Shown piece after piece: positions 1 to 64,000 of a DNA stretch of 64,000 nucleotides (its first letter is position 1; the number at the start of each line of letters is the position of its first letter). The position numbers were made by a program, and so were the translations under genes. This DNA comes from Alphaproteobacteria bacterium (GTDB lineage Bacteria > Pseudomonadota > Alphaproteobacteria > UBA8366): the NCBI GenBank assembly GCA_021774335.1, contig JAJFJD010000019.1:62001-126000 (forward strand), given 5' to 3'. The notes below the pieces were generated by a model that was not told where the DNA came from, did not search any database, and saw only the letters and a list, made by a program, of their open reading frames with translations.

Positions 1-478
1 TGCGGTAGTTGTCCTCATAGGCCTCGATATAGGCGGTCATCATCCGGTGCATCGCGAAGCCGTCGCGTGCATAGCGGATCGCCGCGGCCGCGACGTCGCC
101 GAAGGACATGGTACCGAACCGGTCGAGCGCCATGATGTTGGCGTCGGGCGCGGCGGGCACCACGGTGCGGCGCAGGCCAAGCGGGATTTCCCCGCCGTGC
201 TCATTCAGGAACAGGTCAAGCGTCGCCGCCTTGGGCCAGGGGCCGAGACCCGTGATCGTCAGCACGTCGCGCTCCGTGGCGCGATAGATCAGGATCGGTG
301 CTACGCCCGCCACGTTCACCATGTCGCTCTGCAGCACGCCCAGCGCGATATTCGCCGCCACGCCCGCATCCACCGCATTGCCGCCCGCTTCCAGGATGTC
401 GAAGGCGGCCTGCGTCGCCAGATAATGTCCGGCGGCAACCATGTAGCGCGTGCCGACGACGGTGGGTTGATAGGGCAT
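1..478 (-). CDS. Gamma-glutamyltransferase family protein, N-terminal part (cut by window edge)
   Basis: Reverse-strand frame opening with MPYQPTVVGTRYMVAAGHY and still open at base 1, so only about the first 159 residues are present; the catalytic Thr region lies outside. The N-terminus is nearly identical in pattern to the complete paralogue at 3413-5125 (MPYQPTMLGTRYMVSAGHY, then a GGNAVDAGVAA stretch). The family are Ntn hydrolases that cleave gamma-glutamyl bonds, or related amides, after self-processing. The start is fixed by the shared N-terminus. The actual substrate is not evident; these paralogues need not act on glutathione. Confidence 0.88.
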   Translation of the reverse strand, partial: MPYQPTVVGTRYMVAAGHYLATQAAFDILEAGGNAVDAGVAANIALGVLQSDMVNVAGVAPILIYRATERDVLTITGLGPWPKAATLDLFLNEHGGEIPLGLRRTVVPAAPDANIMALDRFGTMSFGDVAAAAIRYARDGFAMHRMMTAYIEAYEDNYR

Positions 479-573
479 ATGCCAGGCTCCGGTGATTGGG
501 GGCGGTCGTGTACTGGTATTGGGGGGCCAGCATGACGGCTCGGTGCCTAGGGCGTCAATGGCAAGCCATAGGG

Positions 574-3336
574 TTAACCATGGCCGTCATATGTGTCTTC
601 GTGGCGGTGCCGCTGCCCGGTTACCCGTCCGTAAAGCCATTTTTCGGCTTCGAGGATGAGCAGAACCGCCACGCCGACGGCAACGATCTCAAGACCCTGT
701 AACAGGCTCAGCGGTCGAACGTCGAAGAAGGTCTTCATGAACGGCGCATAGGTGAACAGAAGTTGCAGCGCCGTTACCACACCGACGGCGATCAGCACGG
801 CCGGAGTGCCGACAAGGCCGCGCCAGGTGATTGATGGCGCTTTCAGGTAGCGAACGCTGAACAGATAGAAAATCTCCAGGACCACTAATGTGTTCACCGC
901 GATCGTGCGGGCTTCTTCGATGCCGGCGCCCTGGACTGTCGCCAGTATGAACATGCCGAAGATCGCACCCATGAACAGGACGGAGACGAACGCCGTCCGC
1001 CAGATCAGGAACCCGGAGAAGATGGGTTCGTCGGCGGCGCGGGGCGGGCGGCGCATGACATCGGGTTCGCTCGGCTCGAAAGCCAGGGCGAGCGCCAGGG
1101 TCACTGCGGTGACCATATTGACCCACAAAATCTGGACCGGCGTGATCGGCAGGGTGAAACCGAGCAGGATCGCGGCGATCAGGACAAGCGCTTCGCCGCC
1201 GTTGGTCGGCAGGATGAACAGGATCGCCTTTTTCAAATTGTCGTAGACGGTCCGGCCGGCACGCACCGCGTCGGCGATGGCCGCGAAGTTGTCGTCCGCG
1301 AGCACCATCTCCGACGCTTCCTTCGCGGCCTCGCTGCCCTTCTGGCCCATTGCGATCCCGACATCGGCGCGTTTCAGCGCCGGGGCGTCGTTGACGCCAT
1401 CGCCGGTCATCGCGACGACCGCGCCCTCGGCTTGGAGCGCTGTTACCAGCCGCAATTTATGTGCCGGGCTGGTGCGCGCGAAAACAGCGGTATCCCGAAC
1501 GCGGACGCGCAGGGTTTCGTCGTCGAACGCATCGAGGTCGTGGCCGGTAATGACCGCCTCCGGATTTTCCAGACCCAACCGGCGCGCAACCGCGACCGCC
1601 GTGCCGGCATGGTCGCCGGTGATCATTTTGACTTGGATTCCGGCGGCCTGGCACTCCGCGACGGCGGTGATCGCCTCCTCGCGTGGCGGATCGATCAGGC
1701 CGAACAGGCCGAGGAATGTAAGCCCGTTCTCGACGTCATCGAAGTGCAGGCTCGACTGCGCCGCATCCGTCGCTTTCATCGCGACGGCGAGCAGACGTTG
1801 GCCCCGGGATGCGATTTCTTCGGCCTGGCTTTGCCAATAATCCGCATCGAGTGCCACATCGCCGTCGGCTCCCCGTTGCCGGACGCACATGCCAAGAATG
1901 CGCTCCGGTGCGCCCTTGATGAAGATCGCGCCGTTCCCCGCGTGGTCATGGTTAAGGCTGGCCATGAACTGATGTTGCGCGTCGAACGGTATCGCATCGT
2001 TCTGCGGCCAGGACCGGCGTTCGAACTCGCAGTCGAGGCCTGCCTTGGCGGCGGCGGCGAGCAGGGCGCCCTCCATCGGATCGCCTTCGACGATCCACTG
2101 GCCGTCCGTTTCGTGCAGGCTGGCATCGCTGCAGAGAAGTGCCGCGCGGCCTATTTCGGCGAGCAATGGATATTCGCCGGCGTCGATGTCGCGTCCGTCC
2201 AGGGTAAAGCCGCCGCGTGGCGCATACCCGGCTCCACCCACACTGAAGAATCGTTGGGCGGTCGCAATCGAGGCGACAGTCATTTCGTTGCGCGTCAGCG
2301 TGCCCGTTTTGTCCGAACAGATGACCGAGACCGATCCCAAAGTCTCGATGGCCGGGAGCCGGCGGACGATGGCGTTTCGGCTCGCCATGCCTTGCACGCC
2401 GATTGCCAGGGTAATTGTCAGAATGGCCGGCAAGCCCTCCGGGATGGCCGCGACCGACAGGCCGACCACCGCCATGAAGATTTCGGAGAAACCGAAGTCG
2501 CGGACCAGCAGGCCGAAGACGAGCACAAGCGCCGCGATGCCGAGGATGGCGGCGGTTAGCCGTTTGGCGAAGATCCCCATCTGCCGCAGCAGCGGTGTCT
2601 GCAAGGTGGTGACTTCGGACAGCATGCCGCTGATTTGGCCAATTTCGGTTCGCGCGGCGGTGCTGGTGACGGCGCCTTTCCCTTGCCCGTAGGTCACGAG
2701 CGTTCCGCTGAAGGCCATGGGCGTCCGGTCGCCAAGCGGCGCAGCCGCACTCACCGGAGTCTCGGTTTTTTCGACGGGCACCGATTCTCCGGTGAGCACC
2801 GACTCGTCGATCTTGAGGCCCTTAACATCGAACAGCCGGATGTCGGCGGGGACGCGGTCACCTGCCTCGAGCAGGACGATATCGCCTGGGACAACGTCGT
2901 CGCCGGGGATGGATTTTCGCTGATCACCGCGGATTACGCTCGCCTTCGGTGCCAGCATGTCGCGGATCGCATCGAGGGCCTTCTCGGCCTTGCCTTCTTG
3001 GATGAAGCCGATGATGGCATTCACCAGGACAACGGCGAGAATGACCTGTGTGTCGATCCAATGGCCGAGCAGGGCGGTGACACCGGCCGCGCCTAGCAGC
3101 ACGTAGATCAGGACATCGTTGAACTGGATTAGAAATCGCAGAACCGAACCGCGCCGTTTCGGCGGCGGCAATCGGTTAGGGCCGATTGCCGTCAGGCGGC
3201 GGCGCGCTTCGTCCTCGGACAGTCCGGTCGGACTGCTGTCGAGTGCAGATAGTGCATCCTTGGACGGAAGCGCGTGCCAATCGCGCTGGCCGGTTATGGC
3301 AACCGCTGGCGGATCATCGGCCCCGGTTCCCTTCAT
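574..3336 (-). CDS. P2-type cation-transporting ATPase
   Basis: A 920-residue inner-membrane P-type ATPase. Visible motifs are the actuator TGES near residue 182, PEGLP of M4 near 299, the phosphorylation motif DKTGT with Asp near 342, and the hinge MTGDGVNDAP. The N-terminal cation-ATPase domain (about 20-90) and the C-terminal six-helix region are both present, so it is full length. The layout is that of Ca2+/Na+/H+ pumps rather than heavy-metal P1B pumps, since there is no CPC. M6 reads WVNMVTAVTLALALAFEP and lacks the acidic residue of the NLVTDG motif of SERCA-like pumps, so the ion is uncertain. It sits between two GGT paralogues, all on the minus strand. Confidence 0.93.
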   Translation of the reverse strand: MKGTGADDPPAVAITGQRDWHALPSKDALSALDSSPTGLSEDEARRRLTAIGPNRLPPPKRRGSVLRFLIQFNDVLIYVLLGAAGVTALLGHWIDTQVILAVVLVNAIIGFIQEGKAEKALDAIRDMLAPKASVIRGDQRKSIPGDDVVPGDIVLLEAGDRVPADIRLFDVKGLKIDESVLTGESVPVEKTETPVSAAAPLGDRTPMAFSGTLVTYGQGKGAVTSTAARTEIGQISGMLSEVTTLQTPLLRQMGIFAKRLTAAILGIAALVLVFGLLVRDFGFSEIFMAVVGLSVAAIPEGLPAILTITLAIGVQGMASRNAIVRRLPAIETLGSVSVICSDKTGTLTRNEMTVASIATAQRFFSVGGAGYAPRGGFTLDGRDIDAGEYPLLAEIGRAALLCSDASLHETDGQWIVEGDPMEGALLAAAAKAGLDCEFERRSWPQNDAIPFDAQHQFMASLNHDHAGNGAIFIKGAPERILGMCVRQRGADGDVALDADYWQSQAEEIASRGQRLLAVAMKATDAAQSSLHFDDVENGLTFLGLFGLIDPPREEAITAVAECQAAGIQVKMITGDHAGTAVAVARRLGLENPEAVITGHDLDAFDDETLRVRVRDTAVFARTSPAHKLRLVTALQAEGAVVAMTGDGVNDAPALKRADVGIAMGQKGSEAAKEASEMVLADDNFAAIADAVRAGRTVYDNLKKAILFILPTNGGEALVLIAAILLGFTLPITPVQILWVNMVTAVTLALALAFEPSEPDVMRRPPRAADEPIFSGFLIWRTAFVSVLFMGAIFGMFILATVQGAGIEEARTIAVNTLVVLEIFYLFSVRYLKAPSITWRGLVGTPAVLIAVGVVTALQLLFTYAPFMKTFFDVRPLSLLQGLEIVAVGVAVLLILEAEKWLYGRVTGQRHRHEDTYDGHG

Positions 3337-3412
3337 CCCGCCACTCCCTCATGTCCACGTGCAATGGTTCACGGACATATGTGGGGTGGCGGTATGGCTT
3401 ACGGAAGGTGTC

Positions 3413-5125
3413 CTACCAGCCCATCGCCCGGGACTGACGGCGCGGGTCGGCGCCGCCGGCGAGCTGTCCGGTCTCGTGGTCACGCACGATCGTGCAGACC
3501 GCGCCCGCCTTGCGCGTAATCTCCGGCCACCATTCGACCTTGTGGCCCTTCTGCTCGAGAGCTTTGCCGGTATCTTGGTCGATGCGGTTCTCGATGCGCA
3601 GCGTGCCGGGCTCGGCTTCATGCGGCTCGAAGGAGCTGGGTGCGCTGTAGGTCGAGAAGCGCGGCGCTTCAATGGCCTCCTGCGGGTCCATGCCGAACTG
3701 ATGGATGTTGAGGAAGACCTGCAGCATCGCCTGGCATTGCACGTCGCCGCCGGGCGTGCCGAAAGGCATGGTCATCTTGCCGTCGACGATGGCCATGGCC
3801 GGGTTCGGCGTCAGACGTGGGCGCTTGCCCGGTGCGATGGCCGAGGCATGGCCTTCGATGGCCCAGCCCTGCGAGCCGCGGCTGGATGCGACGAGGCCGA
3901 GACCGGGAATGATCGGCGACGCGCCGCAACTGTCGCTCGGCGTGGTCGAGAAAGCGTTGCCATGCTCATCGATGGCGCAGGCATAGGAGGTGTCGTGCAG
4001 GACATATTCCGGCGCCTGCGGCGGCGTCAGCAGTTTCGCTTCCATCGGATCGAAGCCATCGACCGCGCCATGTGCCGGCATGCCCGGCCAGGCTTCGTCG
4101 GGGCGGATCATGCCGCGCCGGTCGGCGTTGTAATTCTCGGACAACAGCGTATCCATTGGAACGTCCACGAAACGCGGGTCGCCGTAGTAGCGTTCGCGGT
4201 CGGCGAAGGCGAGCTTGATCGCTTCCGACAGGGTATGGATGTACTCGACCGAGTTATGGCCCATGCCCTTGACGTCGTAGGCTTCGAGCAGCGCCATCAT
4301 TTGCAGCAGCACCGGGCCTTGGCACCAGGGACCGCAGGTGTAGACGTCAATGCCATTGAATTTGTTTTTGACTGGCGGTTCGATGGCGACGCGGAATTCC
4401 CGCATATCCTCTTCGGTGATGAAGCCGCCTTCTTCGCGGTGGAACTTGGCGATTGTCTGCGCGATGTCACCCTCGTAGAAGGCCGCACGCGCCGCCTGCA
4501 ATCCCTCTTCGCGTCCCTTGGACGCGGCGGAGCCTTCCTCGTCGGCCATGTACTGCAGCGACTTGCCGAGGTCGGACTGGACGAAATTCTCGCCGACATG
4601 CGGGACGCGCCCGTTCGGCAACATGATCTCCATATTGGTCGGATAGTTCGAGTAGCCTTCCTGGGCGCTCTCGATGGTGCCGGCATAGGTTGGATGCATG
4701 CTGAAGCCGTCGCGCGCGTAGCGGATCGCGGCTTCCGCGACCTCGGAGAAGCTTTTCGTGCCGAAATGCTTCAGCGCGGTGATCCAGGCATCGGGGGCCG
4801 CCGGCATGACCGAGCGCCGCACGCCCGCCGGGACCGTCCCGTTGTGTTCCCGCAGGAAGATGTCGAGCTTTGCCGCCTTGGGCCACCAGCCGAGCCCGCT
4901 GATCGTCACCACTTCGTTTTTCTCGGCGAGATAAACGATCATCGGGGCGACGCCGCCGACATTGACGATATCGCTCTGCACCACTGCCAGTGCTATGCCC
5001 GCCGCCACGCCCGCGTCCACCGCGTTGCCGCCATCCTCCAGGATGTTGTAGCCGGCCTGAGTGGCGAGATAATGGCCTGCCGAGACCATATAGCGGGTTC
5101 CGAGCATTGTCGGTTGATAGGGCAT
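3413..5125 (-). CDS. Gamma-glutamyltransferase family protein
   Basis: A complete 570-residue Ntn-hydrolase proenzyme. By alignment with the E. coli enzyme the self-processing nucleophile is Thr at about residue 379, in DTSYACAIDEHGNAFS. The small-subunit motifs PGGDVQ and the C-terminal GADPRR are present. There is no clear signal peptide, because the protein starts directly in the catalytic fold (MPYQPTMLGTRYM), so it is likely cytoplasmic, unlike periplasmic GGT. The promoter lies in 5126-5330. It is paralogous to the partial gene at 1-478. Substrate unknown; gamma-glutamyl amides or cephalosporin-like amides are family possibilities. Confidence 0.92.
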   Translation of the reverse strand: MPYQPTMLGTRYMVSAGHYLATQAGYNILEDGGNAVDAGVAAGIALAVVQSDIVNVGGVAPMIVYLAEKNEVVTISGLGWWPKAAKLDIFLREHNGTVPAGVRRSVMPAAPDAWITALKHFGTKSFSEVAEAAIRYARDGFSMHPTYAGTIESAQEGYSNYPTNMEIMLPNGRVPHVGENFVQSDLGKSLQYMADEEGSAASKGREEGLQAARAAFYEGDIAQTIAKFHREEGGFITEEDMREFRVAIEPPVKNKFNGIDVYTCGPWCQGPVLLQMMALLEAYDVKGMGHNSVEYIHTLSEAIKLAFADRERYYGDPRFVDVPMDTLLSENYNADRRGMIRPDEAWPGMPAHGAVDGFDPMEAKLLTPPQAPEYVLHDTSYACAIDEHGNAFSTTPSDSCGASPIIPGLGLVASSRGSQGWAIEGHASAIAPGKRPRLTPNPAMAIVDGKMTMPFGTPGGDVQCQAMLQVFLNIHQFGMDPQEAIEAPRFSTYSAPSSFEPHEAEPGTLRIENRIDQDTGKALEQKGHKVEWWPEITRKAGAVCTIVRDHETGQLAGGADPRRQSRAMGW

Positions 5126-5330
5126 GGCTTCCTCCGGGGATGGGTGTGGTCGCGAAAGATTGGATTTTCGTCGGGGTTTCTCTGAATTGTAACGCTAATA
5201 GGCCCCCGGATGAAAGTGAGAGCAGACGAATGAGTACAATTCTGCTCGCCAACGCAGGTACTGGGTGTTTTTAAAACAATCTTAGGGAGAGTTCGGTAGC
5301 AATGGAGGATCTGGAAATCGGGGAATCGCC

Positions 5331-5510
5331 ATGCGCGAAACCATGGACCAAATCCGGGCGGTTATCGAAAACGAGCCGGGATTCCAGGACGTGCCGCTAC
5401 TGCTTGGCATCCTTGTCGTTGTCACGATCCTATTTCTGAAGTTTGGTACGGGCAGGTGGGGTGACAGCGGAGATGCCAGCGGCGGAGATGGGGGCGGCGA
5501 TGGCTGCTAG
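5331..5510 (+). CDS. Small single-pass membrane protein with Gly/Asp-rich tail ending in Cys
   Basis: A 59-codon reading frame below usual ORF cut-offs: MRETMDQIRAVIENEPGFQ, then a hydrophobic helix around residues 21-36 (VPLLLGILVVVTILFL), then a tail rich in Gly, Asp and Ser (GDASGGDGGGDGC) and a stop. A helix followed by a short GGD-type tail with terminal Cys is an organisation I associate with small uncharacterised bacterial membrane proteins. The ribosome-binding site is weak (GGGGAA about 5 bases before the ATG). It lies between divergent neighbours, with the hydrolase gene 113 bases downstream. Function unknown. Confidence 0.55.
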   Translation: MRETMDQIRAVIENEPGFQDVPLLLGILVVVTILFLKFGTGRWGDSGDASGGDGGGDGC

Positions 5511-5622
5511 CGCCGCTACTCCCTATCGGCACGCCCGGGTGAAGACCTGTTGCGCGTGAGTGCGTAAAAGGGGAGCCTGACCATACGCCGCGCATTGCGG
5601 CAGCGACCGGAACCAAACCGCA

Positions 5623-6471
5623 ATGGCATCAGCACAAGATTGGCTCAAATCCGCGCGGCGCGTTCTGATGCCCGTCGCAAGCGTATATCTTCTGCTGCTT
5701 GCGGTCCTGTTCCTTCTGCAATCCTGTCTGATCTACCATCCGGACACGCCGACCCGCGCGATCGTCGCGACGCCGGGCTCCATTGGATTGGCTCATGAGC
5801 CGGTCAAAATACCCACCGACGACGGTCAAACGCTCGACGCCTGGTTCGTGCCGGCGCAAGGCGCGCGAGGTGTCGTGCTGTTCTTTCACGGGAACGCAGG
5901 CAATATCTCGCATCGTCTGCAGTCGATACGGCTGTTTAACCGGCTGCGATTATCGACCCTGATATTCGACTATCGTGGCTATGGCCAAAGCGACGGCGAA
6001 CCGTCGGAGGAAGGGACCTATCGCGATGCCGAGGCGGCGTGGCGCTACCTTACGGAACAGCGCGGGGTATCCCCGAAGAAGATCGTCCTCTTCGGACGTT
6101 CACTCGGCGGCGCCATTGCGGCGCACGCCGCTATGCGGCGTGATGCCGGGTCATTGATCTTGGAGTCTGCTTTTACCTCGGTGCCCGACATGGCGGCGGA
6201 AATCTATTGGTTTCTGCCGGTGCGGTGGTTGACCCGGTTCGACTATGACGCGGAAGCGGCGCTTGCCTCCGTTGCAATACCGGTGATGGTCATCCATAGC
6301 CCGGACGACCAAATCGTACCCTTTGCGCATGGGCGCGCCCTATTCGCGGCGGCGCGGGAACCGAAGCGATTCCTCAAGATTAGCGGCGGACATAACAACG
6401 GCTTCCTGCAAAGCGAGCAGCAGTATCTGGAAGCGATCGGCGCTTTTCTGGACGCGCATCTTGGAAAGTGA
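5623..6471 (+). CDS. Alpha/beta hydrolase, BEM46/S33-like, membrane anchored
   Basis: 282 residues. An N-terminal hydrophobic segment (about 18-36, LLLAVLFLLQSCLIYHP) anchors the protein. The hydrolase core has the oxyanion motif HGNAGN, the nucleophile elbow GRSLGG (Ser), a catalytic Asp in HSPDDQIVP and a His in SGGHNNGF. This is the BEM46/YfhR family of small serine hydrolases of unknown physiological substrate. The active site should face the periplasm if the helix is an N-in anchor. It runs convergently towards the MaoC gene, with 29 bases between the stops. Confidence 0.9.
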   Translation: MASAQDWLKSARRVLMPVASVYLLLLAVLFLLQSCLIYHPDTPTRAIVATPGSIGLAHEPVKIPTDDGQTLDAWFVPAQGARGVVLFFHGNAGNISHRLQSIRLFNRLRLSTLIFDYRGYGQSDGEPSEEGTYRDAEAAWRYLTEQRGVSPKKIVLFGRSLGGAIAAHAAMRRDAGSLILESAFTSVPDMAAEIYWFLPVRWLTRFDYDAEAALASVAIPVMVIHSPDDQIVPFAHGRALFAAAREPKRFLKISGGHNNGFLQSEQQYLEAIGAFLDAHLGK

Positions 6472-6500
6472 ACCCGGATAGTCCGGAGGTCGGTGTGACC

Positions 6501-7322
6501 TTAATATTCCACCCGGTCGATGACGCCGTCGTTGGCGAGTTTGCCGTCCTGGTTCACGATCGCGATGTGGGTGAGTTTGCCGTCGCTGTCGTGGCGGCCC
6601 CAGATATCGAGCTTCTCGTCCCAGAACATGGGCCGGCGAAAACGGATCTGCAGGTCGAGCCGGTCGGGCACCGCCTCCTTGCTGAGCGCTTCCATCATGA
6701 ATCGGATCGCCATCAGGCCGGCGGCGATGGGGGCACGGAAGCCGAAGCGCTGGGCTGTTTCCGGATCGGAGTGGATGAGGTTCTCCGCCTCGTCGCTATA
6801 GGCCGCGACCTTTTCCGGCACGAGTTGTTTTTCACCGATCTTGATCATGCCTTCGGTGGGGTCGGCGGCGGGCTTTGTTTTTGCCGCGGACGGCTGCGCT
6901 TTTTCCGCAAGTGTGGCGTCGAGCACGAGCGACGACCGCTCCGCGCGTAGTGGGATCGACCCGTCGGGCCGAACGAATTCGAACCGCGAGGTGACGATCT
7001 GGCCGCGGCGGTCGGGCGCAACCTTGATGTCCCGGCCGCGCACCGTCAGGGTTTCGCCGACCATGACCGGCTCGCTTTGATCGAAGCGTTGCGTCATATG
7101 CACCCGGCCGTTGACGGGGAGCCCGGCCCGCTTGGCTGAGAGCACGGTCGCCAATGCGTAATGCGTGATATCCACCCGGTCGCCGTAAAGGGTTGGGTCA
7201 ATGTCGCAGCAGGCCAGCTTCCTGGCCTGAGTTTCAGCGGTCACCTCGAAATCCCATTCCGGGTATTCGAACCCGGCGTGGTAGCGAAACTCAGCGTCGG
7301 ATGAGGCGGTGGTATCGGTCAT
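6501..7322 (-). CDS. MaoC-like hydratase, double hot-dog
   Basis: 273 residues with two hot-dog halves. The second half carries the MaoC/R-hydratase signature at about residues 178-206 (YSDEAENLIHSDPETAQ, then GFRAPIAAGLM), with the expected acidic residue and His of the dyad. The first half has degenerate catalytic positions, as in double-hot-dog hydratases. Such enzymes hydrate enoyl-CoA esters. It lies 15 bases downstream of the metallo-hydrolase gene on the same strand, so the two are probably cotranscribed. The substrate cannot be told from sequence. Confidence 0.82.
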   Translation of the reverse strand: MTDTTASSDAEFRYHAGFEYPEWDFEVTAETQARKLACCDIDPTLYGDRVDITHYALATVLSAKRAGLPVNGRVHMTQRFDQSEPVMVGETLTVRGRDIKVAPDRRGQIVTSRFEFVRPDGSIPLRAERSSLVLDATLAEKAQPSAAKTKPAADPTEGMIKIGEKQLVPEKVAAYSDEAENLIHSDPETAQRFGFRAPIAAGLMAIRFMMEALSKEAVPDRLDLQIRFRRPMFWDEKLDIWGRHDSDGKLTHIAIVNQDGKLANDGVIDRVEY

Positions 7323-7337
7323 GGTCGTGTAATCCCT

Positions 7338-8222
7338 CTAGTCCATCTTGGCCGGTTTCGGCGCGGTCAGCGGCACCTCCATCAGGTCTTCGCCCCAGAT
7401 CAGGTTGCCGTCGTAAACCGCTTTCATCTCAGAAATGAGCTGTTCCTTCACGCCTGGGACGTCGAGCTGCAGCAGCATGTGGCTCATCACCAGGTTGCGC
7501 ACGCCGGACTTCGCACCGAGTTGGGCGAGTTCCATATGGCCCATGCAGCCCTTGGTATAGGCGTCGGAAGGTTCGGTGCCGGTGATGTATTGGCACATAT
7601 GGACCAGCACGTCCGCGCCGTCGGAGAGTTTCTCCATCGCGGTGCAGGGGCCGCAGTCTCCGGAATAGACGAAGGAGCCCTCGGCGGTATCCAGCCGGAA
7701 TCCGTAACAGACCAGATAGGGCTGCACATGCGGAACGCTTGCGACAGTCAATTTCCAGCCGTTTTCTTCGACCGTGTCGCCGCTGCGCAGTTCGTGGACG
7801 ACCGGGGCGGGGCGGGCGCGCTCGCCTTCGCCGTGGCGGTTGCGATAGACGTCCAAACTCAGCGCATGGTTGGTCCGCGCAATCAAATCGGGACCGAAGA
7901 CGCCGTCGTCGTCGATCAGCAGGTTGGTCATGCGCTCGATGCCCGGCGGGCCGTAGACCTGAAGCTCCGGGATCTGTCCGGCGCCCTGGTCCCAGCGCGT
8001 GATCAGCAGCCGTGGATAGTCCATGCAATGGTCATAATGCAGATGGCTGCAGATGAAATGCGTGACGTCGGTTGCCTTGTATCCCGCTTCGAGCAGCCGA
8101 TGGTGACTGCCGGTACCGTGGTCGAACACGATGACGTCGTTGCCGGTTTCGACCACATACCCGGAACACATGCGTTTGAGGGAAGGAGTCGGCGTCCCGG
8201 TGCCGAGGAGGGTGATGCGCAT
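7338..8222 (-). CDS. Metallo-beta-lactamase-fold hydrolase, RNase Z/arylsulfatase-like
   Basis: 294 residues. It opens MRITLLGTGTPTPS, a hallmark of the RNase Z-like MBL clade, and has the metal-binding HLHYDH motif near residue 60. Later ligands appear in YSGDCGP (Asp) and the C-terminal MSHMLL region. It lacks an exosite typical of true tRNase Z, so it is more likely an arylsulfatase or lactonase-type hydrolase. It is the first gene of a likely two-gene unit with the MaoC protein and is divergent from the ComA-like gene across 138 bases. Confidence 0.87.
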   Translation of the reverse strand: MRITLLGTGTPTPSLKRMCSGYVVETGNDVIVFDHGTGSHHRLLEAGYKATDVTHFICSHLHYDHCMDYPRLLITRWDQGAGQIPELQVYGPPGIERMTNLLIDDDGVFGPDLIARTNHALSLDVYRNRHGEGERARPAPVVHELRSGDTVEENGWKLTVASVPHVQPYLVCYGFRLDTAEGSFVYSGDCGPCTAMEKLSDGADVLVHMCQYITGTEPSDAYTKGCMGHMELAQLGAKSGVRNLVMSHMLLQLDVPGVKEQLISEMKAVYDGNLIWGEDLMEVPLTAPKPAKMD

Positions 8223-8360
8223 GGCGGCGTTCCCTGATGTCGTTTCTTGTCTTTGTCCTTCTGACCATAAGGCGTAGGGGGCGGGCTGTCATCCGGACGC
8301 GGTTCCGCGCTATCATCGGCCCATCACCTGCCGCCAAAGAAGAAACGAAAGAGCCTAGAC

Positions 8361-9170
8361 ATGACCGAGCACCCCTTCGAAATGGTCCCGCTGCCCGCCG
8401 GGCGCAGCACCGAGAAACCCCGCGAGACCGGCCTGACCATGGTCCTGGACTGGGGGCAGCCGATGCAGCATTTGCGCGACATTCTGGAGCTGTCGGCACC
8501 TTATATCGACCTCGGCAAGATCGTCGCCGGCACCGCGCGGCTCTACGATGTGGAGACCTTTCGGAAGAAGCTCGACCTGTATCGGGAATTCGACGTGAAG
8601 CCCTTCATCGGCGGGCAGTTCCTCGAATATGTCTTCGCGACCCAGGGGTGGGATGCGGTCAAGCCGTACTGCGAGGAAGCGAAGCGGCACGGCATCCATG
8701 CCATTGAAGTGTCGGACAATTGCGTGCCGCTCAACGATCAGGAACGCCACCGGATGATCCGGATCGCCATCGACAGCGGTTTGGAAGTGCATGGCGAGGT
8801 CGGCTCCAAGCATGACAAGCAGGATGCTGCCGAATTGATCGCGCAGGCCAATCTTTGCTTCGAAGCGGGTTGCGACCTGGTGTTGGTCGAGGCGGCCGAA
8901 CTGATGGACGGCGACGAAATCAATCAGGAATTGCTGGAGGGGCTGCGGGACGGTCTCGACATTTCGAAGGTCTTGTTCGAATTGACCGGCTATTGGATCA
9001 AGGGCGTCACGGTGAACAGCACCTTCGAGCTGCAGAAGGCATTCGTGTTGGCCTTCGGCCCCGACGTGAGTATCGCCAATGTGTCGCCGGATCAGGTCAT
9101 CAGCCTGGAGGCCCTGCGCTGCGGCCTCAGCGTCGTCGGGCCCGACCGGTTGGACCAGGCAGCGGAATAG
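8361..9170 (+). CDS. Phosphosulfolactate synthase (ComA)-like protein
   Basis: 269 residues, full length for the family. It has a TIM-barrel pattern with ComA-like strings: TGLTMVLDWG, IDLGKIVAGTARLY, IEVSDNCVPL and EVHGEVGSKHD. Characterised ComA adds sulfite to phosphoenolpyruvate to make phosphosulfolactate, the first step of one coenzyme M route. Bacterial members may instead act in sulfonate metabolism, for example sulfolactate. I see no comB or comC neighbour here, so the role is open. The start is the first ATG after a GAAAGAG purine stretch. It is divergent from the MBL hydrolase. Confidence 0.82.
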   Translation: MTEHPFEMVPLPAGRSTEKPRETGLTMVLDWGQPMQHLRDILELSAPYIDLGKIVAGTARLYDVETFRKKLDLYREFDVKPFIGGQFLEYVFATQGWDAVKPYCEEAKRHGIHAIEVSDNCVPLNDQERHRMIRIAIDSGLEVHGEVGSKHDKQDAAELIAQANLCFEAGCDLVLVEAAELMDGDEINQELLEGLRDGLDISKVLFELTGYWIKGVTVNSTFELQKAFVLAFGPDVSIANVSPDQVISLEALRCGLSVVGPDRLDQAAE

Positions 9171-9432
9171 AGTCCTTCAATTGAGCCCGGGCGACTAGAA
9201 ACCGCGCCAGCCGTCGCGCGGAACGGTTGAAAACCTGCCTTTGAGTCAAGCTGCTAGAGGCGTTAACGAGTTGTTAACGGGCCTCACCAAGCATGGATTC
9301 GTGATGAAACGAGCACGGCGCCCGCGAAGATTTTCGTCGGCGAGGGGGTGTGTATTTCAGCACGGGAGAGGGGCTCGAGAGGGGACGGTCTCGGCCATTC
9401 AGCTAACAGGCTTGCAGTGGGAGACACTATGA
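9171..9432. other. Intergenic region, 262 bases, with CtrA box
   Basis: No gene is supported here. It holds the perfect CtrA-type site at 9263-9278, embedded in a longer imperfect dyad (GAGGC-GTTAAC near 9257 and GTTAAC-GGGCCTC ending near 9285). A GGGAGA ribosome-binding stretch near 9420 serves the small gene downstream. Confidence 0.6.
9263..9278 (+). promoter_or_regulatory. CtrA-binding site, full consensus
   Basis: TTAACGAGTTGTTAAC matches the alphaproteobacterial CtrA consensus TTAA-N7-TTAAC at every fixed base. It lies 155 bases upstream of the small gene at 9433 and downstream of the ComA-like gene. The location in a GC-rich intergenic stretch makes a chance match less likely. Binding is inferred. 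Confidence 0.6.
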
Positions 9433-9672
9433 ATGTCCGAATTGTCGCAAATTGGGATCGGGGATGGCACCCCGGAGGCGGTTGCCTATCGGTTGATGCT
9501 GGATGTGATGCGGGTCGAGAACCGCACCATGTCGAGCGGTGCTTTGGCCGGCGCGCATACGCCGGCCGACCGGCACTATCTTTTGAACACCTATCATGAA
9601 TGCCTGATGGCGGTACGCGGGAAGCGCATTGCCGCGTCGACCGGGAACAACCGATCCGCCGCTGCTGCCTAA
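9433..9672 (+). CDS. Small uncharacterised protein, 79 residues
   Basis: Starts MSELSQIGIGDGTPEAV after a GGGAGA ribosome-binding stretch with 8-base spacing; an ATG four bases earlier is in another frame. The middle (AVAYRLMLDVMRVENRT) and a TYHECLMAVRG segment look like two amphipathic helices, and the tail is Ala/Ser-rich and probably disordered. There is no recognised domain, signal peptide or membrane helix. The CtrA-type site upstream suggests cell-cycle or motility-linked control. It runs convergently towards the dehydratase gene. Confidence 0.6.
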   Translation: MSELSQIGIGDGTPEAVAYRLMLDVMRVENRTMSSGALAGAHTPADRHYLLNTYHECLMAVRGKRIAASTGNNRSAAAA

Positions 9673-9688
9673 GTGAGGACTGGCGCCG

Positions 9689-11425
9689 TCAGTGCACTTC
9701 GGGCTCGTCGACCAATTCCGACGATTGCAGGAAGTCGAAGTCGCAGCCTTTATCCGCCTGCTGGATATGTTGCGTGAACATCCAGCCGTAACCTCTTGGA
9801 TAATGGGGTTTTGGCGGCGTCCAGGATTCGCGCCGCTTGGCGAGTTCCTCGTCGCTGACCTGCAGGTCGAGGCGGCGTCCCATGATGTCCAGTTCGATCA
9901 TGTCACCGTCCTGCACTAGACCCAACGGCCCGCCGACGAAGGATTCGGGTGCCACATGCAGCACGCAGGTGCCGTAGGAGGTGCCGCTCATCCGCGCGTC
10001 CGAGATGCGCACCATGTCACGCACGCCTTCCTTCAACAGCTTCTGCGGAATCGGCAGCATGCCCCATTCCGGCATGCCGGGCCCGCCGACCGGCCCCGAA
10101 TTCTGCATCACCAGGACGGAGTCGGCGGTGACGTCGAGGTCGGGATCGTCGATCCGTTCCAGCAGGTCGCGGTGGCTCTTGAACACGATGGCGGGTCCGA
10201 CATGCTTGAGCAGCTTCGGGTCGGCGGCCGTGTGTTTGACCACCGCACCGTCCGGCGCGAGATTGCCGCGCAGTACGACCAACCCGCCTTCGTCGGACAT
10301 CGGGTTGTCGCGGGTGCGGATGACTTCGTCGTTGTAGACGCCGGCATCGTCGAGATTGTCGCCGAGCGTCTTGCCGTTCGCCGTCACGCAGTCGAGATGC
10401 AGCAAGTCGCGCAGCCGGTTCAACAGGCCGCGCAGGCCGCCAGCATAGTAGAAATCCTCCATTAGAAACCGTCCGGACGGTCGCATGTCGGCGAGCACCG
10501 GCGTCTTGCGCGACAGGTCGTCGAGCAGTTCAAGGCTCACGTCGTGTCCGTTGCGCGCGGCGATCGCCAGGATATGGATAGCGGCGTTGGTCGATCCGCC
10601 AAGCGTCATCACCGTGGTGATCGCGTTCTCGATGGCGTCCATCGTCATGACCTCGCGCGGGGTCATGTCTTCCCATACCATGTCGACGATGCGCCGGCCG
10701 CTTGCCGTCGCCATGCGCGGATGGTTCGAATCCGCCGCCGGGATCGACGCGGCGCCGGGCAAGGTCATGCCGAGCACTTCGGCGACCGAGGTCATCGTCG
10801 ACGCGGTGCCCATGGTCATGCAGTGGCCGGGCGAGCGGGCGATGCCGCCCTCGATTTCTTCCCAGTCTTCCTCGGTAATGTTGCCGGCGCGGCGTTCCGC
10901 CCAGTATTTCCAGGTGTCGGTGCCGCTGCCGAGCGTTTCGCCGCGCCAGTTGCCGCGCAGCATCGGTCCGGCGGGGACGAAGATTGAGGGAATGTTCATG
11001 CTGGCCGCCGCCATCAGCAGCGCCGGCGTGGTCTTGTCGCAGCCGCCCATCAGAACCGCGCCGTCCATCGGATGGCTGCGCAGCAGTTCCTCGGCTTCCA
11101 TCGACAGCATGTTGCGGTAGAGCATGGTAGACGGTTTCACGAAGGGTTCGGACAGCGACATGGCGGGCAGTTCGACGGGAAAGCCGCCGGCCTGCCAGAC
11201 GCCGCGCTTCACCTCTTCGGCGCGCTGCTTGAAATGCGAATGGCACTGATTGATTTCGCTCCAGGTGTTGATGACCGCGATCACCGGTTTGCCCGCAAAA
11301 TCCTCCTTGGCGAAGCCCATCTGCTTGGTGCGCGACCGGTGGCCGAAGCCATGCAGGTCGTCGACGCCATACCACTGATAACTCCGCAATTCTTCCGGGG
11401 TTTTGCGTCGGCCGGATGGCGCCAT
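9689..11425 (-). CDS. IlvD/Edd-family dehydratase, L-arabinonate dehydratase-like
   Basis: 578 residues from the chosen start MAPSGRRKTPEEL, preceded by AAGGAGAG; a longer frame from 11455 lacks such a site. Iron-sulfur cysteines are visible in NQCHSHF, GGCDKTTPA and SPGHCMTMGTAST. The RSYQWYGVDDLHGFGHRSR opening and the C-terminal WMFTQHIQQADKGCDFDFL are typical of the sugar-acid subgroup (L-arabinonate, D-fuconate, D-galactonate) rather than of dihydroxy-acid dehydratase. The reaction removes water from a sugar acid to give a 2-keto-3-deoxy acid. No other pathway genes are adjacent. Confidence 0.88.
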   Translation of the reverse strand: MAPSGRRKTPEELRSYQWYGVDDLHGFGHRSRTKQMGFAKEDFAGKPVIAVINTWSEINQCHSHFKQRAEEVKRGVWQAGGFPVELPAMSLSEPFVKPSTMLYRNMLSMEAEELLRSHPMDGAVLMGGCDKTTPALLMAAASMNIPSIFVPAGPMLRGNWRGETLGSGTDTWKYWAERRAGNITEEDWEEIEGGIARSPGHCMTMGTASTMTSVAEVLGMTLPGAASIPAADSNHPRMATASGRRIVDMVWEDMTPREVMTMDAIENAITTVMTLGGSTNAAIHILAIAARNGHDVSLELLDDLSRKTPVLADMRPSGRFLMEDFYYAGGLRGLLNRLRDLLHLDCVTANGKTLGDNLDDAGVYNDEVIRTRDNPMSDEGGLVVLRGNLAPDGAVVKHTAADPKLLKHVGPAIVFKSHRDLLERIDDPDLDVTADSVLVMQNSGPVGGPGMPEWGMLPIPQKLLKEGVRDMVRISDARMSGTSYGTCVLHVAPESFVGGPLGLVQDGDMIELDIMGRRLDLQVSDEELAKRRESWTPPKPHYPRGYGWMFTQHIQQADKGCDFDFLQSSELVDEPEVH

Positions 11426-11623
11426 GGTGCTCTCCTTGATGTATTGGTTTTGCATGTCCTACCGCGGGGCGGGAGTGGTCACGGTAAGCAGCAAGGTTGG
11501 GGGCTGTCAACGGATGCGGGGTCGGCTCGTGTGACGCTTTGCCCACATAGGACATCTACGACAATTTTGTGCCACTATGGTCCCGAACTGCGGTGTTGGG
11601 TTTGGTGTAGGAAAGGGGTCACG

Positions 11624-12466
11624 ATGACGCTGAAGATCACACCTCTGGGCGACTTCGCCGGTGCGGAAGCCACCGGTGTCGATCTGCGCGAACCACAGGA
11701 CGCGGAGACGCGCCAACGGCTGATCGATGCGGCCGTCGAGCATGTTGCGCTGGTCGTGCGGGATCAGACGCTGGATGCGAACAGCTTTGCCAAGGCGGTG
11801 GCAGTGTTCGGCGAGACGATGCCGCCGAATTTCACCGCCTTTAGTCATGAATCTGAAAAGGACGTGAGCTTCGTCTCCAACACCTTCCCGGGGAAGACCG
11901 GGGAGCGGGTCTATCACTCGAATTACTGGCATACCGATCATACGAACCGCAAAGAGCCGCCGAACTTCACCGCCCTTTATGCGTTGGAACTGCCGGAATC
12001 CGGCGGCGGCGACACCGGGATCGTGAACATGCGCGCGGCATACGACCGTTTGCCGGATGCGATGAAGGCGCGGATTGACGGATTGCAAACGGTCAACGTT
12101 TTCCAAGGCAGCGCGTCGAAGCGAAAGTCGCACCGCTACGATACGTCGAAACGCCGGATCGACGACGTGCCGGTGATCCACCCGTTGGTGCGGACGCATC
12201 CCGCCAACGGTACCAAGGCTATCTACATGCATCAGGGGAAAGTCGAGAACTTCGTCGGCATGTCGCCGGAGGAAAGCCAGGACCTGGTGCTCGAACTGCT
12301 GGACATGGCGATCCAGCCGGAGCTGATTTACCGTCACGAATGGCGGCTCGGTGATCTGTTGATTTGGGACGACCGTGCGACGATGCACAAGGCCTTCGCA
12401 AACTACGACCTCACCGAAACCCGAACGCTGCTGCGAACGCTCGTGAAGGGCGACAAGCCGTACTAG
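11624..12466 (+). CDS. TauD/TfdA-family Fe(II)/2-oxoglutarate dioxygenase (first of two)
   Basis: 280 residues from ATG 11624, after the purine stretch GGAAAGGGG; the frame remains open further upstream but that part is antisense to the dehydratase and has no family match. The facial triad is visible as WHTDHT (His and Asp) and MHKAFANYD (distal His), with the 2-oxoglutarate-binding Arg in TRTLLRTL. The family hydroxylates small acids such as taurine, 2,4-D or carnitine precursors. A hairpin terminator follows at 12495-12523. Substrate unknown. Confidence 0.9.
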   Translation: MTLKITPLGDFAGAEATGVDLREPQDAETRQRLIDAAVEHVALVVRDQTLDANSFAKAVAVFGETMPPNFTAFSHESEKDVSFVSNTFPGKTGERVYHSNYWHTDHTNRKEPPNFTALYALELPESGGGDTGIVNMRAAYDRLPDAMKARIDGLQTVNVFQGSASKRKSHRYDTSKRRIDDVPVIHPLVRTHPANGTKAIYMHQGKVENFVGMSPEESQDLVLELLDMAIQPELIYRHEWRLGDLLIWDDRATMHKAFANYDLTETRTLLRTLVKGDKPY

Positions 12467-12494
12467 CTGCGTATACCGTATTCTATCCATAGGC

Positions 12495-12523
12495 TGGCCC
12501 GGCATTGTAACGATGCCGGGCCA
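12495..12523 (+). terminator. Strong hairpin after first TauD gene
   Basis: A perfect 11-bp stem (TGGCCCGGCAT / ATGCCGGGCCA) with a 7-base loop lies 28 bases after the stop and is followed by AAACCCGTTTT. It is probably a Rho-independent terminator, although the T tract is displaced by a few bases. Confidence 0.65.
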
Positions 12524-12550
12524 AACCCGTTTTGTATGAAAGGGAATGAC

Positions 12551-13303
12551 ATGACCACGACCGAACTCGCCTGGCAGGCGGAAGAAGCCTGTCACAATGC
12601 TTGGCCGGCGCTGCACCAGGTTTGGTGCGGTGATTGGGTGCTGCGCATTTCCGGCGGGTTCGGGCGACGCGTGAACTCGGCCAACCCGCTGCATGCCGGG
12701 GCCGGTGCGGTCGATGAAACCCTGGTGGCGTGCCGCACGGTCTACGGCGGGCAGGGGCAGCCGGTGATATTCCGGGTGCCGACGCTACTGGACCCGGCGA
12801 TCGATGTCCGGTTGGAGGAACTAGGCTTTACGTCGGAGGGAGAGACGATCACGCTGCACGCCGATATCGGTGATGTCGATGCTGCGCCAGACGAGGCCGT
12901 GGAAATCCTTTCGTATCCAAGCGACAACTGGCTTGCCGCGATGAAAACGTTGCAGGAGCGGGATGCGGACGCGCAGGATTTTTTCACGCGGATCGTCCGG
13001 TCGTTGATGGTGCCGGTGGGCTTTGCCGGGGTGCGCGTCGACGACGAATTCGTCGCGCTGGCATTCGGTGCCATGCACGGCGATCTGTTGGGCGTCGAAT
13101 CCGTGATCACCAGCGAGGCACATCGCGGCAACGGGTTTGCTCGGCGGCTGTTGAATGCACTCTTTGCGTGGGCCGCCGCGGCTGGCGCGCGCGGTGTCTG
13201 CCTTCAGGTTGAAGCGCCGAATGCGCCGGCCATCGCGTTATACAAAGGCCTTGGCCTGACGACCGAACTCTACCGCTATCACTACCGGCGCGAACCTGCC
13301 TGA
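12551..13303 (+). CDS. GNAT-family N-acetyltransferase, two-domain
   Basis: 250 residues from MTTTELAWQAEEACHNAWP. The ATG at 12551 is preferred over one 15 bases earlier because AAAGGGA lies just before it. The N-terminal half (GDWVLRISGGFGRRVNSANPL) is the extended domain seen in many proteobacterial GNAT proteins with the WxLR and RxNSxxPL pattern. The C-terminal GNAT core has the acetyl-CoA loop motif HRGNGFARRLLNAL and the strand-helix LQVEAPNAPAIALYKGLG. The acceptor is unknown. It runs convergently towards the Rid gene, and the 13312-13328 dyad lies between. Confidence 0.88.
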   Translation: MTTTELAWQAEEACHNAWPALHQVWCGDWVLRISGGFGRRVNSANPLHAGAGAVDETLVACRTVYGGQGQPVIFRVPTLLDPAIDVRLEELGFTSEGETITLHADIGDVDAAPDEAVEILSYPSDNWLAAMKTLQERDADAQDFFTRIVRSLMVPVGFAGVRVDDEFVALAFGAMHGDLLGVESVITSEAHRGNGFARRLLNALFAWAAAAGARGVCLQVEAPNAPAIALYKGLGLTTELYRYHYRREPA

Positions 13304-13311
13304 GCCGTTAT

Positions 13312-13328
13312 GGGCGGCAGTGCCGCCC
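13312..13328. terminator. Short GC-rich dyad between convergent genes
   Basis: GGGCGGCA and TGCCGCCC are separated by a single base, just after the GNAT stop and before the Rid stop. It could form a compact hairpin serving either transcript. There is no T run, so a Rho-independent role is weakly supported. Confidence 0.35.
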
Positions 13329-13354
13329 GTTCGACGTCCCGCGGATCAGGCGGT

Positions 13355-13705
13355 CTATTTCGCCGCCATCACCATGATCTCGACCTTCCAGTCGGGCGCG
13401 GCCAGCGCACTGCACAGGCCGGCGCGGACGGGCGGGTTGGCCGGATCGATCCAGGCATCCCAAACTTCGTTCATGGCCGCGAAGTTGCGCATGTCCGTGA
13501 CCCAGAGCTGCGCCCACAGAAGTTTCGACTTATCGCTGCCGCATTCGGCTAGAAGTTTGTCGATATTGGCCAGGACTTGGGCGGTTTGCGTCGCGACGTC
13601 GGCATTCCGGTCGTCGCCGACCTGGCCGGCCAAATAGATGACGCCGTTATACTCCACCGACTGGCTCATGCGGGGGCCGATGTGATTGCGGGTAATGTCG
13701 CTCAT
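13355..13705 (-). CDS. Rid-family (RidA/YjgF-like) protein
   Basis: 116 residues starting MSDITRNHIGPRMSQ after AAGGAG with 8-base spacing; an upstream in-frame ATG is not supported. Family marks are YNGVIYLAGQV, the VLANIDKLLAE helix, and the Arg in NPPVRAGLCSA at the position that binds the carboxylate of imine substrates. Rid proteins hydrolyse reactive enamines/imines from PLP and amine-oxidising enzymes. It lies 54 bases downstream of the deaminase on the same strand and is likely cotranscribed. Confidence 0.9.
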   Translation of the reverse strand: MSDITRNHIGPRMSQSVEYNGVIYLAGQVGDDRNADVATQTAQVLANIDKLLAECGSDKSKLLWAQLWVTDMRNFAAMNEVWDAWIDPANPPVRAGLCSALAAPDWKVEIMVMAAK

Positions 13706-13759
13706 GAGGTTTTCTCCTTCTGGGATTTGCATTGGGGAAACGGCGTTACACGGGCTGGC

Positions 13760-14212
13760 CTAGCTGCCGCGGCGTAGCGCGGCACAGTCGTCAACCAGGA
13801 TGCCGTTGACCACGTCGATCTTGTTGTCGGTCAATTCAAGAAAGGATTCCACCGAGTAGCTGCCGTAATTCACGCTAAGCGGCTGCATGTCGGCAATCCG
13901 CGCACCCATGACCAGCCGATCGATGCCGGTCATGCAGATCGCCCACATGCACATGGGGCAGGGCTCCATCGTCGTGTAGAGCGTGGTGCCCGGCAGTTCG
14001 GTGACCTTTTCCGCTTGGCAGATGTGGCGGATGGCGACGGTTTCAGCGTGGCAGGTCGGGTCGCAGGTGCTCGCCACGGTGTTGTGGCCACGGGCGACGA
14101 TCTGGCCGTCGCGGATGATGACCGATCCGATTGCGGGATTGCCGGCGGCGGCGCCGGTACGTCCCTCGTCGAGGGCGTGCCGCATGAAGTCGATATGTTC
14201 GTTTGAGGGCAT
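13760..14212 (-). CDS. CDA/Fcy-type nucleoside or nucleobase deaminase
   Basis: About 150 residues from MPSNEHIDFMRHALDEG, with an AAAGGAAA site upstream; an earlier in-frame ATG near 14236 is possible. The zinc motifs are CHAETVAIRH and EPCPMCMWAI, the HAE plus PCxxC pattern of guanine/cytosine deaminases. The family deaminates bases such as guanine, cytosine or related heterocycles. Pairing with a Rid protein suggests an amine/pyrimidine catabolic context, but the substrate is not fixed by sequence. It is divergent from the second TauD gene. Confidence 0.88.
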   Translation of the reverse strand: MPSNEHIDFMRHALDEGRTGAAAGNPAIGSVIIRDGQIVARGHNTVASTCDPTCHAETVAIRHICQAEKVTELPGTTLYTTMEPCPMCMWAICMTGIDRLVMGARIADMQPLSVNYGSYSVESFLELTDNKIDVVNGILVDDCAALRRGS

Positions 14213-14353
14213 CGTTGGTTTCCTTTCCGCTATCATGGCCGAGCCTAATGCAGCGTCGGCGGCCGGGCTAGGGTGGACTGGGGGCTGGCCGGATTTTGAC
14301 CGTTATCCGTGTACTGCCGTACAATCGGGCTGCATTCACCGGAGGAAAGATTG

Positions 14354-15259
14354 ATGGAAAACGTTGAGACGGCGGGCCATAGCGCAGCACCCCAAGGGAT
14401 GGGGAGAACTGCCGGTTTCCCGACGGTACAGCCTCTGCAAGGCTTCATGGGGGCCGCCGTGACCGGCCTCGATCTTTCCAAACCGCTCGACGACTCGGCC
14501 CGCGACGCCATCATGAACGCCCTGGTCGAACACCACATCCTGGTTTTTCCGAATCAGAACCTGACGAAGGACGAACAGTACGCCTATACCGAACGCTTCG
14601 GCGAGGTCGAAGGACATGTGGTGCGGGGATTGGATGGGGTGAAATCACCCCAGGTCCATATGGTGTCGAACCTCGATCTTGACGGCAATCCGACGAAGAC
14701 CCCGGCGACCAGCGGTAACTTCTTCTGGCATACCGATAAGTCGTATCACGACATTCCGTCGCTCGCGACGCTGCTGCACGCGAAGCAGATCCCGCCCAAG
14801 GGCGGATCGACGCAGTTCGCCAATATCGCGAACGCCTATGACGAATTGCCGGATGTCATGAAGGACCGGATTCAGGGCCTGCGGGCGGTCCATAGCTGGG
14901 AAGCCAACCGCGACAACACGTTCAACCGTCCTGCGACGGACGAGGAAAAGGCTGAACGGCCGCCGGTGTCGCACCCGATCGTCCGGACGCATCCGGATTC
15001 CGGCCGCAAGGTCCTCTATGTCGGCATCCATACCTCGCATATCGAAGGAATGCCCGTCGCCGAGGGCCGGGAATTGTTGTATCGGCTGCTCGACTTCGCA
15101 ACCCAGCCGCGTTTCGTCCATACCCATCACTGGCGCGAAGGCGAACTCGTCATGTGGGACAACCGCTGCCTCATGCATCGCGCCACCGGTGACTTCGAAA
15201 TGGACAAGCACGCGCGCGTCCTGCACCGGACGGTTATCCGGGGAACCGTGCCTTACTGA
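14354..15259 (+). CDS. TauD/TfdA-family Fe(II)/2-oxoglutarate dioxygenase (second of two)
   Basis: 301 residues from MENVETAGHSAAPQG, directly behind a GGAGGAAAG site; the frame is open 45 bases further upstream but without a site. The iron ligands are FFWHTDKSYHD (His, Asp) and LMHRATGDFEMD (His), and the C-terminal RVLHRTVIRG supplies the 2-oxoglutarate Arg. It shares the fold but little sequence with the dioxygenase at 11624, so it is not a recent duplicate. The substrate is unknown; the taurine/2,4-D dioxygenase group is the nearest named family. Confidence 0.9.
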   Translation: MENVETAGHSAAPQGMGRTAGFPTVQPLQGFMGAAVTGLDLSKPLDDSARDAIMNALVEHHILVFPNQNLTKDEQYAYTERFGEVEGHVVRGLDGVKSPQVHMVSNLDLDGNPTKTPATSGNFFWHTDKSYHDIPSLATLLHAKQIPPKGGSTQFANIANAYDELPDVMKDRIQGLRAVHSWEANRDNTFNRPATDEEKAERPPVSHPIVRTHPDSGRKVLYVGIHTSHIEGMPVAEGRELLYRLLDFATQPRFVHTHHWREGELVMWDNRCLMHRATGDFEMDKHARVLHRTVIRGTVPY

Positions 15260-15474
15260 TGCGCTGAACAGGCCCGCTGGTGGCGTTGTTTCGCCGCCGC
15301 CTTGGGCCTAGGATCGGCACCGTGCCGGCAAGCATCCTTGCCTCGATTCAATCACGCCGAGTGGCCTGGATATGATCAATTTCGTCCTGGCGACGGAAGA
15401 TCGTACCGGCCCAGCGATGCGCGATAATGGGCACAAGACTTGATCGCAATGACTACACCGGGAGCACTTAGAGA

Positions 15475-16392
15475 ATGAGCATGGTTCAGGACAAGGTCAT
15501 CGTCGTTACCGGCGCGGGCCGGGGCATCGGGCGGGGATTCGCCATGTTGATGGCGGCACATGGCGCGAAAGTCGTGGTGAACGACTTCGGCGGGTCGGTG
15601 TCGGGTGAGGGCGAGGACAAGAGCCCCGCGCAGGAAGTGGTCGAGGAGATCACCGGCGCTGGCGGCGAAGCGGTCGCGAACACCGACAGCGTTTCCGATC
15701 CGAAAGGGGCGGCGCGCATCGTCGAGACCGCGCTCGACAGCTTCGGCCGGGTCGACGGCGTCGTGAACAATGCCGGCATCCTGCGCGACGGCATCTTTCA
15801 TAAGATGAGCGACGAGGATTGGCACGCGGTCATCGACGTTCATCTGCACGGCAGCTACTACATCAGCCGCGCGGCCGCGCCGCATTTCCGCAAGCAGAGT
15901 TCCGGCTGTTTCGTCCACATGACCTCGACCTCGGGTCTGGTCGGCAACGTGGGGCAGGCCAACTATTCGGCTGCCAAGCTCGGCATCATGGGGCTTTCCA
16001 AGTCGATCGCGCTGGACATGGCGCGGTACCGGGTGCGATCCAACTGCATCTCGCCTTTTGCGTGGAGCCGGATGATCGGATCGATCCCCACGAATTCGCC
16101 GGAAGCCGAGGCGCGTGTCGAGAAACTCAAGCAGATGACGCCTGAGAAGATCGCGCCGATGGCGGTCTATCTGTGCAGTCACAAGGCAGACGAGGACAAC
16201 GTGTCGGGGCAGATCTTCGGTGTGCGCAACAACGAGATATTCCTGTTCAGTCAGCCACGGCCGCTCCGTGCGGTCCAGCGCAACGAGGGCTGGACGCCGG
16301 AGGCGATCGGCGAGCAGGCGATCCCGGCCTTCAAATCGCATATGTATCCGCTGGAAGTTTCGGCGGACGTGTTCAGTTGGGACCCGGTCTAA
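15475..16392 (+). CDS. SDR-family 3-hydroxyacyl-CoA dehydrogenase-like, MFE-2 type
   Basis: 305 residues. The Rossmann motif TGAGRGIGRG, NNAG and the catalytic Ser-Tyr-Lys set (TSTSGLVG, YSAAK) are all present. The insertion VVNDFGGSVSGEGEDKS after strand 2 is typical of the (3R)-hydroxyacyl-CoA dehydrogenase domain of multifunctional enzyme type 2. The C-terminal extension (residues about 230-305) also follows that subgroup. It probably oxidises a beta-hydroxyacyl-CoA with NAD+. A hairpin terminator follows. Confidence 0.9.
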   Translation: MSMVQDKVIVVTGAGRGIGRGFAMLMAAHGAKVVVNDFGGSVSGEGEDKSPAQEVVEEITGAGGEAVANTDSVSDPKGAARIVETALDSFGRVDGVVNNAGILRDGIFHKMSDEDWHAVIDVHLHGSYYISRAAAPHFRKQSSGCFVHMTSTSGLVGNVGQANYSAAKLGIMGLSKSIALDMARYRVRSNCISPFAWSRMIGSIPTNSPEAEARVEKLKQMTPEKIAPMAVYLCSHKADEDNVSGQIFGVRNNEIFLFSQPRPLRAVQRNEGWTPEAIGEQAIPAFKSHMYPLEVSADVFSWDPV

Positions 16393-16422
16393 CGGATCGA
16401 CGGAAACGCCTCCTAAAACTCA

Positions 16423-16458
16423 AAAACCGGAGCGATGCCCACCATGCGCTCCGGTTTT
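16423..16458 (+). terminator. Rho-independent terminator after SDR gene
   Basis: A perfect 12-bp inverted repeat (AAAACCGGAGCG / CGCTCCGGTTTT) with a 12-base loop lies 31 bases past the stop. The A-rich 5' arm and T-rich 3' arm could serve transcripts from both the SDR gene and the convergent pilin gene. Confidence 0.75.
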
Positions 16459-16517
16459 CGAATCCTGGCCCGGCGCGGTTCCACCCGCACGCCGGGCCCT
16501 GTCTTCATTGGCTAGCG

Positions 16518-16700
16518 TTAGCCGCTGCCGTTTACCGCACCTTCCAGCTCATTCGAAACGCGAGTGAACATGGTCTCGAGCGATGTACCCATCGCGGTGA
16601 GGGCGGCGATGGCCGCAACGGAAACGAGTGCGGCAATCAGGCCGTATTCAATAGCGGTCGCACCGCTTTCGTCACGCAAGATCTTTGTAATCATCGACAT
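16518..16700 (-). CDS. Flp/Fap-type IVb pilin
   Basis: 60 residues from MSMITKILRDESGATAIEYG; a further in-frame ATG seven codons earlier is possible. The GATAIEYGLIAALVS core has the conserved Glu-Tyr after the prepilin peptidase site and a single hydrophobic helix, which is diagnostic of Flp pilins. Such pilins are assembled by Tad/CPA machinery for adhesion. No cpa or tad genes are in the window, so this is an isolated pilin copy. A perfect CRP-type site lies about 70 bases upstream in an AT-rich region. Confidence 0.93.
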   Translation of the reverse strand: MSMITKILRDESGATAIEYGLIAALVSVAAIAALTAMGTSLETMFTRVSNELEGAVNGSG

Positions 16701-16769
16701 TGTTTGGTTCCCCGGTTTCAATACGAAGGAAATTATGTAGAATTTATAATAAAAAATTGTGAGTATTTA

Positions 16770-16785
16770 TGTGACTTGGATCACA
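16770..16785 (-). promoter_or_regulatory. CRP/FNR-family binding site upstream of the pilin
   Basis: TGTGACTTGGATCACA is a perfect TGTGA-N6-TCACA dyad centred about 77 bases upstream of the pilin start codon. The surrounding 150 bases are far more AT-rich than the rest of the window, consistent with a regulated promoter. A CRP-type activator is inferred; an FNR-type site would normally show TTGAT arms. Confidence 0.6.
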
Positions 16786-16886
16786 TTACTTAAAATAAAT
16801 TCTACCCACCTGTTTTCCTTTGAAAATATTTTAATAGTTTTAATAAATATGGTTAATTTCGATATCTTTTCTGCGAAAATTTCTTT

Positions 16887-17276
16887 TTAACCCGATTTCT
16901 TCCGCTCCATAAAGCTTGCCGGCGGTATCCAGGTGTCGGGGATGTACTCGTTCGCCCAGCGGCAGATTTCCTGCAGGACCGGCTGCAATGCCTTGCCCTT
17001 CTTCGACAGCGTGTAGTCGTATCGTATGGGCCGTGTTTGATACGGCGTTTTCTCAATCAGGCCTTCCGCCGTCAGGCGTTTCAGCCGTTCGGCGAGAATG
17101 TTGGTCGTGATGCCTTCGGGTGACGCGAGAAACTCGTTGTATTGGCTTTTGCCGGTGAAAAGATCGCGCAGAATGACCAAGGTCCATCTGTCGCCGATGA
17201 TATCCAACGTCATCGTGATCGGACAGGCCGACCGGGGACCGGCGGCTTTCACGGGTGGTTTGCAATTTCCTGGCAT
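16887..17276 (-). CDS. HxlR-family transcriptional regulator
   Basis: 129 residues from MPGNCKPPVKAAGP. An upstream in-frame ATG at 17339 would put the start inside the operator dyad, so the shorter form is preferred. The winged-helix pattern ACPITMTLDIIGDRWTL, then ILAERLKRLTAEGLIEK, then YTLSKKGKAL is the HxlR (MarR-like) family. The Cys near residue 18 is in the position used for redox or electrophile sensing in some HxlR proteins. It is divergent from fabF and probably controls it and itself. Confidence 0.9.
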   Translation of the reverse strand: MPGNCKPPVKAAGPRSACPITMTLDIIGDRWTLVILRDLFTGKSQYNEFLASPEGITTNILAERLKRLTAEGLIEKTPYQTRPIRYDYTLSKKGKALQPVLQEICRWANEYIPDTWIPPASFMERKKSG

Positions 17277-17337
17277 GCTTTGAAATACCACTCGAACCTT
17301 TAACTTGCAATTTACCAGCCGGTCGGTTTTATGTGTC

Positions 17338-17354
17338 ACTTGTAAAATACAAGT
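17338..17354. promoter_or_regulatory. Palindromic operator between hxlR-type gene and fabF
   Basis: ACTTGTA-AAA-TACAAGT is a perfect 7-3-7 dyad, 36 bases before the fabF start and 62 bases before the regulator start. A related half-site, ACTTGCA, occurs near 17303. HxlR proteins bind short AT-rich dyads of this kind, so this is the likely operator. Confidence 0.65.
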
Positions 17355-17389
17355 TTATCCGCTTGCGGCATCACGATACGGAGCAATAG

Positions 17390-18655
17390 ATGAAAGAGGT
17401 GGTGGTTACGGGAATGGGGCTGGTCACGCCGTTGGGCGTTGGCGTTTCCCGGGTTTGGGGCGCGCTAACCGACGGATTGTCGGGTATTCGCCCAATCGAC
17501 CGGTTTCCTGTGGACGACCTGCCGGCGCGCATCGCCGGATTCGTGCCCGAAGGGCTGAAAAACGACGGTGCGTTCGAGGCCGACGCCTATATTTCGCCAA
17601 AAGAGCAGCGCAAAATGGACCGCTTCATCAAATACTGCGTCGCGGCAGCGGATGAGGCGCTGATCGATGCCGGATGGAATCCAAAGACCGACGTCGAATG
17701 CGAACGGACCGGGACGGTGATCGCGTCAGGTGTTGGTGGTTTTCCGGCGATGATCGAAGGTGACGCCGTATTGCGGACACGCGGGCCACGGCGGGTATCT
17801 CCGTTCCTCGTGCCGTCGTTCCTGGCGAACCTTGCCGCCGGGCATGTCTCTATGCGCCACAAGTTCAAAGGATTGATCGGCGCACCGGTGACTGCCTGCG
17901 CCGCCGGTGCGCAAGCCATTGGGGATGCGTTCAAGGCGATCAAGCTGGGCGAGGTCGATGTGGTCGTCGCCGGCGGGACGGAGGCCTGCATCAATCGTCT
18001 AAGCCTTGCCGGTTTCGCTGCTTCTAAAGCACTGTCGACGGATCGGAATGATGCGCCGGAGACGGCGTCGCGTCCCTTCGACGAAAGCAGAAGTGGCTTC
18101 GTCATGGGCGAAGGGGCCGGGGTCGTGGTCCTCGAGGCATTGGATCATGCACGGGCCCGTGGTGCGCGGATTTACGCCAAGTTGACGGGATACGGTGCCT
18201 CGGCAGACGCGCATCACATTACAGCGCCGCCGGCGGATGGCGAGGGCGCGCAACGGGCGATGCGCGCAGCCCTGTCACAAGCCGGCGTGCAGCCTGACGA
18301 CATCGATTACATCAACGCGCACAGCACCTCCACATGGGCCGGCGATCTGGCCGAACTCAATGCGGTCAAGGCGCTCTTCGGCCCAGCGCGCAAACTTTCC
18401 ATGTCGTCGACGAAATCAGCGATCGGTCATCTGCTGGGGGCCGCGGGGGCGGTTGAGGCGGTGTTTACGGTCATGGCGATGGTCAAGGGCGTGGTGCCGC
18501 CGACCCTTAACCTCAAGAATCCGGGCGTCGATTATGAGGGGTTGGACTTGGTGCCGCTCGAAGCGAAACGGAAACAGGTCGCCGTCGCCATGTCGAACGC
18601 CTTCGGTTTCGGCGGAGTCAACGCCAGCTTGGTTTTCGCGCAACCGGATCGCTAA
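17390..18655 (+). CDS. fabF: Beta-ketoacyl-ACP synthase II
   Basis: 421 residues, full length, in the condensing-enzyme (thiolase) fold. The active-site Cys is in VTACAAGAQAIGDA. The catalytic His residues are in INAHSTSTWAGD and KSAIGHLLGAAGAVEA. The usual NAHGTSTPxGD motif is altered to NAHSTSTWAGD, with Ser replacing the conserved Gly. The enzyme elongates acyl-ACP with malonyl-ACP in fatty acid synthesis. It stands alone, outside an acpP-fab cluster, and is controlled by a divergent HxlR regulator. It may therefore be a dedicated paralogue rather than the housekeeping FabF. Confidence 0.9.
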   Translation: MKEVVVTGMGLVTPLGVGVSRVWGALTDGLSGIRPIDRFPVDDLPARIAGFVPEGLKNDGAFEADAYISPKEQRKMDRFIKYCVAAADEALIDAGWNPKTDVECERTGTVIASGVGGFPAMIEGDAVLRTRGPRRVSPFLVPSFLANLAAGHVSMRHKFKGLIGAPVTACAAGAQAIGDAFKAIKLGEVDVVVAGGTEACINRLSLAGFAASKALSTDRNDAPETASRPFDESRSGFVMGEGAGVVVLEALDHARARGARIYAKLTGYGASADAHHITAPPADGEGAQRAMRAALSQAGVQPDDIDYINAHSTSTWAGDLAELNAVKALFGPARKLSMSSTKSAIGHLLGAAGAVEAVFTVMAMVKGVVPPTLNLKNPGVDYEGLDLVPLEAKRKQVAVAMSNAFGFGGVNASLVFAQPDR

Positions 18656-18657
18656 CA

Positions 18658-19515
18658 TCACGCGGTTCCCAACGTGTCCTGGATGATCGTCCAGAGCCGA
18701 TTGGTTGCCGACGAACTACCACGCGAGTGGCGATGCAGGGACAGTTCGATTTCCGGCAGCGCTGGTAGCGCATGGTGGGGATCGATCGCCGACAGGCCGC
18801 TCTCCAGCGTGCTTTCCGTCGCGACCGTGACCGCGAGCCCGGCCCGCACGGCGATTAGCAATCCGTCTCGGCTCGGGCTGTTATAGGCGATGCGCCAAGC
18901 CCGGCCGCAGGTGTCCAGCGCCCGCAGCGCGGCATCCCGATAGACACAGCCTGGCCCGAAGATGGCAAGCGGGAGCGGATCGACCGCCGGTGCTTCCGAA
19001 TTCTCGGCCGCCGCCCAGATAAGCTGTTCGCGGTAGACGATCTCGCCGTCCGTGCGGCCGCAAGGCTGCGTCACGAAGGCGAGATCGACGTCGCCGGCAT
19101 CCAACGCGTCGAGGGAATCCCAACTCCGCTCGCAGCGGATCTCGAGCTGTACCGCGGGCATGGCGGCGGCGAAACGGACGAGCGCTTGTGGCAGGAAACA
19201 GGCGGAATGGTCGGAGACGGCCAGGCGAACCTTCTCCGACGGCCGTGTTTGGCCGAGGTCCGACAGGGCCGCGTCGTTCAAGCGGAGAATCTTCTGCGCA
19301 TAGTCCAGCAGGATCTCACCTTCCTTCGTCAGTTTTACCGAGCGGCGTGTGCGGTCGAACAACCGGGCGCCGGTGATGAACTCAAGCCGCTTGATCTGGC
19401 CGCTGATTGCGGATTGGACACGGTTCAACCGTTCGGCAGCCTGTGTGAAGCTGCGCGTGTGCGCCACTTCGGCAAAGGCTTGTAACAGGTCGACGTCGAG
19501 GTTGGATCGCAGCAT
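18658..19515 (-). CDS. LysR-family transcriptional regulator
   Basis: 285 residues. The N-terminal winged helix-turn-helix runs over about residues 1-65 (DLLQAFAEVAHTRSFTQAAERLN, split by a helix turn, then LTKEGEILLDYAQKIL), followed by a periplasmic-binding-like effector domain. It is convergent with fabF, with 2 bases between stops. It is divergent from the MFS gene, across a T-N11-A box, and so is the likely regulator of that carrier. Effector unknown. Confidence 0.92.
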   Translation of the reverse strand: MLRSNLDVDLLQAFAEVAHTRSFTQAAERLNRVQSAISGQIKRLEFITGARLFDRTRRSVKLTKEGEILLDYAQKILRLNDAALSDLGQTRPSEKVRLAVSDHSACFLPQALVRFAAAMPAVQLEIRCERSWDSLDALDAGDVDLAFVTQPCGRTDGEIVYREQLIWAAAENSEAPAVDPLPLAIFGPGCVYRDAALRALDTCGRAWRIAYNSPSRDGLLIAVRAGLAVTVATESTLESGLSAIDPHHALPALPEIELSLHRHSRGSSSATNRLWTIIQDTLGTA

Positions 19516-19523
19516 ATCAATTC

Positions 19524-19538
19524 ATCACCAATTGTGAT
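19524..19538. promoter_or_regulatory. LysR-type operator (T-N11-A box)
   Basis: ATCAC-N5-GTGAT is a perfect dyad that also satisfies T-N11-A, 9 bases upstream of the LysR start codon. TGTGATTA occurs here at 19533-19540 and again at 19563-19570, which could be a second, activation-type half-site towards the MFS promoter. Confidence 0.6.
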
Positions 19539-19620
19539 TACAGGATCGTAGTAATTCGTTTCTGTGATTATGCGCTCCCCCCTAGGCTGTCGCCAAGTTC
19601 AAATCCAGCCCGAGGGTTCC

Positions 19621-20841
19621 ATGCCCCAACCACGATCGTCCCTCCACTCGTTTTCCCGCGCCCTGTTGCTCGCCGTCCTAAGCGGTGGGGTGATCATGGG
19701 AATCACGGTCGGTATCAGGCAGACCTTCGGCTTATTCCTGGCGCCGATCAGCGTCGATCTCAACCTGGGCCGCGAGACCTTCGCCTTCGGGATGGGGATG
19801 ATGAATTTGATCTGGGGCGTTGCCGCCCCGTTCGCCGGTGCGGTCGCCGACCGCTATGGTGCCGGACGCGTCGCGGTCATAGGCGGGCTTTCCTATGCAA
19901 CCGGGTTGGTGATCATGACCGTGACGGGCGAGGGCGGGCAGCTCCTCGTCGGCGGCTTGCTGGTCGGGCTGGGGTTGAGCGGCGCCGGTTTCACTGTCGT
20001 ACTGGGCGCTGTCGGCCGTGCCGCGCCGCCGGAGAAACGGACCCTCGCGCTTGGAATGGCGAGCATGGGCGGTTCGATCGGCCAATTCGTCGCCTTGCCT
20101 TATACGCATCTATTAATCGATTGGCTGGGTTGGTCCGCTTGTTTGCTGATCCTGGCGGTAACGGCGTTGCTGATCGTGCCGTTAGCCTATGGCATCGCCG
20201 GGAAACATGCCGCGCCGGAAGGGCGTGACCACCAATCTCTATCCGAAGCCTTCCACGAAGCCCGGCGGCATAAGGGGTTCTGGTTATTGACCGCCGGATT
20301 TTTCGTCTGCGGTTTCCATCTGGCCTTTGTCGCCGTGCATTTACCGGCCTATCTCAGCGACAAGGGCATGCCGTCCTGGCTTGCTGCCGCCACGCTGACA
20401 CTGGTCGGTGTCTGCAACATCGTCGGGACCTATTTCTGCGGCTATTTCGGTCAGCGCTACCCGAAGAAGTCCGTCCTCAGCCTGCTCTACCTCGCACGCG
20501 CGGCGATCTTCCTGGTTTTCATCGTGGCGCCGGTCTCGGAAACCACGGTTCTGCTGTTCGGCGCGGCGATGGGCTTCCTATGGCTCGGAACCGTGCCGCT
20601 CACCAGCGGATTGGTCGCGTATATCTTCGGGCCGGCCTATCTGTCGATGTTATTCGGCATCGTCTTTTTCGGCCATCAGATCGGTGGCTTCCTCGGCGCA
20701 TGGCTCGCCGGAACTGCCTATGACTATCTCGGAAGTTACGACGCCATGTGGTGGCTCAGCGTGGCGCTCGGAATTGGCTCGGCGTTGCTGCATTGGCCGA
20801 TCGAGGAGCGCCCAGTGTCGCGGCTTGCGGCGGCCGAATGA
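19621..20841 (+). CDS. MFS transporter, monocarboxylate/OFA-like
   Basis: 406 residues from MPQPRSSLHSFSRALL, after GAGGGTT; the longer frame from 19564 runs across the operator region and is less likely. About 12 transmembrane helices are visible. The DRYGAGRVA loop between helices 2 and 3 is the MFS signature, and the order GGVIMGITVGIRQTFGLFLAPI in helix 1 resembles oxalate/formate or monocarboxylate carriers. The neighbouring divergent LysR regulator suggests substrate-induced uptake. Substrate unknown. Its stop overlaps a small downstream frame. Confidence 0.9.
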   Translation: MPQPRSSLHSFSRALLLAVLSGGVIMGITVGIRQTFGLFLAPISVDLNLGRETFAFGMGMMNLIWGVAAPFAGAVADRYGAGRVAVIGGLSYATGLVIMTVTGEGGQLLVGGLLVGLGLSGAGFTVVLGAVGRAAPPEKRTLALGMASMGGSIGQFVALPYTHLLIDWLGWSACLLILAVTALLIVPLAYGIAGKHAAPEGRDHQSLSEAFHEARRHKGFWLLTAGFFVCGFHLAFVAVHLPAYLSDKGMPSWLAAATLTLVGVCNIVGTYFCGYFGQRYPKKSVLSLLYLARAAIFLVFIVAPVSETTVLLFGAAMGFLWLGTVPLTSGLVAYIFGPAYLSMLFGIVFFGHQIGGFLGAWLAGTAYDYLGSYDAMWWLSVALGIGSALLHWPIEERPVSRLAAAE

Positions 20842-20963
20842 TCGGATGGTTCGTTCCGGTGGCATTCAGCGCCCTGTTGATCGTGGCGCTTGGCGGTTGG
20901 GTCACGCAGGGGGCGACCGTGGCCTTCGTCCTGTCGTTGGCCGGTGTGCCGGGATGTTTTTAG
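20838..20963 (+). CDS. Possible 41-residue membrane peptide coupled to the MFS gene
   Basis: Begins MIGWFVPVAFSALLIVALGG and ends SLAGVPGCF. The ATG overlaps the MFS stop as ATGA, the classic arrangement for translational coupling. Most residues from 4 to 36 are hydrophobic, enough for one or two short helices. It could be a small accessory subunit or just a chance frame; the overlap and hydrophobicity are the only support. Confidence 0.35.
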   Translation: MIGWFVPVAFSALLIVALGGWVTQGATVAFVLSLAGVPGCF

Positions 20964-20976
20964 AACAGAACCGCGT

Positions 20977-23094
20977 CTATTCGGTCAGGATCACCGCATC
21001 TAATGCCGCTACGCCGTCGCCTTCCGGCAGCACGACAAGCGGGTTGATATCGATGCTGGTGACGACGTCGCGGTTGGCGTCGGCAAAGACCGACAGGCGC
21101 GATAGTGTCTTCGCCAGGACGGCTTGATCGCATTTCGCGGCACCGCGCGCGCCGTCGAGCAATGGGAAGCCCTTGATCGACCGAATCATGTCCATCGCTT
21201 CCTCCTCGCCGAACGGGGCGAGCCGGAAGGTCACGTCCTTCAGAACCTCCGTGAAGATGCCGCCGAGGCCAAACATGACAACCGGGCCGAACACGGGGTC
21301 GCGTTGGACGCCGAGAATCGCTTCCACGCCGCCGGAGATCATCTTGGCGACGAGGATCCCGTCGATCTTGGCGTCGGGATGCGCGCGGGTGCAGTCCGTC
21401 ATGATGGCGTCATACGCGGTCCGCACGGCGCCCGCGGAAGACAGGTTGAGTTTCACGCCGCCGACGTCGGATTTATGGACGATGTCGGCGGAGACGACTT
21501 TCATGACGACCGGATATCCGATTTCGGCTGCTGCCATTTCCGCTTCTGCCGCGGTTCCGGCGAGCTTCTCCGGCGATGCGGCGATGCCTGCCGCGTCGAG
21601 TACCGCTTTCGCCTCGATCTCGTTGTAGGACCGATTTTCGATCGCGGGCGGGGTTGCGCCGCCCGCTGGCGGATAGGGCCCGCGCGCCAGCCCTGCGCCG
21701 ATCTGCAGGACCGCCGAGATCGTCTTCATCGCCTCCGACGGGTCGTGCAGCAGCAGGAACCCTTCATCCTCGAAGTCGCGCTTGCGCTGGTCCGGGCCGA
21801 TCACCGACAGCGCTAGGACCCTGTCCGGATACGCCTTCCGGACCGGGATCAGGGAATCCAGCACCTTCTGCGAGACGGTGTCCGAATACAGCAGCGAGCT
21901 GAAGAAGCCGATCACGGCGTCGTAGCCGCCTTCTTCCAGGATCGCTTCGAAATTCTTGGTGATGACCGAGTAGTCGTTATAGACCTGCGCCGTGAAGTCG
22001 ACCGGGTTCCGTGTCCCGGCGAAGGGCACCAGTTCCTTGAGATAGGCCTGCGTCTTGTCGGGCAGGGGGGCGAGGTCGAGGCCCGCTTCCTCGGCCGCAT
22101 CGGCCATCATCACACCGGCGCCGCCGGAAATCGTCGCGATGGCGACCTTGTTGCCGGACGGAATGGTGCCGGACTGGCACATGCCGCTGCACATGTAGGC
22201 GATGTCGATGAGTTCCGAAGCGGTATTGGCGCGGTAGGCGTTGTAGCGCTCGAACACCGCGTCGAAAACCTGATCCGCGCCGGTCAGCGACGCCGTATGC
22301 GAGGCTGCGGCCTCGGTGCCGACCGCGGACCGGCCGACCTTCTGGATGACCACGGGCTTCTTGTTCTCGTAGGCGAGGGCGAGGGCCTGTTTGAACATCT
22401 CGCCGTCCTGACAGCCTTCCATGTAGCAGGCGATTACATCGGTGTGTTCGTCGGTGGCGAGATAGGCGATGCACTCGGCGACGCTGATGTCGACCTCGTT
22501 GCCGGTCGTGATGCAGGCGCTATAGCCCAGGCCGCGTTCGCGTCCCAGCACGAAGCAATGGCTGCCGAACGCGCCGCTCTGACTGACCAGGCCGACATTG
22601 CCGACTTTCGGCAGGCCGTGGCTAAGGCTCGTGCTGAAAGTCGCGTAGACATGGTTGCGGGCGTTGAAATAGCCGAGGCAGTTGGGCCCGAGGATACGCA
22701 TTCCCGTATCGCGGGCGATTTCGGCCAGCCGTTCCTGCGCCCGCTGCCCTTCCTCACCGATCTCGGCGAAGCCCGACGTGAAGGTGCAGAGCGCCTTGAC
22801 GCCTTTCTCGGCGGCCGCTTCGGCGGTCTCGATCGCCAGACGGGCGGGCACCGCCATGATCGCCATATCGACCGGACCTTCGATATCCGTCACGCTCTTA
22901 TAGGCGGGCAAGCCCTGCACCGTGTCGCGGGTCGGGTTCACCGCATAGATACCGCCCTCGTAGCCGTACTCGCGGAAATACCGTAGCGGCACGCCGCCGA
23001 TCTTGGTGGGATCGTCCGATGCTCCAAGCACTGCAATACCGCGGGGTTCGAGCATCGGCTTCAGCGTCTGGGCGGAGGCGAGAATATCAGTCAT
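20977..23094 (-). CDS. Acetate--CoA ligase (ADP-forming)-family acyl-CoA synthetase
   Basis: 705 residues with the fused NDP-forming layout: CoA-binding domain (about 10-140; ILGPNCLGYFN), succinyl-CoA-ligase-like domain with the phospho-His loop AASHTASLTGAD, and a C-terminal ATP-grasp domain (VVMKVVSADIVHKSDVGGV). The reaction is acyl-CoA + ADP + Pi to acid + CoA + ATP, or the reverse. Acyl specificity is not evident. Single-gene fusions of this kind are common in alphaproteobacteria that catabolise aromatic or branched acids. Confidence 0.9.
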   Translation of the reverse strand: MTDILASAQTLKPMLEPRGIAVLGASDDPTKIGGVPLRYFREYGYEGGIYAVNPTRDTVQGLPAYKSVTDIEGPVDMAIMAVPARLAIETAEAAAEKGVKALCTFTSGFAEIGEEGQRAQERLAEIARDTGMRILGPNCLGYFNARNHVYATFSTSLSHGLPKVGNVGLVSQSGAFGSHCFVLGRERGLGYSACITTGNEVDISVAECIAYLATDEHTDVIACYMEGCQDGEMFKQALALAYENKKPVVIQKVGRSAVGTEAAASHTASLTGADQVFDAVFERYNAYRANTASELIDIAYMCSGMCQSGTIPSGNKVAIATISGGAGVMMADAAEEAGLDLAPLPDKTQAYLKELVPFAGTRNPVDFTAQVYNDYSVITKNFEAILEEGGYDAVIGFFSSLLYSDTVSQKVLDSLIPVRKAYPDRVLALSVIGPDQRKRDFEDEGFLLLHDPSEAMKTISAVLQIGAGLARGPYPPAGGATPPAIENRSYNEIEAKAVLDAAGIAASPEKLAGTAAEAEMAAAEIGYPVVMKVVSADIVHKSDVGGVKLNLSSAGAVRTAYDAIMTDCTRAHPDAKIDGILVAKMISGGVEAILGVQRDPVFGPVVMFGLGGIFTEVLKDVTFRLAPFGEEEAMDMIRSIKGFPLLDGARGAAKCDQAVLAKTLSRLSVFADANRDVVTSIDINPLVVLPEGDGVAALDAVILTE

Positions 23095-23223
23095 GTCCGG
23101 GTGTTATGCTCTGATTGGGGGCTGTAGGGCGATTTGACAGGGTTCGCCGCCTCCGTGTCAAACGAAGGCGGCTGATCCAGACCGAAAAGTTAGCGGATCG
23201 CACCGAACAGCCGGTGGCTGATC

Positions 23224-23862
23224 CTATTCGGCGGCGTTCGGAATTTTTACGTCGGGGCGACCCATTGAGAACACGTTGTCGACGACCGTGTATTCCATAT
23301 AGCCGAGGCGGGCGACGGGCCGGAATTTCAGCGTGTCCACCATGCCGTCCGTCAGGATGTCGTCGCGAATATGGATGCCGACCACATGACCGAATATCAC
23401 ACCATGCGTGTGGTGCGCTTCCTCGCTTTCGAACTCGACCGTCCGGAGATATTTGCATTCGAGATGGGCCGGCGACTCTTTCACGCGGGGCGGCTTGACC
23501 TTTTCCGACGGTTCCGCCGTCAGGCCGGCAAGCTCGAACTCGTCGACGCCGCGCGGGACATGCGCGGACGTGGTGTTCATCTGGTCCTTCAATTCCTCGG
23601 ACACGATGTTGCAGACGAACTCACCGGTCTCCTCGGCATTGCGCCAGGAGTGTTTCTGCGGGTCGTCGGGCAAGCCGCTGGACGAAAACATGACAATGCA
23701 TGGGTTGTAACAGACCGCATTGAAGAAGCTATAGGGCGCGAGGTTCACATGGCCGTCCGTGCTGACGGTGCTGATCCAGCCGATGGGCCGGGGGGCGACG
23801 AGTGATTTGAACGGGTCGTGGGGCAGGCCGTGCGATTTCTTGATGTCGGGGTCGTAGAACAT
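23224..23862 (-). CDS. Flavin reductase-like, FMN-binding split-barrel protein
   Basis: 212 residues. The flavin-reductase fold is marked by PRPIGWISTVSTDGHVNLAPYSFFN at the N-terminus (FMN-binding loop) and GVIFGHVVGIHI in the second half. This YhcN/DIM6-type group binds FMN, and some members supply reduced flavin to monooxygenases. It is separated by 129 bases from the upstream end of the acyl-CoA synthetase gene, same strand, so cotranscription is possible. Confidence 0.87.
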   Translation of the reverse strand: MFYDPDIKKSHGLPHDPFKSLVAPRPIGWISTVSTDGHVNLAPYSFFNAVCYNPCIVMFSSSGLPDDPQKHSWRNAEETGEFVCNIVSEELKDQMNTTSAHVPRGVDEFELAGLTAEPSEKVKPPRVKESPAHLECKYLRTVEFESEEAHHTHGVIFGHVVGIHIRDDILTDGMVDTLKFRPVARLGYMEYTVVDNVFSMGRPDVKIPNAAE

Positions 23863-24151
23863 GCGTGTTCTCCCAAGTGCATTGTTTCATCAACCAATAC
23901 GAATTTTCGGCCAGATGGCAACACCGGTCTGGGGATTCCCGGGCGTAGAGGCCGCCAGGGTTACGCTGAATTAGGCCTCTTCGCTCCCTGGCTGCGGGTC
24001 GATTGGGTCGGCGCCTGCGTCAATTTGGCCGACATCGCCTCTTGAAATTTTCTAAGGACGTATTATTTATTAAACAATCGTTTGATTATTTGTACGGACA
24101 ACTTTGTCACTCCTCGTTTGATTGTAACTTAGACTTTTAATTGAAAGAGTT
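23863..24151. promoter_or_regulatory. Divergent control region with repeated CGTTTGATT motif
   Basis: No gene is seen. AT content rises sharply from 24045. CGTTTGATT occurs at 24079-24087, within the dyad CAATC-GTTT-GATTA starting at 24075, and again at 24115-24123, followed by GT. The two copies are 36 bases apart (start to start) just upstream of the TetR-type gene. They are probable operators for that regulator. Confidence 0.5.
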
Positions 24152-24889
24152 ATGGCGTCGGACTCCATCATAAAGACAGCTTCATCGCAGGCGGAAAGTC
24201 GCGGGCCGGGCCGTCCCGGCGGCGATGAAAGCCGGGCCCGCATCCTCGAGGCGGCGGGGCGTTTGATCGCCGATCGGGGCTATGACGGCGTTTCGATCCG
24301 GGAACTCGCGCGTGAGGCGGACGTCAACGGCGCATCGATCAACTATCACTTCGGCGGCAAAGAAGGGCTCTATCACGGTATCCTCGTCAAATTGGTCGAG
24401 GATACCGAACCGTTGTTCGCGCCCATGATCGAAGGGCTGCAGGTCGGTGTGAAACAGGCCGATGGTGATCGGGACGCGCTGGCGCGGATCGCCGCGCATA
24501 TGATCCGGTCGTTATTGACCGGGATCGTCAGCCGCCAATCCTTACGCTGGCAGATGCCGATCATGCTGCGCGAATTTCATCAGCCGTCGAGCGAGTTTGC
24601 CATGTTGATCCGCGACCGGATCAACCCCGTACACGATGCCGTTGCGGAACTTATCGCGGCGGCAACTGGTTATGACCGACGCGCGCCGGAAACGCTATTG
24701 CTGACCGCGAACATGATCGCGCAATGCATGGCGTTCGGCGCAACTAAGGGCCTCATCCTGGCGCGGTTGAATTGGGAAGATTATACGCCCGAGCATGTCC
24801 GGCTGATCGTCGGGACGATGGTCCCGCGAATGCTGGCAATGCTAGGGCTTCCCGAAGTCGACCCGTATGCAGACGAGGAAGAAGCATGA
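24152..24889 (+). CDS. TetR-family regulator, CecR/CerR-like C-terminal domain
   Basis: 245 residues. The TetR DNA-binding domain covers about 28-75 (ARILEAAGRLIADRGYDGVS, then READVNGASINYHFGGKEGLY). The C-terminal domain follows the CecR (YbiH) type, a family that controls RND or ABC efflux genes. Its TGA overlaps the ATG of the adaptor gene (ATGA), so regulator, adaptor and pump are one transcript. It likely represses the operon through the CGTTTGATT repeats upstream. Confidence 0.92.
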   Translation: MASDSIIKTASSQAESRGPGRPGGDESRARILEAAGRLIADRGYDGVSIRELAREADVNGASINYHFGGKEGLYHGILVKLVEDTEPLFAPMIEGLQVGVKQADGDRDALARIAAHMIRSLLTGIVSRQSLRWQMPIMLREFHQPSSEFAMLIRDRINPVHDAVAELIAAATGYDRRAPETLLLTANMIAQCMAFGATKGLILARLNWEDYTPEHVRLIVGTMVPRMLAMLGLPEVDPYADEEEA

Positions 24890-26097
24890 AGCACGGGGAT
24901 GATATCGAAGAGACCAAGCTTGGCCGCGCGGGAGGCCTGAAACGGTTCAACCTGTCGAAGCGGCTCTTCTCCATTGCGGTGCCGCTGGCCATTCTCGCGC
25001 TTGGCGCGATGGTGGCGATTTTCCTGATATCGACCCGGCCGGAACTGGCCGCCAAGCCGGTGGTCGAGCGTATCTGGACGGTCGCCTCGGTTCCGGCGAC
25101 CGCCGCCACGGTTCAGCCCGAGCGGCGGTTCTATGGCCGCATCGTCGCCGGACGGGAAATCGACATACGGCCGGAAGTGTCGGGATCGATCCTTGAGATA
25201 GGGCCGAACTTCATCGAAGGCGGTGTCGTGCGGCAAGGCGAACTCCTGGTGCGCCTCGATCCATTCAATTCCGACGCGAAACTGCGCGAGATCGAAGCTG
25301 ATTTGAACGGCAACCGGGCGATGCTGGAGCGCGACCGTGAGCGTATCGACCTGTTGCAGCGGGACGTGAAACGGCGAAGTCGACTTGCCGGGTCGGGCTA
25401 CTCGTCCGAAAAAGCGCTCGATGATGCGAAGCTCAGTCTAAGCGATGCAAAACAGCGGGAAATCGAACGCCGCAATTCGATCGTCCGTTTGGAGGTCGAT
25501 CTCGACCGCACCAAGCGTGATATCGAGGATAGCCGCATCGTGGCGCCCTTCGATGGGTTCCTGGTTGGCGTTACGACGGCGATCGGGAAATTCGTCAATG
25601 TCGGTGATGTCGTGGCCAAAATGATCCGGGCCGAAAGCTTGGAAGCCCGGTTCCACGTGGGCAACCGCGAGTTCACGCGCTTCCTGTCGGACGGCAATTA
25701 CCAGGACGTTCGGGTCAAGGTGGTTTGGGCCGGACAGAGTTTCGACGGCACGCTCGACCGGACCGAAAGCGAAGTTCAAACCGCAAGCGGTGGCGTCGAG
25801 GTATTTGCCAAAATCGACGGGATCGGCGTCAGGACCAACCTGCGTCCTGGGGCATTCGTCGAGGTCCGGGTGCCGGGACCAAGATACGTAGATGTGACAC
25901 GGGTTCCCGAAGAAGCGGTTTATGGCGGGGATACCGTCTATCGCATCGCGGATGATCGTCTCGATCCTCGTAGCGTGCGGATCGTCGCGCGAGACGGCAA
26001 AGACCTGCTCATCCGAGGCGACTACGAATCCTCCGACGCGATCGTGACGACACGGTTTCCGGAGATCGGACCCGGACTGAAGGTCAGGACTCCCTGA
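24886..26097 (+). CDS. RND efflux periplasmic adaptor (membrane fusion protein)
   Basis: 403 residues from MKHGDDIEETKLGRAGG, overlapping the regulator stop by 4 bases. One N-terminal helix (about residues 28-47) is followed by the lipoyl/barrel-sandwich halves (RPEVSGSILEIGPNFIEGG and IVAPFDGFLVGVTTAIGKFV) around an alpha hairpin (about 137-205), then beta-barrel and membrane-proximal domains. It links the inner-membrane pump to an outer-membrane channel that is not encoded here. Its stop overlaps the pump start as TGATG. Confidence 0.92.
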   Translation: MKHGDDIEETKLGRAGGLKRFNLSKRLFSIAVPLAILALGAMVAIFLISTRPELAAKPVVERIWTVASVPATAATVQPERRFYGRIVAGREIDIRPEVSGSILEIGPNFIEGGVVRQGELLVRLDPFNSDAKLREIEADLNGNRAMLERDRERIDLLQRDVKRRSRLAGSGYSSEKALDDAKLSLSDAKQREIERRNSIVRLEVDLDRTKRDIEDSRIVAPFDGFLVGVTTAIGKFVNVGDVVAKMIRAESLEARFHVGNREFTRFLSDGNYQDVRVKVVWAGQSFDGTLDRTESEVQTASGGVEVFAKIDGIGVRTNLRPGAFVEVRVPGPRYVDVTRVPEEAVYGGDTVYRIADDRLDPRSVRIVARDGKDLLIRGDYESSDAIVTTRFPEIGPGLKVRTP

Positions 26098-29000
26098 TGG
26101 CTGGCGAGACGGGTTCAGGCGGGCCGGCGCGCAGCGTGCGGAACGACCTGATCGGTATTTTCGTGCGGCATCGGACCGCGGCGAACCTGCTGATGATCCT
26201 CATGATCCTGATCGGCGTGGTGTCGCTGCAACGGATGAACACTCAATTCTTCCCTGATTTCGGCATCGATTTCGTCACGGTGCAGGTGGAATGGCGCGGC
26301 GCCAGCGCCGAGGACGTGGATACCAACATCGTCCAGGCCATCGAACCCGAAGTGCGGTTCCTCGACGGGGTCAAGGAGGTCCGGTCGACGGCGCAGGAAG
26401 GATTCGCCAACGTATTTGTCGAATTCCAGCCGGGATCGGACATGCAACTTGCGTTGTCCAATGTAGAAACCGCAGTTGGACAGGTCACCACGCTGCCGGA
26501 TGACAGCGAACGGCCCGAAATTCGCCGGGTGATTCGCTACGATCCGATCAGCCGCATTGTCATCTCCGGACCGTATTCGGAAGCCGCGCTCAAGGCGGTT
26601 GCGAAACGGGTGCGAGACGACCTGCTCGACCGGGGCATCGACAAGGTCACGCTGCTCGGATCGCGGGATGAGGAAATTTGGGTCGAGGTGCCGCAGCGCA
26701 AGGTGCTGGAACTCGACATGTCGCTGGAGGATATCGCCCGCCGTATCGGTGAGACCTCGCAGGATTTGCCGTCCGGCGACACGTCCGGGGCGTTCCAGAA
26801 GCAGATTCGAAGCATCGGCCTTGAAAAGGAAGCGAGCGGGATCGCCCGCATTGAAGTGAAGTCGCTGCCGTCCGGACAGAAGATTTACGTCGACGATGTC
26901 GCCCGCACGTCCGAACAGTTCGACGAAAACCAAGCCGAGCGCCGCCGCAACGGTCTGCGGGCCATCGAATTACAGGTGCAACGGTCGCTAAATGCGGACG
27001 CGTTGGAACTGGCCGATATCGTCAACGGCTATCTGGCCGACGTAGTGCCGACCTTGCCACCGCTGCTGAAGGTCGAGCAGTACAATATTCAGGCCGACCT
27101 TATCCGCAGCCGCGTCAATCTGTTGTTGGAGAACGGGTTGACCGGATTGGTATTGGTCGTCGCCGTTCTGTTCATCTTTCTCAATTCACCCGTGGCCTTT
27201 TGGGTGGCAATGGGCATCCCGGTTTCGCTGATGGCGACAATGGGCGTCATGCTGGTCACCGGACAGACGGTCAACATGATCAGTCTGTTCGGGATGATCA
27301 TGGCGCTCGGCATCGTGGTCGATGACGCCATCGTGGTCGGCGAACATGCGGATGCACTGCACCGAAAGGGCTTGGATCCCATATCGGCGGCCGAAAACGG
27401 CGCGCGGCGTATGGCGGCTCCCGTTTTCTCGTCGTCGTTGACCACCATCGCGGCCTTCGCGCCGCTGCTGTTCATCTCAGACATCATCGGCGACATCATC
27501 GCGGGTATTCCTTACGTCGTCATCGCGATCATCATCGCAAGTTTGGTGGAGTGTTTTCTGGCGCTGCCGGGGCATCTGCGCGGCGCTTTCAGCTGGGGCT
27601 CGGGCAGGGTTTGGCCGTTTCGAATCTGGTTCAACGCACGGTTCGACACGTTTCGGGAAGATCACTTCCGCCGGTTTCTTGAATTCGTCGTGCGCTGGCG
27701 CTATGCCGCCTTTGCGACGGCTATCGCCTCACTGATGGTCAGTGTCGGGATTCTCGCCGGCGGCCGGGTGCAGTTCTCTTTCTTCCCGTCGCCGGAATCG
27801 GACCTGGTTTACGCGAATATCCAGATGGTCGCCGGCACGTCGCGGGCGCAGACCGTGAATATGATCGACGAGCTCGAATGGGCGATGCATGCGGCGAATG
27901 ACGAACTCGCGGCTACCGAAGGCAACGTCGTGGTCATGAACGTGGCGTCGATCGGTGCGTCCGTCGGCTCGCGCGATGGCGGCGGCGGCGTGGATGGTGA
28001 CAACGCCGGCGGCATCGTGGTCGAATTGAAGCCGTCCGACGAACGGAATGTGCGGACATCGGAATTCGTGGCCTCATGGCGTGAGAAGGTCAAGGCGGTG
28101 CCGGGGCTGGAGACGATGACGATCCTGCCGGCGCAAGGCGGGCCGCCGGGCCGGCCGGTGGACGTGCGGTTGTCCGGCGATAACCTCGAGGCGCTCAAGG
28201 CGGCGGCGAACGAGGTGCGGGGGCTCTTGGCACGCTATCCCGGCGTAACAGACATCGAAGACGACCTGACCTACGGCAAGCAGGAACTGATCCTCGAACT
28301 TTCGCCGCAGGGCAAGGCGCTTGGGTTCACGACGGATTCCGTCGGCCGGCAAGTGCGGCACGCGTTCGACGGCGCTACCGCGCGGCGCTTCGCCCGTGGC
28401 GACGAAGAGGTGACGATCCGCGTTCGATTCCCGCGCCAGGATGTCGGTTCCGGTTTGCTCGCCGATATCTACGTACGGTCGCCGGTTGGCGGCGTCGAAG
28501 TGCCGCTCGGCGAGGTCGTGCAATTCCGAGATAAGCAAGGTTTCGCCAGGATCAAACGCGAGGACGGCCAGCGGCAGGTGGCGATTACGGCCGAGATCGA
28601 TACCGCGCTGACCAACAGCAACACCGTGCTGGAGGCCTTACAGCGGGACGGCATCTTCGACATCGCCAAAAAATACAGCGCGACCGCGACATTCGCGGGC
28701 AAGGCGGAAGAGCAGCAGCAAACGTTGGCGGACATGAAGCTTGGCGCGATCTTTGGTATGTCGGCGATCTTCATCATCCTTGCCTGGGTCTTCGGCAGCT
28801 ATTCGCGGCCTTTCGTCGTGATGGCCATTATCCCGTTGTCCTTTGTCGGTGCGACGTTTGGGCATCTCCTGCTCGGCTTCGACATGTCGATCCTCAGCCT
28901 GATCGCGCTGGTCGGTCTTGCTGGCATCGTCGTGAATGATTCGATCATCTTGGTCACGACCATCGATGAGCGAATTCGGGGCGGCGAGCATTTCAAAGAT

Positions 29001-29270
29001 GCCGTGATCAACGGAACCTGCGACCGGCTGCGCGCCGTCATCCTGACGTCGCTGACGACAATCGGCGGCCTGACCCCGTTACTGTTCGAGCGAAGTTTTC
29101 AGGCGCAATTCCTGGTACCGATGGCGATCACGCTGGTCTTCGGACTGATGATCACGACGTTCCTGGTGCTGTTGATCATCCCGTCGATGATCGCGGTGCA
29201 GGGAGATATCGGTCAGTGGCTTCGCCGCCGGCGTGGGGCGGCGGGTGCACATGTGGCGCCAGCCGAATGA
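26097..29270 (+). CDS. RND efflux transporter permease, HAE1/AcrB-like
   Basis: 1057 residues, 12 transmembrane helices with two large periplasmic loops. The proton-relay pair is in MALGIVVDDAIVVGEHAD (TM4). The second half has the symmetric NDSIILVTTIDERI region. It pumps hydrophobic compounds using the proton gradient; the substrate is unknown. It is the last gene of the tetR-adaptor-pump operon, which ends in a strong hairpin 42 bases after the stop. No outer-membrane TolC partner is adjacent. Confidence 0.93.
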   Translation: MAGETGSGGPARSVRNDLIGIFVRHRTAANLLMILMILIGVVSLQRMNTQFFPDFGIDFVTVQVEWRGASAEDVDTNIVQAIEPEVRFLDGVKEVRSTAQEGFANVFVEFQPGSDMQLALSNVETAVGQVTTLPDDSERPEIRRVIRYDPISRIVISGPYSEAALKAVAKRVRDDLLDRGIDKVTLLGSRDEEIWVEVPQRKVLELDMSLEDIARRIGETSQDLPSGDTSGAFQKQIRSIGLEKEASGIARIEVKSLPSGQKIYVDDVARTSEQFDENQAERRRNGLRAIELQVQRSLNADALELADIVNGYLADVVPTLPPLLKVEQYNIQADLIRSRVNLLLENGLTGLVLVVAVLFIFLNSPVAFWVAMGIPVSLMATMGVMLVTGQTVNMISLFGMIMALGIVVDDAIVVGEHADALHRKGLDPISAAENGARRMAAPVFSSSLTTIAAFAPLLFISDIIGDIIAGIPYVVIAIIIASLVECFLALPGHLRGAFSWGSGRVWPFRIWFNARFDTFREDHFRRFLEFVVRWRYAAFATAIASLMVSVGILAGGRVQFSFFPSPESDLVYANIQMVAGTSRAQTVNMIDELEWAMHAANDELAATEGNVVVMNVASIGASVGSRDGGGGVDGDNAGGIVVELKPSDERNVRTSEFVASWREKVKAVPGLETMTILPAQGGPPGRPVDVRLSGDNLEALKAAANEVRGLLARYPGVTDIEDDLTYGKQELILELSPQGKALGFTTDSVGRQVRHAFDGATARRFARGDEEVTIRVRFPRQDVGSGLLADIYVRSPVGGVEVPLGEVVQFRDKQGFARIKREDGQRQVAITAEIDTALTNSNTVLEALQRDGIFDIAKKYSATATFAGKAEEQQQTLADMKLGAIFGMSAIFIILAWVFGSYSRPFVVMAIIPLSFVGATFGHLLLGFDMSILSLIALVGLAGIVVNDSIILVTTIDERIRGGEHFKDAVINGTCDRLRAVILTSLTTIGGLTPLLFERSFQAQFLVPMAITLVFGLMITTFLVLLIIPSMIAVQGDIGQWLRRRRGAAGAHVAPAE

Positions 29271-29311
29271 ATATTTCCACCTGACCCGACTAGTCAAATT
29301 TCCAGGCAAGC

Positions 29312-29345
29312 GAAAAGGAGATGGGCGAAATTCCATCTCCTTTTC
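29312..29345 (+). terminator. Hairpin terminating the RND operon
   Basis: A perfect 13-bp inverted repeat (GAAAAGGAGATGG / CCATCTCCTTTTC) with an 8-base loop. The 3' arm ends TTTTC, so a T-rich segment lies within the stem. It is the strongest hairpin noticed in this area and matches the end of the tetR-RND transcript. Confidence 0.75.
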
Positions 29346-29483
29346 ACGTCCCCCGGCAATCGCAACGCCATTGGTCGATTGTGTTGACCGCTCGGCGGTT
29401 TTGACTTTGCCTTCGTCTTATTGACGACGGGGTTTACTCCCCCATCGCCGAGGTGCGTATGAGTGTCGGTTCGCTCCAGGACG

Positions 29484-29957
29484 CTACTTCTTGGTGGATG
29501 AACTCGACTTTTCCGCGGCCTTGGCTTTCGCCTTTGCCTTCGTCTTGGCGGACTTGGCCTTGGCTTTCTTCTTGGTAGTCTTGGCTTTGGCCTTCTTCTT
29601 CGTGGTTTTGGCCTTGGCCTTGGCCTTCTTGCTTGTGGCTTTCTTTTTGGCGCTCGACGATTTCGCGGTGGCCGCCTTCTTCTTCGAGCTTGCCTTCGCC
29701 TTGGCTTCCGTCTTCTTCGACTTGGCCTTGGCGGCCGCGCCCTTCTTAGAGCCCTTACTGCGGCAATAGGCGGCTACCGAGTTACCCTTCTTGGTCTTGT
29801 AGCTCTTTACCCAGGTGCAGGAACTGCTGCTGCCGCATTTTCCTTTGGTCATGCCCTTACAACTGCTCTGCGCATGGCTGGGCTGGGCGAGGCCCAGAAA
29901 TGCCATTGCAACGATGATCCAGATCCAGGCCTGGAGCGAGTTCGCTCGACTTTTCAT
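29484..29957 (-). CDS. Exported Lys/Ala-rich basic protein, histone H1-like tail
   Basis: 157 residues. A signal peptide (MKSRANSLQAWIWIIVAMAF, then LGLAQPSHAQ) predicts cleavage after residue 29-30. A short Cys-containing segment follows (SSCKGMTKGKCGSSSSC, then AAYCRSKG), with four Cys suited to two disulfides. The rest, about residues 70-157, is an almost pure Lys/Ala/Ser/Thr low-complexity tail (repeats like TTKKKAKAK). The tail resembles H1/HU-tail DNA-binding sequences but is exported, so binding to acidic surface polymers or extracellular DNA is more plausible than nucleoid packing. Function unknown. Confidence 0.8.
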   Translation of the reverse strand: MKSRANSLQAWIWIIVAMAFLGLAQPSHAQSSCKGMTKGKCGSSSSCTWVKSYKTKKGNSVAAYCRSKGSKKGAAAKAKSKKTEAKAKASSKKKAATAKSSSAKKKATSKKAKAKAKTTKKKAKAKTTKKKAKAKSAKTKAKAKAKAAEKSSSSTKK

Positions 29958-30045
29958 TGAAGTTCTCCTTTCGATGCACGCAATGAGGTTAATTTATACC
30001 TTAGTGCCCACGATGCCGGCCACTGGAATTGGGGCACAACAAGCT

Positions 30046-30063
30046 CCGCAGAGGGATCTGCGG
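30046..30063 (-). terminator. Possible hairpin after DUF4332-like gene
   Basis: CCGCAGA-GGGA-TCTGCGG is a perfect 7-bp stem with a 4-base loop, 29 bases past the stop of the minus-strand gene. It lacks a clear T run. Confidence 0.4.
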
Positions 30064-30091
30064 TGGGCTCCAGCGACCGGCACCGCGAACC

Positions 30092-30499
30092 TCAGTGTGA
30101 GATGACGGGCTTGAGTGTCTTCGCCTCGGCAACCCACTTTTCGACCTGCGCCTGTTTGGGGGTCAGGCGCGTCAGTTTTTTCGACTTGTTGGTCTCTTCC
30201 ATCATTGCGGTCAGTGTCTCTGGATTTCGGTTGCGGAGTTCCTTGATCGTGTCAACGCCCGCGGCTTCCAGCAGTTCCGAATATTCCTCGCCGACGCCGG
30301 AGATGCGCATCAGGTCGGCCATGTTGGTCCATTTGAGCAGAAGGGCCTCCGACAAGCCCGTTTCCTTGGCGGTCTTGGTGCGGCCCGCGCGGGTGCCGCA
30401 CCGCTCTAGCAAACCCTTGGTGTTGGAAATGCCGGCGTCCTTCAGCGTTTTGCCGTAGGTCGCGCCGATACCTTCGATGGTTTCGATGCTGTAGTTCAT
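30092..30499 (-). CDS. DUF4332-like helix-hairpin-helix protein
   Basis: 135 residues from MNYSIETIEGIGATYGK, behind GGAGAG; the frame is open much further upstream but that stretch overlaps the lipoprotein gene antiparallel in frame and has no family features. Two helix-hairpin-helix-like segments are visible: IEGIGATYGKTLKDAGI near the start and MRISGVGEEYSELLEAAGV near the middle. Such pairs bind DNA backbone non-specifically in other proteins. It lies downstream of the sigma-54-controlled lipoprotein gene on the same strand. Role unknown. Confidence 0.8.
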   Translation of the reverse strand: MNYSIETIEGIGATYGKTLKDAGISNTKGLLERCGTRAGRTKTAKETGLSEALLLKWTNMADLMRISGVGEEYSELLEAAGVDTIKELRNRNPETLTAMMEETNKSKKLTRLTPKQAQVEKWVAEAKTLKPVISH

Positions 30500-30627
30500 T
30501 TCAATATCTCTCCTCTCGATCTGGTCGGCTCGCGGCGGACCAGCTTTTTTTGGTGTGCCGCTCGTTCTCCGGCATTGCCGGTGGAGCAGCGGGCTCAGTG
30601 TTGTTGTTGTTGTTCGGTGGTTGGGCG

Positions 30628-30840
30628 TTACCAGATTAGGAGTCCGCCAAATCCGGAGTTCCCATAATCGATTCCCTCCATGATGCGGCGTCCGTCCGTG
30701 GGGGCTTTCTTCGCCTTCGTGTCGTTGGATCGGGCAACCGTATTTTGCGAGTCCGCATCGGGTGATGTGGCTGCGCAGCCACCGACGACGGTGAGAATCA
30801 CAAGCGCGGCCAATAGATTTCTCGCTGCTGAATTGGTCAT
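30628..30840 (-). CDS. Small lipoprotein under a sigma-54 promoter
   Basis: 70 residues from MTNSAARNLLAALVIL, with GGGAGAG in front. A signal peptide with lipobox VGGC (Cys 22) gives a mature lipoprotein of about 49 residues ending GNSGFGGLLIW. The mature part is polar (ATSPDADSQNTVARSNDTK) and then aromatic/Gly at the C-terminus. There is no family match. A full sigma-54 -24/-12 element lies about 70-100 bases upstream, and the sigma-54 activator gene lies immediately beyond it. It is probably a direct target of that activator. Confidence 0.7.
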   Translation of the reverse strand: MTNSAARNLLAALVILTVVGGCAATSPDADSQNTVARSNDTKAKKAPTDGRRIMEGIDYGNSGFGGLLIW

Positions 30841-30921
30841 ATCGGTGCTCTCCCGTTGCGGAGTGGTTGACGGTCGGACCATGCGATCCGGTGCCCGGCA
30901 ACACGCCGGTATGGGGTAAGG

Positions 30922-30938
30922 AGCAATGATGGTGCCAA
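30922..30938 (-). promoter_or_regulatory. Sigma-54 promoter (-24/-12)
   Basis: On the minus strand the sequence reads TTGGCACCATCATTGCT, matching the sigma-54 consensus TGGCAC-N5-TTGCT at all conserved positions, with the invariant GG and GC. It points at the lipoprotein gene, whose start codon lies about 80 bases downstream. Confidence 0.78.
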
Positions 30939-31024
30939 AGCTGCATCGCCGTATTCGGATAGAAAATGGCGGAAATCAGCGGGGTTGGAATCTCAGAAGC
31001 GGAATATGTTGCGCGATGGTACGC

Positions 31025-31052
31025 TTTGAGTCCCAAAATGAGACTCGTCTTG
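31025..31052. promoter_or_regulatory. Candidate upstream activator site for the NtrC-type regulator
   Basis: Overlapping partial dyads (TTTG-AGTCC-CAAA; GAGTC-N9-GACTC; AGAC-TC-GTCT) lie about 90-115 bases upstream of the sigma-54 -24 element. This is the usual distance for an enhancer bound by a sigma-54 activator, and the activator gene ends right next to it. The motif is deduced from one copy only. Confidence 0.4.
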
Positions 31053-31072
31053 CGAACCAAGTAAGTCGAGCG

Positions 31073-32503
31073 CTAGTGCTCGTCGAGTTTCCATTTCTTA
31101 AGTTTGCGATACACCGTCGCGGGGGCGATTCCGAGGAACACAGCCGCCTTGCGCACGTCTCCGCCGCAGAGGCGGATGGCATGGGTGATCGTCTCGCGTT
31201 CGACATCGTCGAGCGGGCGGATCGTTTTCGCCAACTCTTCCAAGCCGGCACCGCCTGGGGCGCTTCGCGTGGCATCTTCGGATTGGCTTCTGTCGGTCGT
31301 GTCGGTGGCTGCGCTGCGCCCAGTAGGAGGACCACCGTTTGGCAGGGTAAGCATCGACGCGGCTACCGTGTCGGCATCGTGCATCACGACCGTCTGATGG
31401 ATGACGTTCTGCAACTGGCGAACGTTGCCGGGCCAGCCATAGGCCAGAAGGGCGGCTGCGCCGTCTGCATCGAAATCCGTGAAAATCTTGGCTTCTTGAT
31501 CGGAGTATGCCGTCAAATAGTGCCGGCCGATTTCCAGGACATCATCGCCGCGTTCGCGGAGCGGGGGCAGCGCCAAAGGGATGACATGGAGACGATAGTA
31601 GAGGTCTTCGCGGAATCGGCCGGCTTGAACTTCCGTCAGCGGATCGCGGTTGGTCGCACAAATGATGCGGATGTCGACGGTCTGGGGAGTGCTGCTGCCG
31701 ACTTTCGTGAAGCTGCCGGTTTGGACGAAGCGCAGCAGCTTGCTTTGTAGCGAGACGTCCATCTCGCAGATTTCGTCGAGGAACAACGTGCCCCCGTCGG
31801 CGGTTTCCGCGGCGCCTTTCCGGTTGGCGATGGCGCCGGTAAAGGCGCCTTTCACATGGCCGAAAATCTCGCTTTCGATGAGGTCCGCCGGTATGGCGGC
31901 GCAGTTGATCGGCACGAAGGGGCCGTTACGCCGCTTGCTTCGATTATGGACGGCGGCGGCACACACTTCCTTACCGGTGCCGCTTTCCCCGGTGATGAAG
32001 ACCGTCGCTTCGCTCGCCGCCGCGCTTTGGATTGCGTGGTAGACGGATTGCATTATGAGACTCGATCCGAGAAACCCTTCGAACTCAGGCCGGCTGGTAG
32101 TCTCTTCGAAGGTCTTGACGATCTCCGTCAATTCCCGCTTTTCGAGCTGGTTCCTAAGCGTAACCTTGAGCCGTTCGGCGTTGAACGGCTTGACCAGGAA
32201 GTCGGCGGCGCCGGCCTGCATCGCCTCGACCGCGGTGTTGACGGAGCCATGGGCGGTGATCACGATGACCGGGCAGGCGCGCAGTTCCGGTGTCAGATTT
32301 CCCAGGATGTCGAGGCCGTTCATGTCCGGTAGCTTGAGGTCGAGCAGCATTGCGTCGGGCACGCTCCGCTGCAACGCGTCGAGCGCCGCCTGGCCGGTTT
32401 CAACATGCTCTATGTCGACGGGTTCGTTTCGTAGATACCCGCAGTATGTCCGCGCCAGGGCCGGGGTATCCTCCACCAGCAATATTTTTGATCGATCGGC
32501 CAT
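31073..32503 (-). CDS. Sigma-54-dependent response regulator, NtrC family
   Basis: 476 residues. The receiver domain (1-120) has phospho-acceptor Asp 55 in LLDLKLPD and Lys near 105. The AAA+ domain has Walker A GESGTGKE (172-179), the sigma-54 contact loop GAFTGA (219-224) and Walker B GGTLFLDEICEM. The C-terminal Fis-type helix-turn-helix ends in GGDVRKAAVFLGIAPATVYRKL. It is translated 12 bases after the kinase stop and is its cognate partner. A perfect sigma-54 promoter lies just downstream, before the lipoprotein gene. The receiver region resembles LuxO-type regulators. Confidence 0.95.
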   Translation of the reverse strand: MADRSKILLVEDTPALARTYCGYLRNEPVDIEHVETGQAALDALQRSVPDAMLLDLKLPDMNGLDILGNLTPELRACPVIVITAHGSVNTAVEAMQAGAADFLVKPFNAERLKVTLRNQLEKRELTEIVKTFEETTSRPEFEGFLGSSLIMQSVYHAIQSAAASEATVFITGESGTGKEVCAAAVHNRSKRRNGPFVPINCAAIPADLIESEIFGHVKGAFTGAIANRKGAAETADGGTLFLDEICEMDVSLQSKLLRFVQTGSFTKVGSSTPQTVDIRIICATNRDPLTEVQAGRFREDLYYRLHVIPLALPPLRERGDDVLEIGRHYLTAYSDQEAKIFTDFDADGAAALLAYGWPGNVRQLQNVIHQTVVMHDADTVAASMLTLPNGGPPTGRSAATDTTDRSQSEDATRSAPGGAGLEELAKTIRPLDDVERETITHAIRLCGGDVRKAAVFLGIAPATVYRKLKKWKLDEH

Positions 32504-32515
32504 GCGATACGCCCG

Positions 32516-33655
32516 TTAATTCCGGCGCAGTCGGTCGGCGGGAAAATGCAAGGTCGCCGCCGTGCCGGAGCCCGGCGTGCTGTCGATCGACAAGCGGCCG
32601 CCATGCAGGGCAATCAAGGACTTGGTGAGTGGCAATCCGAGGCCAACGCCCTTCGGGCTGCTTTGGCGCAGCGGTGCAGGGCCTTGGTTGAACGGGGCAA
32701 GGATTCGGTCCAAGTCCGCCGGCTCGATGCCGGTGCCCGTATCACGGACGGCAAGCGATAATCCGGTCTTCGGATCGCTGGATACGGCCACTGTCACATG
32801 CCCGCCATCGGGGGTGTATTTGACCGCGTTGGAGAGCAGGTTGATCAGCATCTGTTTGATGCGCCGGCGATCCGCGAACAGCCCCGGTGTGCCGTCCGGA
32901 ATTTCAAAATGGAAGTCGATGTCCGCACCGCCAAGTTGCCCGACCATATGGACCGCATCGGCCGCTATGTCGCCGATTGCGACGGTTTCTTCTAAGAGGT
33001 CGGCGCCGCCCACTTCCGCGCGTGACAGGTCGAGCAGGTCGCGCACGAGGTCGATCAGGTAAATGCTGCTTTCGTGGATATCAGCGGCATAGGAACGGGT
33101 CTCGTCCAGGCTCATGCCGTCCTGACGGATGATCTCCGCGTCACCGGAAATCACGCTCAACGGCGTCAGCAATTCGTGGCTGATATTCGCGAGAAACGCG
33201 CTCTTCGCCCGGTTCGCCGATTCTGCCTGTTCCTTCGCGTCCCGGAGCTTTTCTTCAGCTAGTGCGAGTTCGTTGCTGCGCTGAAGCACCTGTTGTTCGA
33301 GGCGCGCCATTTCCGACGAATCCTGTACCAGGAGCGAGATGCCATCGCTATCGGGCTGTCCGTAAATCTGGATTGAGATGATCCGCGGCCCGTCGGAATC
33401 GGGATCGTGCAGGCTGAGGTTCGACAGGCGGAAGGGCGGTTTTCCGCTGCCCGCCAGATCCTTCATGGTCTCGTCGAGGCCAACCAGGAACGGCAGGCAA
33501 TCCATCGCGTTCGCCTGTGGCTCGATCCAGTCGACCAGTTTTCCGTGCCGGCCGACGATCGTGAAACCCGCATCGATCATGACCAGGCCAAGTGTGCCCG
33601 CATCGAACAACGTTCGTGTCGTCTCAAGAACAGGGAAGGGTAGGTCTGGGGTCAT
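32516..33655 (-). CDS. Soluble sensor histidine kinase
   Basis: 379 residues without a transmembrane helix, so a cytosolic sensor. A PAS-like input region (about 15-115) is followed by a coiled coil (about 118-150), HisKA with phospho-acceptor His 160 in NISHELLTPLSV, and an HATPase domain with N box NLLSNAVKYTP, G1 DTGTGIEP and G2 GVGLGLPLTKS. It pairs with the NtrC-type regulator downstream. It lies 127 bases after the GTPase gene on the same strand and could report on that module. Confidence 0.93.
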   Translation of the reverse strand: MTPDLPFPVLETTRTLFDAGTLGLVMIDAGFTIVGRHGKLVDWIEPQANAMDCLPFLVGLDETMKDLAGSGKPPFRLSNLSLHDPDSDGPRIISIQIYGQPDSDGISLLVQDSSEMARLEQQVLQRSNELALAEEKLRDAKEQAESANRAKSAFLANISHELLTPLSVISGDAEIIRQDGMSLDETRSYAADIHESSIYLIDLVRDLLDLSRAEVGGADLLEETVAIGDIAADAVHMVGQLGGADIDFHFEIPDGTPGLFADRRRIKQMLINLLSNAVKYTPDGGHVTVAVSSDPKTGLSLAVRDTGTGIEPADLDRILAPFNQGPAPLRQSSPKGVGLGLPLTKSLIALHGGRLSIDSTPGSGTAATLHFPADRLRRN

Positions 33656-33782
33656 GGGCCTCGGTTTGGGTCGGTCGCCGGAATTTTCGGCGCGGCGTTA
33701 AAGTAATTTTCGATAAACGATAGGGCTCCAAAATATTCTCGATGACGTTTCGAGCGATATCTGATGTGAGGGATGAAGCAAT

Positions 33783-34301
33783 TTACGCGCCGATTTCGAG
33801 TATCCGGCCCCCAAGCCGCCGAAATAGTTCCGGAACGGCGGTTCCTATCGCGGCGCTGGTCCGTACGACGTCGGCTCCGAACTCTTTGGTTAGGCGCTCA
33901 TCCGCATCCATTGCCGGCGGTTCGTCGAGCAGGTCGATCTTGTTGAGCGCGAACGCGATCGGGCGTCCGGGCCGCAGTGATTGGAACAAGCGGGCGTGGT
34001 CCGACATGGCCGCGATGGATTCCGGTCGCGTGATGTCGCCGACGATGAGGGCGCCAGCCGCGCCCTGAATGTAGGTGCCGGTCTTTTCCGGATTTGTGTC
34101 GCCGCCTTCGATGTCCCAGATGATCTGGTTCAGCGTCGTTTCGCCGCCCGCCGGGTATTCGACGGTATCGCTGTATTTGTAGATATTGACGCCGAGCGTC
34201 GCTTGATAGTCGTGCGAGAACTCATCCAGCACGTATCGGCGCACCAGCGACGTCTTGCCGACCGCGAACTGGCCGATAACACATATCTTCTTGCTCACCA
34301 T
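33783..34301 (-). CDS. Ras/Rab-like small GTPase
   Basis: 172 residues, a stand-alone G domain. G1 is GQFAVGKTS (10-18), the switch I Thr is near 35 (YQATLGVN), G3 is WDIEGGD (62-68), G4 is NKID (120-123) and G5 is TSA (148-150). The WDxxG form resembles Rab/Ras. The residue matching the catalytic Gln 61 of Ras is Gly 67, so intrinsic hydrolysis should be weak and a partner GAP would be needed. There is no C-terminal lipidation Cys. It lies 13 bases after the OmpA-domain gene, whose cytosolic part looks roadblock-like. Confidence 0.9.
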   Translation of the reverse strand: MVSKKICVIGQFAVGKTSLVRRYVLDEFSHDYQATLGVNIYKYSDTVEYPAGGETTLNQIIWDIEGGDTNPEKTGTYIQGAAGALIVGDITRPESIAAMSDHARLFQSLRPGRPIAFALNKIDLLDEPPAMDADERLTKEFGADVVRTSAAIGTAVPELFRRLGGRILEIGA

Positions 34302-34314
34302 CAGGGCGTATCCG

Positions 34315-36108
34315 CTATTCGGGCAGAAACACGATCTCGAACTCGACCCGCCGATTGTATGTCGCGTTCTCGCCTGAGCCGATCGATTTCTCCGAGGCCC
34401 GGCCGACGGTAATCAGGCGATCTTCCGGCACGCCGAGCGCTGTGAGCATCTTTACCACGGTTTGCGCCCGTTCCGTGGACAAGCGCGCGTTTAGCGAGGC
34501 CGAGCCCGTGTTGTCTGTATAGCCCACGACGCGGACGCGAAGATCATCGGGGGCCGATTCGACCAGGTTCGCCAATTCGCGCAGCAGGGCCTTGGCCCAT
34601 TTCGGGTTCCGGAATTGTGTTTCGTCACGCAGGAACAGAGTGTTGGTCTGAACCCAATCTGTCAAAAGCTTGGTCGGCGACGGGATAAGCGCGGTTGCAA
34701 TCCGGTTCTCGATTCGCTGCGATACCGCTTTCTCGAAACTGTTGAACTTTGCGTCCAGCCCCGCGACGGATTTGGATATCTTTTCAGCTAGTGCCGCGTC
34801 GTTCGCCTGTGTCTGGGTCTCCAGGTCGACCATGCCTTGGCGCAACGACGCTTTGAGCTTACTCAGTTCGGTATTCATGATAGCGCCCAGGCTGCTGGCG
34901 ATCTCGTCTTTACGGACTTGGTTCATTGTCGCGAGCCGAAGATCGTTTTTGACGCCGGGAAGACGGTCTGCAAGGCCCGAGATCAGGCTCTCTTTCGCAG
35001 CGGTGCTGGGCAACAGGCCCGTAACCACCAGGGCTTCCGTGTCACCGTCATACCGGATATCGATCGGATAACCGGACAATGCCACCTGACTTTCGACGAC
35101 GTTCCGGGCATCGGCCTCGATCGCCTGCGCGCGATAGTACTGATATGTCGCCCATGCAGGCCAGATGGCGATCAGGAGAAACATCGCTGCGATCACGGCA
35201 TATGCCCGCAGCGCACCGCCCCGAAAATTCTTCCGCCGGTCCCGCAACAAGTCTTGGAATCGCTCGTTCAGATCGTCAATGAAGGACGCCTTCTGATCAT
35301 CTTCATCCTCTTCATCGAAGGACGCGAGCAAGTCGTTCCATTGATCAAGGATCGACAGAAAAACCCGCTGAAGGGCGGTCTCGAACCGAGGGGGCGGCGT
35401 TCCCGTTGTCTTGGCGGCGAGAATGGTGTTGGCCGACGTGCGCAGAAAGAGTTGGGACTCACCAAATGTGAGGGTTCGCAGTTCGCCGCCTTTTTCGTCG
35501 CTGAAGGCGTCGCGCGTGAAATCCATGATTGCGGTCAGGAGCCCGCTTACGAGTTCACTGTCTACGCCGCCGTCGCTGTCCTCGGTCCCTTCGGTTGCGG
35601 TGACGCGCTCGATCAGCAGTCCGGTGGGGCGGTGGATGACAAAGATTTCTTCGATATCAAAGGGCGGATTGCGCCGCAGCAGGATCTCCGCTTCCGACGT
35701 TCCGGTAATTCTTGACTGAATCTTCGCGCGCCACCGATCTACCGAAAACCCTTCGTCGAGCTTCGTGTTGATGGTTTCGAGGAGTTCGTTGAATGCGTTC
35801 CGCACCGCCGCCTTAACCAATTGGCCGGTGATGGGATAAAGCGCGTCAACCATCATCTCGCGCGAGTTGCGGATTTCCTGGCGCATGCTCGAGACGATGA
35901 GCGGGGCGAGGGCGCCCGACAGGCGGTCGTGCTCCTGAACCCCGGATTCCCGCAACACCTCGACAATGACGCCGCGGACACTATCCTTCAGTGCCGGGTC
36001 GTCGCCGACACGCAATTGGAGCGCGTCGCACCGCCGCTGTATCCGCTTTAGAAGTGCAAGCTCGGGGGCGAGGAGTAGATGCTTAAGTTCTTCCTCGGGC
36101 GGTCTCAT
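34315..36108 (-). CDS. Inner-membrane protein with cytosolic roadblock-like region and periplasmic OmpA domain
   Basis: 597 residues. Residues 1-145 are helical. Residues about 150-260 (EEIFVIHRPTGLLIERV, then LLTAIMDFTRDAF, then ILAAKTTGTPPP) have the strand-helix pattern of longin/roadblock domains, which are known small-GTPase partners. One transmembrane helix lies at about 301-322. Residues 340-395 look BON-like (YDGDTEALVVTGLLP), then a helical linker, then an OmpA-C domain (about 485-597) with the peptidoglycan motif NARLSTERAQTVV and NRRVEFEIVF. The topology is thus cytosol to peptidoglycan. It is separated by 2 bases from the coiled-coil gene and 13 from the GTPase gene. Confidence 0.9.
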   Translation of the reverse strand: MRPPEEELKHLLLAPELALLKRIQRRCDALQLRVGDDPALKDSVRGVIVEVLRESGVQEHDRLSGALAPLIVSSMRQEIRNSREMMVDALYPITGQLVKAAVRNAFNELLETINTKLDEGFSVDRWRAKIQSRITGTSEAEILLRRNPPFDIEEIFVIHRPTGLLIERVTATEGTEDSDGGVDSELVSGLLTAIMDFTRDAFSDEKGGELRTLTFGESQLFLRTSANTILAAKTTGTPPPRFETALQRVFLSILDQWNDLLASFDEEDEDDQKASFIDDLNERFQDLLRDRRKNFRGGALRAYAVIAAMFLLIAIWPAWATYQYYRAQAIEADARNVVESQVALSGYPIDIRYDGDTEALVVTGLLPSTAAKESLISGLADRLPGVKNDLRLATMNQVRKDEIASSLGAIMNTELSKLKASLRQGMVDLETQTQANDAALAEKISKSVAGLDAKFNSFEKAVSQRIENRIATALIPSPTKLLTDWVQTNTLFLRDETQFRNPKWAKALLRELANLVESAPDDLRVRVVGYTDNTGSASLNARLSTERAQTVVKMLTALGVPEDRLITVGRASEKSIGSGENATYNRRVEFEIVFLPE

Positions 36109-36110
36109 TC

Positions 36111-36683
36111 TCAGGCTTTCGGTTCACCGTCGCCGTCCGCGTTGATCGAGGCCTGGATCGCATCGAAGCTTTGATCGCCGCGCAAGCGGAGACCGATCTC
36201 CATGAGATAGCTGCCGAGATCCTGGTTGCCCGTCTTTTCGTCCTCCAGCCGCGCAACCGCACTATCAAGATCATCCTGAAGTTCTTTGAGCCGCCGGCGC
36301 TGGTCCTGGGCCTGGTCGGCCATGTCCTGGCGCAATTGCTTTTCGAGTGCGGACAGATTATCCGACAGCTCCCGCTGTGCTGCCTGCAGCTTCTGCTCAA
36401 TGTCGGTCTGCGTCGCGTCGAGCTTGTCGAGTACTTGCCCAATCTGCGTTTCGAGGTTCGAGTCGAGTGTGCCGAGCCGCTCGATGAGATCGCTTTTGAC
36501 GTCGGCGAGCCGGTCTTCGGCTTCCGAAGCAGCCTTTTTCAACGCCTTGTCCGACTTCGCCAAGCGCGTGTCCATCTGCCGCTGCGCTGTACCGAACAGG
36601 ATTTCGCGGATTTGGTCGATGCTACCGCCCGCTGCGGCGACAGCCTCTTCGGCTGATTCAGTAGTCGGTCGTGATTTTGGCAT
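36111..36683 (-). CDS. Coiled-coil protein, first gene of the GTPase operon
   Basis: 190 residues. An N-terminal conserved-looking motif GGSIDQIREILFGTAQRQMD (22-41) precedes a long heptad-rich coiled coil (about 42-155) and an ordered acidic end (LGSYLMEIGLRLRGDQSFD). There is no membrane segment. Proteins with an IREILFG motif plus coiled coil are, as far as I recall, repeatedly adjacent to OmpA-domain/GTPase genes. It overlaps nothing and is 2 bases from the next gene, so it is stoichiometrically tied to it. It is probably a scaffold or effector. Confidence 0.82.
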   Translation of the reverse strand: MPKSRPTTESAEEAVAAAGGSIDQIREILFGTAQRQMDTRLAKSDKALKKAASEAEDRLADVKSDLIERLGTLDSNLETQIGQVLDKLDATQTDIEQKLQAAQRELSDNLSALEKQLRQDMADQAQDQRRRLKELQDDLDSAVARLEDEKTGNQDLGSYLMEIGLRLRGDQSFDAIQASINADGDGEPKA

Positions 36684-36983
36684 TCGCTGCGCTTCCCTTT
36701 ACCCGGGTTTTGTCCGTTCGTTATCCTACCGCATCCATACCGCCTGCGTAACCGGAGCCATTATCGCTCGATCCGTAGATGAGGAAATTAACTAGGTTAT
36801 ATCAGTGCGTTAGGTAAAATCTATCCGGTCAGACTAGTTCTTATGGTGCTCCGACCCGCCCCTGATTTTCTCGGCCATTTTTGCTCGCGGCGCCAGTTAA
36901 ATTTCTTTTCCTTTCAGCCGCATTGCGCTTTCATCGCACATCACGTCAATCACTTCGCTGTTGTGCTATCGGGTAGGCTAATA
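36684..36983. promoter_or_regulatory. Divergent promoter region, 300 bases
   Basis: No gene is supported. The AT-rich stretch 36775-36830 (with GGAAATTAACTAGGTTATATC) is the likely promoter for the coiled-coil/OmpA/GTPase operon, and 36895-36975 for the oxidoreductase. The oxidoreductase frame is open upstream of its chosen start but that part shows no family features. Confidence 0.4.
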
Positions 36984-38171
36984 ATGACGAACAAATCCTA
37001 CGACACCATCGTCGTTGGGGGCGGTGTAGTGGGCGCCTCCAGCGCCTTCCATCTCAAGGCTCTCGGGGCCGGGTCGGTCCTGTTGATCGAACAGGGACAG
37101 ATCTGTACCGGCGGCACGGCAAAGTCCTGTGCGATCTGCCGAAGCCATTATTCGATCCCGACCAATACCGAGCTGACGGTCAAAGGGCACGAGATCTTCC
37201 GGAATTTTCCGGATTATGTCGGCGTTGGTGACGCGTCCAGCGGATGGGTCGAGTCCGGCTATATCATCGTCGCCGACGAGAAAATGGCGGACTCCGTGTC
37301 TGAGAACCTCAATATGCAATCGGACGTCGGCGCGGAAACCTACGAGATTTCAAAGGAGCAGGCGAGGGAGTTCCATCCCCGTCTCAACGTGGATGATGCC
37401 GCTGTGATCGGCTATGAGCCGGTTTCGGGCTACGCTGATCCGTATTTGACCACGACCGGTTTCGTGGCCGGCGCCCGGGCCAAGGGCGTCGACGTGCTGA
37501 CCGAGACGCAGGTCACCGGAGTTCTACGCGATGGCGACCGGGTGACCGGTGTCCGCACCGCATCCGGCGATATCGAAGCCGGGACCGTGCTGTTCGCCAT
37601 CGGGCCGTGGACCGCTGCATTGGCCGGCTGGCTCGATCTGCATCTGCCGCTGGAAGTATCGAAACACGTCGTGCTGACGTTTCGGACCGACGATCCCTAT
37701 GACCGGGAGCTGCCAATCGTCAAAGACCTGACGGTCGAGAACAAGATGTACTTCCGGCCGGCCTCGGGCGGTGTGGTGCTGGTGGGGACCGGCGATCACG
37801 GCGATCCGCTGGACCGGGTCGAATCCCTGGACGAGAACGTTTCCGATGACTTCGTGCTGTTGCAGGGCGGCCAGATCGCCAACAGGATGCCCGATTTCGC
37901 GAACGCGCAACTCGTCGATTCCTGGTGCGGTCCCTATGATATCCCACCCGATTGGAACCCCGTTCTTGGACCGGTTGACGGGATCGACGGTCTGCATATT
38001 GCCTACGGTTTCTCGGGACACGGCTTCAAGCTGTCGCCGATGGTTGGCAAGGTCCTGGCGCAGACCATCCTGGGCCAGAAGACCGACGTGGATATCAGCG
38101 GGTATCGGCTGAGCCGTTTCGCCGAGGGCAAGCTGCTGACCGGATCCTACGGCGTCGGCTCGATCTCATGA
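36984..38171 (+). CDS. FAD-dependent oxidoreductase, sarcosine-oxidase-beta/DAO type
   Basis: 395 residues from MTNKSYDTIVVGGG; 141 bases of open frame upstream give no homologous sequence. The FAD-binding GGGVVGASSAFHL lies at the N-terminus and the C-terminal YGFSGHGFKLSPMVGK is the DAO-fold signature. It probably oxidises an N-methyl or small amino acid (sarcosine, glycine or proline-like). The MFS carrier starts 20 bases downstream and may import the substrate. Confidence 0.88.
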   Translation: MTNKSYDTIVVGGGVVGASSAFHLKALGAGSVLLIEQGQICTGGTAKSCAICRSHYSIPTNTELTVKGHEIFRNFPDYVGVGDASSGWVESGYIIVADEKMADSVSENLNMQSDVGAETYEISKEQAREFHPRLNVDDAAVIGYEPVSGYADPYLTTTGFVAGARAKGVDVLTETQVTGVLRDGDRVTGVRTASGDIEAGTVLFAIGPWTAALAGWLDLHLPLEVSKHVVLTFRTDDPYDRELPIVKDLTVENKMYFRPASGGVVLVGTGDHGDPLDRVESLDENVSDDFVLLQGGQIANRMPDFANAQLVDSWCGPYDIPPDWNPVLGPVDGIDGLHIAYGFSGHGFKLSPMVGKVLAQTILGQKTDVDISGYRLSRFAEGKLLTGSYGVGSIS

Positions 38172-38190
38172 CCGTTGGCGTCCGGGCTAG

Positions 38191-39366
38191 ATGACGGACA
38201 AGCGCCCGGCTTGGCTTTCGTTCCGACTGGCGTCCTATTACTTTGCCGTTTTCGCGCTTGTTGGCGTCGTCATGCCCTATTGGCCCGTCTGGTTGCAAAG
38301 CCGGGGCTTGGGGCCCGTCGAGATCGGGCTTGTCCTGTCGGTCGGGCGATGGATCAGCATCGGTACGACGCCGGTCATCGCGCAGTTCGCCGACCGCCAC
38401 GGCGAGCGGAAACGACTGGTCATTCTGTTGCTGACGGGGATGGCTGCCGGCTACTCGTTTTATCTCCTGGCTGATGGGTTTTGGCAGATCCTTGCCGTAG
38501 CCATGGTCGTCGCGGTCTTCCACAGCGCGGTCAACCCGGTCGGCGATAGCCTGACCATGTTGAATGCATCGCGCGGCTACACCGATTACGGCCGGGTCCG
38601 GCTCTGGGGATCGGTGAGCTTCATCATCACCTCGTTTATGGGCGGTGTGTTGCTGGGCCGGTGGGGCGAGGACGCGATCCTGTGGGTGGTTCTGGCGCTT
38701 GCGGTTTTCACCGTGGCGGTCGCCTGTATCCTTCCCGACACGCGGGCCGAAAAGGCGCAGCAGGGCAAGCGCGGCGTCGTTTGGCGGCTGGCGCTGCATC
38801 CGGTCATGCTGCTGTTTATACTGGCAATGTCGCTCAATGCGGGCAGCCACGCCGTGCTCTACGCCTTCGGTACCTTGAATTGGCGCGATGCAGGCATCAG
38901 CGAACAGGTCATCGGTTTTTTGTGGGCCGAGGGGGTCGTGGCGGAGATCATCCTGTTCGCCTTCGGCGCGCGGCTGGTCGAGCGGTTCGGGTTGATGCCC
39001 TTGATGGCGCTGGCGGCGATCGCCGGCGTCATGCGGTGGACATTGCTTGCGATCAGCAACGACCTAGCCATTCTGGTCGTGGCGCAAGCGCTGCATGCCC
39101 TGACCTTTGGAGCGGGGCACCTCGCGGCGATGAGTTTCGTCTCGCAGGCCGCGCCGGCCGGGATGTCGGCCACGGCGCAGAGCCTCTACAACGCACTTGC
39201 CATGGGCGCGGCGATTGCGATTGCGGTGCCGCTTTCGGGCCTTGCCTACGAACGTTTCGGCGATCAGTCGTATCTGTTGATGACAGCCATGTCGGCGCTG
39301 GCGGGCGTGTGTGTACTGATTCTGAGCAGGCGGTGGAATGGGCGGCGGCTGGAGCTGCCGCCCTGA
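38191..39366 (+). CDS. MFS transporter, HcaT/MFS_1-like group
   Basis: 391 residues, 12 helices. The opening FRLASYYFAVFALVGVVMPYWPVWL (first half shown in part) and the YGRVRLWGSVSFI motif in helix 5 are typical of the phenylpropionate-carrier/LacY-like MFS_1_like family. The loop-2 MFS motif appears as QFADRHGERKR. It is cotranscribed with the FAD oxidoreductase 20 bases upstream and is a probable uptake carrier for that enzyme's substrate or a related acid. Confidence 0.88.
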   Translation: MTDKRPAWLSFRLASYYFAVFALVGVVMPYWPVWLQSRGLGPVEIGLVLSVGRWISIGTTPVIAQFADRHGERKRLVILLLTGMAAGYSFYLLADGFWQILAVAMVVAVFHSAVNPVGDSLTMLNASRGYTDYGRVRLWGSVSFIITSFMGGVLLGRWGEDAILWVVLALAVFTVAVACILPDTRAEKAQQGKRGVVWRLALHPVMLLFILAMSLNAGSHAVLYAFGTLNWRDAGISEQVIGFLWAEGVVAEIILFAFGARLVERFGLMPLMALAAIAGVMRWTLLAISNDLAILVVAQALHALTFGAGHLAAMSFVSQAAPAGMSATAQSLYNALAMGAAIAIAVPLSGLAYERFGDQSYLLMTAMSALAGVCVLILSRRWNGRRLELPP

Positions 39367-39373
39367 TCCAGTC

Positions 39374-39793
39374 CTATTTGAGCGTCTTCAGGAATGCGAT
39401 GATATTCGCGCGGCGCTTTTCTTTCTTGATTTTTACGGCACGCATCGGTGACGAGACCTTCTTGCCGGCCATCTTCGTCATGAACTTCGCCGGGGCTTCG
39501 ATGTACTCGTTGACCAGCGCCTCATCCCACGCGAACGGCTTCGCTTCGCAGGCGGCCTTGTAGCCCTTCGAGAATCGGGTCTTCGCTGCGGTGCCGCATT
39601 TCCGACCAAATATCGCGAACAGGGAGGGGCCGACCCGTTTCACATTCGCTTTGATCGAATGGCAACTCTTGCATTTGGTCTTGTAGGCTTTTTCGCCTTT
39701 TGCGACATCGCCGTCCGCCGCGAAGGCGGGGCTTGCGATCATGAATCCAGCGATCGCGGCGCTGGCGATCAGTCCTTTTATTGAGCGTGTCAT
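39374..39793 (-). CDS. Exported class I cytochrome c with an extra Cys pair
   Basis: 139 residues. A signal peptide ends ASPAFA-AD (about residue 25). The haem motif CKSCH is near residue 41-45. The sixth ligand is probably Met in SSPMRAVKI. Two further cysteines (GRKCGT and KAACEAK) lie between and could form a disulfide, as in some cytochrome c2-like proteins. It is a soluble periplasmic electron carrier. It is divergent from the Cys-rich haem protein gene at 40090 with 296 bases between, so the two may share a regulator. Confidence 0.9.
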   Translation of the reverse strand: MTRSIKGLIASAAIAGFMIASPAFAADGDVAKGEKAYKTKCKSCHSIKANVKRVGPSLFAIFGRKCGTAAKTRFSKGYKAACEAKPFAWDEALVNEYIEAPAKFMTKMAGKKVSSPMRAVKIKKEKRRANIIAFLKTLK

Positions 39794-40089
39794 TCCGTTC
39801 TCCTGTTTCGGTTCCCGATCGATTCACCGCGACCGGCCCCATGGGCCGCGAGTGGAGGATCAGGTTAGGCACCTGTTTTCCTTTGGCGCGAAACAAATAC
39901 ATTCAAATTTGCGCGAAAGGCCAGTGGTTTTAGTGCGGCGTAGGGCCGCGCGCAGCGGCCGATCCGGCCTCACAATCACGTGACCAAGATTGAGTCCCGG
40001 CCGCCGACGAACGGCATTAGGCTACCTTGACTGATTCGTAATGCATAAGAGGTGGCGGCGATCAGCCGGGCCATCCAGTGGAGGATTTC

Positions 40090-41280
40090 ATGCAGTTAAA
40101 GGCGAGGATGCTGTCGTCGACCGTCATTCCGGTTGCGGTGGCTCTGGGAGTCGCAGGGGCAGTTGCCGGCGGTTCGATCATGATCAGCACAGCGCAGGCG
40201 AATCCCTGTGCGGCAAAACGTGCTGTGAACCCATGCGCAGCCAAAAGCCTGTGCGCGGCCAAATGCGCGGTGAAGCGGGCGGTTAATCCCTGCGCCGCCA
40301 AGAACCCGTGTAAGGCGCGTGCGGCATGTAACCCATGCGCCGCGAAGAAGGCATGCAATCCGTGCGCGGCTAAGAACCCTTGTAATCCATGCGCGGCGAA
40401 GAAGGCATGCAATCCCTGCGCGGCCAAGAATCCCTGCAACCCCTGTGGCGCGTGCAATCCATGCGGCGGTGCGGCGGCGGCTTATAGCGCACGCTGTGTC
40501 ATTCCGCGGCTGCAGAAGGCGGCGCTCTGCAATCCTTGTGCGGCAAAGAAGGCTTGCAACCCTTGTGCGGCGAAAGCGTGTAACCCGTGTGCCGCGAAGA
40601 AAGCCTGTAATCCGTGCGCGGCCAAGCGTAACCCCTGTGCAGCCAAGGCGTGTAACCCATGCGCTGCAAAGAAGGCCTGCAATCCCTGTGCGGCGAAGAA
40701 CCCCTGCAACCCTTGTGCAGCGAAGAACCCGTGCAACCCCTGCGGTGCAGCAAATCCTTGCAATCCCTGTGCTGGCGCTGACCCGGTAGAGCTGTCGTCG
40801 GCCGAAGCCAAGGCAGCCTATGACTGCATCATCACCGAGATGAAGGCGGCGTATGCCAAATCGGGCATCGGCGTGGCGGCGGGCTACACCAGCTACAAGC
40901 GCTACAGCAAGGTTGCCTATCAGTCGGCGACCCATGGCGGACGTTTTGTTCAAAACTATGCCAACGGAACGGCGAAGGCCTACGGCAAGTTCGAGAAATC
41001 CGGCCGGATGCCGGTCGGGTCCTATCTGGTCAAGGACAGCTTCACGGCATCGCCCGATGGCAAGGTTGGGGTCGGACCGCTGTTCATCATGCGCAAGATG
41101 AGCGCGGGCTGGAACAAGGAAAGCGGCGACTGGAAATACGCCATGGTCATGCCGAACGGATCGTTCTTCGGCGAGACCAACGGGCGCAATTCTAAGAACA
41201 TGAAGTTCTGTATCGAATGTCACACAACGGTGGCCGAGGAACAGGATTCCATGTTGTTCTTGCCGGAAGAGTATCGCTAA
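40090..41280 (+). CDS. Exported Cys-Asn-Pro repeat protein with C-terminal cytochrome-P460-like haem domain
   Basis: 396 residues from MQLKARMLSSTVIPVAV, directly after GGAGGA; an in-frame GTG 12 bases earlier overlaps that site. The signal peptide ends TAQA-NPC at about residue 37. Residues 38-229 are a repeat array built on CNPCAAKKACNPCAAK units, with about 25 NPC motifs and about 38 Cys by my count, interrupted once by a short segment (YSARCVIPRLQKAALC). Residues 230-396 resemble cytochrome P460: HGGRFVQNYANGTA, GDWKYAMVMPNG, and haem motif CIECH at 374-378. The repeats suggest metal binding or many disulfides. Function unknown. Confidence 0.9.
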   Translation: MQLKARMLSSTVIPVAVALGVAGAVAGGSIMISTAQANPCAAKRAVNPCAAKSLCAAKCAVKRAVNPCAAKNPCKARAACNPCAAKKACNPCAAKNPCNPCAAKKACNPCAAKNPCNPCGACNPCGGAAAAYSARCVIPRLQKAALCNPCAAKKACNPCAAKACNPCAAKKACNPCAAKRNPCAAKACNPCAAKKACNPCAAKNPCNPCAAKNPCNPCGAANPCNPCAGADPVELSSAEAKAAYDCIITEMKAAYAKSGIGVAAGYTSYKRYSKVAYQSATHGGRFVQNYANGTAKAYGKFEKSGRMPVGSYLVKDSFTASPDGKVGVGPLFIMRKMSAGWNKESGDWKYAMVMPNGSFFGETNGRNSKNMKFCIECHTTVAEEQDSMLFLPEEYR

Positions 41281-41344
41281 AGCGGTATTCTCTCGGCTAT
41301 CGGGGGACGGGGTTTCGCGGCGCTCGTCCCCCACCTTATCTCCG

Positions 41345-41809
41345 ATGGGTGATCGAATGCGATCGGTCGGTGCCGCCGTTTTTCTCTTCCTATTCGCGTG
41401 CTTCCCGGCACGCGCCGATTTCATGAATGCCTTGTCGGCCTATGACGCGGGCGCCTATGGCGTCGCCTTCACCGAGTGGCGGCGCTTGGCCGAGCATGGC
41501 GATGTAGACGCACAAGTCGCGCTCGCAGGGCTTTATGAGGCGGGACTGGGCGCGCCTCGCGATGATCGCCAAGCCGCGCACTGGTACCGCACCGCCGCCG
41601 AACGCGGGAATGTCATCGCCCGACTCAACATCGGTGATTTCTACAGCCGCGGCCGCGGCGTTGGCCTCGACCGGGTCAAGGCGTGGTACTGGCTCGATCT
41701 GGCAGCGTCGGCGGGCAGTACCTGGGCGCGGGATCGCCGGGACGCGGTCGCGACCTGCATGACCCCGGACCAGATCAGGCGAGCCGAAGCGATGGCCTCT
41801 CGCCACTAG
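41345..41809 (+). CDS. Exported SEL1-like repeat protein
   Basis: 154 residues; the start could also be MRSVGAAVFLFLF four codons later. A signal peptide (AAVFLFLFACFPARA) is followed by two to three SEL1/TPR-like helical repeats (AYGVAFTEWRRLAEHGDVDA, then YEAGLGAPRDDRQAAHWYRTA in adjoining units). It is likely periplasmic and used for protein contacts. It lies 64 bases after the Cys-repeat haem protein gene on the same strand and may belong to the same unit. Confidence 0.83.
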   Translation: MGDRMRSVGAAVFLFLFACFPARADFMNALSAYDAGAYGVAFTEWRRLAEHGDVDAQVALAGLYEAGLGAPRDDRQAAHWYRTAAERGNVIARLNIGDFYSRGRGVGLDRVKAWYWLDLAASAGSTWARDRRDAVATCMTPDQIRRAEAMASRH

Positions 41810-41932
41810 GTCCGCCACAACCCCTCTACAATTGAATTAATGTCGCCGACTATTTGCCCGCCGTGTTCCCCGCCGGATAGAGTGCTACGCAAGCCTGCGT
41901 CCTAACAGCCCGACCGGAAAGTGAGATATCTC

Positions 41933-42721
41933 ATGGAATACGAAGACCTTTTGTTCGAAGAAAAGAACCGCGTTGCCACGATCACCCTGAACCGGCCGGA
42001 ACGATATAATTCCCTGCGGGCGCAGACCTATGAGGAGCTGATCGACGCCATCAAACGCGGCGGCTGGAACCGCGACAACTGCGTCATCGTGCTGACAGGA
42101 GCCGGAGACCGCGCCTTCTGTACCGGCGGCGACCAGCAGTCCAAGGGATCGGGCGAACGGCAGGGACGGGGCATCCTGAAGGTGCCGGTGGAGGAAATTC
42201 ACGCCGCCATGCGCGAGGTGCCGGTGCCGGTGATCGCCAAGGTGCGGGGCTACTCGATCGGCGGCGGTAACGTGCTGGCGACGGTCTGCGACATGACGAT
42301 CGCCGCCGAAAGCGCGATCTTCGGTCAGGTCGGCCCGAAGGTCGGCTCGGTCGATCCCGGCTTTGGCACGGCCTATCTGGCGCGCGTGGTCGGCGAAAAG
42401 AAGGCGCGTGAGATCTGGTATCTCTGCCGCCGCTATACCGCACAGGAAGCGGAAGCCATGGGGCTGGTCAACAAGGTGGTGCCGGACGATCAGCTCGACG
42501 CCGAGGTCGATCAATGGTGCGCCGAGATCGCCGAACGCAGCCCCACCGCCATCGCCATTGCGAAGCGCAGCTTCAACGCGGACACCGACCATATCCGTGG
42601 CATCGCGGCGCTCGGCTTCGAGGCCACGTCGTTGTACTACCTGACCGAAGAATCGAAGGAGGGCGGCAACGCGTTCCGCGAAAAACGCAAGCCCGATTTT
42701 CAGGGCAAGCGCGCGCGGTAG
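41933..42721 (+). CDS. Crotonase-family enzyme, BadI/MenB-type
   Basis: 262 residues from MEYEDLLFEEKNRVATI; a GTG four codons upstream is also in frame. The oxyanion-hole regions are GDRAFCTGGDQ and GYSIGGGNVLATVCDM. The whole sequence follows 2-ketocyclohexanecarboxyl-CoA hydrolase (BadI) and naphthoyl-CoA synthase more closely than plain enoyl-CoA hydratase, for example in FGQVGPKVGSVDPGFGTAYL and AIAKRSFNADT. It would act on a ring-containing CoA ester. There are no other bad or men genes nearby. Confidence 0.85.
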   Translation: MEYEDLLFEEKNRVATITLNRPERYNSLRAQTYEELIDAIKRGGWNRDNCVIVLTGAGDRAFCTGGDQQSKGSGERQGRGILKVPVEEIHAAMREVPVPVIAKVRGYSIGGGNVLATVCDMTIAAESAIFGQVGPKVGSVDPGFGTAYLARVVGEKKAREIWYLCRRYTAQEAEAMGLVNKVVPDDQLDAEVDQWCAEIAERSPTAIAIAKRSFNADTDHIRGIAALGFEATSLYYLTEESKEGGNAFREKRKPDFQGKRAR

Positions 42722-42860
42722 GCGTCTCCCGAGCTGCGTCATTGACGTGATGCCCCGCTCGTACCAGATACATTCCAGGCGGTCCGCGCGGGGCGCCTGA
42801 CCCAACAGGCATTTCCGCTTACGCGGTTCCGATAATCTCGACAATCAGAAAGCAGAACGC

Positions 42861-43703
42861 ATGGCCGATTCATTGACATACACCCCGCCGAAAGTTTGGA
42901 AATGGGACGCCGAGAGCGGCGGGACCTGGGCCAAGATCAACCGGCCGATTGCCGGGGCGACGCATGAGAAGGAGCTGCCGCGCGGAAAGCATCCGCATCA
43001 GCTCTACTCGCTGGCGACGCCCAATGGCGTCAAGGTCACGGTGATGTTCGAAGAACTCCTCGCACTCGGCAAGACCGACGCTGAGTATGACGCTTGGCTG
43101 ATCAAGATTGGTGACGGAGACCAGTTTGGCAGCGGCTTCGTGGAGGTGAATCCCAACTCGAAGATTCCCGCGCTGCTGGACCAAAGCACGTCGCCGCCGA
43201 CCCGCGTGTTCGAGTCCGGCGCGATCCTGCTGTATCTGGCGGAGAAGTTCGACGCCTTTCTGCCGCACGATCCGTCGGCCCGGGCGGAGTGTTTCTCGTG
43301 GCTGTTCTGGCAGATGGGCAGTGCGCCCTATCTCGGCGGCGGGTTCGGTCATTTCTACAAATACGCGCCGGAGCGGTTCGAGTACCCGATCAACCGCTTC
43401 ACGATGGAAACCAAACGGCAGCTCGACGTGCTGGAACGGAACCTGTCGGACCGGCAGTACCTATGCGGCGACGACTACAACATCGCCGACATCGCGACTT
43501 ATGCCTGGTACGGGAACCTGGTCCTGAATAATGCCTACGAGGCGGCAGAATTCCTCGACGTGACTTCGTACGAGAACGTGGTGCGATGGGCGTCGGAGAT
43601 TCAGGCCCGTCCGGCGGTCCAGCGCGGCCGGCGGGTCAACAAGACCTCGGGGCCGGAAGACGAGAGGGTGCCGGAACGCCATGACGCCAGCGACTTAGAT
43701 TGA
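42861..43703 (+). CDS. yghU: GST-family disulfide-bond oxidoreductase, YghU-like
   Basis: 280 residues. It has the long N-terminal extension typical of YghU/YfcG-type enzymes (TYTPPKVWKWDAESGGTWA, then INRPIAGATHEKELPRGKHP), followed by the thioredoxin-fold domain (HQLYSLATPNGVKVT) and an all-helical C-terminal domain. YghU enzymes bind two glutathione molecules and reduce disulfides or peroxides in the cytosol. It is a single gene before the aldo/keto reductase on the same strand. Confidence 0.9.
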   Translation: MADSLTYTPPKVWKWDAESGGTWAKINRPIAGATHEKELPRGKHPHQLYSLATPNGVKVTVMFEELLALGKTDAEYDAWLIKIGDGDQFGSGFVEVNPNSKIPALLDQSTSPPTRVFESGAILLYLAEKFDAFLPHDPSARAECFSWLFWQMGSAPYLGGGFGHFYKYAPERFEYPINRFTMETKRQLDVLERNLSDRQYLCGDDYNIADIATYAWYGNLVLNNAYEAAEFLDVTSYENVVRWASEIQARPAVQRGRRVNKTSGPEDERVPERHDASDLD

Positions 43704-43746
43704 TTCTAGGCGATACGACGCCGACAAATTAGGGAACGGAACGCAG

Positions 43747-44673
43747 ATGGACAGACGAAAAATCGGTGGTGCAGGCGGGTTGGACGTGTCGTTGGTCGGA
43801 CTGGGGTGCAATGCATTCGGCCGCCGCGTGGACGAGAAGGGCACGCATGCAGTACTCGACGCCGCGATCGAAGCGGGCATCGATTTCTTCGACACGGCGG
43901 AAACCTATGGCGACGGCGATTCCGAGCGGTTCATGGGAAGCGGGTTGAAGGGGAAGCGCGACAAGGTGTTCCTTGCCACGAAATTCGGCCACACCATTTC
44001 CCATGTTGAGGGCAAACCGAAAGGGTCGCCCGAGAATATCCGCGTCGCCTTGGATCAGAGCCTCGAGAAACTCCAAACCGACGTGATCGACCTGTATCAG
44101 CAGCATCGTCCCGATCCCGACACGCCGCTTTCCGACACGTTGGGTGCGCTCGAGGACCTCGTGTCGACGGGCAAGATTCGATATTACGGCTGCTCCTATT
44201 ACACCGGTGCGCAGATGCAGGAGGCAGTCGATGCTGCCGAGAAGGCCGGACTAAAGGGTTTCGTCACCGCGCAAAATGCCTGGAACATGCTGGAGCGCGG
44301 GATCGAGGCGAATCTCATTCCAGTCTGTGAAAAAAACAGTATCGGCCTGCTGCCCTACTATCCGATCGCTCGCGGTCTGCTTACCGGAAAATACCGGCGG
44401 GGCAGCGACGCACCGGCAGGCAGCCGGCTGGCCGGCGACGATAATCTCGCCAAGGCAGATTTCGATCTCTTGGAAAGTCTGGATGCGTATGCGGGTGACC
44501 ACGGGTACAACATTTTGACGTTGGCAATCTCGTGGCTTGGCGCACAGCCGTCGATTGCCAGTATCATTTGCGGCGCGTCCAAGCCCGAGCAGATGGCGGC
44601 CAATGCCGCCGCCTCGCGTTGGAAGTTGACGGCGGAGAACCTTAAGGAGATCGATGCCTTGCTGGCGGCCTAG
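43747..44673 (+). CDS. Aldo/keto reductase
   Basis: 308 residues in the (beta/alpha)8 NADPH-dependent fold. Catalytic residues are visible: Asp and Tyr in FFDTAETYGDG, Lys in FLATKFGH and His in DLYQQHRPD. The NADPH-binding end is SIICGASKPEQM. It resembles YajO/Tas-like general reductases. It lies downstream of yghU by 43 bases and could share its transcript. Confidence 0.92.
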   Translation: MDRRKIGGAGGLDVSLVGLGCNAFGRRVDEKGTHAVLDAAIEAGIDFFDTAETYGDGDSERFMGSGLKGKRDKVFLATKFGHTISHVEGKPKGSPENIRVALDQSLEKLQTDVIDLYQQHRPDPDTPLSDTLGALEDLVSTGKIRYYGCSYYTGAQMQEAVDAAEKAGLKGFVTAQNAWNMLERGIEANLIPVCEKNSIGLLPYYPIARGLLTGKYRRGSDAPAGSRLAGDDNLAKADFDLLESLDAYAGDHGYNILTLAISWLGAQPSIASIICGASKPEQMAANAAASRWKLTAENLKEIDALLAA

Positions 44674-44736
44674 CGACTGCCGTTTACGGCGTGCCGCTTG
44701 CATCGGACAGGTCTAGACAGGACACTCGGTCGCATC

Positions 44737-45204
44737 ATGCCGAACAAACGGCTTCTCATCATCGCGCACGCGCCATCCGACAACACGCAGCGTCTTCGTG
44801 ACGCCGTTGTCGAGGGCGCGCAGTCGGATGACGGTTTGGCCGTCGACGTGACCGCGCTCAGCCCGTTCGACGCGGGTCCCGACGACGTTCTGGCGGCGAA
44901 CGGGATCATTCTCGGCACGACCGAGAACCTCGGCTATATGAGCGGGGCGCTGAAGGATTTTTTCGATCGGATCTATTACCCGTGTCTGGAGCATACCCAG
45001 GGGCTGCCTTACTGCCTCTACATCCGGGCGGGACATGACGGCACCGGAACACAGCGCGGTGTGGAGACTATCGTCACGGGCCTCCGCTGGCGCGCGGTCC
45101 AGGAGCCGATTGTCTGCCGCGGGGATTGGCAGGACGAATTCGTCGGCCAATGCCGCGAGATCGGGGCGGCCATGGCATACGGCGTAGACGCCGGCATTTT
45201 CTAG
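44737..45204 (+). CDS. Flavodoxin/NADPH-FMN reductase-fold protein
   Basis: 155 residues from MPNKRLLIIAHAPSDNT; an upstream in-frame ATG adds 13 residues without homology. The flavin phosphate loop is in HAPSDNTQRLRDAV and the isoalloxazine-contact loop GTTENLGYMSGALKDFFDR is typical of the NAD(P)H-dependent FMN reductase/WrbA group. It probably carries FMN and transfers electrons. It is convergent with the GST gene. Confidence 0.82.
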   Translation: MPNKRLLIIAHAPSDNTQRLRDAVVEGAQSDDGLAVDVTALSPFDAGPDDVLAANGIILGTTENLGYMSGALKDFFDRIYYPCLEHTQGLPYCLYIRAGHDGTGTQRGVETIVTGLRWRAVQEPIVCRGDWQDEFVGQCREIGAAMAYGVDAGIF

Positions 45205-45232
45205 GGCAGGGCCGAGAAGCGCCCTGGAACCG

Positions 45233-45850
45233 TTACGGCGCCGCGCTCGAAAACTCGTCCATTGCTTCGCAGCGCGCGGCAAAGGCGGCGAGATGGGGGA
45301 ATTTTTCCATCACCTCAAGTTTAGGGCGGACGCGGTTGGCGAACGTGATGGCGACCGTAGCGCTGATATCGGCTTGGCTGATCCGGTCGGTGCCGGCAAG
45401 CCAGTTGTCGCCGGCCTTTTTCGCGCAGGCGTCGAGATAACCGAGACCACCCATGACCTGTCCGTCGTTATGCTCGACCCAGGGCTCGTGGACTTTCTCC
45501 GCCGGATGAAACCGGCCCTCGTAGTAAGCCCACACGGCTTTGTCCATCGTGCCGGTACTGACCGCGGATAGCTGCATCACCCTCCGCCGCGGGACGCCGC
45601 CAGCGGGTATCAGTTGTTTTGCGTCGTCGACCATGTCGTCAAGTGCATCGAGGATCGCATAGCTTTCGACCAGCGCCTCGCCGTCGTCCAGGACTACGGT
45701 GGGCACGCGCACCAGCGGATTATGTTTCTTAACCGGTTCGGGGTTGTCGAAGGCCGAAATCGCTTCTTGTTCCCAGTCGAATCCCAAGAAATTGAGACTG
45801 ACAGCCACGCGCCGTACGAAGGGCGAGCCAAATCCGCCGATGAGTTTCAT
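45233..45850 (-). CDS. Glutathione S-transferase-like protein
   Basis: 205 residues. The N-terminal thioredoxin-like domain has GSPFVRRVAVSLNFLG in place of a Cys/Ser active site at the usual position, then NPLVRVPTVVLDDGEALVES for glutathione binding. The C-terminal helical domain has LAGTDRISQADISAT with the conserved Asp. Substrate unknown. It runs convergently with the flavodoxin-like gene. Confidence 0.88.
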   Translation of the reverse strand: MKLIGGFGSPFVRRVAVSLNFLGFDWEQEAISAFDNPEPVKKHNPLVRVPTVVLDDGEALVESYAILDALDDMVDDAKQLIPAGGVPRRRVMQLSAVSTGTMDKAVWAYYEGRFHPAEKVHEPWVEHNDGQVMGGLGYLDACAKKAGDNWLAGTDRISQADISATVAITFANRVRPKLEVMEKFPHLAAFAARCEAMDEFSSAAP

Positions 45851-45924
45851 GAGTCTGGTCCGCCTCTAATAGTGGATGAATTGCGTCTGCCGAGCAGCAT
45901 ATCAGGCGCGCGCATCGCTCGCGA

Positions 45925-46884
45925 CTACGCCGGCGCGGCGATCACCCGGACCGGTTTGCCGTCGAGCCAGGCGCGCACGTCTTCCAGACTGTCTTGATAG
46001 CGAGCGGCGAAATTCTCATAGGTGCGCCCGCCGATATGCGGTGTCAGCACCGTGTTCGGTAACGTCCGAAGCTTATGACCGGCGGGCAGGGGTTCGATGT
46101 CATAGACGTCGAGTCCGGCCCCGGCGATCTGGTTGGATTCCAACGCCTCAATCATGGCGGCCTCATCGACGATGGGGCCGCGTGACGTGTTAATCAGCCA
46201 TGCCGTCGGCTTCATTAGGCCGATTTCCTTTGCCCCGACCAATCCACGAGATCTGTCGCCCAGGATCACGTGGACCGACAGGACGTCCGACCGTTTGAAC
46301 AATTCGTCCTTCCCGACACGCGTGACGCCGAGTTCCGCGCAGCGTTCGTCGGTCAGGTTCTGGCTCCAGGCGATCACCTCCATGTCGAGCGCCAATCCGA
46401 CCCGGGCGACGCCGCCTCCCAGCCGGCCGAGGCCGAGCACGCCGAGTGTCTTCCCGGTCAAGCCGCGCGGCAGGTCGAGGCCCCATTCGCCGTGCCGCAT
46501 GCCCTGGTCTTCCAGCGGGATGTGCTTCGCGAGGCTGAGGATCAGGCCCCAGGCCGTCTCCACCGTGCCGTTGGGGAAGCCGTATCCCGTGCCGGTGACG
46601 GTCACGCCCTGATCGGCCAGCGCATCCAGATCGAGGGCCGCGTTGCGTTGGCCATGGGTGACGAGGAGTTTTAGGTTCGGCAATTGTTCGACCAGCGCTT
46701 GGTCGAAGCGGGTTTCCTCGCGTGCCGTGACGACGATGTCATAGGGCGCAAGCAGTTCGGCCGCTTCGGCACCGTCGGTCAGCCGGTCCTGAAAGACGTC
46801 GACCGTGATGTCGGACGGCAGCGTCCCCCAATCGGCGGTTTCTTCGGCGAGCTTTTGATAGTCGTTGATGATGGCAAGGCGCAT
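45925..46884 (-). CDS. D-2-hydroxyacid dehydrogenase family protein
   Basis: 319 residues. The NAD-binding motif GVLGLGRLGGGV (about 145-156) is intact, as are the catalytic Arg (NTSRGPIVDE), Glu region and His (LTPHIGG). It resembles phosphoglycerate dehydrogenase-like enzymes but lacks ACT domains, so it more likely reduces a 2-keto acid or acts as a glyoxylate/hydroxypyruvate reductase. It is divergent from the DauA-like gene across 162 bases. Confidence 0.9.
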   Translation of the reverse strand: MRLAIINDYQKLAEETADWGTLPSDITVDVFQDRLTDGAEAAELLAPYDIVVTAREETRFDQALVEQLPNLKLLVTHGQRNAALDLDALADQGVTVTGTGYGFPNGTVETAWGLILSLAKHIPLEDQGMRHGEWGLDLPRGLTGKTLGVLGLGRLGGGVARVGLALDMEVIAWSQNLTDERCAELGVTRVGKDELFKRSDVLSVHVILGDRSRGLVGAKEIGLMKPTAWLINTSRGPIVDEAAMIEALESNQIAGAGLDVYDIEPLPAGHKLRTLPNTVLTPHIGGRTYENFAARYQDSLEDVRAWLDGKPVRVIAAPA

Positions 46885-47046
46885 GCAATTTCCTTGGATG
46901 GTGCCGGTGGGGAATGTACGCGTGGCTTTGGCTTAGCCGCGTGCCGCAACGCGTGCAAGCGTCGGCACTAAACTTTACCTTACCTCCAACCATAGGACCG
47001 AATTAATACACGAATCGTGTCCCATACAGACGAAGCGTAGGGAAGC

Positions 47047-48186
47047 GTGAGCGAGAGTTACGATTTTATCATTGTCGGCGGCGGCATTGCGGGTGTGTCG
47101 GCGGGCTATTTCCTGTCACCGCATGGCCGCGTGCTGCTGCTTGAGCGCGAAACCGCGCTCGCCTACCACACTACCGGGCGGTCGGCCGCGATGTACACGC
47201 AGGCCTATGGCAATGCCGCTGTCCGCGCTCTGACCGTTGCGGGACACGATTTCTTCACCGCACCACCGGCCGGATTTTCTGAACCCGCGCTGTTGGCTCC
47301 GCGCGGCGCCCTGTTCATCGGCCGCAACGACCAGCTTGACGCGCTCGATCAAGCTGCGGCGGAGGGGAGTGCTCTGGTCGATTCCATTCACCGCATCGAT
47401 GGGACCGCGGCGTGTGCGATCCTGCCGGTGTTGCGGCCCGACTATGTCGCCGGCGGGGTCTTGGAACCGGAGGCCATGGACATCGACGTGCACGCTCTGC
47501 ACCAAGGCTTCGTGCGCGGCATCCGTGATCACGGCGGTACGATCGTGACCGGTGCGGAAGTGCTGGCCGTCGACCGCGCCAGCGCCGATTGGTCGGTCGA
47601 AACCCCTGGCGGTAGATGGACGGCGCCTGTCGTCATCAATGCTGCCGGTGCTTGGTGCGATGCTTTGGCCACGATGGCGGGTATCGATCCAATTGGATTG
47701 ATGCCAAAGCGGCGCACGGCGGTCGTGTTCGAGCCTCCGGTGGATATGGCGGTCGACGCCTGGCCGTTGACCATCGATATCGACGAGGAATTCTACTTCA
47801 AGCCCGAGGCCGGCACATTGATGGGTTCGCCAGCCGACGAGACCCCGATGCCGCCTTGCGACGTGCAGCCGGAAGAGCTCGACATCGCCATCGCGATTGA
47901 CCGCATCCAGACGGCAACGACGATGACAATCGACCGGGTTTCGCATCGTTGGGCCGGATTGCGATCCTTCGTCGCCGACAAGACGCCGGTTGCCGGTTTC
48001 GATTCGGCCGCGCCCAGTTTCTTCTGGCTGGCGGGGCAAGGCGGTTACGGCATCCAGACGGCGCCCGCTCTGGGACGCATTGCGGCCGACTTGGCGCGCG
48101 GACGAGACCTGCCGTCCGAGATTGGTGAATTCGGGCTGACGGCGGCGGATTTGTCGCCGTCACGGGCGGGGTTGCGCCGGGCCTGA
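47047..48186 (+). CDS. FAD-dependent D-amino-acid dehydrogenase, DauA-like
   Basis: 379 residues with a GTG start after TAGGGAAG. The FAD motif is GGGIAGVSAGYFLS. Strings such as YHTTGRSAAMYTQAYGNA, NAAGAWCDALATMAG, PKRRTAVVFEPP and GQGGYGIQTAPALG match the D-arginine dehydrogenase family from memory. It would oxidise D-amino acids to 2-keto acids in the cytosol, passing electrons to a quinone or acceptor. The substrate (D-Arg, D-Lys or similar) is not proven. It is convergent with the TctA gene. Confidence 0.87.
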   Translation: MSESYDFIIVGGGIAGVSAGYFLSPHGRVLLLERETALAYHTTGRSAAMYTQAYGNAAVRALTVAGHDFFTAPPAGFSEPALLAPRGALFIGRNDQLDALDQAAAEGSALVDSIHRIDGTAACAILPVLRPDYVAGGVLEPEAMDIDVHALHQGFVRGIRDHGGTIVTGAEVLAVDRASADWSVETPGGRWTAPVVINAAGAWCDALATMAGIDPIGLMPKRRTAVVFEPPVDMAVDAWPLTIDIDEEFYFKPEAGTLMGSPADETPMPPCDVQPEELDIAIAIDRIQTATTMTIDRVSHRWAGLRSFVADKTPVAGFDSAAPSFFWLAGQGGYGIQTAPALGRIAADLARGRDLPSEIGEFGLTAADLSPSRAGLRRA

Positions 48187-48219
48187 GCGTGGCGAAATGG
48201 AATAGGGCGGCACAGCAAG

Positions 48220-49731
48220 TTAGAGCTGTATCTCCTTGGCCTGTTGCCGCTTCGCGTTTCGTCGGGCCAGCAATCCCGAACCGACCAACGAAACGAGAAT
48301 ACAAACCCACAGGAAGATACAAATTGGCCGGGTAAAGAAGATCGTGAAATCCCAGTCGGACATCTCCGCGCTTTGCGTGAAGTACTCCTCGGCCATTGGC
48401 CCCAGGACCATGCCCAGGACAACCGCGCTGAGCGGATACTTGTACTTCATCAGCAGATAGCCGAACGCTCCCATCACGAGCATCACGCCTATGTCGAAAA
48501 ACTCGGTCCGGCCCGAATAGGCGCCCAGCGTCGCCGCCGCGATGGTGCAGGGGACAAGAATGTTCAGCGGTATGCGCGTCAGGCGATAAAAATACTTCGC
48601 CGCCAAAAGGCCGAAAACCGCGATCATCAAACAGCCGAACAGCAGATACACGCCGAGCGTATGGATCAAGGTCAGCTGCTCGAAGAAGAGCCGCGGACCC
48701 GGCCGCAAACCCATGAACATCATGACGCCCAGCAGGATTGCCGTCGAAGCGGATCCCGGAATTCCCAACGCGAAGGTTGGAATGAGCGCGCCGCCGACGT
48801 TCGAGCTGTTACCGGCTTCCGTCGCGAGGATGCCTTCGGGAATGCCGGTCCCATATTTCTCCGGGTGTTTCGACGTGCTTCGGGCCAGCGTATAGGCGAC
48901 GAACGCCGCTATCGTGGCGCCGGCGCCGGGCAGCGCGCCGATGAAGGTGCCGACGGCCGCACTCTGTAGCAGGACACGCTTGTGCCGGAATGCGTCGGCC
49001 ATGCCGGAAAGCGCGCCGCGCAATGTCGGCGATGCTTGCAGGGCGCCCTGCACCAAGTGCTTTTCATCGATCAAGAAAAGCATCTGCGCGATGCAGAACA
49101 AGCCAAGCAATGCCGGGATAAAGGGAAGGCCTTCGTAAAGCTGAAGAATGTCGAACGTCATGCGCGGCTCGCCCCACGCGGGATCCACTCCGATCGCCGG
49201 AAGCGCCATGCCGAGGCAGCCCGCGAACAATCCCTTCCAAAGGCGGCCAGGATCGATTGACGCCAGGACCGTCAAACCGAACAACACCAAAACGAAGAAT
49301 TCTGGCGGGCCGAAGCGCAGAGCGAGGCGCGCCAGGAAGGGCGAGAAGAGCAGGAATGCGATGATGCTGAATGTGCCGCCCGTGAAAGACCCCATCGCGC
49401 CATAGGCGAGGGCCTCCGAAACCTTTCCCTTTCGCGTCATGGGAAATCCGTCGATCACCGTCGGCGCGCCGCCGGCATCGCCCGGAACCCCCAACAGGAC
49501 CGATGGAATGCCACCGCCGTAATGCGTGCCGCCATATACGTTGATCAGAAACACCATCGAGTTGAGGGGCGACAGGGTAATGGCGATCGGCAGGGTGATT
49601 GCCATCGCGGCCCCGCCGCCGAATCCCGGAAGGGCCCCGAAGAATATGCCCAAGGCCATGCCACCCACGGCGATTGCGAGCGTTTCGGCCGTCAACGATG
49701 CCAGGATTTCAATCACGGCCGGTCCTTGCAC
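48220..49731 (-). CDS. tctA: Tripartite tricarboxylate transporter permease, large subunit (TctA)
   Basis: 503 residues, about 12 membrane helices. The TctA signature region GALPGFGGGAAMAITLPIAI and GGTHYGGGIPSVLLGVPGD are present, and the second half repeats it as GALPGAGATIAAFVAYT. It is the last gene of the tctC-tctB-tctA order on the minus strand, 27 bases after tctB. The imported acid is unknown. Confidence 0.94.
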   Translation of the reverse strand: MQGPAVIEILASLTAETLAIAVGGMALGIFFGALPGFGGGAAMAITLPIAITLSPLNSMVFLINVYGGTHYGGGIPSVLLGVPGDAGGAPTVIDGFPMTRKGKVSEALAYGAMGSFTGGTFSIIAFLLFSPFLARLALRFGPPEFFVLVLFGLTVLASIDPGRLWKGLFAGCLGMALPAIGVDPAWGEPRMTFDILQLYEGLPFIPALLGLFCIAQMLFLIDEKHLVQGALQASPTLRGALSGMADAFRHKRVLLQSAAVGTFIGALPGAGATIAAFVAYTLARSTSKHPEKYGTGIPEGILATEAGNSSNVGGALIPTFALGIPGSASTAILLGVMMFMGLRPGPRLFFEQLTLIHTLGVYLLFGCLMIAVFGLLAAKYFYRLTRIPLNILVPCTIAAATLGAYSGRTEFFDIGVMLVMGAFGYLLMKYKYPLSAVVLGMVLGPMAEEYFTQSAEMSDWDFTIFFTRPICIFLWVCILVSLVGSGLLARRNAKRQQAKEIQL

Positions 49732-49758
49732 ATCGCTGCCAGGGTCGATGCAGTTCCA

Positions 49759-50193
49759 TCAGATTTGAACTTCGAAGAGATAGCCAAAGACGCCATAGAG
49801 ACTGAAGGTAAAGCCGCAGGCTATGACGATAGCATTTGCCCAGTGGACGCGGAGCGCGACCATGGAGCCCGTGAGATACACCACGGTCGCGATCACGAAG
49901 TTCGTCGCGATGAACAGAACGAGGTACAGCACGGCGGATCCGAGCACGATCATCGGGTTCCGAAAGACGACCAGCGCCGCCGTGAAGGAGAGATTCTGCG
50001 TCCCAACGTCGGGCGCGTTGCGGCCGTTGCGCCATTCCTTCGCAAGGATCACGGCGATCAGGACCAGCGATAAAACCATCAGGAACCGCGGGAATGCGAC
50101 GCTCAACTCTGGCAATTCGCGTGTTGCATGGTAATACGCGGCGCCGAAGACAAGCACGATAACCGGAACCCAAACTTCGCCGAGTTTGCGCAT
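49759..50193 (-). CDS. tctB: Tripartite tricarboxylate transporter small membrane subunit (TctB)
   Basis: 144 residues with four membrane helices, the usual TctB size (VWVPVIVLVFGAAYYHAT at the start, VALRVHWANAIVIACGF near the end). It lies between the binding protein and large permease genes, so the assignment rests on fold plus context. It forms the small membrane subunit with TctA. Confidence 0.9.
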   Translation of the reverse strand: MRKLGEVWVPVIVLVFGAAYYHATRELPELSVAFPRFLMVLSLVLIAVILAKEWRNGRNAPDVGTQNLSFTAALVVFRNPMIVLGSAVLYLVLFIATNFVIATVVYLTGSMVALRVHWANAIVIACGFTFSLYGVFGYLFEVQI

Positions 50194-50250
50194 CGCTTCC
50201 CCCTCTTAAGGCGGCCTCAGGCCCCGCGGCGTGCCCTTAGCTGGCGGTCC

Positions 50251-51243
50251 CTACTTTTTCTTCTTCTTTTTCGCTGCGTCGATCAGCGGCTTGTACTTGC
50301 GCATCGACGCGTGCATGTCGGCGACGAATTTGACCGCTTCGTCGGGTCCCATATAGGTGAATTCCCGACCGCCGCGTTTTAGCGCTGTTTGGTATTCCGG
50401 CGAATGAAGGGCCTCTTTGACCGCCTTCACCAGCTTCGCGAATCCTTCCGGATCGGTTTCCTTGAACGTCTTGTGTGCTGCGAAGCCGAAGGCCGCCCGC
50501 AGGTGCGGTATCTTGGAAGCTGGAAGCTGCTTGTCGAAGGTTTCGGCTTCGGGATATAGCGGGCTTTTCTTCGCCGAGACGATGCCGAGCCCCTTGATTT
50601 CGTCGCGGACCCGCAAGATCGAGGTCGGACGCGAGACGCCGACATCGAAATGTTTGCCGACCACGTTGCTCATCACCTTCGATCCGCCCTTCACGTTGAC
50701 CTTGCGGAATTTGATGCCGAGGTTCTGCTCCAGAAGTGCCACGCCGATATAGTGTTCGCCGGTGAAGCTTCCGATGGCGAGTTTGACCTGGCCGGGGCGC
50801 TTCTTCGCGTCGGCAACCAAATCCGCCATGCTGTTGTAGGGCGAGTCCTTGTGGGTAAACCAAATCGGCACGTCGCCGGTAATGACCGCCACTGGCGTGA
50901 TGTCGTCGAACTTGTATTTCGGCTTTGCGAAGATGGTCGTGTTCACAAGATGAGGCAGGACAAGGGCGGTGACCGCATAGCCTTCCTTGCCGTTGGCGTT
51001 GACGATCTCCCAACCGATCCGCCCGCTGGCGCCCTTTTTATAGGAATACAGGAATGATTGACCGAGCTTCTTTTCAAGGATCGGTTTCAGCGGAAGCAGC
51101 GTCTGATCGACGCCGCCGCCGGGCGAGAAGGGGACAACCATGGTGACTGGTTTGTTCGGCCAGTCCGAACCTGCGAACGATACGTTGGCGATCGCCATCA
51201 GACCCGCAATGGTCGCCGTCAACAGCCGCAAAAACGTGGTCAT
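50251..51243 (-). CDS. tctC: TctC/Bug-type periplasmic solute-binding protein
   Basis: 330 residues. A signal peptide (LLTATIAGLMAIANVSFA) is followed by the family opening SDWPNKPVTMVVPFSPGGGVDQ. The periplasmic-binding fold continues through the VKLAIGSFTGEHYIG region, and the tail is Lys-rich (DAAKKKKKK). It captures a carboxylate and delivers it to TctAB. It is the first gene of the operon, 57 bases ahead of tctB. Confidence 0.92.
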   Translation of the reverse strand: MTTFLRLLTATIAGLMAIANVSFAGSDWPNKPVTMVVPFSPGGGVDQTLLPLKPILEKKLGQSFLYSYKKGASGRIGWEIVNANGKEGYAVTALVLPHLVNTTIFAKPKYKFDDITPVAVITGDVPIWFTHKDSPYNSMADLVADAKKRPGQVKLAIGSFTGEHYIGVALLEQNLGIKFRKVNVKGGSKVMSNVVGKHFDVGVSRPTSILRVRDEIKGLGIVSAKKSPLYPEAETFDKQLPASKIPHLRAAFGFAAHKTFKETDPEGFAKLVKAVKEALHSPEYQTALKRGGREFTYMGPDEAVKFVADMHASMRKYKPLIDAAKKKKKK

Positions 51244-51402
51244 CGCGCCTACTCCCTATTGTTTTTAATGCGTGTTCCCTATCGTGTTCTCAAGTTGGTA
51301 CATAATTCTAGACGCAAGCGCCGACATCACCAAAACGCACCGATAGGGTCGCTATGGATGTTCCGGCCCAAGCGGTCCCTAAATCACAAATTAGAGCTGC
51401 CG

Positions 51403-54072
51403 CTAAATTCGCGTTTCCGACCCGGCCCCGCTGAACCGCTCCAGTACGAAGGGCATCACGCCGCCGGCCTCGAACCAGCCGACTTCGCGGGCCGTGTCGA
51501 GGCGGCATTGGACCTTTGTTTCAACGACCGCGCCGTCCGGTTTTGTAAAGCGTACGATCACGTCCTGATTGACGTTGATGCCTTCGTCGACGCCCAGGAT
51601 AGCGACGGTTTCTGCGCCATCCAGTCCGAGCGAAATCCGGCTCTCGCTGTTCTGAAACTGCAACGGCAAAACGCCCATACCGACGAGGTTGCTGCGGTGG
51701 ATGCGCTCGAAGCTCTCGGCGATGATCGCCCGGACGCCCAGCAAATGGGCCCCGCGCGCGGCCCAATCGCGCGATGAGCCGATGCCGTATTCGCGCCCGG
51801 CAACGACCACTAAGGGCCGGCCTTCGTCAGCATACCGGGTGTGGGCGTCGAAGATCGTCATGATCTCACCGGACGGCTGATGTACGGTCCAACCGCCCTG
51901 ACGGTCCGGAGTCATTTCGTTCTGAATATGCGGATTGTTGAACGTGCCGCGCATCATGACTTCATGGTTGGCGCGGCGTTGCAGAAAGCCGCTGTAGTCC
52001 AAAGGGTTTACACCGCGGTCGGACAGGTAGTCACCGGCGACGCTGCCTTTGAGGATACGGCTGCCCGGTGAGATATGATCGGTCGTCACGTTGTCGCCGA
52101 GCATGGCAAGGACGCCCGCCCCTTCGATGTTGCCGTTGAACCTCTGTTTAACGGCCGTCTCTAGGAAAGGCGGCTTCAGGATGTAGGTGCTGTCGTCGTC
52201 CCAGGCATAGGCGCCGCCGTCACCGGGATCGATCGCGTCCCACAGGGCAGACCCTTCGGTCTGATTGACATCGCGCGCGGCGAACAGGTCTTGGGTCACG
52301 TAGCGGCGGACGGCGTCGTCAATTTCCTCGGCGCTGGGCCAGATATCCTTCAGATAGACGGGCTGGCCATTCTGGTCTTCGCCCAGCGGCGATGTCGTAA
52401 TGTCCTCCAGCATCGTGCCGAACAGGGCATACGCAATGACCAGGGGCGGCGAGCCGAGATAGGCCAAATCGATATTCGGATGGATCCGACCTTCGAAGTT
52501 GCGGTTGCCGGACAGGACAGCGGCGACGCTCAGGTCGTTGGCGGTGATGTCCTCGGCGATATCATCGGGCAGGGCGCCGGAGCCGCCGCAACAGGTCATG
52601 CAGCCATATCCGGTGACATGAAAGCCCAGTTCCTCCAGCGGCTTCATCAACCCGGCATTCGTCAGATAACCGCCGACGGCCCGCGACCCGGGCGACAGGG
52701 ATGTCTTGATCCAGGGCTTTGCGGTTAGCCCTTTCTCTCTCGCTTTCTTCGCCAGTAATCCTGCCGCCAGCATGACGTTGGGGTTGGACGTATTGGTGCA
52801 GGAGGTGATCGAGGCAATGACAATATCGCCGTCACGCAGCGTGCCGGATGCGGGGGTGCTGTCGGCCTTGTCCTTGCCGAGTGCTTCCTTCGCCGAGTGG
52901 GGCACCTGACTCAATGGAACCTGGCTTTGCGGTAGCTTCGGTCCGGCGAGGCTGGCTTCGACACGGCTCACGTCGAATTCGATGATATCGGAGTAGGCGC
53001 GGTCTACCGTATCGTCGCGCCACATTCCCTGCGCCTTGCAATAGGCCTCGACCAAGGGAACCTGATCGCCGCGCCCGGTGAGATGCAGGAAGTTCAGAGT
53101 TTCCGCATCCGTCGGAAAGAAACCGACGCTGGCGCCGTATTCCGGGGCCATGTTGGCCAGGGTCGCGCGTTCGGGCAGGCTGAGAAAGTCCAGGCCCGGA
53201 CCGATGTATTCCACGAATTTCTGCACCACACCGTGTTCGCGCAGTGTCCGGGTCATTGCCAGGACGAGGTCGGTTGTCGTCGCCCCTTCGCTCAGGCGGC
53301 CGACCAAGCGCACGCCGACGACATCCGGCATCACCATGCTGACGGGCTCGCCCATGGTTGCTGACAGGGCCTCGATGGCGCCGATCCCCCAGCCGAGGAC
53401 GGAGAGCGCGTTGATCATCGGCGTATGGCTGTCACAGGCCAGAAGACTGTCCGGGAATGCAATGAGGCCATGCTCGTCGTCGTCTTCAGACCAGACAACG
53501 CGCGCCAGTGATTCAAGATTGATCTGATGACAGATGCCGAGACCGGGCGGCAACACGCGGGTGTTCCGGAACGCCTTCTGGGCCCATTTTGCGACCCGGT
53601 AACGTTCGGCGTTCCGCTCGAACTCCGTCTTCATGTTCTGAGTAAGGGCGTCGGCCTGTCCGGCGACGTCGACGATGACCGAATGGTCCATGATGAAATC
53701 CAGCGGCCGGACCGGGTTGACGACGTCCGGGTCTCCACCGACGGCCGCCATCCGCTCGCGCATGGCGGCGAGATCGGTGAGCAGGGGAATGCCCGAGACA
53801 TCGTGCAGCATGATGCGGGTCGGAAAGAAATTGATTTCCGCGGGGTTCGTGGCGTTTGCGGCCCAGGTGGAGAAGGCCTCGATGCTTTCCCGTCCGACCG
53901 TCTCGCCGTCTTCCTTGCGTAGCGCATTCTCCAGCAAGACCTGCAGGCAATAGGGCAGTTTGCTCGCGCCGGTCAGGCCCGCGGCTTCCGCCTTCGGCAG
54001 GCTGAAATAGGTGTAGCGTTTGCCGCCGACGTGCAGTTCATCCTTTGCGTTGAAACTATTACCGCGTGTCAT
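51403..54072 (-). CDS. acnA: Aconitate hydratase A
   Basis: 889 residues, full length. The iron-sulfur Cys residues appear in SCTNTSNPNVML and in GCMTCCGGSGALP. The swivel domain includes REYGIGSSRDWAARG. It interconverts citrate and isocitrate in the TCA cycle. The loop GCMTCCGGSG differs from the more common GCTTCIGNSG form. It stands alone, with the CMD-family gene upstream on the same strand. Confidence 0.94.
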   Translation of the reverse strand: MTRGNSFNAKDELHVGGKRYTYFSLPKAEAAGLTGASKLPYCLQVLLENALRKEDGETVGRESIEAFSTWAANATNPAEINFFPTRIMLHDVSGIPLLTDLAAMRERMAAVGGDPDVVNPVRPLDFIMDHSVIVDVAGQADALTQNMKTEFERNAERYRVAKWAQKAFRNTRVLPPGLGICHQINLESLARVVWSEDDDEHGLIAFPDSLLACDSHTPMINALSVLGWGIGAIEALSATMGEPVSMVMPDVVGVRLVGRLSEGATTTDLVLAMTRTLREHGVVQKFVEYIGPGLDFLSLPERATLANMAPEYGASVGFFPTDAETLNFLHLTGRGDQVPLVEAYCKAQGMWRDDTVDRAYSDIIEFDVSRVEASLAGPKLPQSQVPLSQVPHSAKEALGKDKADSTPASGTLRDGDIVIASITSCTNTSNPNVMLAAGLLAKKAREKGLTAKPWIKTSLSPGSRAVGGYLTNAGLMKPLEELGFHVTGYGCMTCCGGSGALPDDIAEDITANDLSVAAVLSGNRNFEGRIHPNIDLAYLGSPPLVIAYALFGTMLEDITTSPLGEDQNGQPVYLKDIWPSAEEIDDAVRRYVTQDLFAARDVNQTEGSALWDAIDPGDGGAYAWDDDSTYILKPPFLETAVKQRFNGNIEGAGVLAMLGDNVTTDHISPGSRILKGSVAGDYLSDRGVNPLDYSGFLQRRANHEVMMRGTFNNPHIQNEMTPDRQGGWTVHQPSGEIMTIFDAHTRYADEGRPLVVVAGREYGIGSSRDWAARGAHLLGVRAIIAESFERIHRSNLVGMGVLPLQFQNSESRISLGLDGAETVAILGVDEGINVNQDVIVRFTKPDGAVVETKVQCRLDTAREVGWFEAGGVMPFVLERFSGAGSETRI

Positions 54073-54177
54073 TGAGGTTCCTTTTGAAGACAGTCAGTCC
54101 CGACAGACTGGACATCGGCGCCAATACTATGCGGTTCCAATTGATTGGCAAAATCGCGTCGTTCCGCCGGCGACCGT

Positions 54178-54936
54178 CTACTCGGGCAGGACTTCTTCCG
54201 CGACGGCGAGGGCGTTGAAGGCTTGCGGGAAGCCGGAGTACGGGCCGGTCTGGGAGATGGCTTCCAGGATTTCGGCGCGGGACAGGCCGACATTCATTGC
54301 CGATGGGAAGAACTTCCGCTGCTGCGATTCCAAATTGGTGGCGGTAAAGGCGGCGACGGAACAGATCATGCGCTGACGCAGGGAGATGCCGGGGCGGTTC
54401 CAGACTTCGCCATAGAGGAAATCGATGGCCGTCGAATAGAGCCCGCTGGCCGCCGAATCCGGCGCCGCATATCCGCCTTGGGACCGCTCGCCGTGCAAGG
54501 TCTGCATGGTCTGGCGGCCCATCGACAGGAGTTCATCGAGATCGGCCTCGGTCAGGTCTTCTTCGGGTTGCGGTATGCCTCTCTCGCCGAGCACCGTGCG
54601 GACGACCTCCAGCGAGTTCAGCGCCGTCGGAAACCCTGTGTACATCGTGCAATGGAGCATCACCTCCTGGATCAAGCGGGGGCTCATGCCGATATTAAGG
54701 CCGGCGCCGACGAAATCCGCCAGCTGCGGCAGGCGTTGCGTACACGTGAGGGCCGACAGGGTTGCGAGAACCCTGTCCTCCAGCTCGAGGCCGGGCCGGG
54801 CCCAGACCCGGCCGAACACGACCTCGTCTATGAGGCCCGAAAATCCCGGCAACAAATCGGGATCGGCTCTTTCGCCCAGTCCCAATTGCTTTCTTATCTC
54901 CGCGCCGGTACGGCGCAGGTCTTCACGGGCCGTCAT
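54178..54936 (-). CDS. Carboxymuconolactone decarboxylase-family protein, double domain
   Basis: 252 residues from MTAREDLRRTGAEIRKQLG behind AAGGAA; the frame is open 222 bases further but that part overlaps a decayed YeeE/YedE fragment antiparallel in composition and shows no family features. Two CMD/AhpD-like helical units are seen (about 35-130 and 165-250). The usual AhpD CxxC is absent (the visible Cys is in LTCTQRLPQL), so peroxidase activity of the AhpD kind is unlikely. Such proteins include 4-carboxymuconolactone decarboxylases. Substrate unknown. Confidence 0.85.
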   Translation of the reverse strand: MTAREDLRRTGAEIRKQLGLGERADPDLLPGFSGLIDEVVFGRVWARPGLELEDRVLATLSALTCTQRLPQLADFVGAGLNIGMSPRLIQEVMLHCTMYTGFPTALNSLEVVRTVLGERGIPQPEEDLTEADLDELLSMGRQTMQTLHGERSQGGYAAPDSAASGLYSTAIDFLYGEVWNRPGISLRQRMICSVAAFTATNLESQQRKFFPSAMNVGLSRAEILEAISQTGPYSGFPQAFNALAVAEEVLPE

Positions 54937-54963
54937 GTCTGGTTCCTTCACATTTTGGAGTGC

Positions 54964-54979
54964 GCCGCAATGCTGCGGC
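54964..54979. repeat. Short hairpin near the YeeE/YedE remnant
   Basis: GCCGCA-ATGC-TGCGGC forms a 6-bp stem in the gap between the CMD-family gene and the YeeE/YedE remnant. It has no T run. It may be a relic of the end of the former gene. Confidence 0.3.
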
Positions 54980-55037
54980 CTTCGCAGGGTGAGGTCAACC
55001 CGATGCGGACAACTCCGGGTGCTCATCGCCGTATCGT

Positions 55038-55130
55038 CTAGATCAGCCGGTTGCCCAGCATTCCGGCCAGCATCGCGCTGACGAAGATCACCGATTCCGT
55101 ATGCCCGGCCACCAGTCCGGCGAGGGCGGG
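55038..55130 (-). pseudogene. Decayed 3' fragment of a YeeE/YedE (thiosulfate transporter-like) gene
   Basis: Thirty codons ending in a stop read PALAGLVAGHTESVIFVS and then AMLAGMLGNRLI, against PAIAGLAAGHTESVIFVG and AMLAGMLANRVI in the intact gene at 56835-57254. Homology ends abruptly at 55130, a few bases from the stop of the AT-rich gene at 55137. A 24-base DNA stretch is identical in the two copies. It is therefore a truncated remnant of a duplicate gene end, not an independent gene. Confidence 0.8.
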
Positions 55131-55136
55131 ATGGTA

Positions 55137-56780
55137 CTAGTTGGTAACATCCGCGCATGCTCCTTGGCCGCTGATTCTCTCATCGACAACCAAAAACAGC
55201 CCCTTCGCTGTATTGAGTAAGATTTCGTTTGTTTGAGGAAGGAGGCGAGGAAGATTTAGATTTGCTCGTATGCTATCTTTTGTCGCGCCATGGCCTCGGA
55301 CTGATGATATCCGTCCAGAACGCTTAATTGCGAAAATTCCCTTATACGTTGTCATGATGGCCACATCCGAAAGCGGCATCTCGGTAATGTATCTTATCTT
55401 GGCGCCCTTCAACTCTGGCGGTAGCGGAATTGGTTCTAGTTCATATTGCCGTGTGAGTTCGAGAAGCTCGTCACCACCACTTTCCAATTTCCGCCTCAGG
55501 AGGACACGGTCGAGTCCGGGCAACTCGAATATCTGCGGCAGATAATGCCTGTTTCGAGAATGTGTCCCCGAAATAGGTTTAGCGGGATTCTTGCCATCAT
55601 AAACGTACAGTTGGTCGGCACCTCTCAAAATAACGATACCGCGGGATGGTACGTCGATAATCCGCGATTGAAGAACTAAATTTAGCCCACTATCTGCCTT
55701 TATTCGTTCAATGCCGCTTCTAGTGGCGCGAAGAAACTGCCGAATCTTTTTGTCATTTTTGATGGGCATGTATTGAAGGAACAGGAAACTATCGAGAGCG
55801 TTTAGAAATCTTATGTCGTGCCATTTCTTAAATCGCGTAATGATTTTTTGTTCACCTAACGAAAAATTATCGGCCCGCTTGGTTACCGGAACGAGCATGA
55901 CGTACTTGTTGGCCTTAACGATAAGGCTGTTAAGGCTGGCGATATAGGATATGTCGGTAAAGCTGCTTTTTCGCTCGGATCGCCGCTCAATTGCAGATGG
56001 ATTTATGAGCTTTTCCAGAAAGTACGAGAACATCCGTATCAGGAAAGGTCTAGTGTCGGTGTTCCGTGCGGGTTCGGCCTCTACCACATTAATTAATTGG
56101 CCAGCTTTGGTTAGCAGGAGGATACGGCGGGGCGAAATTTCAGGTGCTAAGCCTTCCCAATTGTCAGTAAGTATGGCTACGGCAGAGAGTGTAGGGAGAT
56201 CGATGATTTTATCGACATTTCCAATAACTTTCGGTTCGGACCCCGCTATTGGCCTTGTCGTTCGGCCCTCCAAGAAGAAAATTCCAGAATCTGTCGCGAC
56301 AATCGATCGTTTCCAGCCCGGTATGTAGGTCCATATACGGACACGCGAATTTAGTTTCACTGTATCTAAAGCAAATGGTCGAAACTTGCCGCTGGAATTG
56401 TCGAGTAGTGTCAATTGTCCCGCACGTTCACCAAGGACCCGTCCGGTGTGCTTTTCCTCCAAGAACCTGATTGGGAAATTTGGATCGTCGCCGCCGGGGT
56501 AGGGGACCAATGCATGGTCGTCGGAGATTGTCCATTTATCAGGCTGACGCGACTCCCAAAAAATGAGCGGTCGTTTCGCTTTCGAAATGTTTCGTAAACG
56601 TACCGAAAATCTTGAAAAGCGAGATTTATCCGTATCTGTTGGTTCACTGTTTCTTATTGGCACGACGCATAAATTTGCGTTGCCAGCTTGAACGGGAGTG
56701 TAGAGACCGGTTGCCAGCATCACGATTGCCAGAAATCCGACAGCAGAATAATAAGCCAGCATCATGCAACTTTTATTCAC
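55137..56780 (-). CDS. Exported AT-rich orphan protein, beta-propeller-like
   Basis: 547 residues. A signal peptide or anchor (MLAYYSAVGFLAIVMLATGL, then YTPVQA) is followed by repeated short beta-strand units such as DSGIFFLEG, YKGIFAIKR and AKGLFLVVD that resemble propeller blades. I recognise no family. Codon use and base content are clearly more AT-rich than neighbours, and it is flanked by two copies of the YeeE/YedE 3' end, so it looks horizontally acquired. Function unknown. Confidence 0.75.
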   Translation of the reverse strand: MNKSCMMLAYYSAVGFLAIVMLATGLYTPVQAGNANLCVVPIRNSEPTDTDKSRFSRFSVRLRNISKAKRPLIFWESRQPDKWTISDDHALVPYPGGDDPNFPIRFLEEKHTGRVLGERAGQLTLLDNSSGKFRPFALDTVKLNSRVRIWTYIPGWKRSIVATDSGIFFLEGRTTRPIAGSEPKVIGNVDKIIDLPTLSAVAILTDNWEGLAPEISPRRILLLTKAGQLINVVEAEPARNTDTRPFLIRMFSYFLEKLINPSAIERRSERKSSFTDISYIASLNSLIVKANKYVMLVPVTKRADNFSLGEQKIITRFKKWHDIRFLNALDSFLFLQYMPIKNDKKIRQFLRATRSGIERIKADSGLNLVLQSRIIDVPSRGIVILRGADQLYVYDGKNPAKPISGTHSRNRHYLPQIFELPGLDRVLLRRKLESGGDELLELTRQYELEPIPLPPELKGAKIRYITEMPLSDVAIMTTYKGIFAIKRSGRISSVRGHGATKDSIRANLNLPRLLPQTNEILLNTAKGLFLVVDERISGQGACADVTN

Positions 56781-56834
56781 AAATTATTTATACAAATGCA
56801 ATGAAAAATTAGTCGTCAGGGCAATGCATATTGC

Positions 56835-57254
56835 TCAGCGCCGGATCGTCTGGATAACCCGATTGGCCAGCATGCCCGCCAGCATCGCGCCGACGAAGAT
56901 CACCGATTCCGTATGACCGGCGGCCAGGCCGGCAATGGCGGGGCCGGGGCAGAGGCCGACGAGACCCCAGCCGATCCCGAACAGGGCTGCGCCGAGGACC
57001 AGCGGCATGTCGAGTTCACGGTTCTCGGGAATCTGGAACTCGATTTCGAGGACCGGCGATGCGCGTTTCTTTGCCTGCGTGAACCCGATCGCGGCGACGC
57101 CGACCGCACCCGCCATGACGAGCGCGAGGCTGGGATCCCAGTCGCCGAGGATATCGAGAAAGGCAAGGACCTTTGCCGGATTGATCATCTGCGAGACCGC
57201 GAGACCCAGGCCGAACAACAGGCCCGACAGGAAGGAGACGACGGCGGCGATCAT
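56835..57254 (-). CDS. YeeE/YedE-family membrane protein, C-terminal half (DUF6691-like)
   Basis: 139 residues from MIAAVVSFLSGLLFGLG. Its ATG overlaps the stop of the upstream half by 4 bases (ATGA). Membrane helices and the motif GLCPGPAIAGLAAGHTES, with the Cys typical of this family, are present. The pair makes up one YeeE/YedE unit, related to thiosulfate/sulfur-compound transporters. The 3' end is duplicated as a remnant at 55038-55130, beyond the AT-rich gene. Confidence 0.9.
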   Translation of the reverse strand: MIAAVVSFLSGLLFGLGLAVSQMINPAKVLAFLDILGDWDPSLALVMAGAVGVAAIGFTQAKKRASPVLEIEFQIPENRELDMPLVLGAALFGIGWGLVGLCPGPAIAGLAAGHTESVIFVGAMLAGMLANRVIQTIRR

Positions 57255-57676
57255 GCGGCCCCCGTGTGACGCATGAGGAACAGCGTCGCCATGGCGATGG
57301 CCATGAACAATATCGTCGCGCCGATTGACCGGGGCGACAGGCGCGCGATGCCGCAGACGCCGTGGCCGCTGGTGCAGCCGCTGCCGAGGCTCGACCCGTA
57401 ACCCACCAGCAGGCCCGCGACCACGAGCAGCGGCGTGTCCGCATCGAATTCCACGACGAAGGGCGCGGGGGCTAGGAGATTGTATAGCGCGGCCCCGGCG
57501 ACCAGACCGGCAAGGAAGAGAACCCGCCACCCCAGGTCACCCAGCGGAAAGGTCAATGCGCCGCCGAGAATGCCGCTGATTCCGGCAATGCGGCCTTTGA
57601 AGAGGATCAAGACGGTCGCGGACAGGCCGATCAATCCGCCGCCGATGAGGGCCGAAAGAGGAGTGAAATTGTCCAC
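57251..57676 (-). CDS. YeeE/YedE-family membrane protein, N-terminal half
   Basis: 141 residues with a GTG start (VDNFTPLSALIGGGL) behind GGAGG at 7-base spacing; a longer ATG frame has no better site. The signature GSSLGSGCTSGHGVCGIARLS contains the conserved Cys used for sulfur-compound transfer in the family. It is translationally coupled to the C-terminal half. It probably forms an inner-membrane channel for thiosulfate-like sulfur. Confidence 0.9.
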   Translation of the reverse strand: MDNFTPLSALIGGGLIGLSATVLILFKGRIAGISGILGGALTFPLGDLGWRVLFLAGLVAGAALYNLLAPAPFVVEFDADTPLLVVAGLLVGYGSSLGSGCTSGHGVCGIARLSPRSIGATILFMAIAMATLFLMRHTGAA

Positions 57677-57762
57677 GCCGCGCCTCCGTGTTTGCCGCCG
57701 CGAAATCCTGACTGGATACCGCGGCAACGGCCTTGATTCACCGCAACCGGCTCATGGGAGCT

Positions 57763-58614
57763 CTACACCCTTCGGACCGAAGAGACCGGCTGGTTCTCGT
57801 TCTCCTGAATATACCGGACGATATCGTGGAAAGGTGCTGTGGATACGCACATATCCATCGCGTTGGCGTGGAGGAAGCGTTCGGGCGCGATCCAGATACC
57901 GACATGACCTTTCCAGAAGACGAGGTCGCCGCGTTGCAGCACGTCCTCGTTTCCATCGTAAGGCATCGGGGATCCGAGCCCGGCTTCCTGCATGTCGCTG
58001 TCCCGGGGGGCATCGATGCCGCACCGCATCAAAGCCAGTTGCACCAGCGCCGAACAGTCCAGGCCCCGGTCCGACCGGCCGCCCCAGACATAGGGCGCGC
58101 CCATGAAGCGCTCCGCGACGGCGACGTAATCATTCTCCGTGTCATCCAATTCCGCCAGATGCTGTGCCGGAACCCAACCGCCGGTCGCCAGTTCGGCGTA
58201 ACGGCCTTTCGTTCCGATGACGGTGACCGGTGCGCAGATCGGCAGCGGCATGGTGCCCGGCGATCGCACATGCGGTTCGCCGTAAACGCAGGTGTGGATC
58301 GCCGCGACGCGATGGGTCGGCGCGTGAACGGTGCCGCTCAAGGCCGCGCTATCGGTGTAACCGACATACCCGTCGGTCTGGTTCTGCACCCAGGCGACGC
58401 CATCGGCATTCTCGAAGACGGTCACGGCCTCGCCGAACAGCAGTTCCGAGGAAAGTTGTGTGCCTGGCTCCGGCGCGCGGCGCTGCGGCGCGGTTTCTGT
58501 GACGACCTGTGCAGGCGTGCCGTCGACGAACCGCGCGGCCTCAACCTGACCCTTCAACCGTATATCGGCGAGGTCGTCCCGATAGGCATGCAGGCGTTTG
58601 TCCAGTGTCGTCAC
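57763..58614 (-). CDS. NlpC/P60 (C40) peptidase with SH3-like domains
   Basis: 283 residues. Two bacterial SH3-like segments (about 50-95 and 105-155) precede the C40 domain, with catalytic Cys in LDCSALVQLAL, His in KGHVGIWI and the third residue in HANAMDM. There is no signal peptide, so it is either cytosolic or uses an unusual export route. The family cleaves gamma-D-Glu-diamino-acid bonds of murein peptides. It lies 86 bases upstream of the YeeE/YedE genes on the same strand. Confidence 0.9.
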   Translation of the reverse strand: MTTLDKRLHAYRDDLADIRLKGQVEAARFVDGTPAQVVTETAPQRRAPEPGTQLSSELLFGEAVTVFENADGVAWVQNQTDGYVGYTDSAALSGTVHAPTHRVAAIHTCVYGEPHVRSPGTMPLPICAPVTVIGTKGRYAELATGGWVPAQHLAELDDTENDYVAVAERFMGAPYVWGGRSDRGLDCSALVQLALMRCGIDAPRDSDMQEAGLGSPMPYDGNEDVLQRGDLVFWKGHVGIWIAPERFLHANAMDMCVSTAPFHDIVRYIQENENQPVSSVRRV

Positions 58615-58688
58615 GGTTCCGTATTTCCCATTCCGTCGCGTCGGCCGCCGTCACCATAGAGTATCCGACAGCGTTGCTTAACCGAATA

Positions 58689-59204
58689 TTACCCGCGTGG
58701 CATTGTCAGCGCCTCAAGAGCTGCCTTGGCTTTCTGCGGTCCGCTGATCCCGATAAAACCGATGGCTGATCGCCGCAAACCAGTGAAATCGATGTGTTCG
58801 ATTGAATGATGGAACACCACATCGGCGGCGCCGTCCTTGTCGTTTTTGATCTCGATGGGGCCGATGTCCTTGGGCGTATAGGACTGGATGCTCGGCGTTT
58901 TCCAGCTTACCGAAATCACCGCGCGCCGGTCGGTCACCAGATAGCGGGTCTTGCGGGCCGCCATGATCTCCCGCGTTTTGGCGATCACGACGAACAATCC
59001 GATGGCGACAAACAGCAGCGCCACGAATAAACTCACCGTCGTGCCGCGCTGCAATGACGCCCAAGCCCAAATCAACGCTAACCCCAAAAACGCACCCGCG
59101 AAGAAGCACCAGCCGTATTGCTTCCGCACCAGCCGGTCTTTGTCCGGCCGACCGTGCCACACCAGCGTCTCGCCGGGCTCGAGAAGGTTGTCGATCGGGT
59201 CCAT
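58689..59204 (-). CDS. Membrane protein with bacterial PH-like domain
   Basis: 171 residues from MDPIDNLLEPGETLVWHGRP; an ATG 12 codons earlier is possible. The opening LLEPGETLVWHGRPD is typical of membrane-PH proteins. Two helices (about 32-50 and 57-76) follow, then the PH-like beta region (RYLVTDRRAVISVS) and a C-terminal helix. Function unknown; such proteins are often in stress or envelope contexts. Confidence 0.75.
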   Translation of the reverse strand: MDPIDNLLEPGETLVWHGRPDKDRLVRKQYGWCFFAGAFLGLALIWAWASLQRGTTVSLFVALLFVAIGLFVVIAKTREIMAARKTRYLVTDRRAVISVSWKTPSIQSYTPKDIGPIEIKNDKDGAADVVFHHSIEHIDFTGLRRSAIGFIGISGPQKAKAALEALTMPRG

Positions 59205-59265
59205 GGAACGGAGGGTAGGGCGTCGGGCAGGATTTGTCACAGCGCGAAACTGTTACCGCCGTGAG

Positions 59266-60246
59266 CTAGGTACCCGCTTTCCAGCCGCCGCGGCGTTGGT
59301 CGACCGCGTGGGCCAGGATGCAGAGGATTTCGAACATCATGGTTGCGCCGACCAGGGCGGTGTTGCCGCTGGGATCGAACGGCGGGGCGACCTCGACGAC
59401 ATCGCCGCCGACAAGGTCGAGGCCTTGCAGCCCGCGGATCATGCGCTGTGCTTCGTGCGTGGTGAAGCCGCCGATCTCCGGGGTGCCCGTGCCGGGGGCG
59501 TAGACCGGGTCGAGGCCGTCCACGTCGAAACTGACATAGGTCGGGCCGTCGCCAACCACGCGGCGGGCTTCGGCGATCACCGCGTCAATGCCGAGATCGT
59601 AGAATTCCTCGATGGTGATGATGCGCATGCCGCTGTCGCGGGCGAAATCCATATCGCCGGCGTCGAAGAGCGCGCCGCGGATGCCGATCTGTACTGTGCG
59701 TTTCGGGTCGAGCAGGCCTTCCTCGACCGCGCGGCGGAAGGGCGTGCCGTGGGTGTATTTCTCGCCGCCGAAATAACTGTCCGTCGTGTCGCTATGGGCG
59801 TCGAAATGCACCATGCCGACCGACCAGCGGGCGGCGACGGCGCGCATGATCGGCAGGGTGATCAGGTGATCGCCTCCGGCGCTGAGCGGCACGACGCCGG
59901 CTTTGACGATCTGTTCGTAGAAGCCGTGCACGCGTTCTAACGTGTCCATGAGGTTGATCGGATTGACCGGCGTGTCGCCCGCGTCCGCGACCCGGCATAG
60001 CTCGAACGGGGCCAGTCCGGTGGCGTGGTTGATGCGGCGGATCAGGCTCGACATGTTGCGGATTTCGCGCGGACCGTGCCGCGCGCCTGCCCGGTTCGTG
60101 GTGCCGCCGTCCCACGGCACGCCGATCAGTGCGATATCGAGCTTGGAATAGTCGCTTTCGACCGGCAGCCGCATGAAGCTGGGCACGCCGGCGAAGCGCG
60201 GCATGGTGTTCAAGTCGGGCGGTTGGGCGTGGTCTTGATCGTCCAT
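59266..60246 (-). CDS. speB: Agmatinase/ureohydrolase-family protein
   Basis: 326 residues from MDDQDHAQPPDLNTMPRFA; longer open frame upstream has no homology. Manganese-site motifs are GGDHLITLP, HFDAHSDTTDS and SFDVDGLDPVYAPGTG, the ureohydrolase set. It hydrolyses a guanidino compound to urea and an amine; agmatine is the commonest substrate, guanidinobutyrate is possible. The three-copy heptamer repeat just before the start codon carries its Shine-Dalgarno sequence. The leucine-dehydrogenase-like gene lies upstream on the same strand. Confidence 0.88.
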   Translation of the reverse strand: MDDQDHAQPPDLNTMPRFAGVPSFMRLPVESDYSKLDIALIGVPWDGGTTNRAGARHGPREIRNMSSLIRRINHATGLAPFELCRVADAGDTPVNPINLMDTLERVHGFYEQIVKAGVVPLSAGGDHLITLPIMRAVAARWSVGMVHFDAHSDTTDSYFGGEKYTHGTPFRRAVEEGLLDPKRTVQIGIRGALFDAGDMDFARDSGMRIITIEEFYDLGIDAVIAEARRVVGDGPTYVSFDVDGLDPVYAPGTGTPEIGGFTTHEAQRMIRGLQGLDLVGGDVVEVAPPFDPSGNTALVGATMMFEILCILAHAVDQRRGGWKAGT

Positions 60247-60267
60247 CGTCCCTCGTCCCTCGTCCCT
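60247..60267 (-). repeat. Three tandem heptamers carrying the agmatinase ribosome-binding site
   Basis: CGTCCCT repeated three times exactly, abutting the start codon. On the mRNA strand this gives AGGGACG three times, that is, three SD-like GAGGGA sites at 7-base steps. Copy-number change would alter spacing in steps of seven and hence translation. Confidence 0.7.
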
Positions 60268-60286
60268 CGCAATCCGGATCGCGCGG

Positions 60287-61348
60287 TTAGGCGGCGACGC
60301 GGCAGTTGCGCCGGTCGCGGAAGCGTTCCTCTGCCATACGGTCGGCGATCGTGTCGGTCGCGATTTCCTCGCTTGCGGCACGTTCCAGGATGGTCAGCGT
60401 CGTGTCATAAATTTGCATCGTCCGTTTCAGCACCGCTTCCTGGTTGCCGCCCTCTTCGCCGACATAAATGTCGATCAGGCCGCCGGCATTGATCACGTAG
60501 TCTGGGGCATACAGCACGCCGCGCTTGCGCAATGCTTCGCCGTGCTGCGGTCCGGCAAGCTGGTTGTTCGCCGAGCCCGCGACGATTCCGGCGCTCAATT
60601 CGGGAATACTTTTGTCATTGAGAATGGCGCCAAGCGCACAGGGCGCGAATACGTCGGCCTCGACCTTGTGGATGTCGTTGGGCGAGACCGGCGTTGCGCC
60701 AAAATCCCGGATCGCGGCTTGCATGGCGTCTTCGTTGATGTCGGCGACGACGAGGCGTGTGCCGGCATCGGCGAGATAGCGGCACAGCCGTTTGCCCACA
60801 TTGCCCAACCCCTGGACGGCGACGGTCAAGCCGCGCAGGTCGTCACGCTGGTGTTTGAAATACAGTGCGGCGCGGATGCCCATAAAAACGCCATAGGCGG
60901 TCGCGGGCGAGGGATCGCCGCTGGATCCGGACAGGCCGTGCGCGAATTCAGTTTCCTGGCGCAGGATATCCATATCGGCCACGGTCGTGCCGACGTCCTC
61001 GGCCGTTTGATACCGTCCTCCGAGGGAGTCAACGAAACGGCCCATGGCGCGCAACAGCGCCTCGCTTTTCAGTGTTTTCGGGTCGCCGATGATGACCGAC
61101 TTGCCGCCGCCGTAGGGCAGGCCGGTGATGGCCGACTTGTACGTCATGCCGCGCGCGAGGCGGAGTGCATCGCGCAGCGCTTCGTCGTCGTCGGCGTACG
61201 GCCACATGCGGCATCCACCGAGGGCCGGTCCTAGATTGGTGTTGTGAACAGCGATGATCGCGCGGAGGCCGCTGTCGGCGTCGGCGCAGAAAACGACTTG
61301 TTCGTGGTTATCGAATTCTGGTGAGTTGAATACAGTCATTCGTTTCAT
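60287..61348 (-). CDS. Glu/Leu/Phe/Val dehydrogenase, leucine-dehydrogenase-like
   Basis: 353 residues. Catalytic Lys residues are visible in ARGMTYKSA and [14 protein letters not shown]. The NAD-binding motif is [11 protein letters not shown]. The size and sequence fit leucine/valine dehydrogenase rather than hexameric glutamate dehydrogenase. It oxidatively deaminates branched-chain amino acids with NAD+. It is upstream of the agmatinase gene on the same strand, and its own promoter lies in the AT-rich 61349-61661 region with an ACTGTA-T-TACAGT dyad at 61435-61447. Confidence 0.9.
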
Positions 61349-61661
61349 TCCTATAGAAGTCGCGTTTTATTCCCCCAACCCCCGATACTTTTTAATGTCG
61401 AGTTCAAGTAATAATAAAGAGCCATGTTAGTATTACTGTATTACAGTTATATAGCATTTTATCTTAATTTTTTGCTTCTTTCTTTGTTCAAACCTTGTCA
61501 CAAAATTTCGAGTAAGCGGTTTTTCTTAAACGCAAGTTGCGGGAGTCCCTGAAATTGGCGCGAAGGTACTAGTCGCCGATCGATGATGGTGTCGCCGTTT
61601 CATGTGATTTGCCGCATCGCGCGCGACGTCTATACTGAGCCATCAACTTCAGGAGAACGAT
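61349..61661. promoter_or_regulatory. AT-rich divergent intergenic region with dyad
   Basis: No gene is supported. The stretch 61380-61520 is unusually AT-rich for this genome. It contains the perfect dyad ACTGTA-T-TACAGT at 61435-61447, a possible operator of the leucine-dehydrogenase-like gene. The end (61651-61656, AGGAGA) is the ribosome-binding site of the glutaredoxin-DinB gene. Confidence 0.5.
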
Positions 61662-62444
61662 GTGTCCGCGGAAACGATCAGAGTTTTTTGGCGCCCTGGG
61701 TGAACAAGCTGCCTTCGTACGAAAGAGTTTCTTTCGTCTCAAAACATCGACCATGAGTCAGTAAACGTTGAAGGCAACGCGGCGGGCATGGACCTGCTGT
61801 CGAGCCTCGGCGCGACCTCCGTTCCCGTCGTCTCCAAGGGCGACGAATTCGTCTATGCCCAATCGCTGCGTGATGTCGCTGAATTCCTGGACATCGATGC
61901 GTCGGTTGGACCCACGCTGTCCATGCCGGAACTGGTCGACAAGCTCGATTTGGTGCTGGCGACGGCGCAGCGGCTGTGGCGGCAACTGCCCGACGAGGCA
62001 TTGGCCGAAAAACTGCCAAACCGCGACCGCAGTTACCGCGTCCTTGGACACCACATCTTCCGAATTCCGGAAGCCTTCCTCGAAGTGACCGAGGGGGCGA
62101 CTCTCACTTATGACATGCTGACGACGGCGCCGCCGGACGCCATGACGACTGCCGAAGACATTGCCGCCTATGGCGACGATGTCCGGAAGCGGGTCAAAAA
62201 GTGGTGGCTGATGGTCGAGGATGTCACCGGTGAAGCGAAGGTGCCGACCTATTTTGGCGACCAGCCGATCCACGATGTGTTCGAGCGAACGGCCTGGCAT
62301 GCGGCCCAACACGTACGCCAGACCGCGATGATCCTTGAGCAACGGGGCATCACGCCGGATGCACCGCTGTCGGCGGATGACCTCGACGGCTTACCGGTTC
62401 CGGACAAGGTCTGGGACGACGAGCCGGACGCCGCTGCGACTTAG
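61662..62444 (+). CDS. Candidate selenoprotein: glutaredoxin-DinB fusion with in-frame TGA (UTSC)
   Basis: Read from GTG 61662 behind AGGAGA with 5-base spacing, the frame gives SAETIRVFWRPG, then TGA at 61701-61703, then TSCLRTKEFLSSQNIDHES, and on without a break into the downstream frame. The residues around TGA match a glutaredoxin active site (xxGCxxC), with TGA replacing the first, nucleophilic Cys (position 14) and Cys 17 kept. The cis-Pro TSVPVV motif follows at about residue 50. Residues 85-260 are a DinB-like four-helix domain (RVLGHHIFRIPEAFLEV; RTAWHAAQHVRQTAMIL). Length is about 260 residues. Alternatively TGA is a nonsense mutation and only 61788-62444 is made. Confidence 0.72.
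61719..61737 (+). promoter_or_regulatory. Candidate bacterial SECIS hairpin
   Basis: ACGAAAG-AGTTT-CTTTCGT is a perfect 7-bp stem with a 5-base loop, starting 15 bases after the TGA. The loop has G in its second position, about 24 bases from the TGA. This fits the general bSECIS description: a short hairpin immediately downstream, loop 16-37 bases away, with a G early in the loop. It lies wholly inside the coding sequence, as bacterial elements do. Confidence 0.6.
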
Positions 62445-62489
62445 CGGATAGCTGTTTCGACGCTGTATACCGACAAGAAGAAGGCTCTC

Positions 62490-62927
62490 TCAGAGGGCCT
62501 TCTTCATATGTACCTTGTTGCCGGTTCTGCCGATTTCCTGCCAGCCCAGGTGAGAATAGAGGTCGATATTTTCGGGCATGTCCACATGCGTGTTGAGGCG
62601 CAGCTCGTGCATGCCCAGTTCCAAACAGTCGGAATCGGCACGGTCCATCAATTTCCGTCCCAAGCCTAAACCGGCGTTCGCTGGATGTACTGCGACGTTG
62701 GCGAGAAATATGTATCCGTCCTTTGGAATCATGATGATCCCGCCGACTATTTTTTGGTCCATCTCGATGACCCAGACCCGGTGATTTGCGATGTCGTCGG
62801 CGACACCTTCGGATACGGCGGGCAGGTCGGGCACGCGCGTCGAATAGATCGCGTACGCCGCCTCGATACAGTCTGACAGCGCACCCCCGTCGTCGGTGGT
62901 TGCTTTGCGTAGAAGCCAATCTGCCAT
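62490..62927 (-). CDS. GNAT-family N-acetyltransferase
   Basis: 145 residues. The acetyl-CoA motif is in NAGLGLGRKLMDRAD, with the usual strand IFLANVAVHP ahead of it and the late DLYSHLGWQEIGRTG. It is a single-domain small acetyltransferase of unknown acceptor. It runs convergently with the glutaredoxin-DinB gene, 45 bases apart. Confidence 0.9.
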   Translation of the reverse strand: MADWLLRKATTDDGGALSDCIEAAYAIYSTRVPDLPAVSEGVADDIANHRVWVIEMDQKIVGGIIMIPKDGYIFLANVAVHPANAGLGLGRKLMDRADSDCLELGMHELRLNTHVDMPENIDLYSHLGWQEIGRTGNKVHMKKAL

Positions 62928-62975
62928 TCGCTCAATTCTTGACGTTACGGATACCGGTGCAATCGATCCGGCAGG

Positions 62976-63395
62976 TCAACGGTCCCGCGATTTTCGGGAA
63001 TGGAATCCGAAAGGGGCGATCTCGGTGATTCCGCCGCCGCCGGGAACGCGGAATTTCAGGACTTTTTCGTCGGGGTTGGTCGGGTCGCCGAATGTTTCGC
63101 CGCCATGCGCCTCGATCGCCGATCGGTATTTGGTCATATCGCCGACATCGATTCCAAAATGATGGATGCAGGGACCGGACCCGGCCTGATTGCCCATCAC
63201 GCTGTCCGCGGTGTCGTATTGGACCAGCGCTAGATCGAGATGCCCGTCGGTAAGGTGTAGAGAGACATGGTCGCCGTCGCGATGGCGCGACACTTCGGTG
63301 AAACCGAACAGTTCCTTGTAAAAGTTCGCCGCCGCTTCCGCGTCCTCGACCTTCAGTGCCAGATGCGCGATGCGGGGATTGTCCTGTTTTTTCAT
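62976..63395 (-). CDS. VOC (glyoxalase/dioxygenase-fold) protein
   Basis: 139 residues from MKKQDNPRIAHLALKVEDA; a much longer open frame upstream overlaps the divergent cupin gene antisense and is rejected. Metal ligands of the VOC fold are likely His in RIAHLALKV, His in CIHHFGIDV and Glu in GGITEIAPFG. It could be a lyase, isomerase or dioxygenase; no specific substrate can be told. It is divergent from the cupin gene. Confidence 0.87.
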   Translation of the reverse strand: MKKQDNPRIAHLALKVEDAEAAANFYKELFGFTEVSRHRDGDHVSLHLTDGHLDLALVQYDTADSVMGNQAGSGPCIHHFGIDVGDMTKYRSAIEAHGGETFGDPTNPDEKVLKFRVPGGGGITEIAPFGFHSRKSRDR

Positions 63396-63479
63396 CGATA
63401 GTGTCTCCCGATCAAACGCCCGATATATTGAACGAGGGCGCGAAGACTCTATTTCAACACATATGGCAGTGCAGGGGCG

Positions 63480-64000
63480 ATGGATTTGGCCGAAATGTTT
63501 TCTCTGAACGCCGACTTCACCGAGATTGCCGTCGCCCATACCGCGGCGATGGACTGGCAGGAGAGCCCGAGCCCGACGGTATGGCGCAAGCGGCTCGATC
63601 TCTCCGGGCCGGCAGAAGCCGGGCGGGTCACGTCCGTCGTGCGCTATGACCCGAACAGCAGCTTTGCCTCGCATCCGCATCCCGACGGTGAGGAAATACT
63701 TGTGCTCGAAGGCGTGTTTTCAGACGAACACGGCGACTATCCCGCCGGCAGTTATATCTTGAACCCGGAAGGCTTCAGCCACACGCCCTCTTCCGAGAAG
63801 GGGTGTGTGCTGTTCGTCAAGCTGCGTCAGTATCCGGGGCTGTTGCGCCAGCAGATCAAGGTGGACAGCACGCACGCGCCCTGGCGCGAGACGGGAACAC
63901 CGGGTGTTCTAGATCTTCTCCTTTATGAAGAGGCCGGTTATCCCGAAACCATGCGGCTGGTGAGTTGCGAACCCCAGTCGGGCGGCATTGCGCTCGATCA
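63480..64000 (+). CDS. ChrR-type cupin protein, N-terminal part (cut by window edge)
   Basis: From ATG 63480, after AGGGGCG, the frame runs open to the end of the window (173 codons). The cupin motif SHPHPDGEEILVLEGVF, then DYPAGSYILNPEGFSH, has the usual His/Glu metal ligands of anti-sigma ChrR-like cupins. A second cupin half begins near residue 125 (DSTHAPWRETGTPG). No N-terminal zinc anti-sigma domain is present, so it is a ChrR cupin-domain protein rather than full ChrR. Confidence 0.85.
   Translation, partial: MDLAEMFSLNADFTEIAVAHTAAMDWQESPSPTVWRKRLDLSGPAEAGRVTSVVRYDPNSSFASHPHPDGEEILVLEGVFSDEHGDYPAGSYILNPEGFSHTPSSEKGCVLFVKLRQYPGLLRQQIKVDSTHAPWRETGTPGVLDLLLYEEAGYPETMRLVSCEPQSGGIALD

Follow-up and report, generated by a model that had tools for sequence, protein, structure and literature searches.

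A predicted selenoprotein joining a glutaredoxin to a DinB domain in Alphaproteobacteria, with two positions of its putative SECIS

The window analysed here, a stretch of 64,000 nucleotides of alphaproteobacterial DNA, contains a gene that fuses a glutaredoxin to a DinB domain. An in-frame UGA at residue 14 of this gene is very likely decoded as selenocysteine (Sec), which would make the 260-residue fusion a selenoprotein. We favour this reading of the sequence because the frame is otherwise open, both domains are recognised, Cys and UGA stand at the same position across relatives, hairpins are conserved downstream of the UGA and the Sec genes are present in the genome. The features of the locus are as follows.

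61662–62444, + strand: glutaredoxin–DinB fusion gene, 260 residues if the UGA is Sec, stop TAG at 62442–62444 (sequence, Pfam)
61651–61655, + strand: ribosome-binding site AGGAG, 6 nt 5' of the GTG start at 61662 (sequence)
61680–61853, + strand: glutaredoxin domain PF00462, residues 7–64 (37.3 bits vs. Pfam cut-off 22.9)
61701–61703, + strand: in-frame TGA, residue 14, predicted Sec of the UxxC motif (UTSC) (sequence and alignment with relatives)
61710–61712, + strand: Cys17, second residue of the UxxC pair, invariant in alignment A1 (84 proteins)
61719–61737, + strand: predicted SECIS hairpin, type A, 7-bp stem, loop AGUUU, loop 22 nt 3' of the UGA
61944–62321, + strand: DinB_2 domain PF12867, residues 95–220 (29.2 bits vs. 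cut-off 24.8; fold matches)
62052–62054, + strand: His131, likely metal ligand, invariant in A1
62298–62300, + strand: His213, likely metal ligand (HxxxH), invariant in A1
62310–62312, + strand: His217, likely metal ligand (HxxxH), invariant in A1
61788–62444, + strand: shortened 218-aa reading from ordinary ORF calling, ATG at 61788; similar starts recur in the protein database

In the frame running from the GTG at 61662 to the TAG at 62442, the only stop is the TGA at 61701–61703. The first-pass annotation of this DNA, made from the sequence alone, had proposed a single interruption by TGA at the first Cys of a CxxC motif, a GTG start preceded by a good ribosome-binding site and a fusion of a glutaredoxin with a DinB domain, and our analysis agrees with it on each of these points, both domains scoring above their Pfam cut-offs. 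It had also remarked that the downstream ORF begins in the middle of a glutaredoxin, and the ATG at 61788 does fall inside this fold. In addition to the PF00462 score, the glutaredoxin assignment relies on three positions that are invariant in alignment A1 (C14/U14, C17 and P55), while the assignment to the DinB superfamily relies on the DinB_2 score and on matches to the DinB fold. Alignment A1 was composed of 39 TGA loci and 18 of the 19 Cys loci (L087 was omitted), together with 27 full-length Cys proteins drawn from the 86 listed. Upstream of the UGA, W10 is invariant in this alignment and P12 nearly so.

Using the fusion as query, we found 1069 proteins in the protein database. Among the 120 matches listed, 86 extend far enough to include residue 14, and every one of these (86/86) has both Cys14 and Cys17; the other 34 lack residue 14, and 21 of them begin at the equivalent of Met43. 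The 25 best of the 1069 matches all start after residue 14, the closest entries being shortened DinB proteins; one shortened relative is named 'DinB family protein' by NCBI. Such entries are probably the output of gene callers at a Sec-UGA and, as residue 14 is missing from these 25 best matches, the Sec reading would put right a class of probably mis-annotated genes.

In genomes read through their stop codons, the fusion was detected in 20 of the 43 genomes of the window's order, in 32 out of 385 genomes of a class sample and in 2 out of 398 of a phylum sample, both belonging to the class. A TGA occupies residue 14 in 38 genomes, that of the window included, and, apart from this codon, the conserved frame is open in all 39 full-length TGA loci. 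Within the order, every full-length locus examined has TGA at this residue; the same TGA is found in a genome of the same genus, whose fusion is 91% identical in protein. For the first-pass annotation, reads with TGC at this codon would have spoken against its proposal; the TGA recurs, however, in this relative and in 36 further genomes. The class sample adds 17 further genomes with a TGA aligned to residue 14, and comprises 19 genomes with a TGA form and 13 with Cys forms only. One genome (G345) carries both forms, a Cys copy (L087, contig C25) and a Sec-type copy (L062, contig C24). The best tree needs five changes between Sec and Cys, and its well-supported branches force two. An alignment of homologues had been suggested by the first-pass annotation as a check: the N-terminal glutaredoxin is indeed kept, with Cys14 in all the listed proteins that reach it and TGA in many relatives. 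These counts omit L022 (on the same contig as L030), L056 (the incomplete second copy of G033, though retained in alignment A3), L028 (no residue 14, the match beginning at the locus end), L050–L052 (weak matches missing the glutaredoxin part) and L044, L055, L057 and L058, the frameshifted loci of G022. In this last genome the fusion is split by a frameshift 3' of the UGA and the same match occurs on two contigs, which may reflect decay or an assembly error.

We also looked for the Sec machinery, another check that had been suggested, and the four genes are all present in the genome of the window. Contig C4 carries selA, selB and a tRNA-Sec (anticodon TCA), and contig C38 carries a selD with its own in-frame UGA. 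The assembly is 7% contaminated; nonetheless, a genome of the same genus (G001) possesses both fusion copies and selA. In the order, selA was found in 20 out of 20 genomes with the fusion vs. 1 out of 23 without it (Fisher P = 2e-11, a value that overstates independence because the genomes are related). The only selA-positive genome of the order without a detected fusion, G005, is 70% complete. In the class sample, whose genomes are likewise related, selA is present in 18 of the 19 TGA genomes, in 3 of the 13 Cys-only genomes and in 56 of the 385 genomes overall; the TGA genome without a detected selA (G053) is 77% complete. Two selD-like genes were seen in the genome of the window: L018 (G000:C38:4650-5579), which has the in-frame UGA and is itself likely a selenoprotein, and L019 (G000:C62:27362-28279), which lies inside a 763-residue frame and is perhaps a SelD fusion.

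The hairpin downstream of the UGA is a predicted SECIS, which would help the decoding of this codon. It had been described in the first-pass annotation as a 7-bp stem with a G-containing loop of five bases (AGTTT), 15 nt 3' of the TGA, and was found as such at 61719–61737. According to the bSECIS rule as described in PMC13188914, a G in the first two loop positions is followed by G or U, the spacing is 16–37 nt and the minimum free energy is at most −7.5 kcal/mol. The proposed bSECIS check gave a divided result: the loop and the spacing of the window hairpin agree with the rule, but the isolated hairpin of 7–8 bp has an energy of −6.2 to −6.9 kcal/mol, weaker than −7.5, a 60-nt piece giving −8.8. 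Among the 39 TGA loci, 25 have isolated hairpins reaching −7.5 kcal/mol.

Two types of hairpin were distinguished, both fitting the published loop pattern and the 16–37 nt spacing. Type A, that of the window (7 bp, 22 nt), has a loop of 5 nt with G in second place. In the window's lineage all sequences (12/12) have it unchanged apart from the first base, where G and A both occur and both can pair with the opposite U; because type A hardly varies, it offers no two-sided change. It locks the codons to AAA GAG TTT CTT TCG despite a GC3 of 58–81% (eight of these genes measured). Type H2 is commoner (28 sequences, 26 of them distinct), with 6–7 pairs and a loop CGUG followed by G, C or A, situated about 36 nt (36–37) 3' of the UGA, i.e. 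at the far edge of the spacing range. Three of its pairs show changes on both sides. For H2, the covariation score, the number of paired cells and the number of cells changed on both sides were reached by none of 500 shuffles, while the remaining two of the five measures fell within the shuffles (pairs with two-sided change, 293/500; further pair types, 413/500). The H2 covariation of 0.413 compares with at most 0.127 for slid versions of the hairpin, and relatedness alone can beat shuffles.

The Cys forms differ from the TGA forms in this respect. At position A or H2, at least 6 of 7 pairs are formed in 41 of 41 TGA rows vs. 0 of 19 Cys rows (maximum of 5 pairs), the pair counts of the Cys rows being at the shuffled level. 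In a rule-based scan, every one of the 39 TGA loci showed a hairpin whose stem has at least 6 bp and whose loop has an early G; with a stem of at least 7 bp, hairpins are found in 38 of 39 TGA loci (L081 has 6), in 1 of 19 Cys loci and in 230 of 1950 codon-shuffled controls. Given these controls, SECIS energy or stem alone was rejected as a test, and our argument relies on the contrast with the Cys forms, on the fixed positions and on the covariation. Two of the 19 Cys loci (L072 and L083) have a qualifying stem of at least 6 bp outside the A and H2 positions. In L072 (G335), it is an 11-bp hairpin with its loop 29 nt 3' of the Cys codon, either a SECIS relic or a chance occurrence. In addition, 11 H2 rows (L045–L049, L063, L078, L080–L082 and L084) contain an extra 7-pair hairpin of the GAGACTC/GAGTTTC type about 11–27 nt 3' of the UGA; if this intervening hairpin were looped out, H2 would be placed near the type A spacing.

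Two observations go beyond the first-pass annotation, namely this commoner SECIS position 14 nt further on and a second Sec-type copy of the fusion in the genome of the window (L054/L090, G000:C60:19929-20675), which is 50% identical in protein and has the same hairpin DNA. Across the 5.4 Mb of the genome there are exactly two occurrences of a 17-base hairpin core, one at the UGA of the window gene and one at that of the second copy. From the UGA on, 47 of 48 bases are identical between the two copies, compared with 73 of 132 in the bases that follow. This suggests that the hairpin cassette may have been copied between the two paralogues by gene conversion. The genome's own selD gene was also considered as a source of the same SECIS and rejected, since a different hairpin follows its first in-frame UGA and the 17-base core is found at the two fusion loci only. 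Two changes are needed for type A on the full-length tree. A quick tree from which residues 1–36 were omitted needs three, but on these shortened data one clade uniting all type A sequences is not rejected (p-AU 0.264). Whatever the order of events, one protein family has two SECIS positions 14 nt apart, a natural experiment on the tolerance of SelB to such a change in spacing.

Other readings of the UGA were weighed against Sec. The TGA might be a true stop, in a decayed fusion or in a gene from which only a DinB-domain protein is made, starting at the ATG at 61788. Ordinary ORF calling does yield the 218-aa frame from this ATG, and many such proteins are in the databases (34 of the 120 listed lack residue 14), but this protein would start within the glutaredoxin fold, and a decayed gene is hard to reconcile with a TGA at the identical residue in 38 genomes and an otherwise open conserved frame in 39 full-length loci, the sole broken case seen being the frameshifted copy of G022. 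The conservation of the residues 5' of the UGA (W10 and P12), the tracking of TGA forms by the Sec machinery and the presence of stems at positions A or H2 in TGA forms only also argue against a stop, which we regard as very improbable. Even less credible, and close to negligible, is a UGA read as Trp, or as Cys through a suppressor tRNA. The alignment demands read-through without naming the residue; however, the aligned residue is Cys, and not Trp, in all 86 listed homologues reaching it, the genome contains tRNA-Sec (anticodon TCA), selA, selB and selD, and TGA forms co-occur with selA.

Sec could also be inserted at a UGA acting mainly as a selenium-dependent switch, with the fusion made when selenium is present, a short peptide when it is not, and the DinB domain perhaps made from an internal start. 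When selenium is scarce, translation tends to end at Sec-UGA codons, and an internal ATG is available at 61788, but no good ribosome-binding site was seen by eye just 5' of it. Moreover, 13 genomes of the class have full-length Cys forms only, and we therefore argue for an active site rather than a switch, a role that seems unlikely to us. The Sec reading is thus retained and, as the first-pass annotation had put forward a candidate selenoprotein, the TGA in relatives, the Sec genes and the conserved hairpins now strongly support its proposal.

If Sec is inserted, the mechanism would be that of other bacterial selenoproteins, with SelB on the hairpin delivering Sec-tRNA at the UGA. Made in full length, the protein would then present a redox pair, Sec14-x-x-Cys17, followed by the helical DinB domain, in which His131, His213 and His217 likely form a metal site. 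This second domain might activate a small thiol, probably glutathione, for reaction with an electrophile or with a substrate that is thiolated; the mixed disulfide would be reduced or resolved by the selenol of the attached glutaredoxin. The Cys form would perform the same chemistry, mostly in bacteria without Sec machinery. Such a metal-dependent thiol transfer by DinB, with the mixed disulfide handled by the Sec/Cys pair, is the function that we propose as a tentative assignment, judged from the sequence to have somewhat less than an even chance. There is nearly an even chance that the DinB part of the Sec-glutaredoxin is instead a hydrolase or a binding/docking domain, with the redoxin serving partner proteins in the manner of NrdH. 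The top models for the N-terminal domain are indeed the NrdH and YruB redoxins (both under cut-off), the DinB-fold entries matched include titles of putative hydrolases, and the neighbourhood offers no conserved gene indicative of thiol transfer. On the other side, the invariant His residues, three in number, correspond to the triad of metal-dependent thiol transferases tested in work described in PMC5815605, and each of the 84 proteins of A1 conserves both active sites on a single chain, which suggests one shared reaction.

The gene neighbourhoods compared (32 loci) give no support for a thiol-transferase role. No conserved neighbourhood was found among the window and 31 other loci: the commonest neighbour family occurs in 9 of 32, at varied distances and directly adjacent in 3, and the next family in 6 of 32. 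On the opposite strand of the window, the gene is neighboured by a GNAT acetyltransferase (62490–62927, − strand) and a glyoxalase-family protein (62976–63680, − strand), neither of which is among the neighbour families common to at least three loci.

We then compared the fusion with known systems. In a 2026 review, the families and subfamilies of prokaryotic selenoproteins number 119 (PMC13188914); a glutaredoxin–DinB selenoprotein was not seen in its family table, where the nearest families are Grx, UXX-star and GST-like. No model of NCBIfam 20.0 exceeds its cut-off on the window protein. A search of the main texts of open-access papers for selenoproteins with DinB or for glutaredoxin–DinB fusions gave no relevant paper among the matches listed. 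By term search, neither DinB nor glutaredoxin is mentioned in the main text of a 2025 deep-learning survey (PMC12013277). Glutaredoxin selenoproteins are named in PMC1088965 and PMC1794560, with no DinB fusion seen in the parts of these papers that were searched. Within these sources, the view of the first-pass annotation that a Sec glutaredoxin–DinB fusion had not been described still stands. On balance, we give about an even chance to the following reading as a whole: this is a selenoprotein family new with respect to current lists, the first in the DinB thiol-transferase superfamily to carry selenium, and it is dispersed over Alphaproteobacteria, where DinB genes annotated too short conceal it; its SECIS has moved between 36 and 22 nt, in one direction or the other, the protein segment encoded by each hairpin has been reshaped, and the cassette has perhaps been copied between paralogues. 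If so, it would be a new domain combination among prokaryotic selenoproteins and would link selenium to the DinB superfamily.

As predicted for the window protein, Sec replaces the first Cys of the CxxC motif in Grx selenoproteins, which are also PF00462 redoxins (PMC13188914, PMC1088965), but they are described as small oxidoreductases (PMC13188914), whereas the glutaredoxin of the window is fused to DinB. The UXX-star proteins (NF041212 and relatives, and the HUGP/GUXX-star fusion NF045501) are likewise Sec-bearing glutaredoxin-like domains, one of them also in a fusion. Every one of the 84 proteins of A1 is matched by NF041212 with an E-value of 0.001 or lower; on the window protein, this model scores 25.1, below its cut-off of 66. 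It spans 70 positions and, unlike this protein, has no DinB part. NF045501 (15.7 vs. cut-off 325) and the NrdH redoxin model TIGR02194 (41.5 vs. cut-off 85.75) are also below cut-off. Among solved structures, the best sequence match is a glutaredoxin, 7c10, titled cGrx1 (E 1.5e-13), which we take to be the Clostridium oremlandii protein.

The GST-like selenoprotein of the review (PF13409, PMC13188914) is, like the protein proposed here, a predicted selenoprotein of the thiol-transferase kind, but by its domain identifier it belongs to the GST fold family, whereas the window protein combines a glutaredoxin with DinB. As this selenoprotein is already listed, selenium in a thiol-transferase kind is not new, and only the link to the DinB superfamily would be. 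The members of the DinB/S-transferase-like superfamily include BstA-H, mycothiol S-transferase, EgtB and mycothiol-dependent maleylpyruvate isomerase; its two-domain members (the lincomycin enzyme and EgtB), unlike the window protein, are not described as glutaredoxin fusions or selenoproteins in the parts of PMC5815605 that concern them. Glutathione S-transferases have a thioredoxin fold followed by an all-helical domain, the same order as in the window protein. In one Foldseek comparison, the GST rows have an rmsd of 10–16 Å over the whole chain, so that probably only the redoxin is shared; with a further comparison included, the rows spanning the chain range from 4 to 16 Å. To our knowledge, hybrid Prx5 and Grx-NrdB are not selenoproteins. 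In both, a glutaredoxin is joined to another enzyme domain, as in the window protein, but the partner is different (1nm3; PMC6187632).
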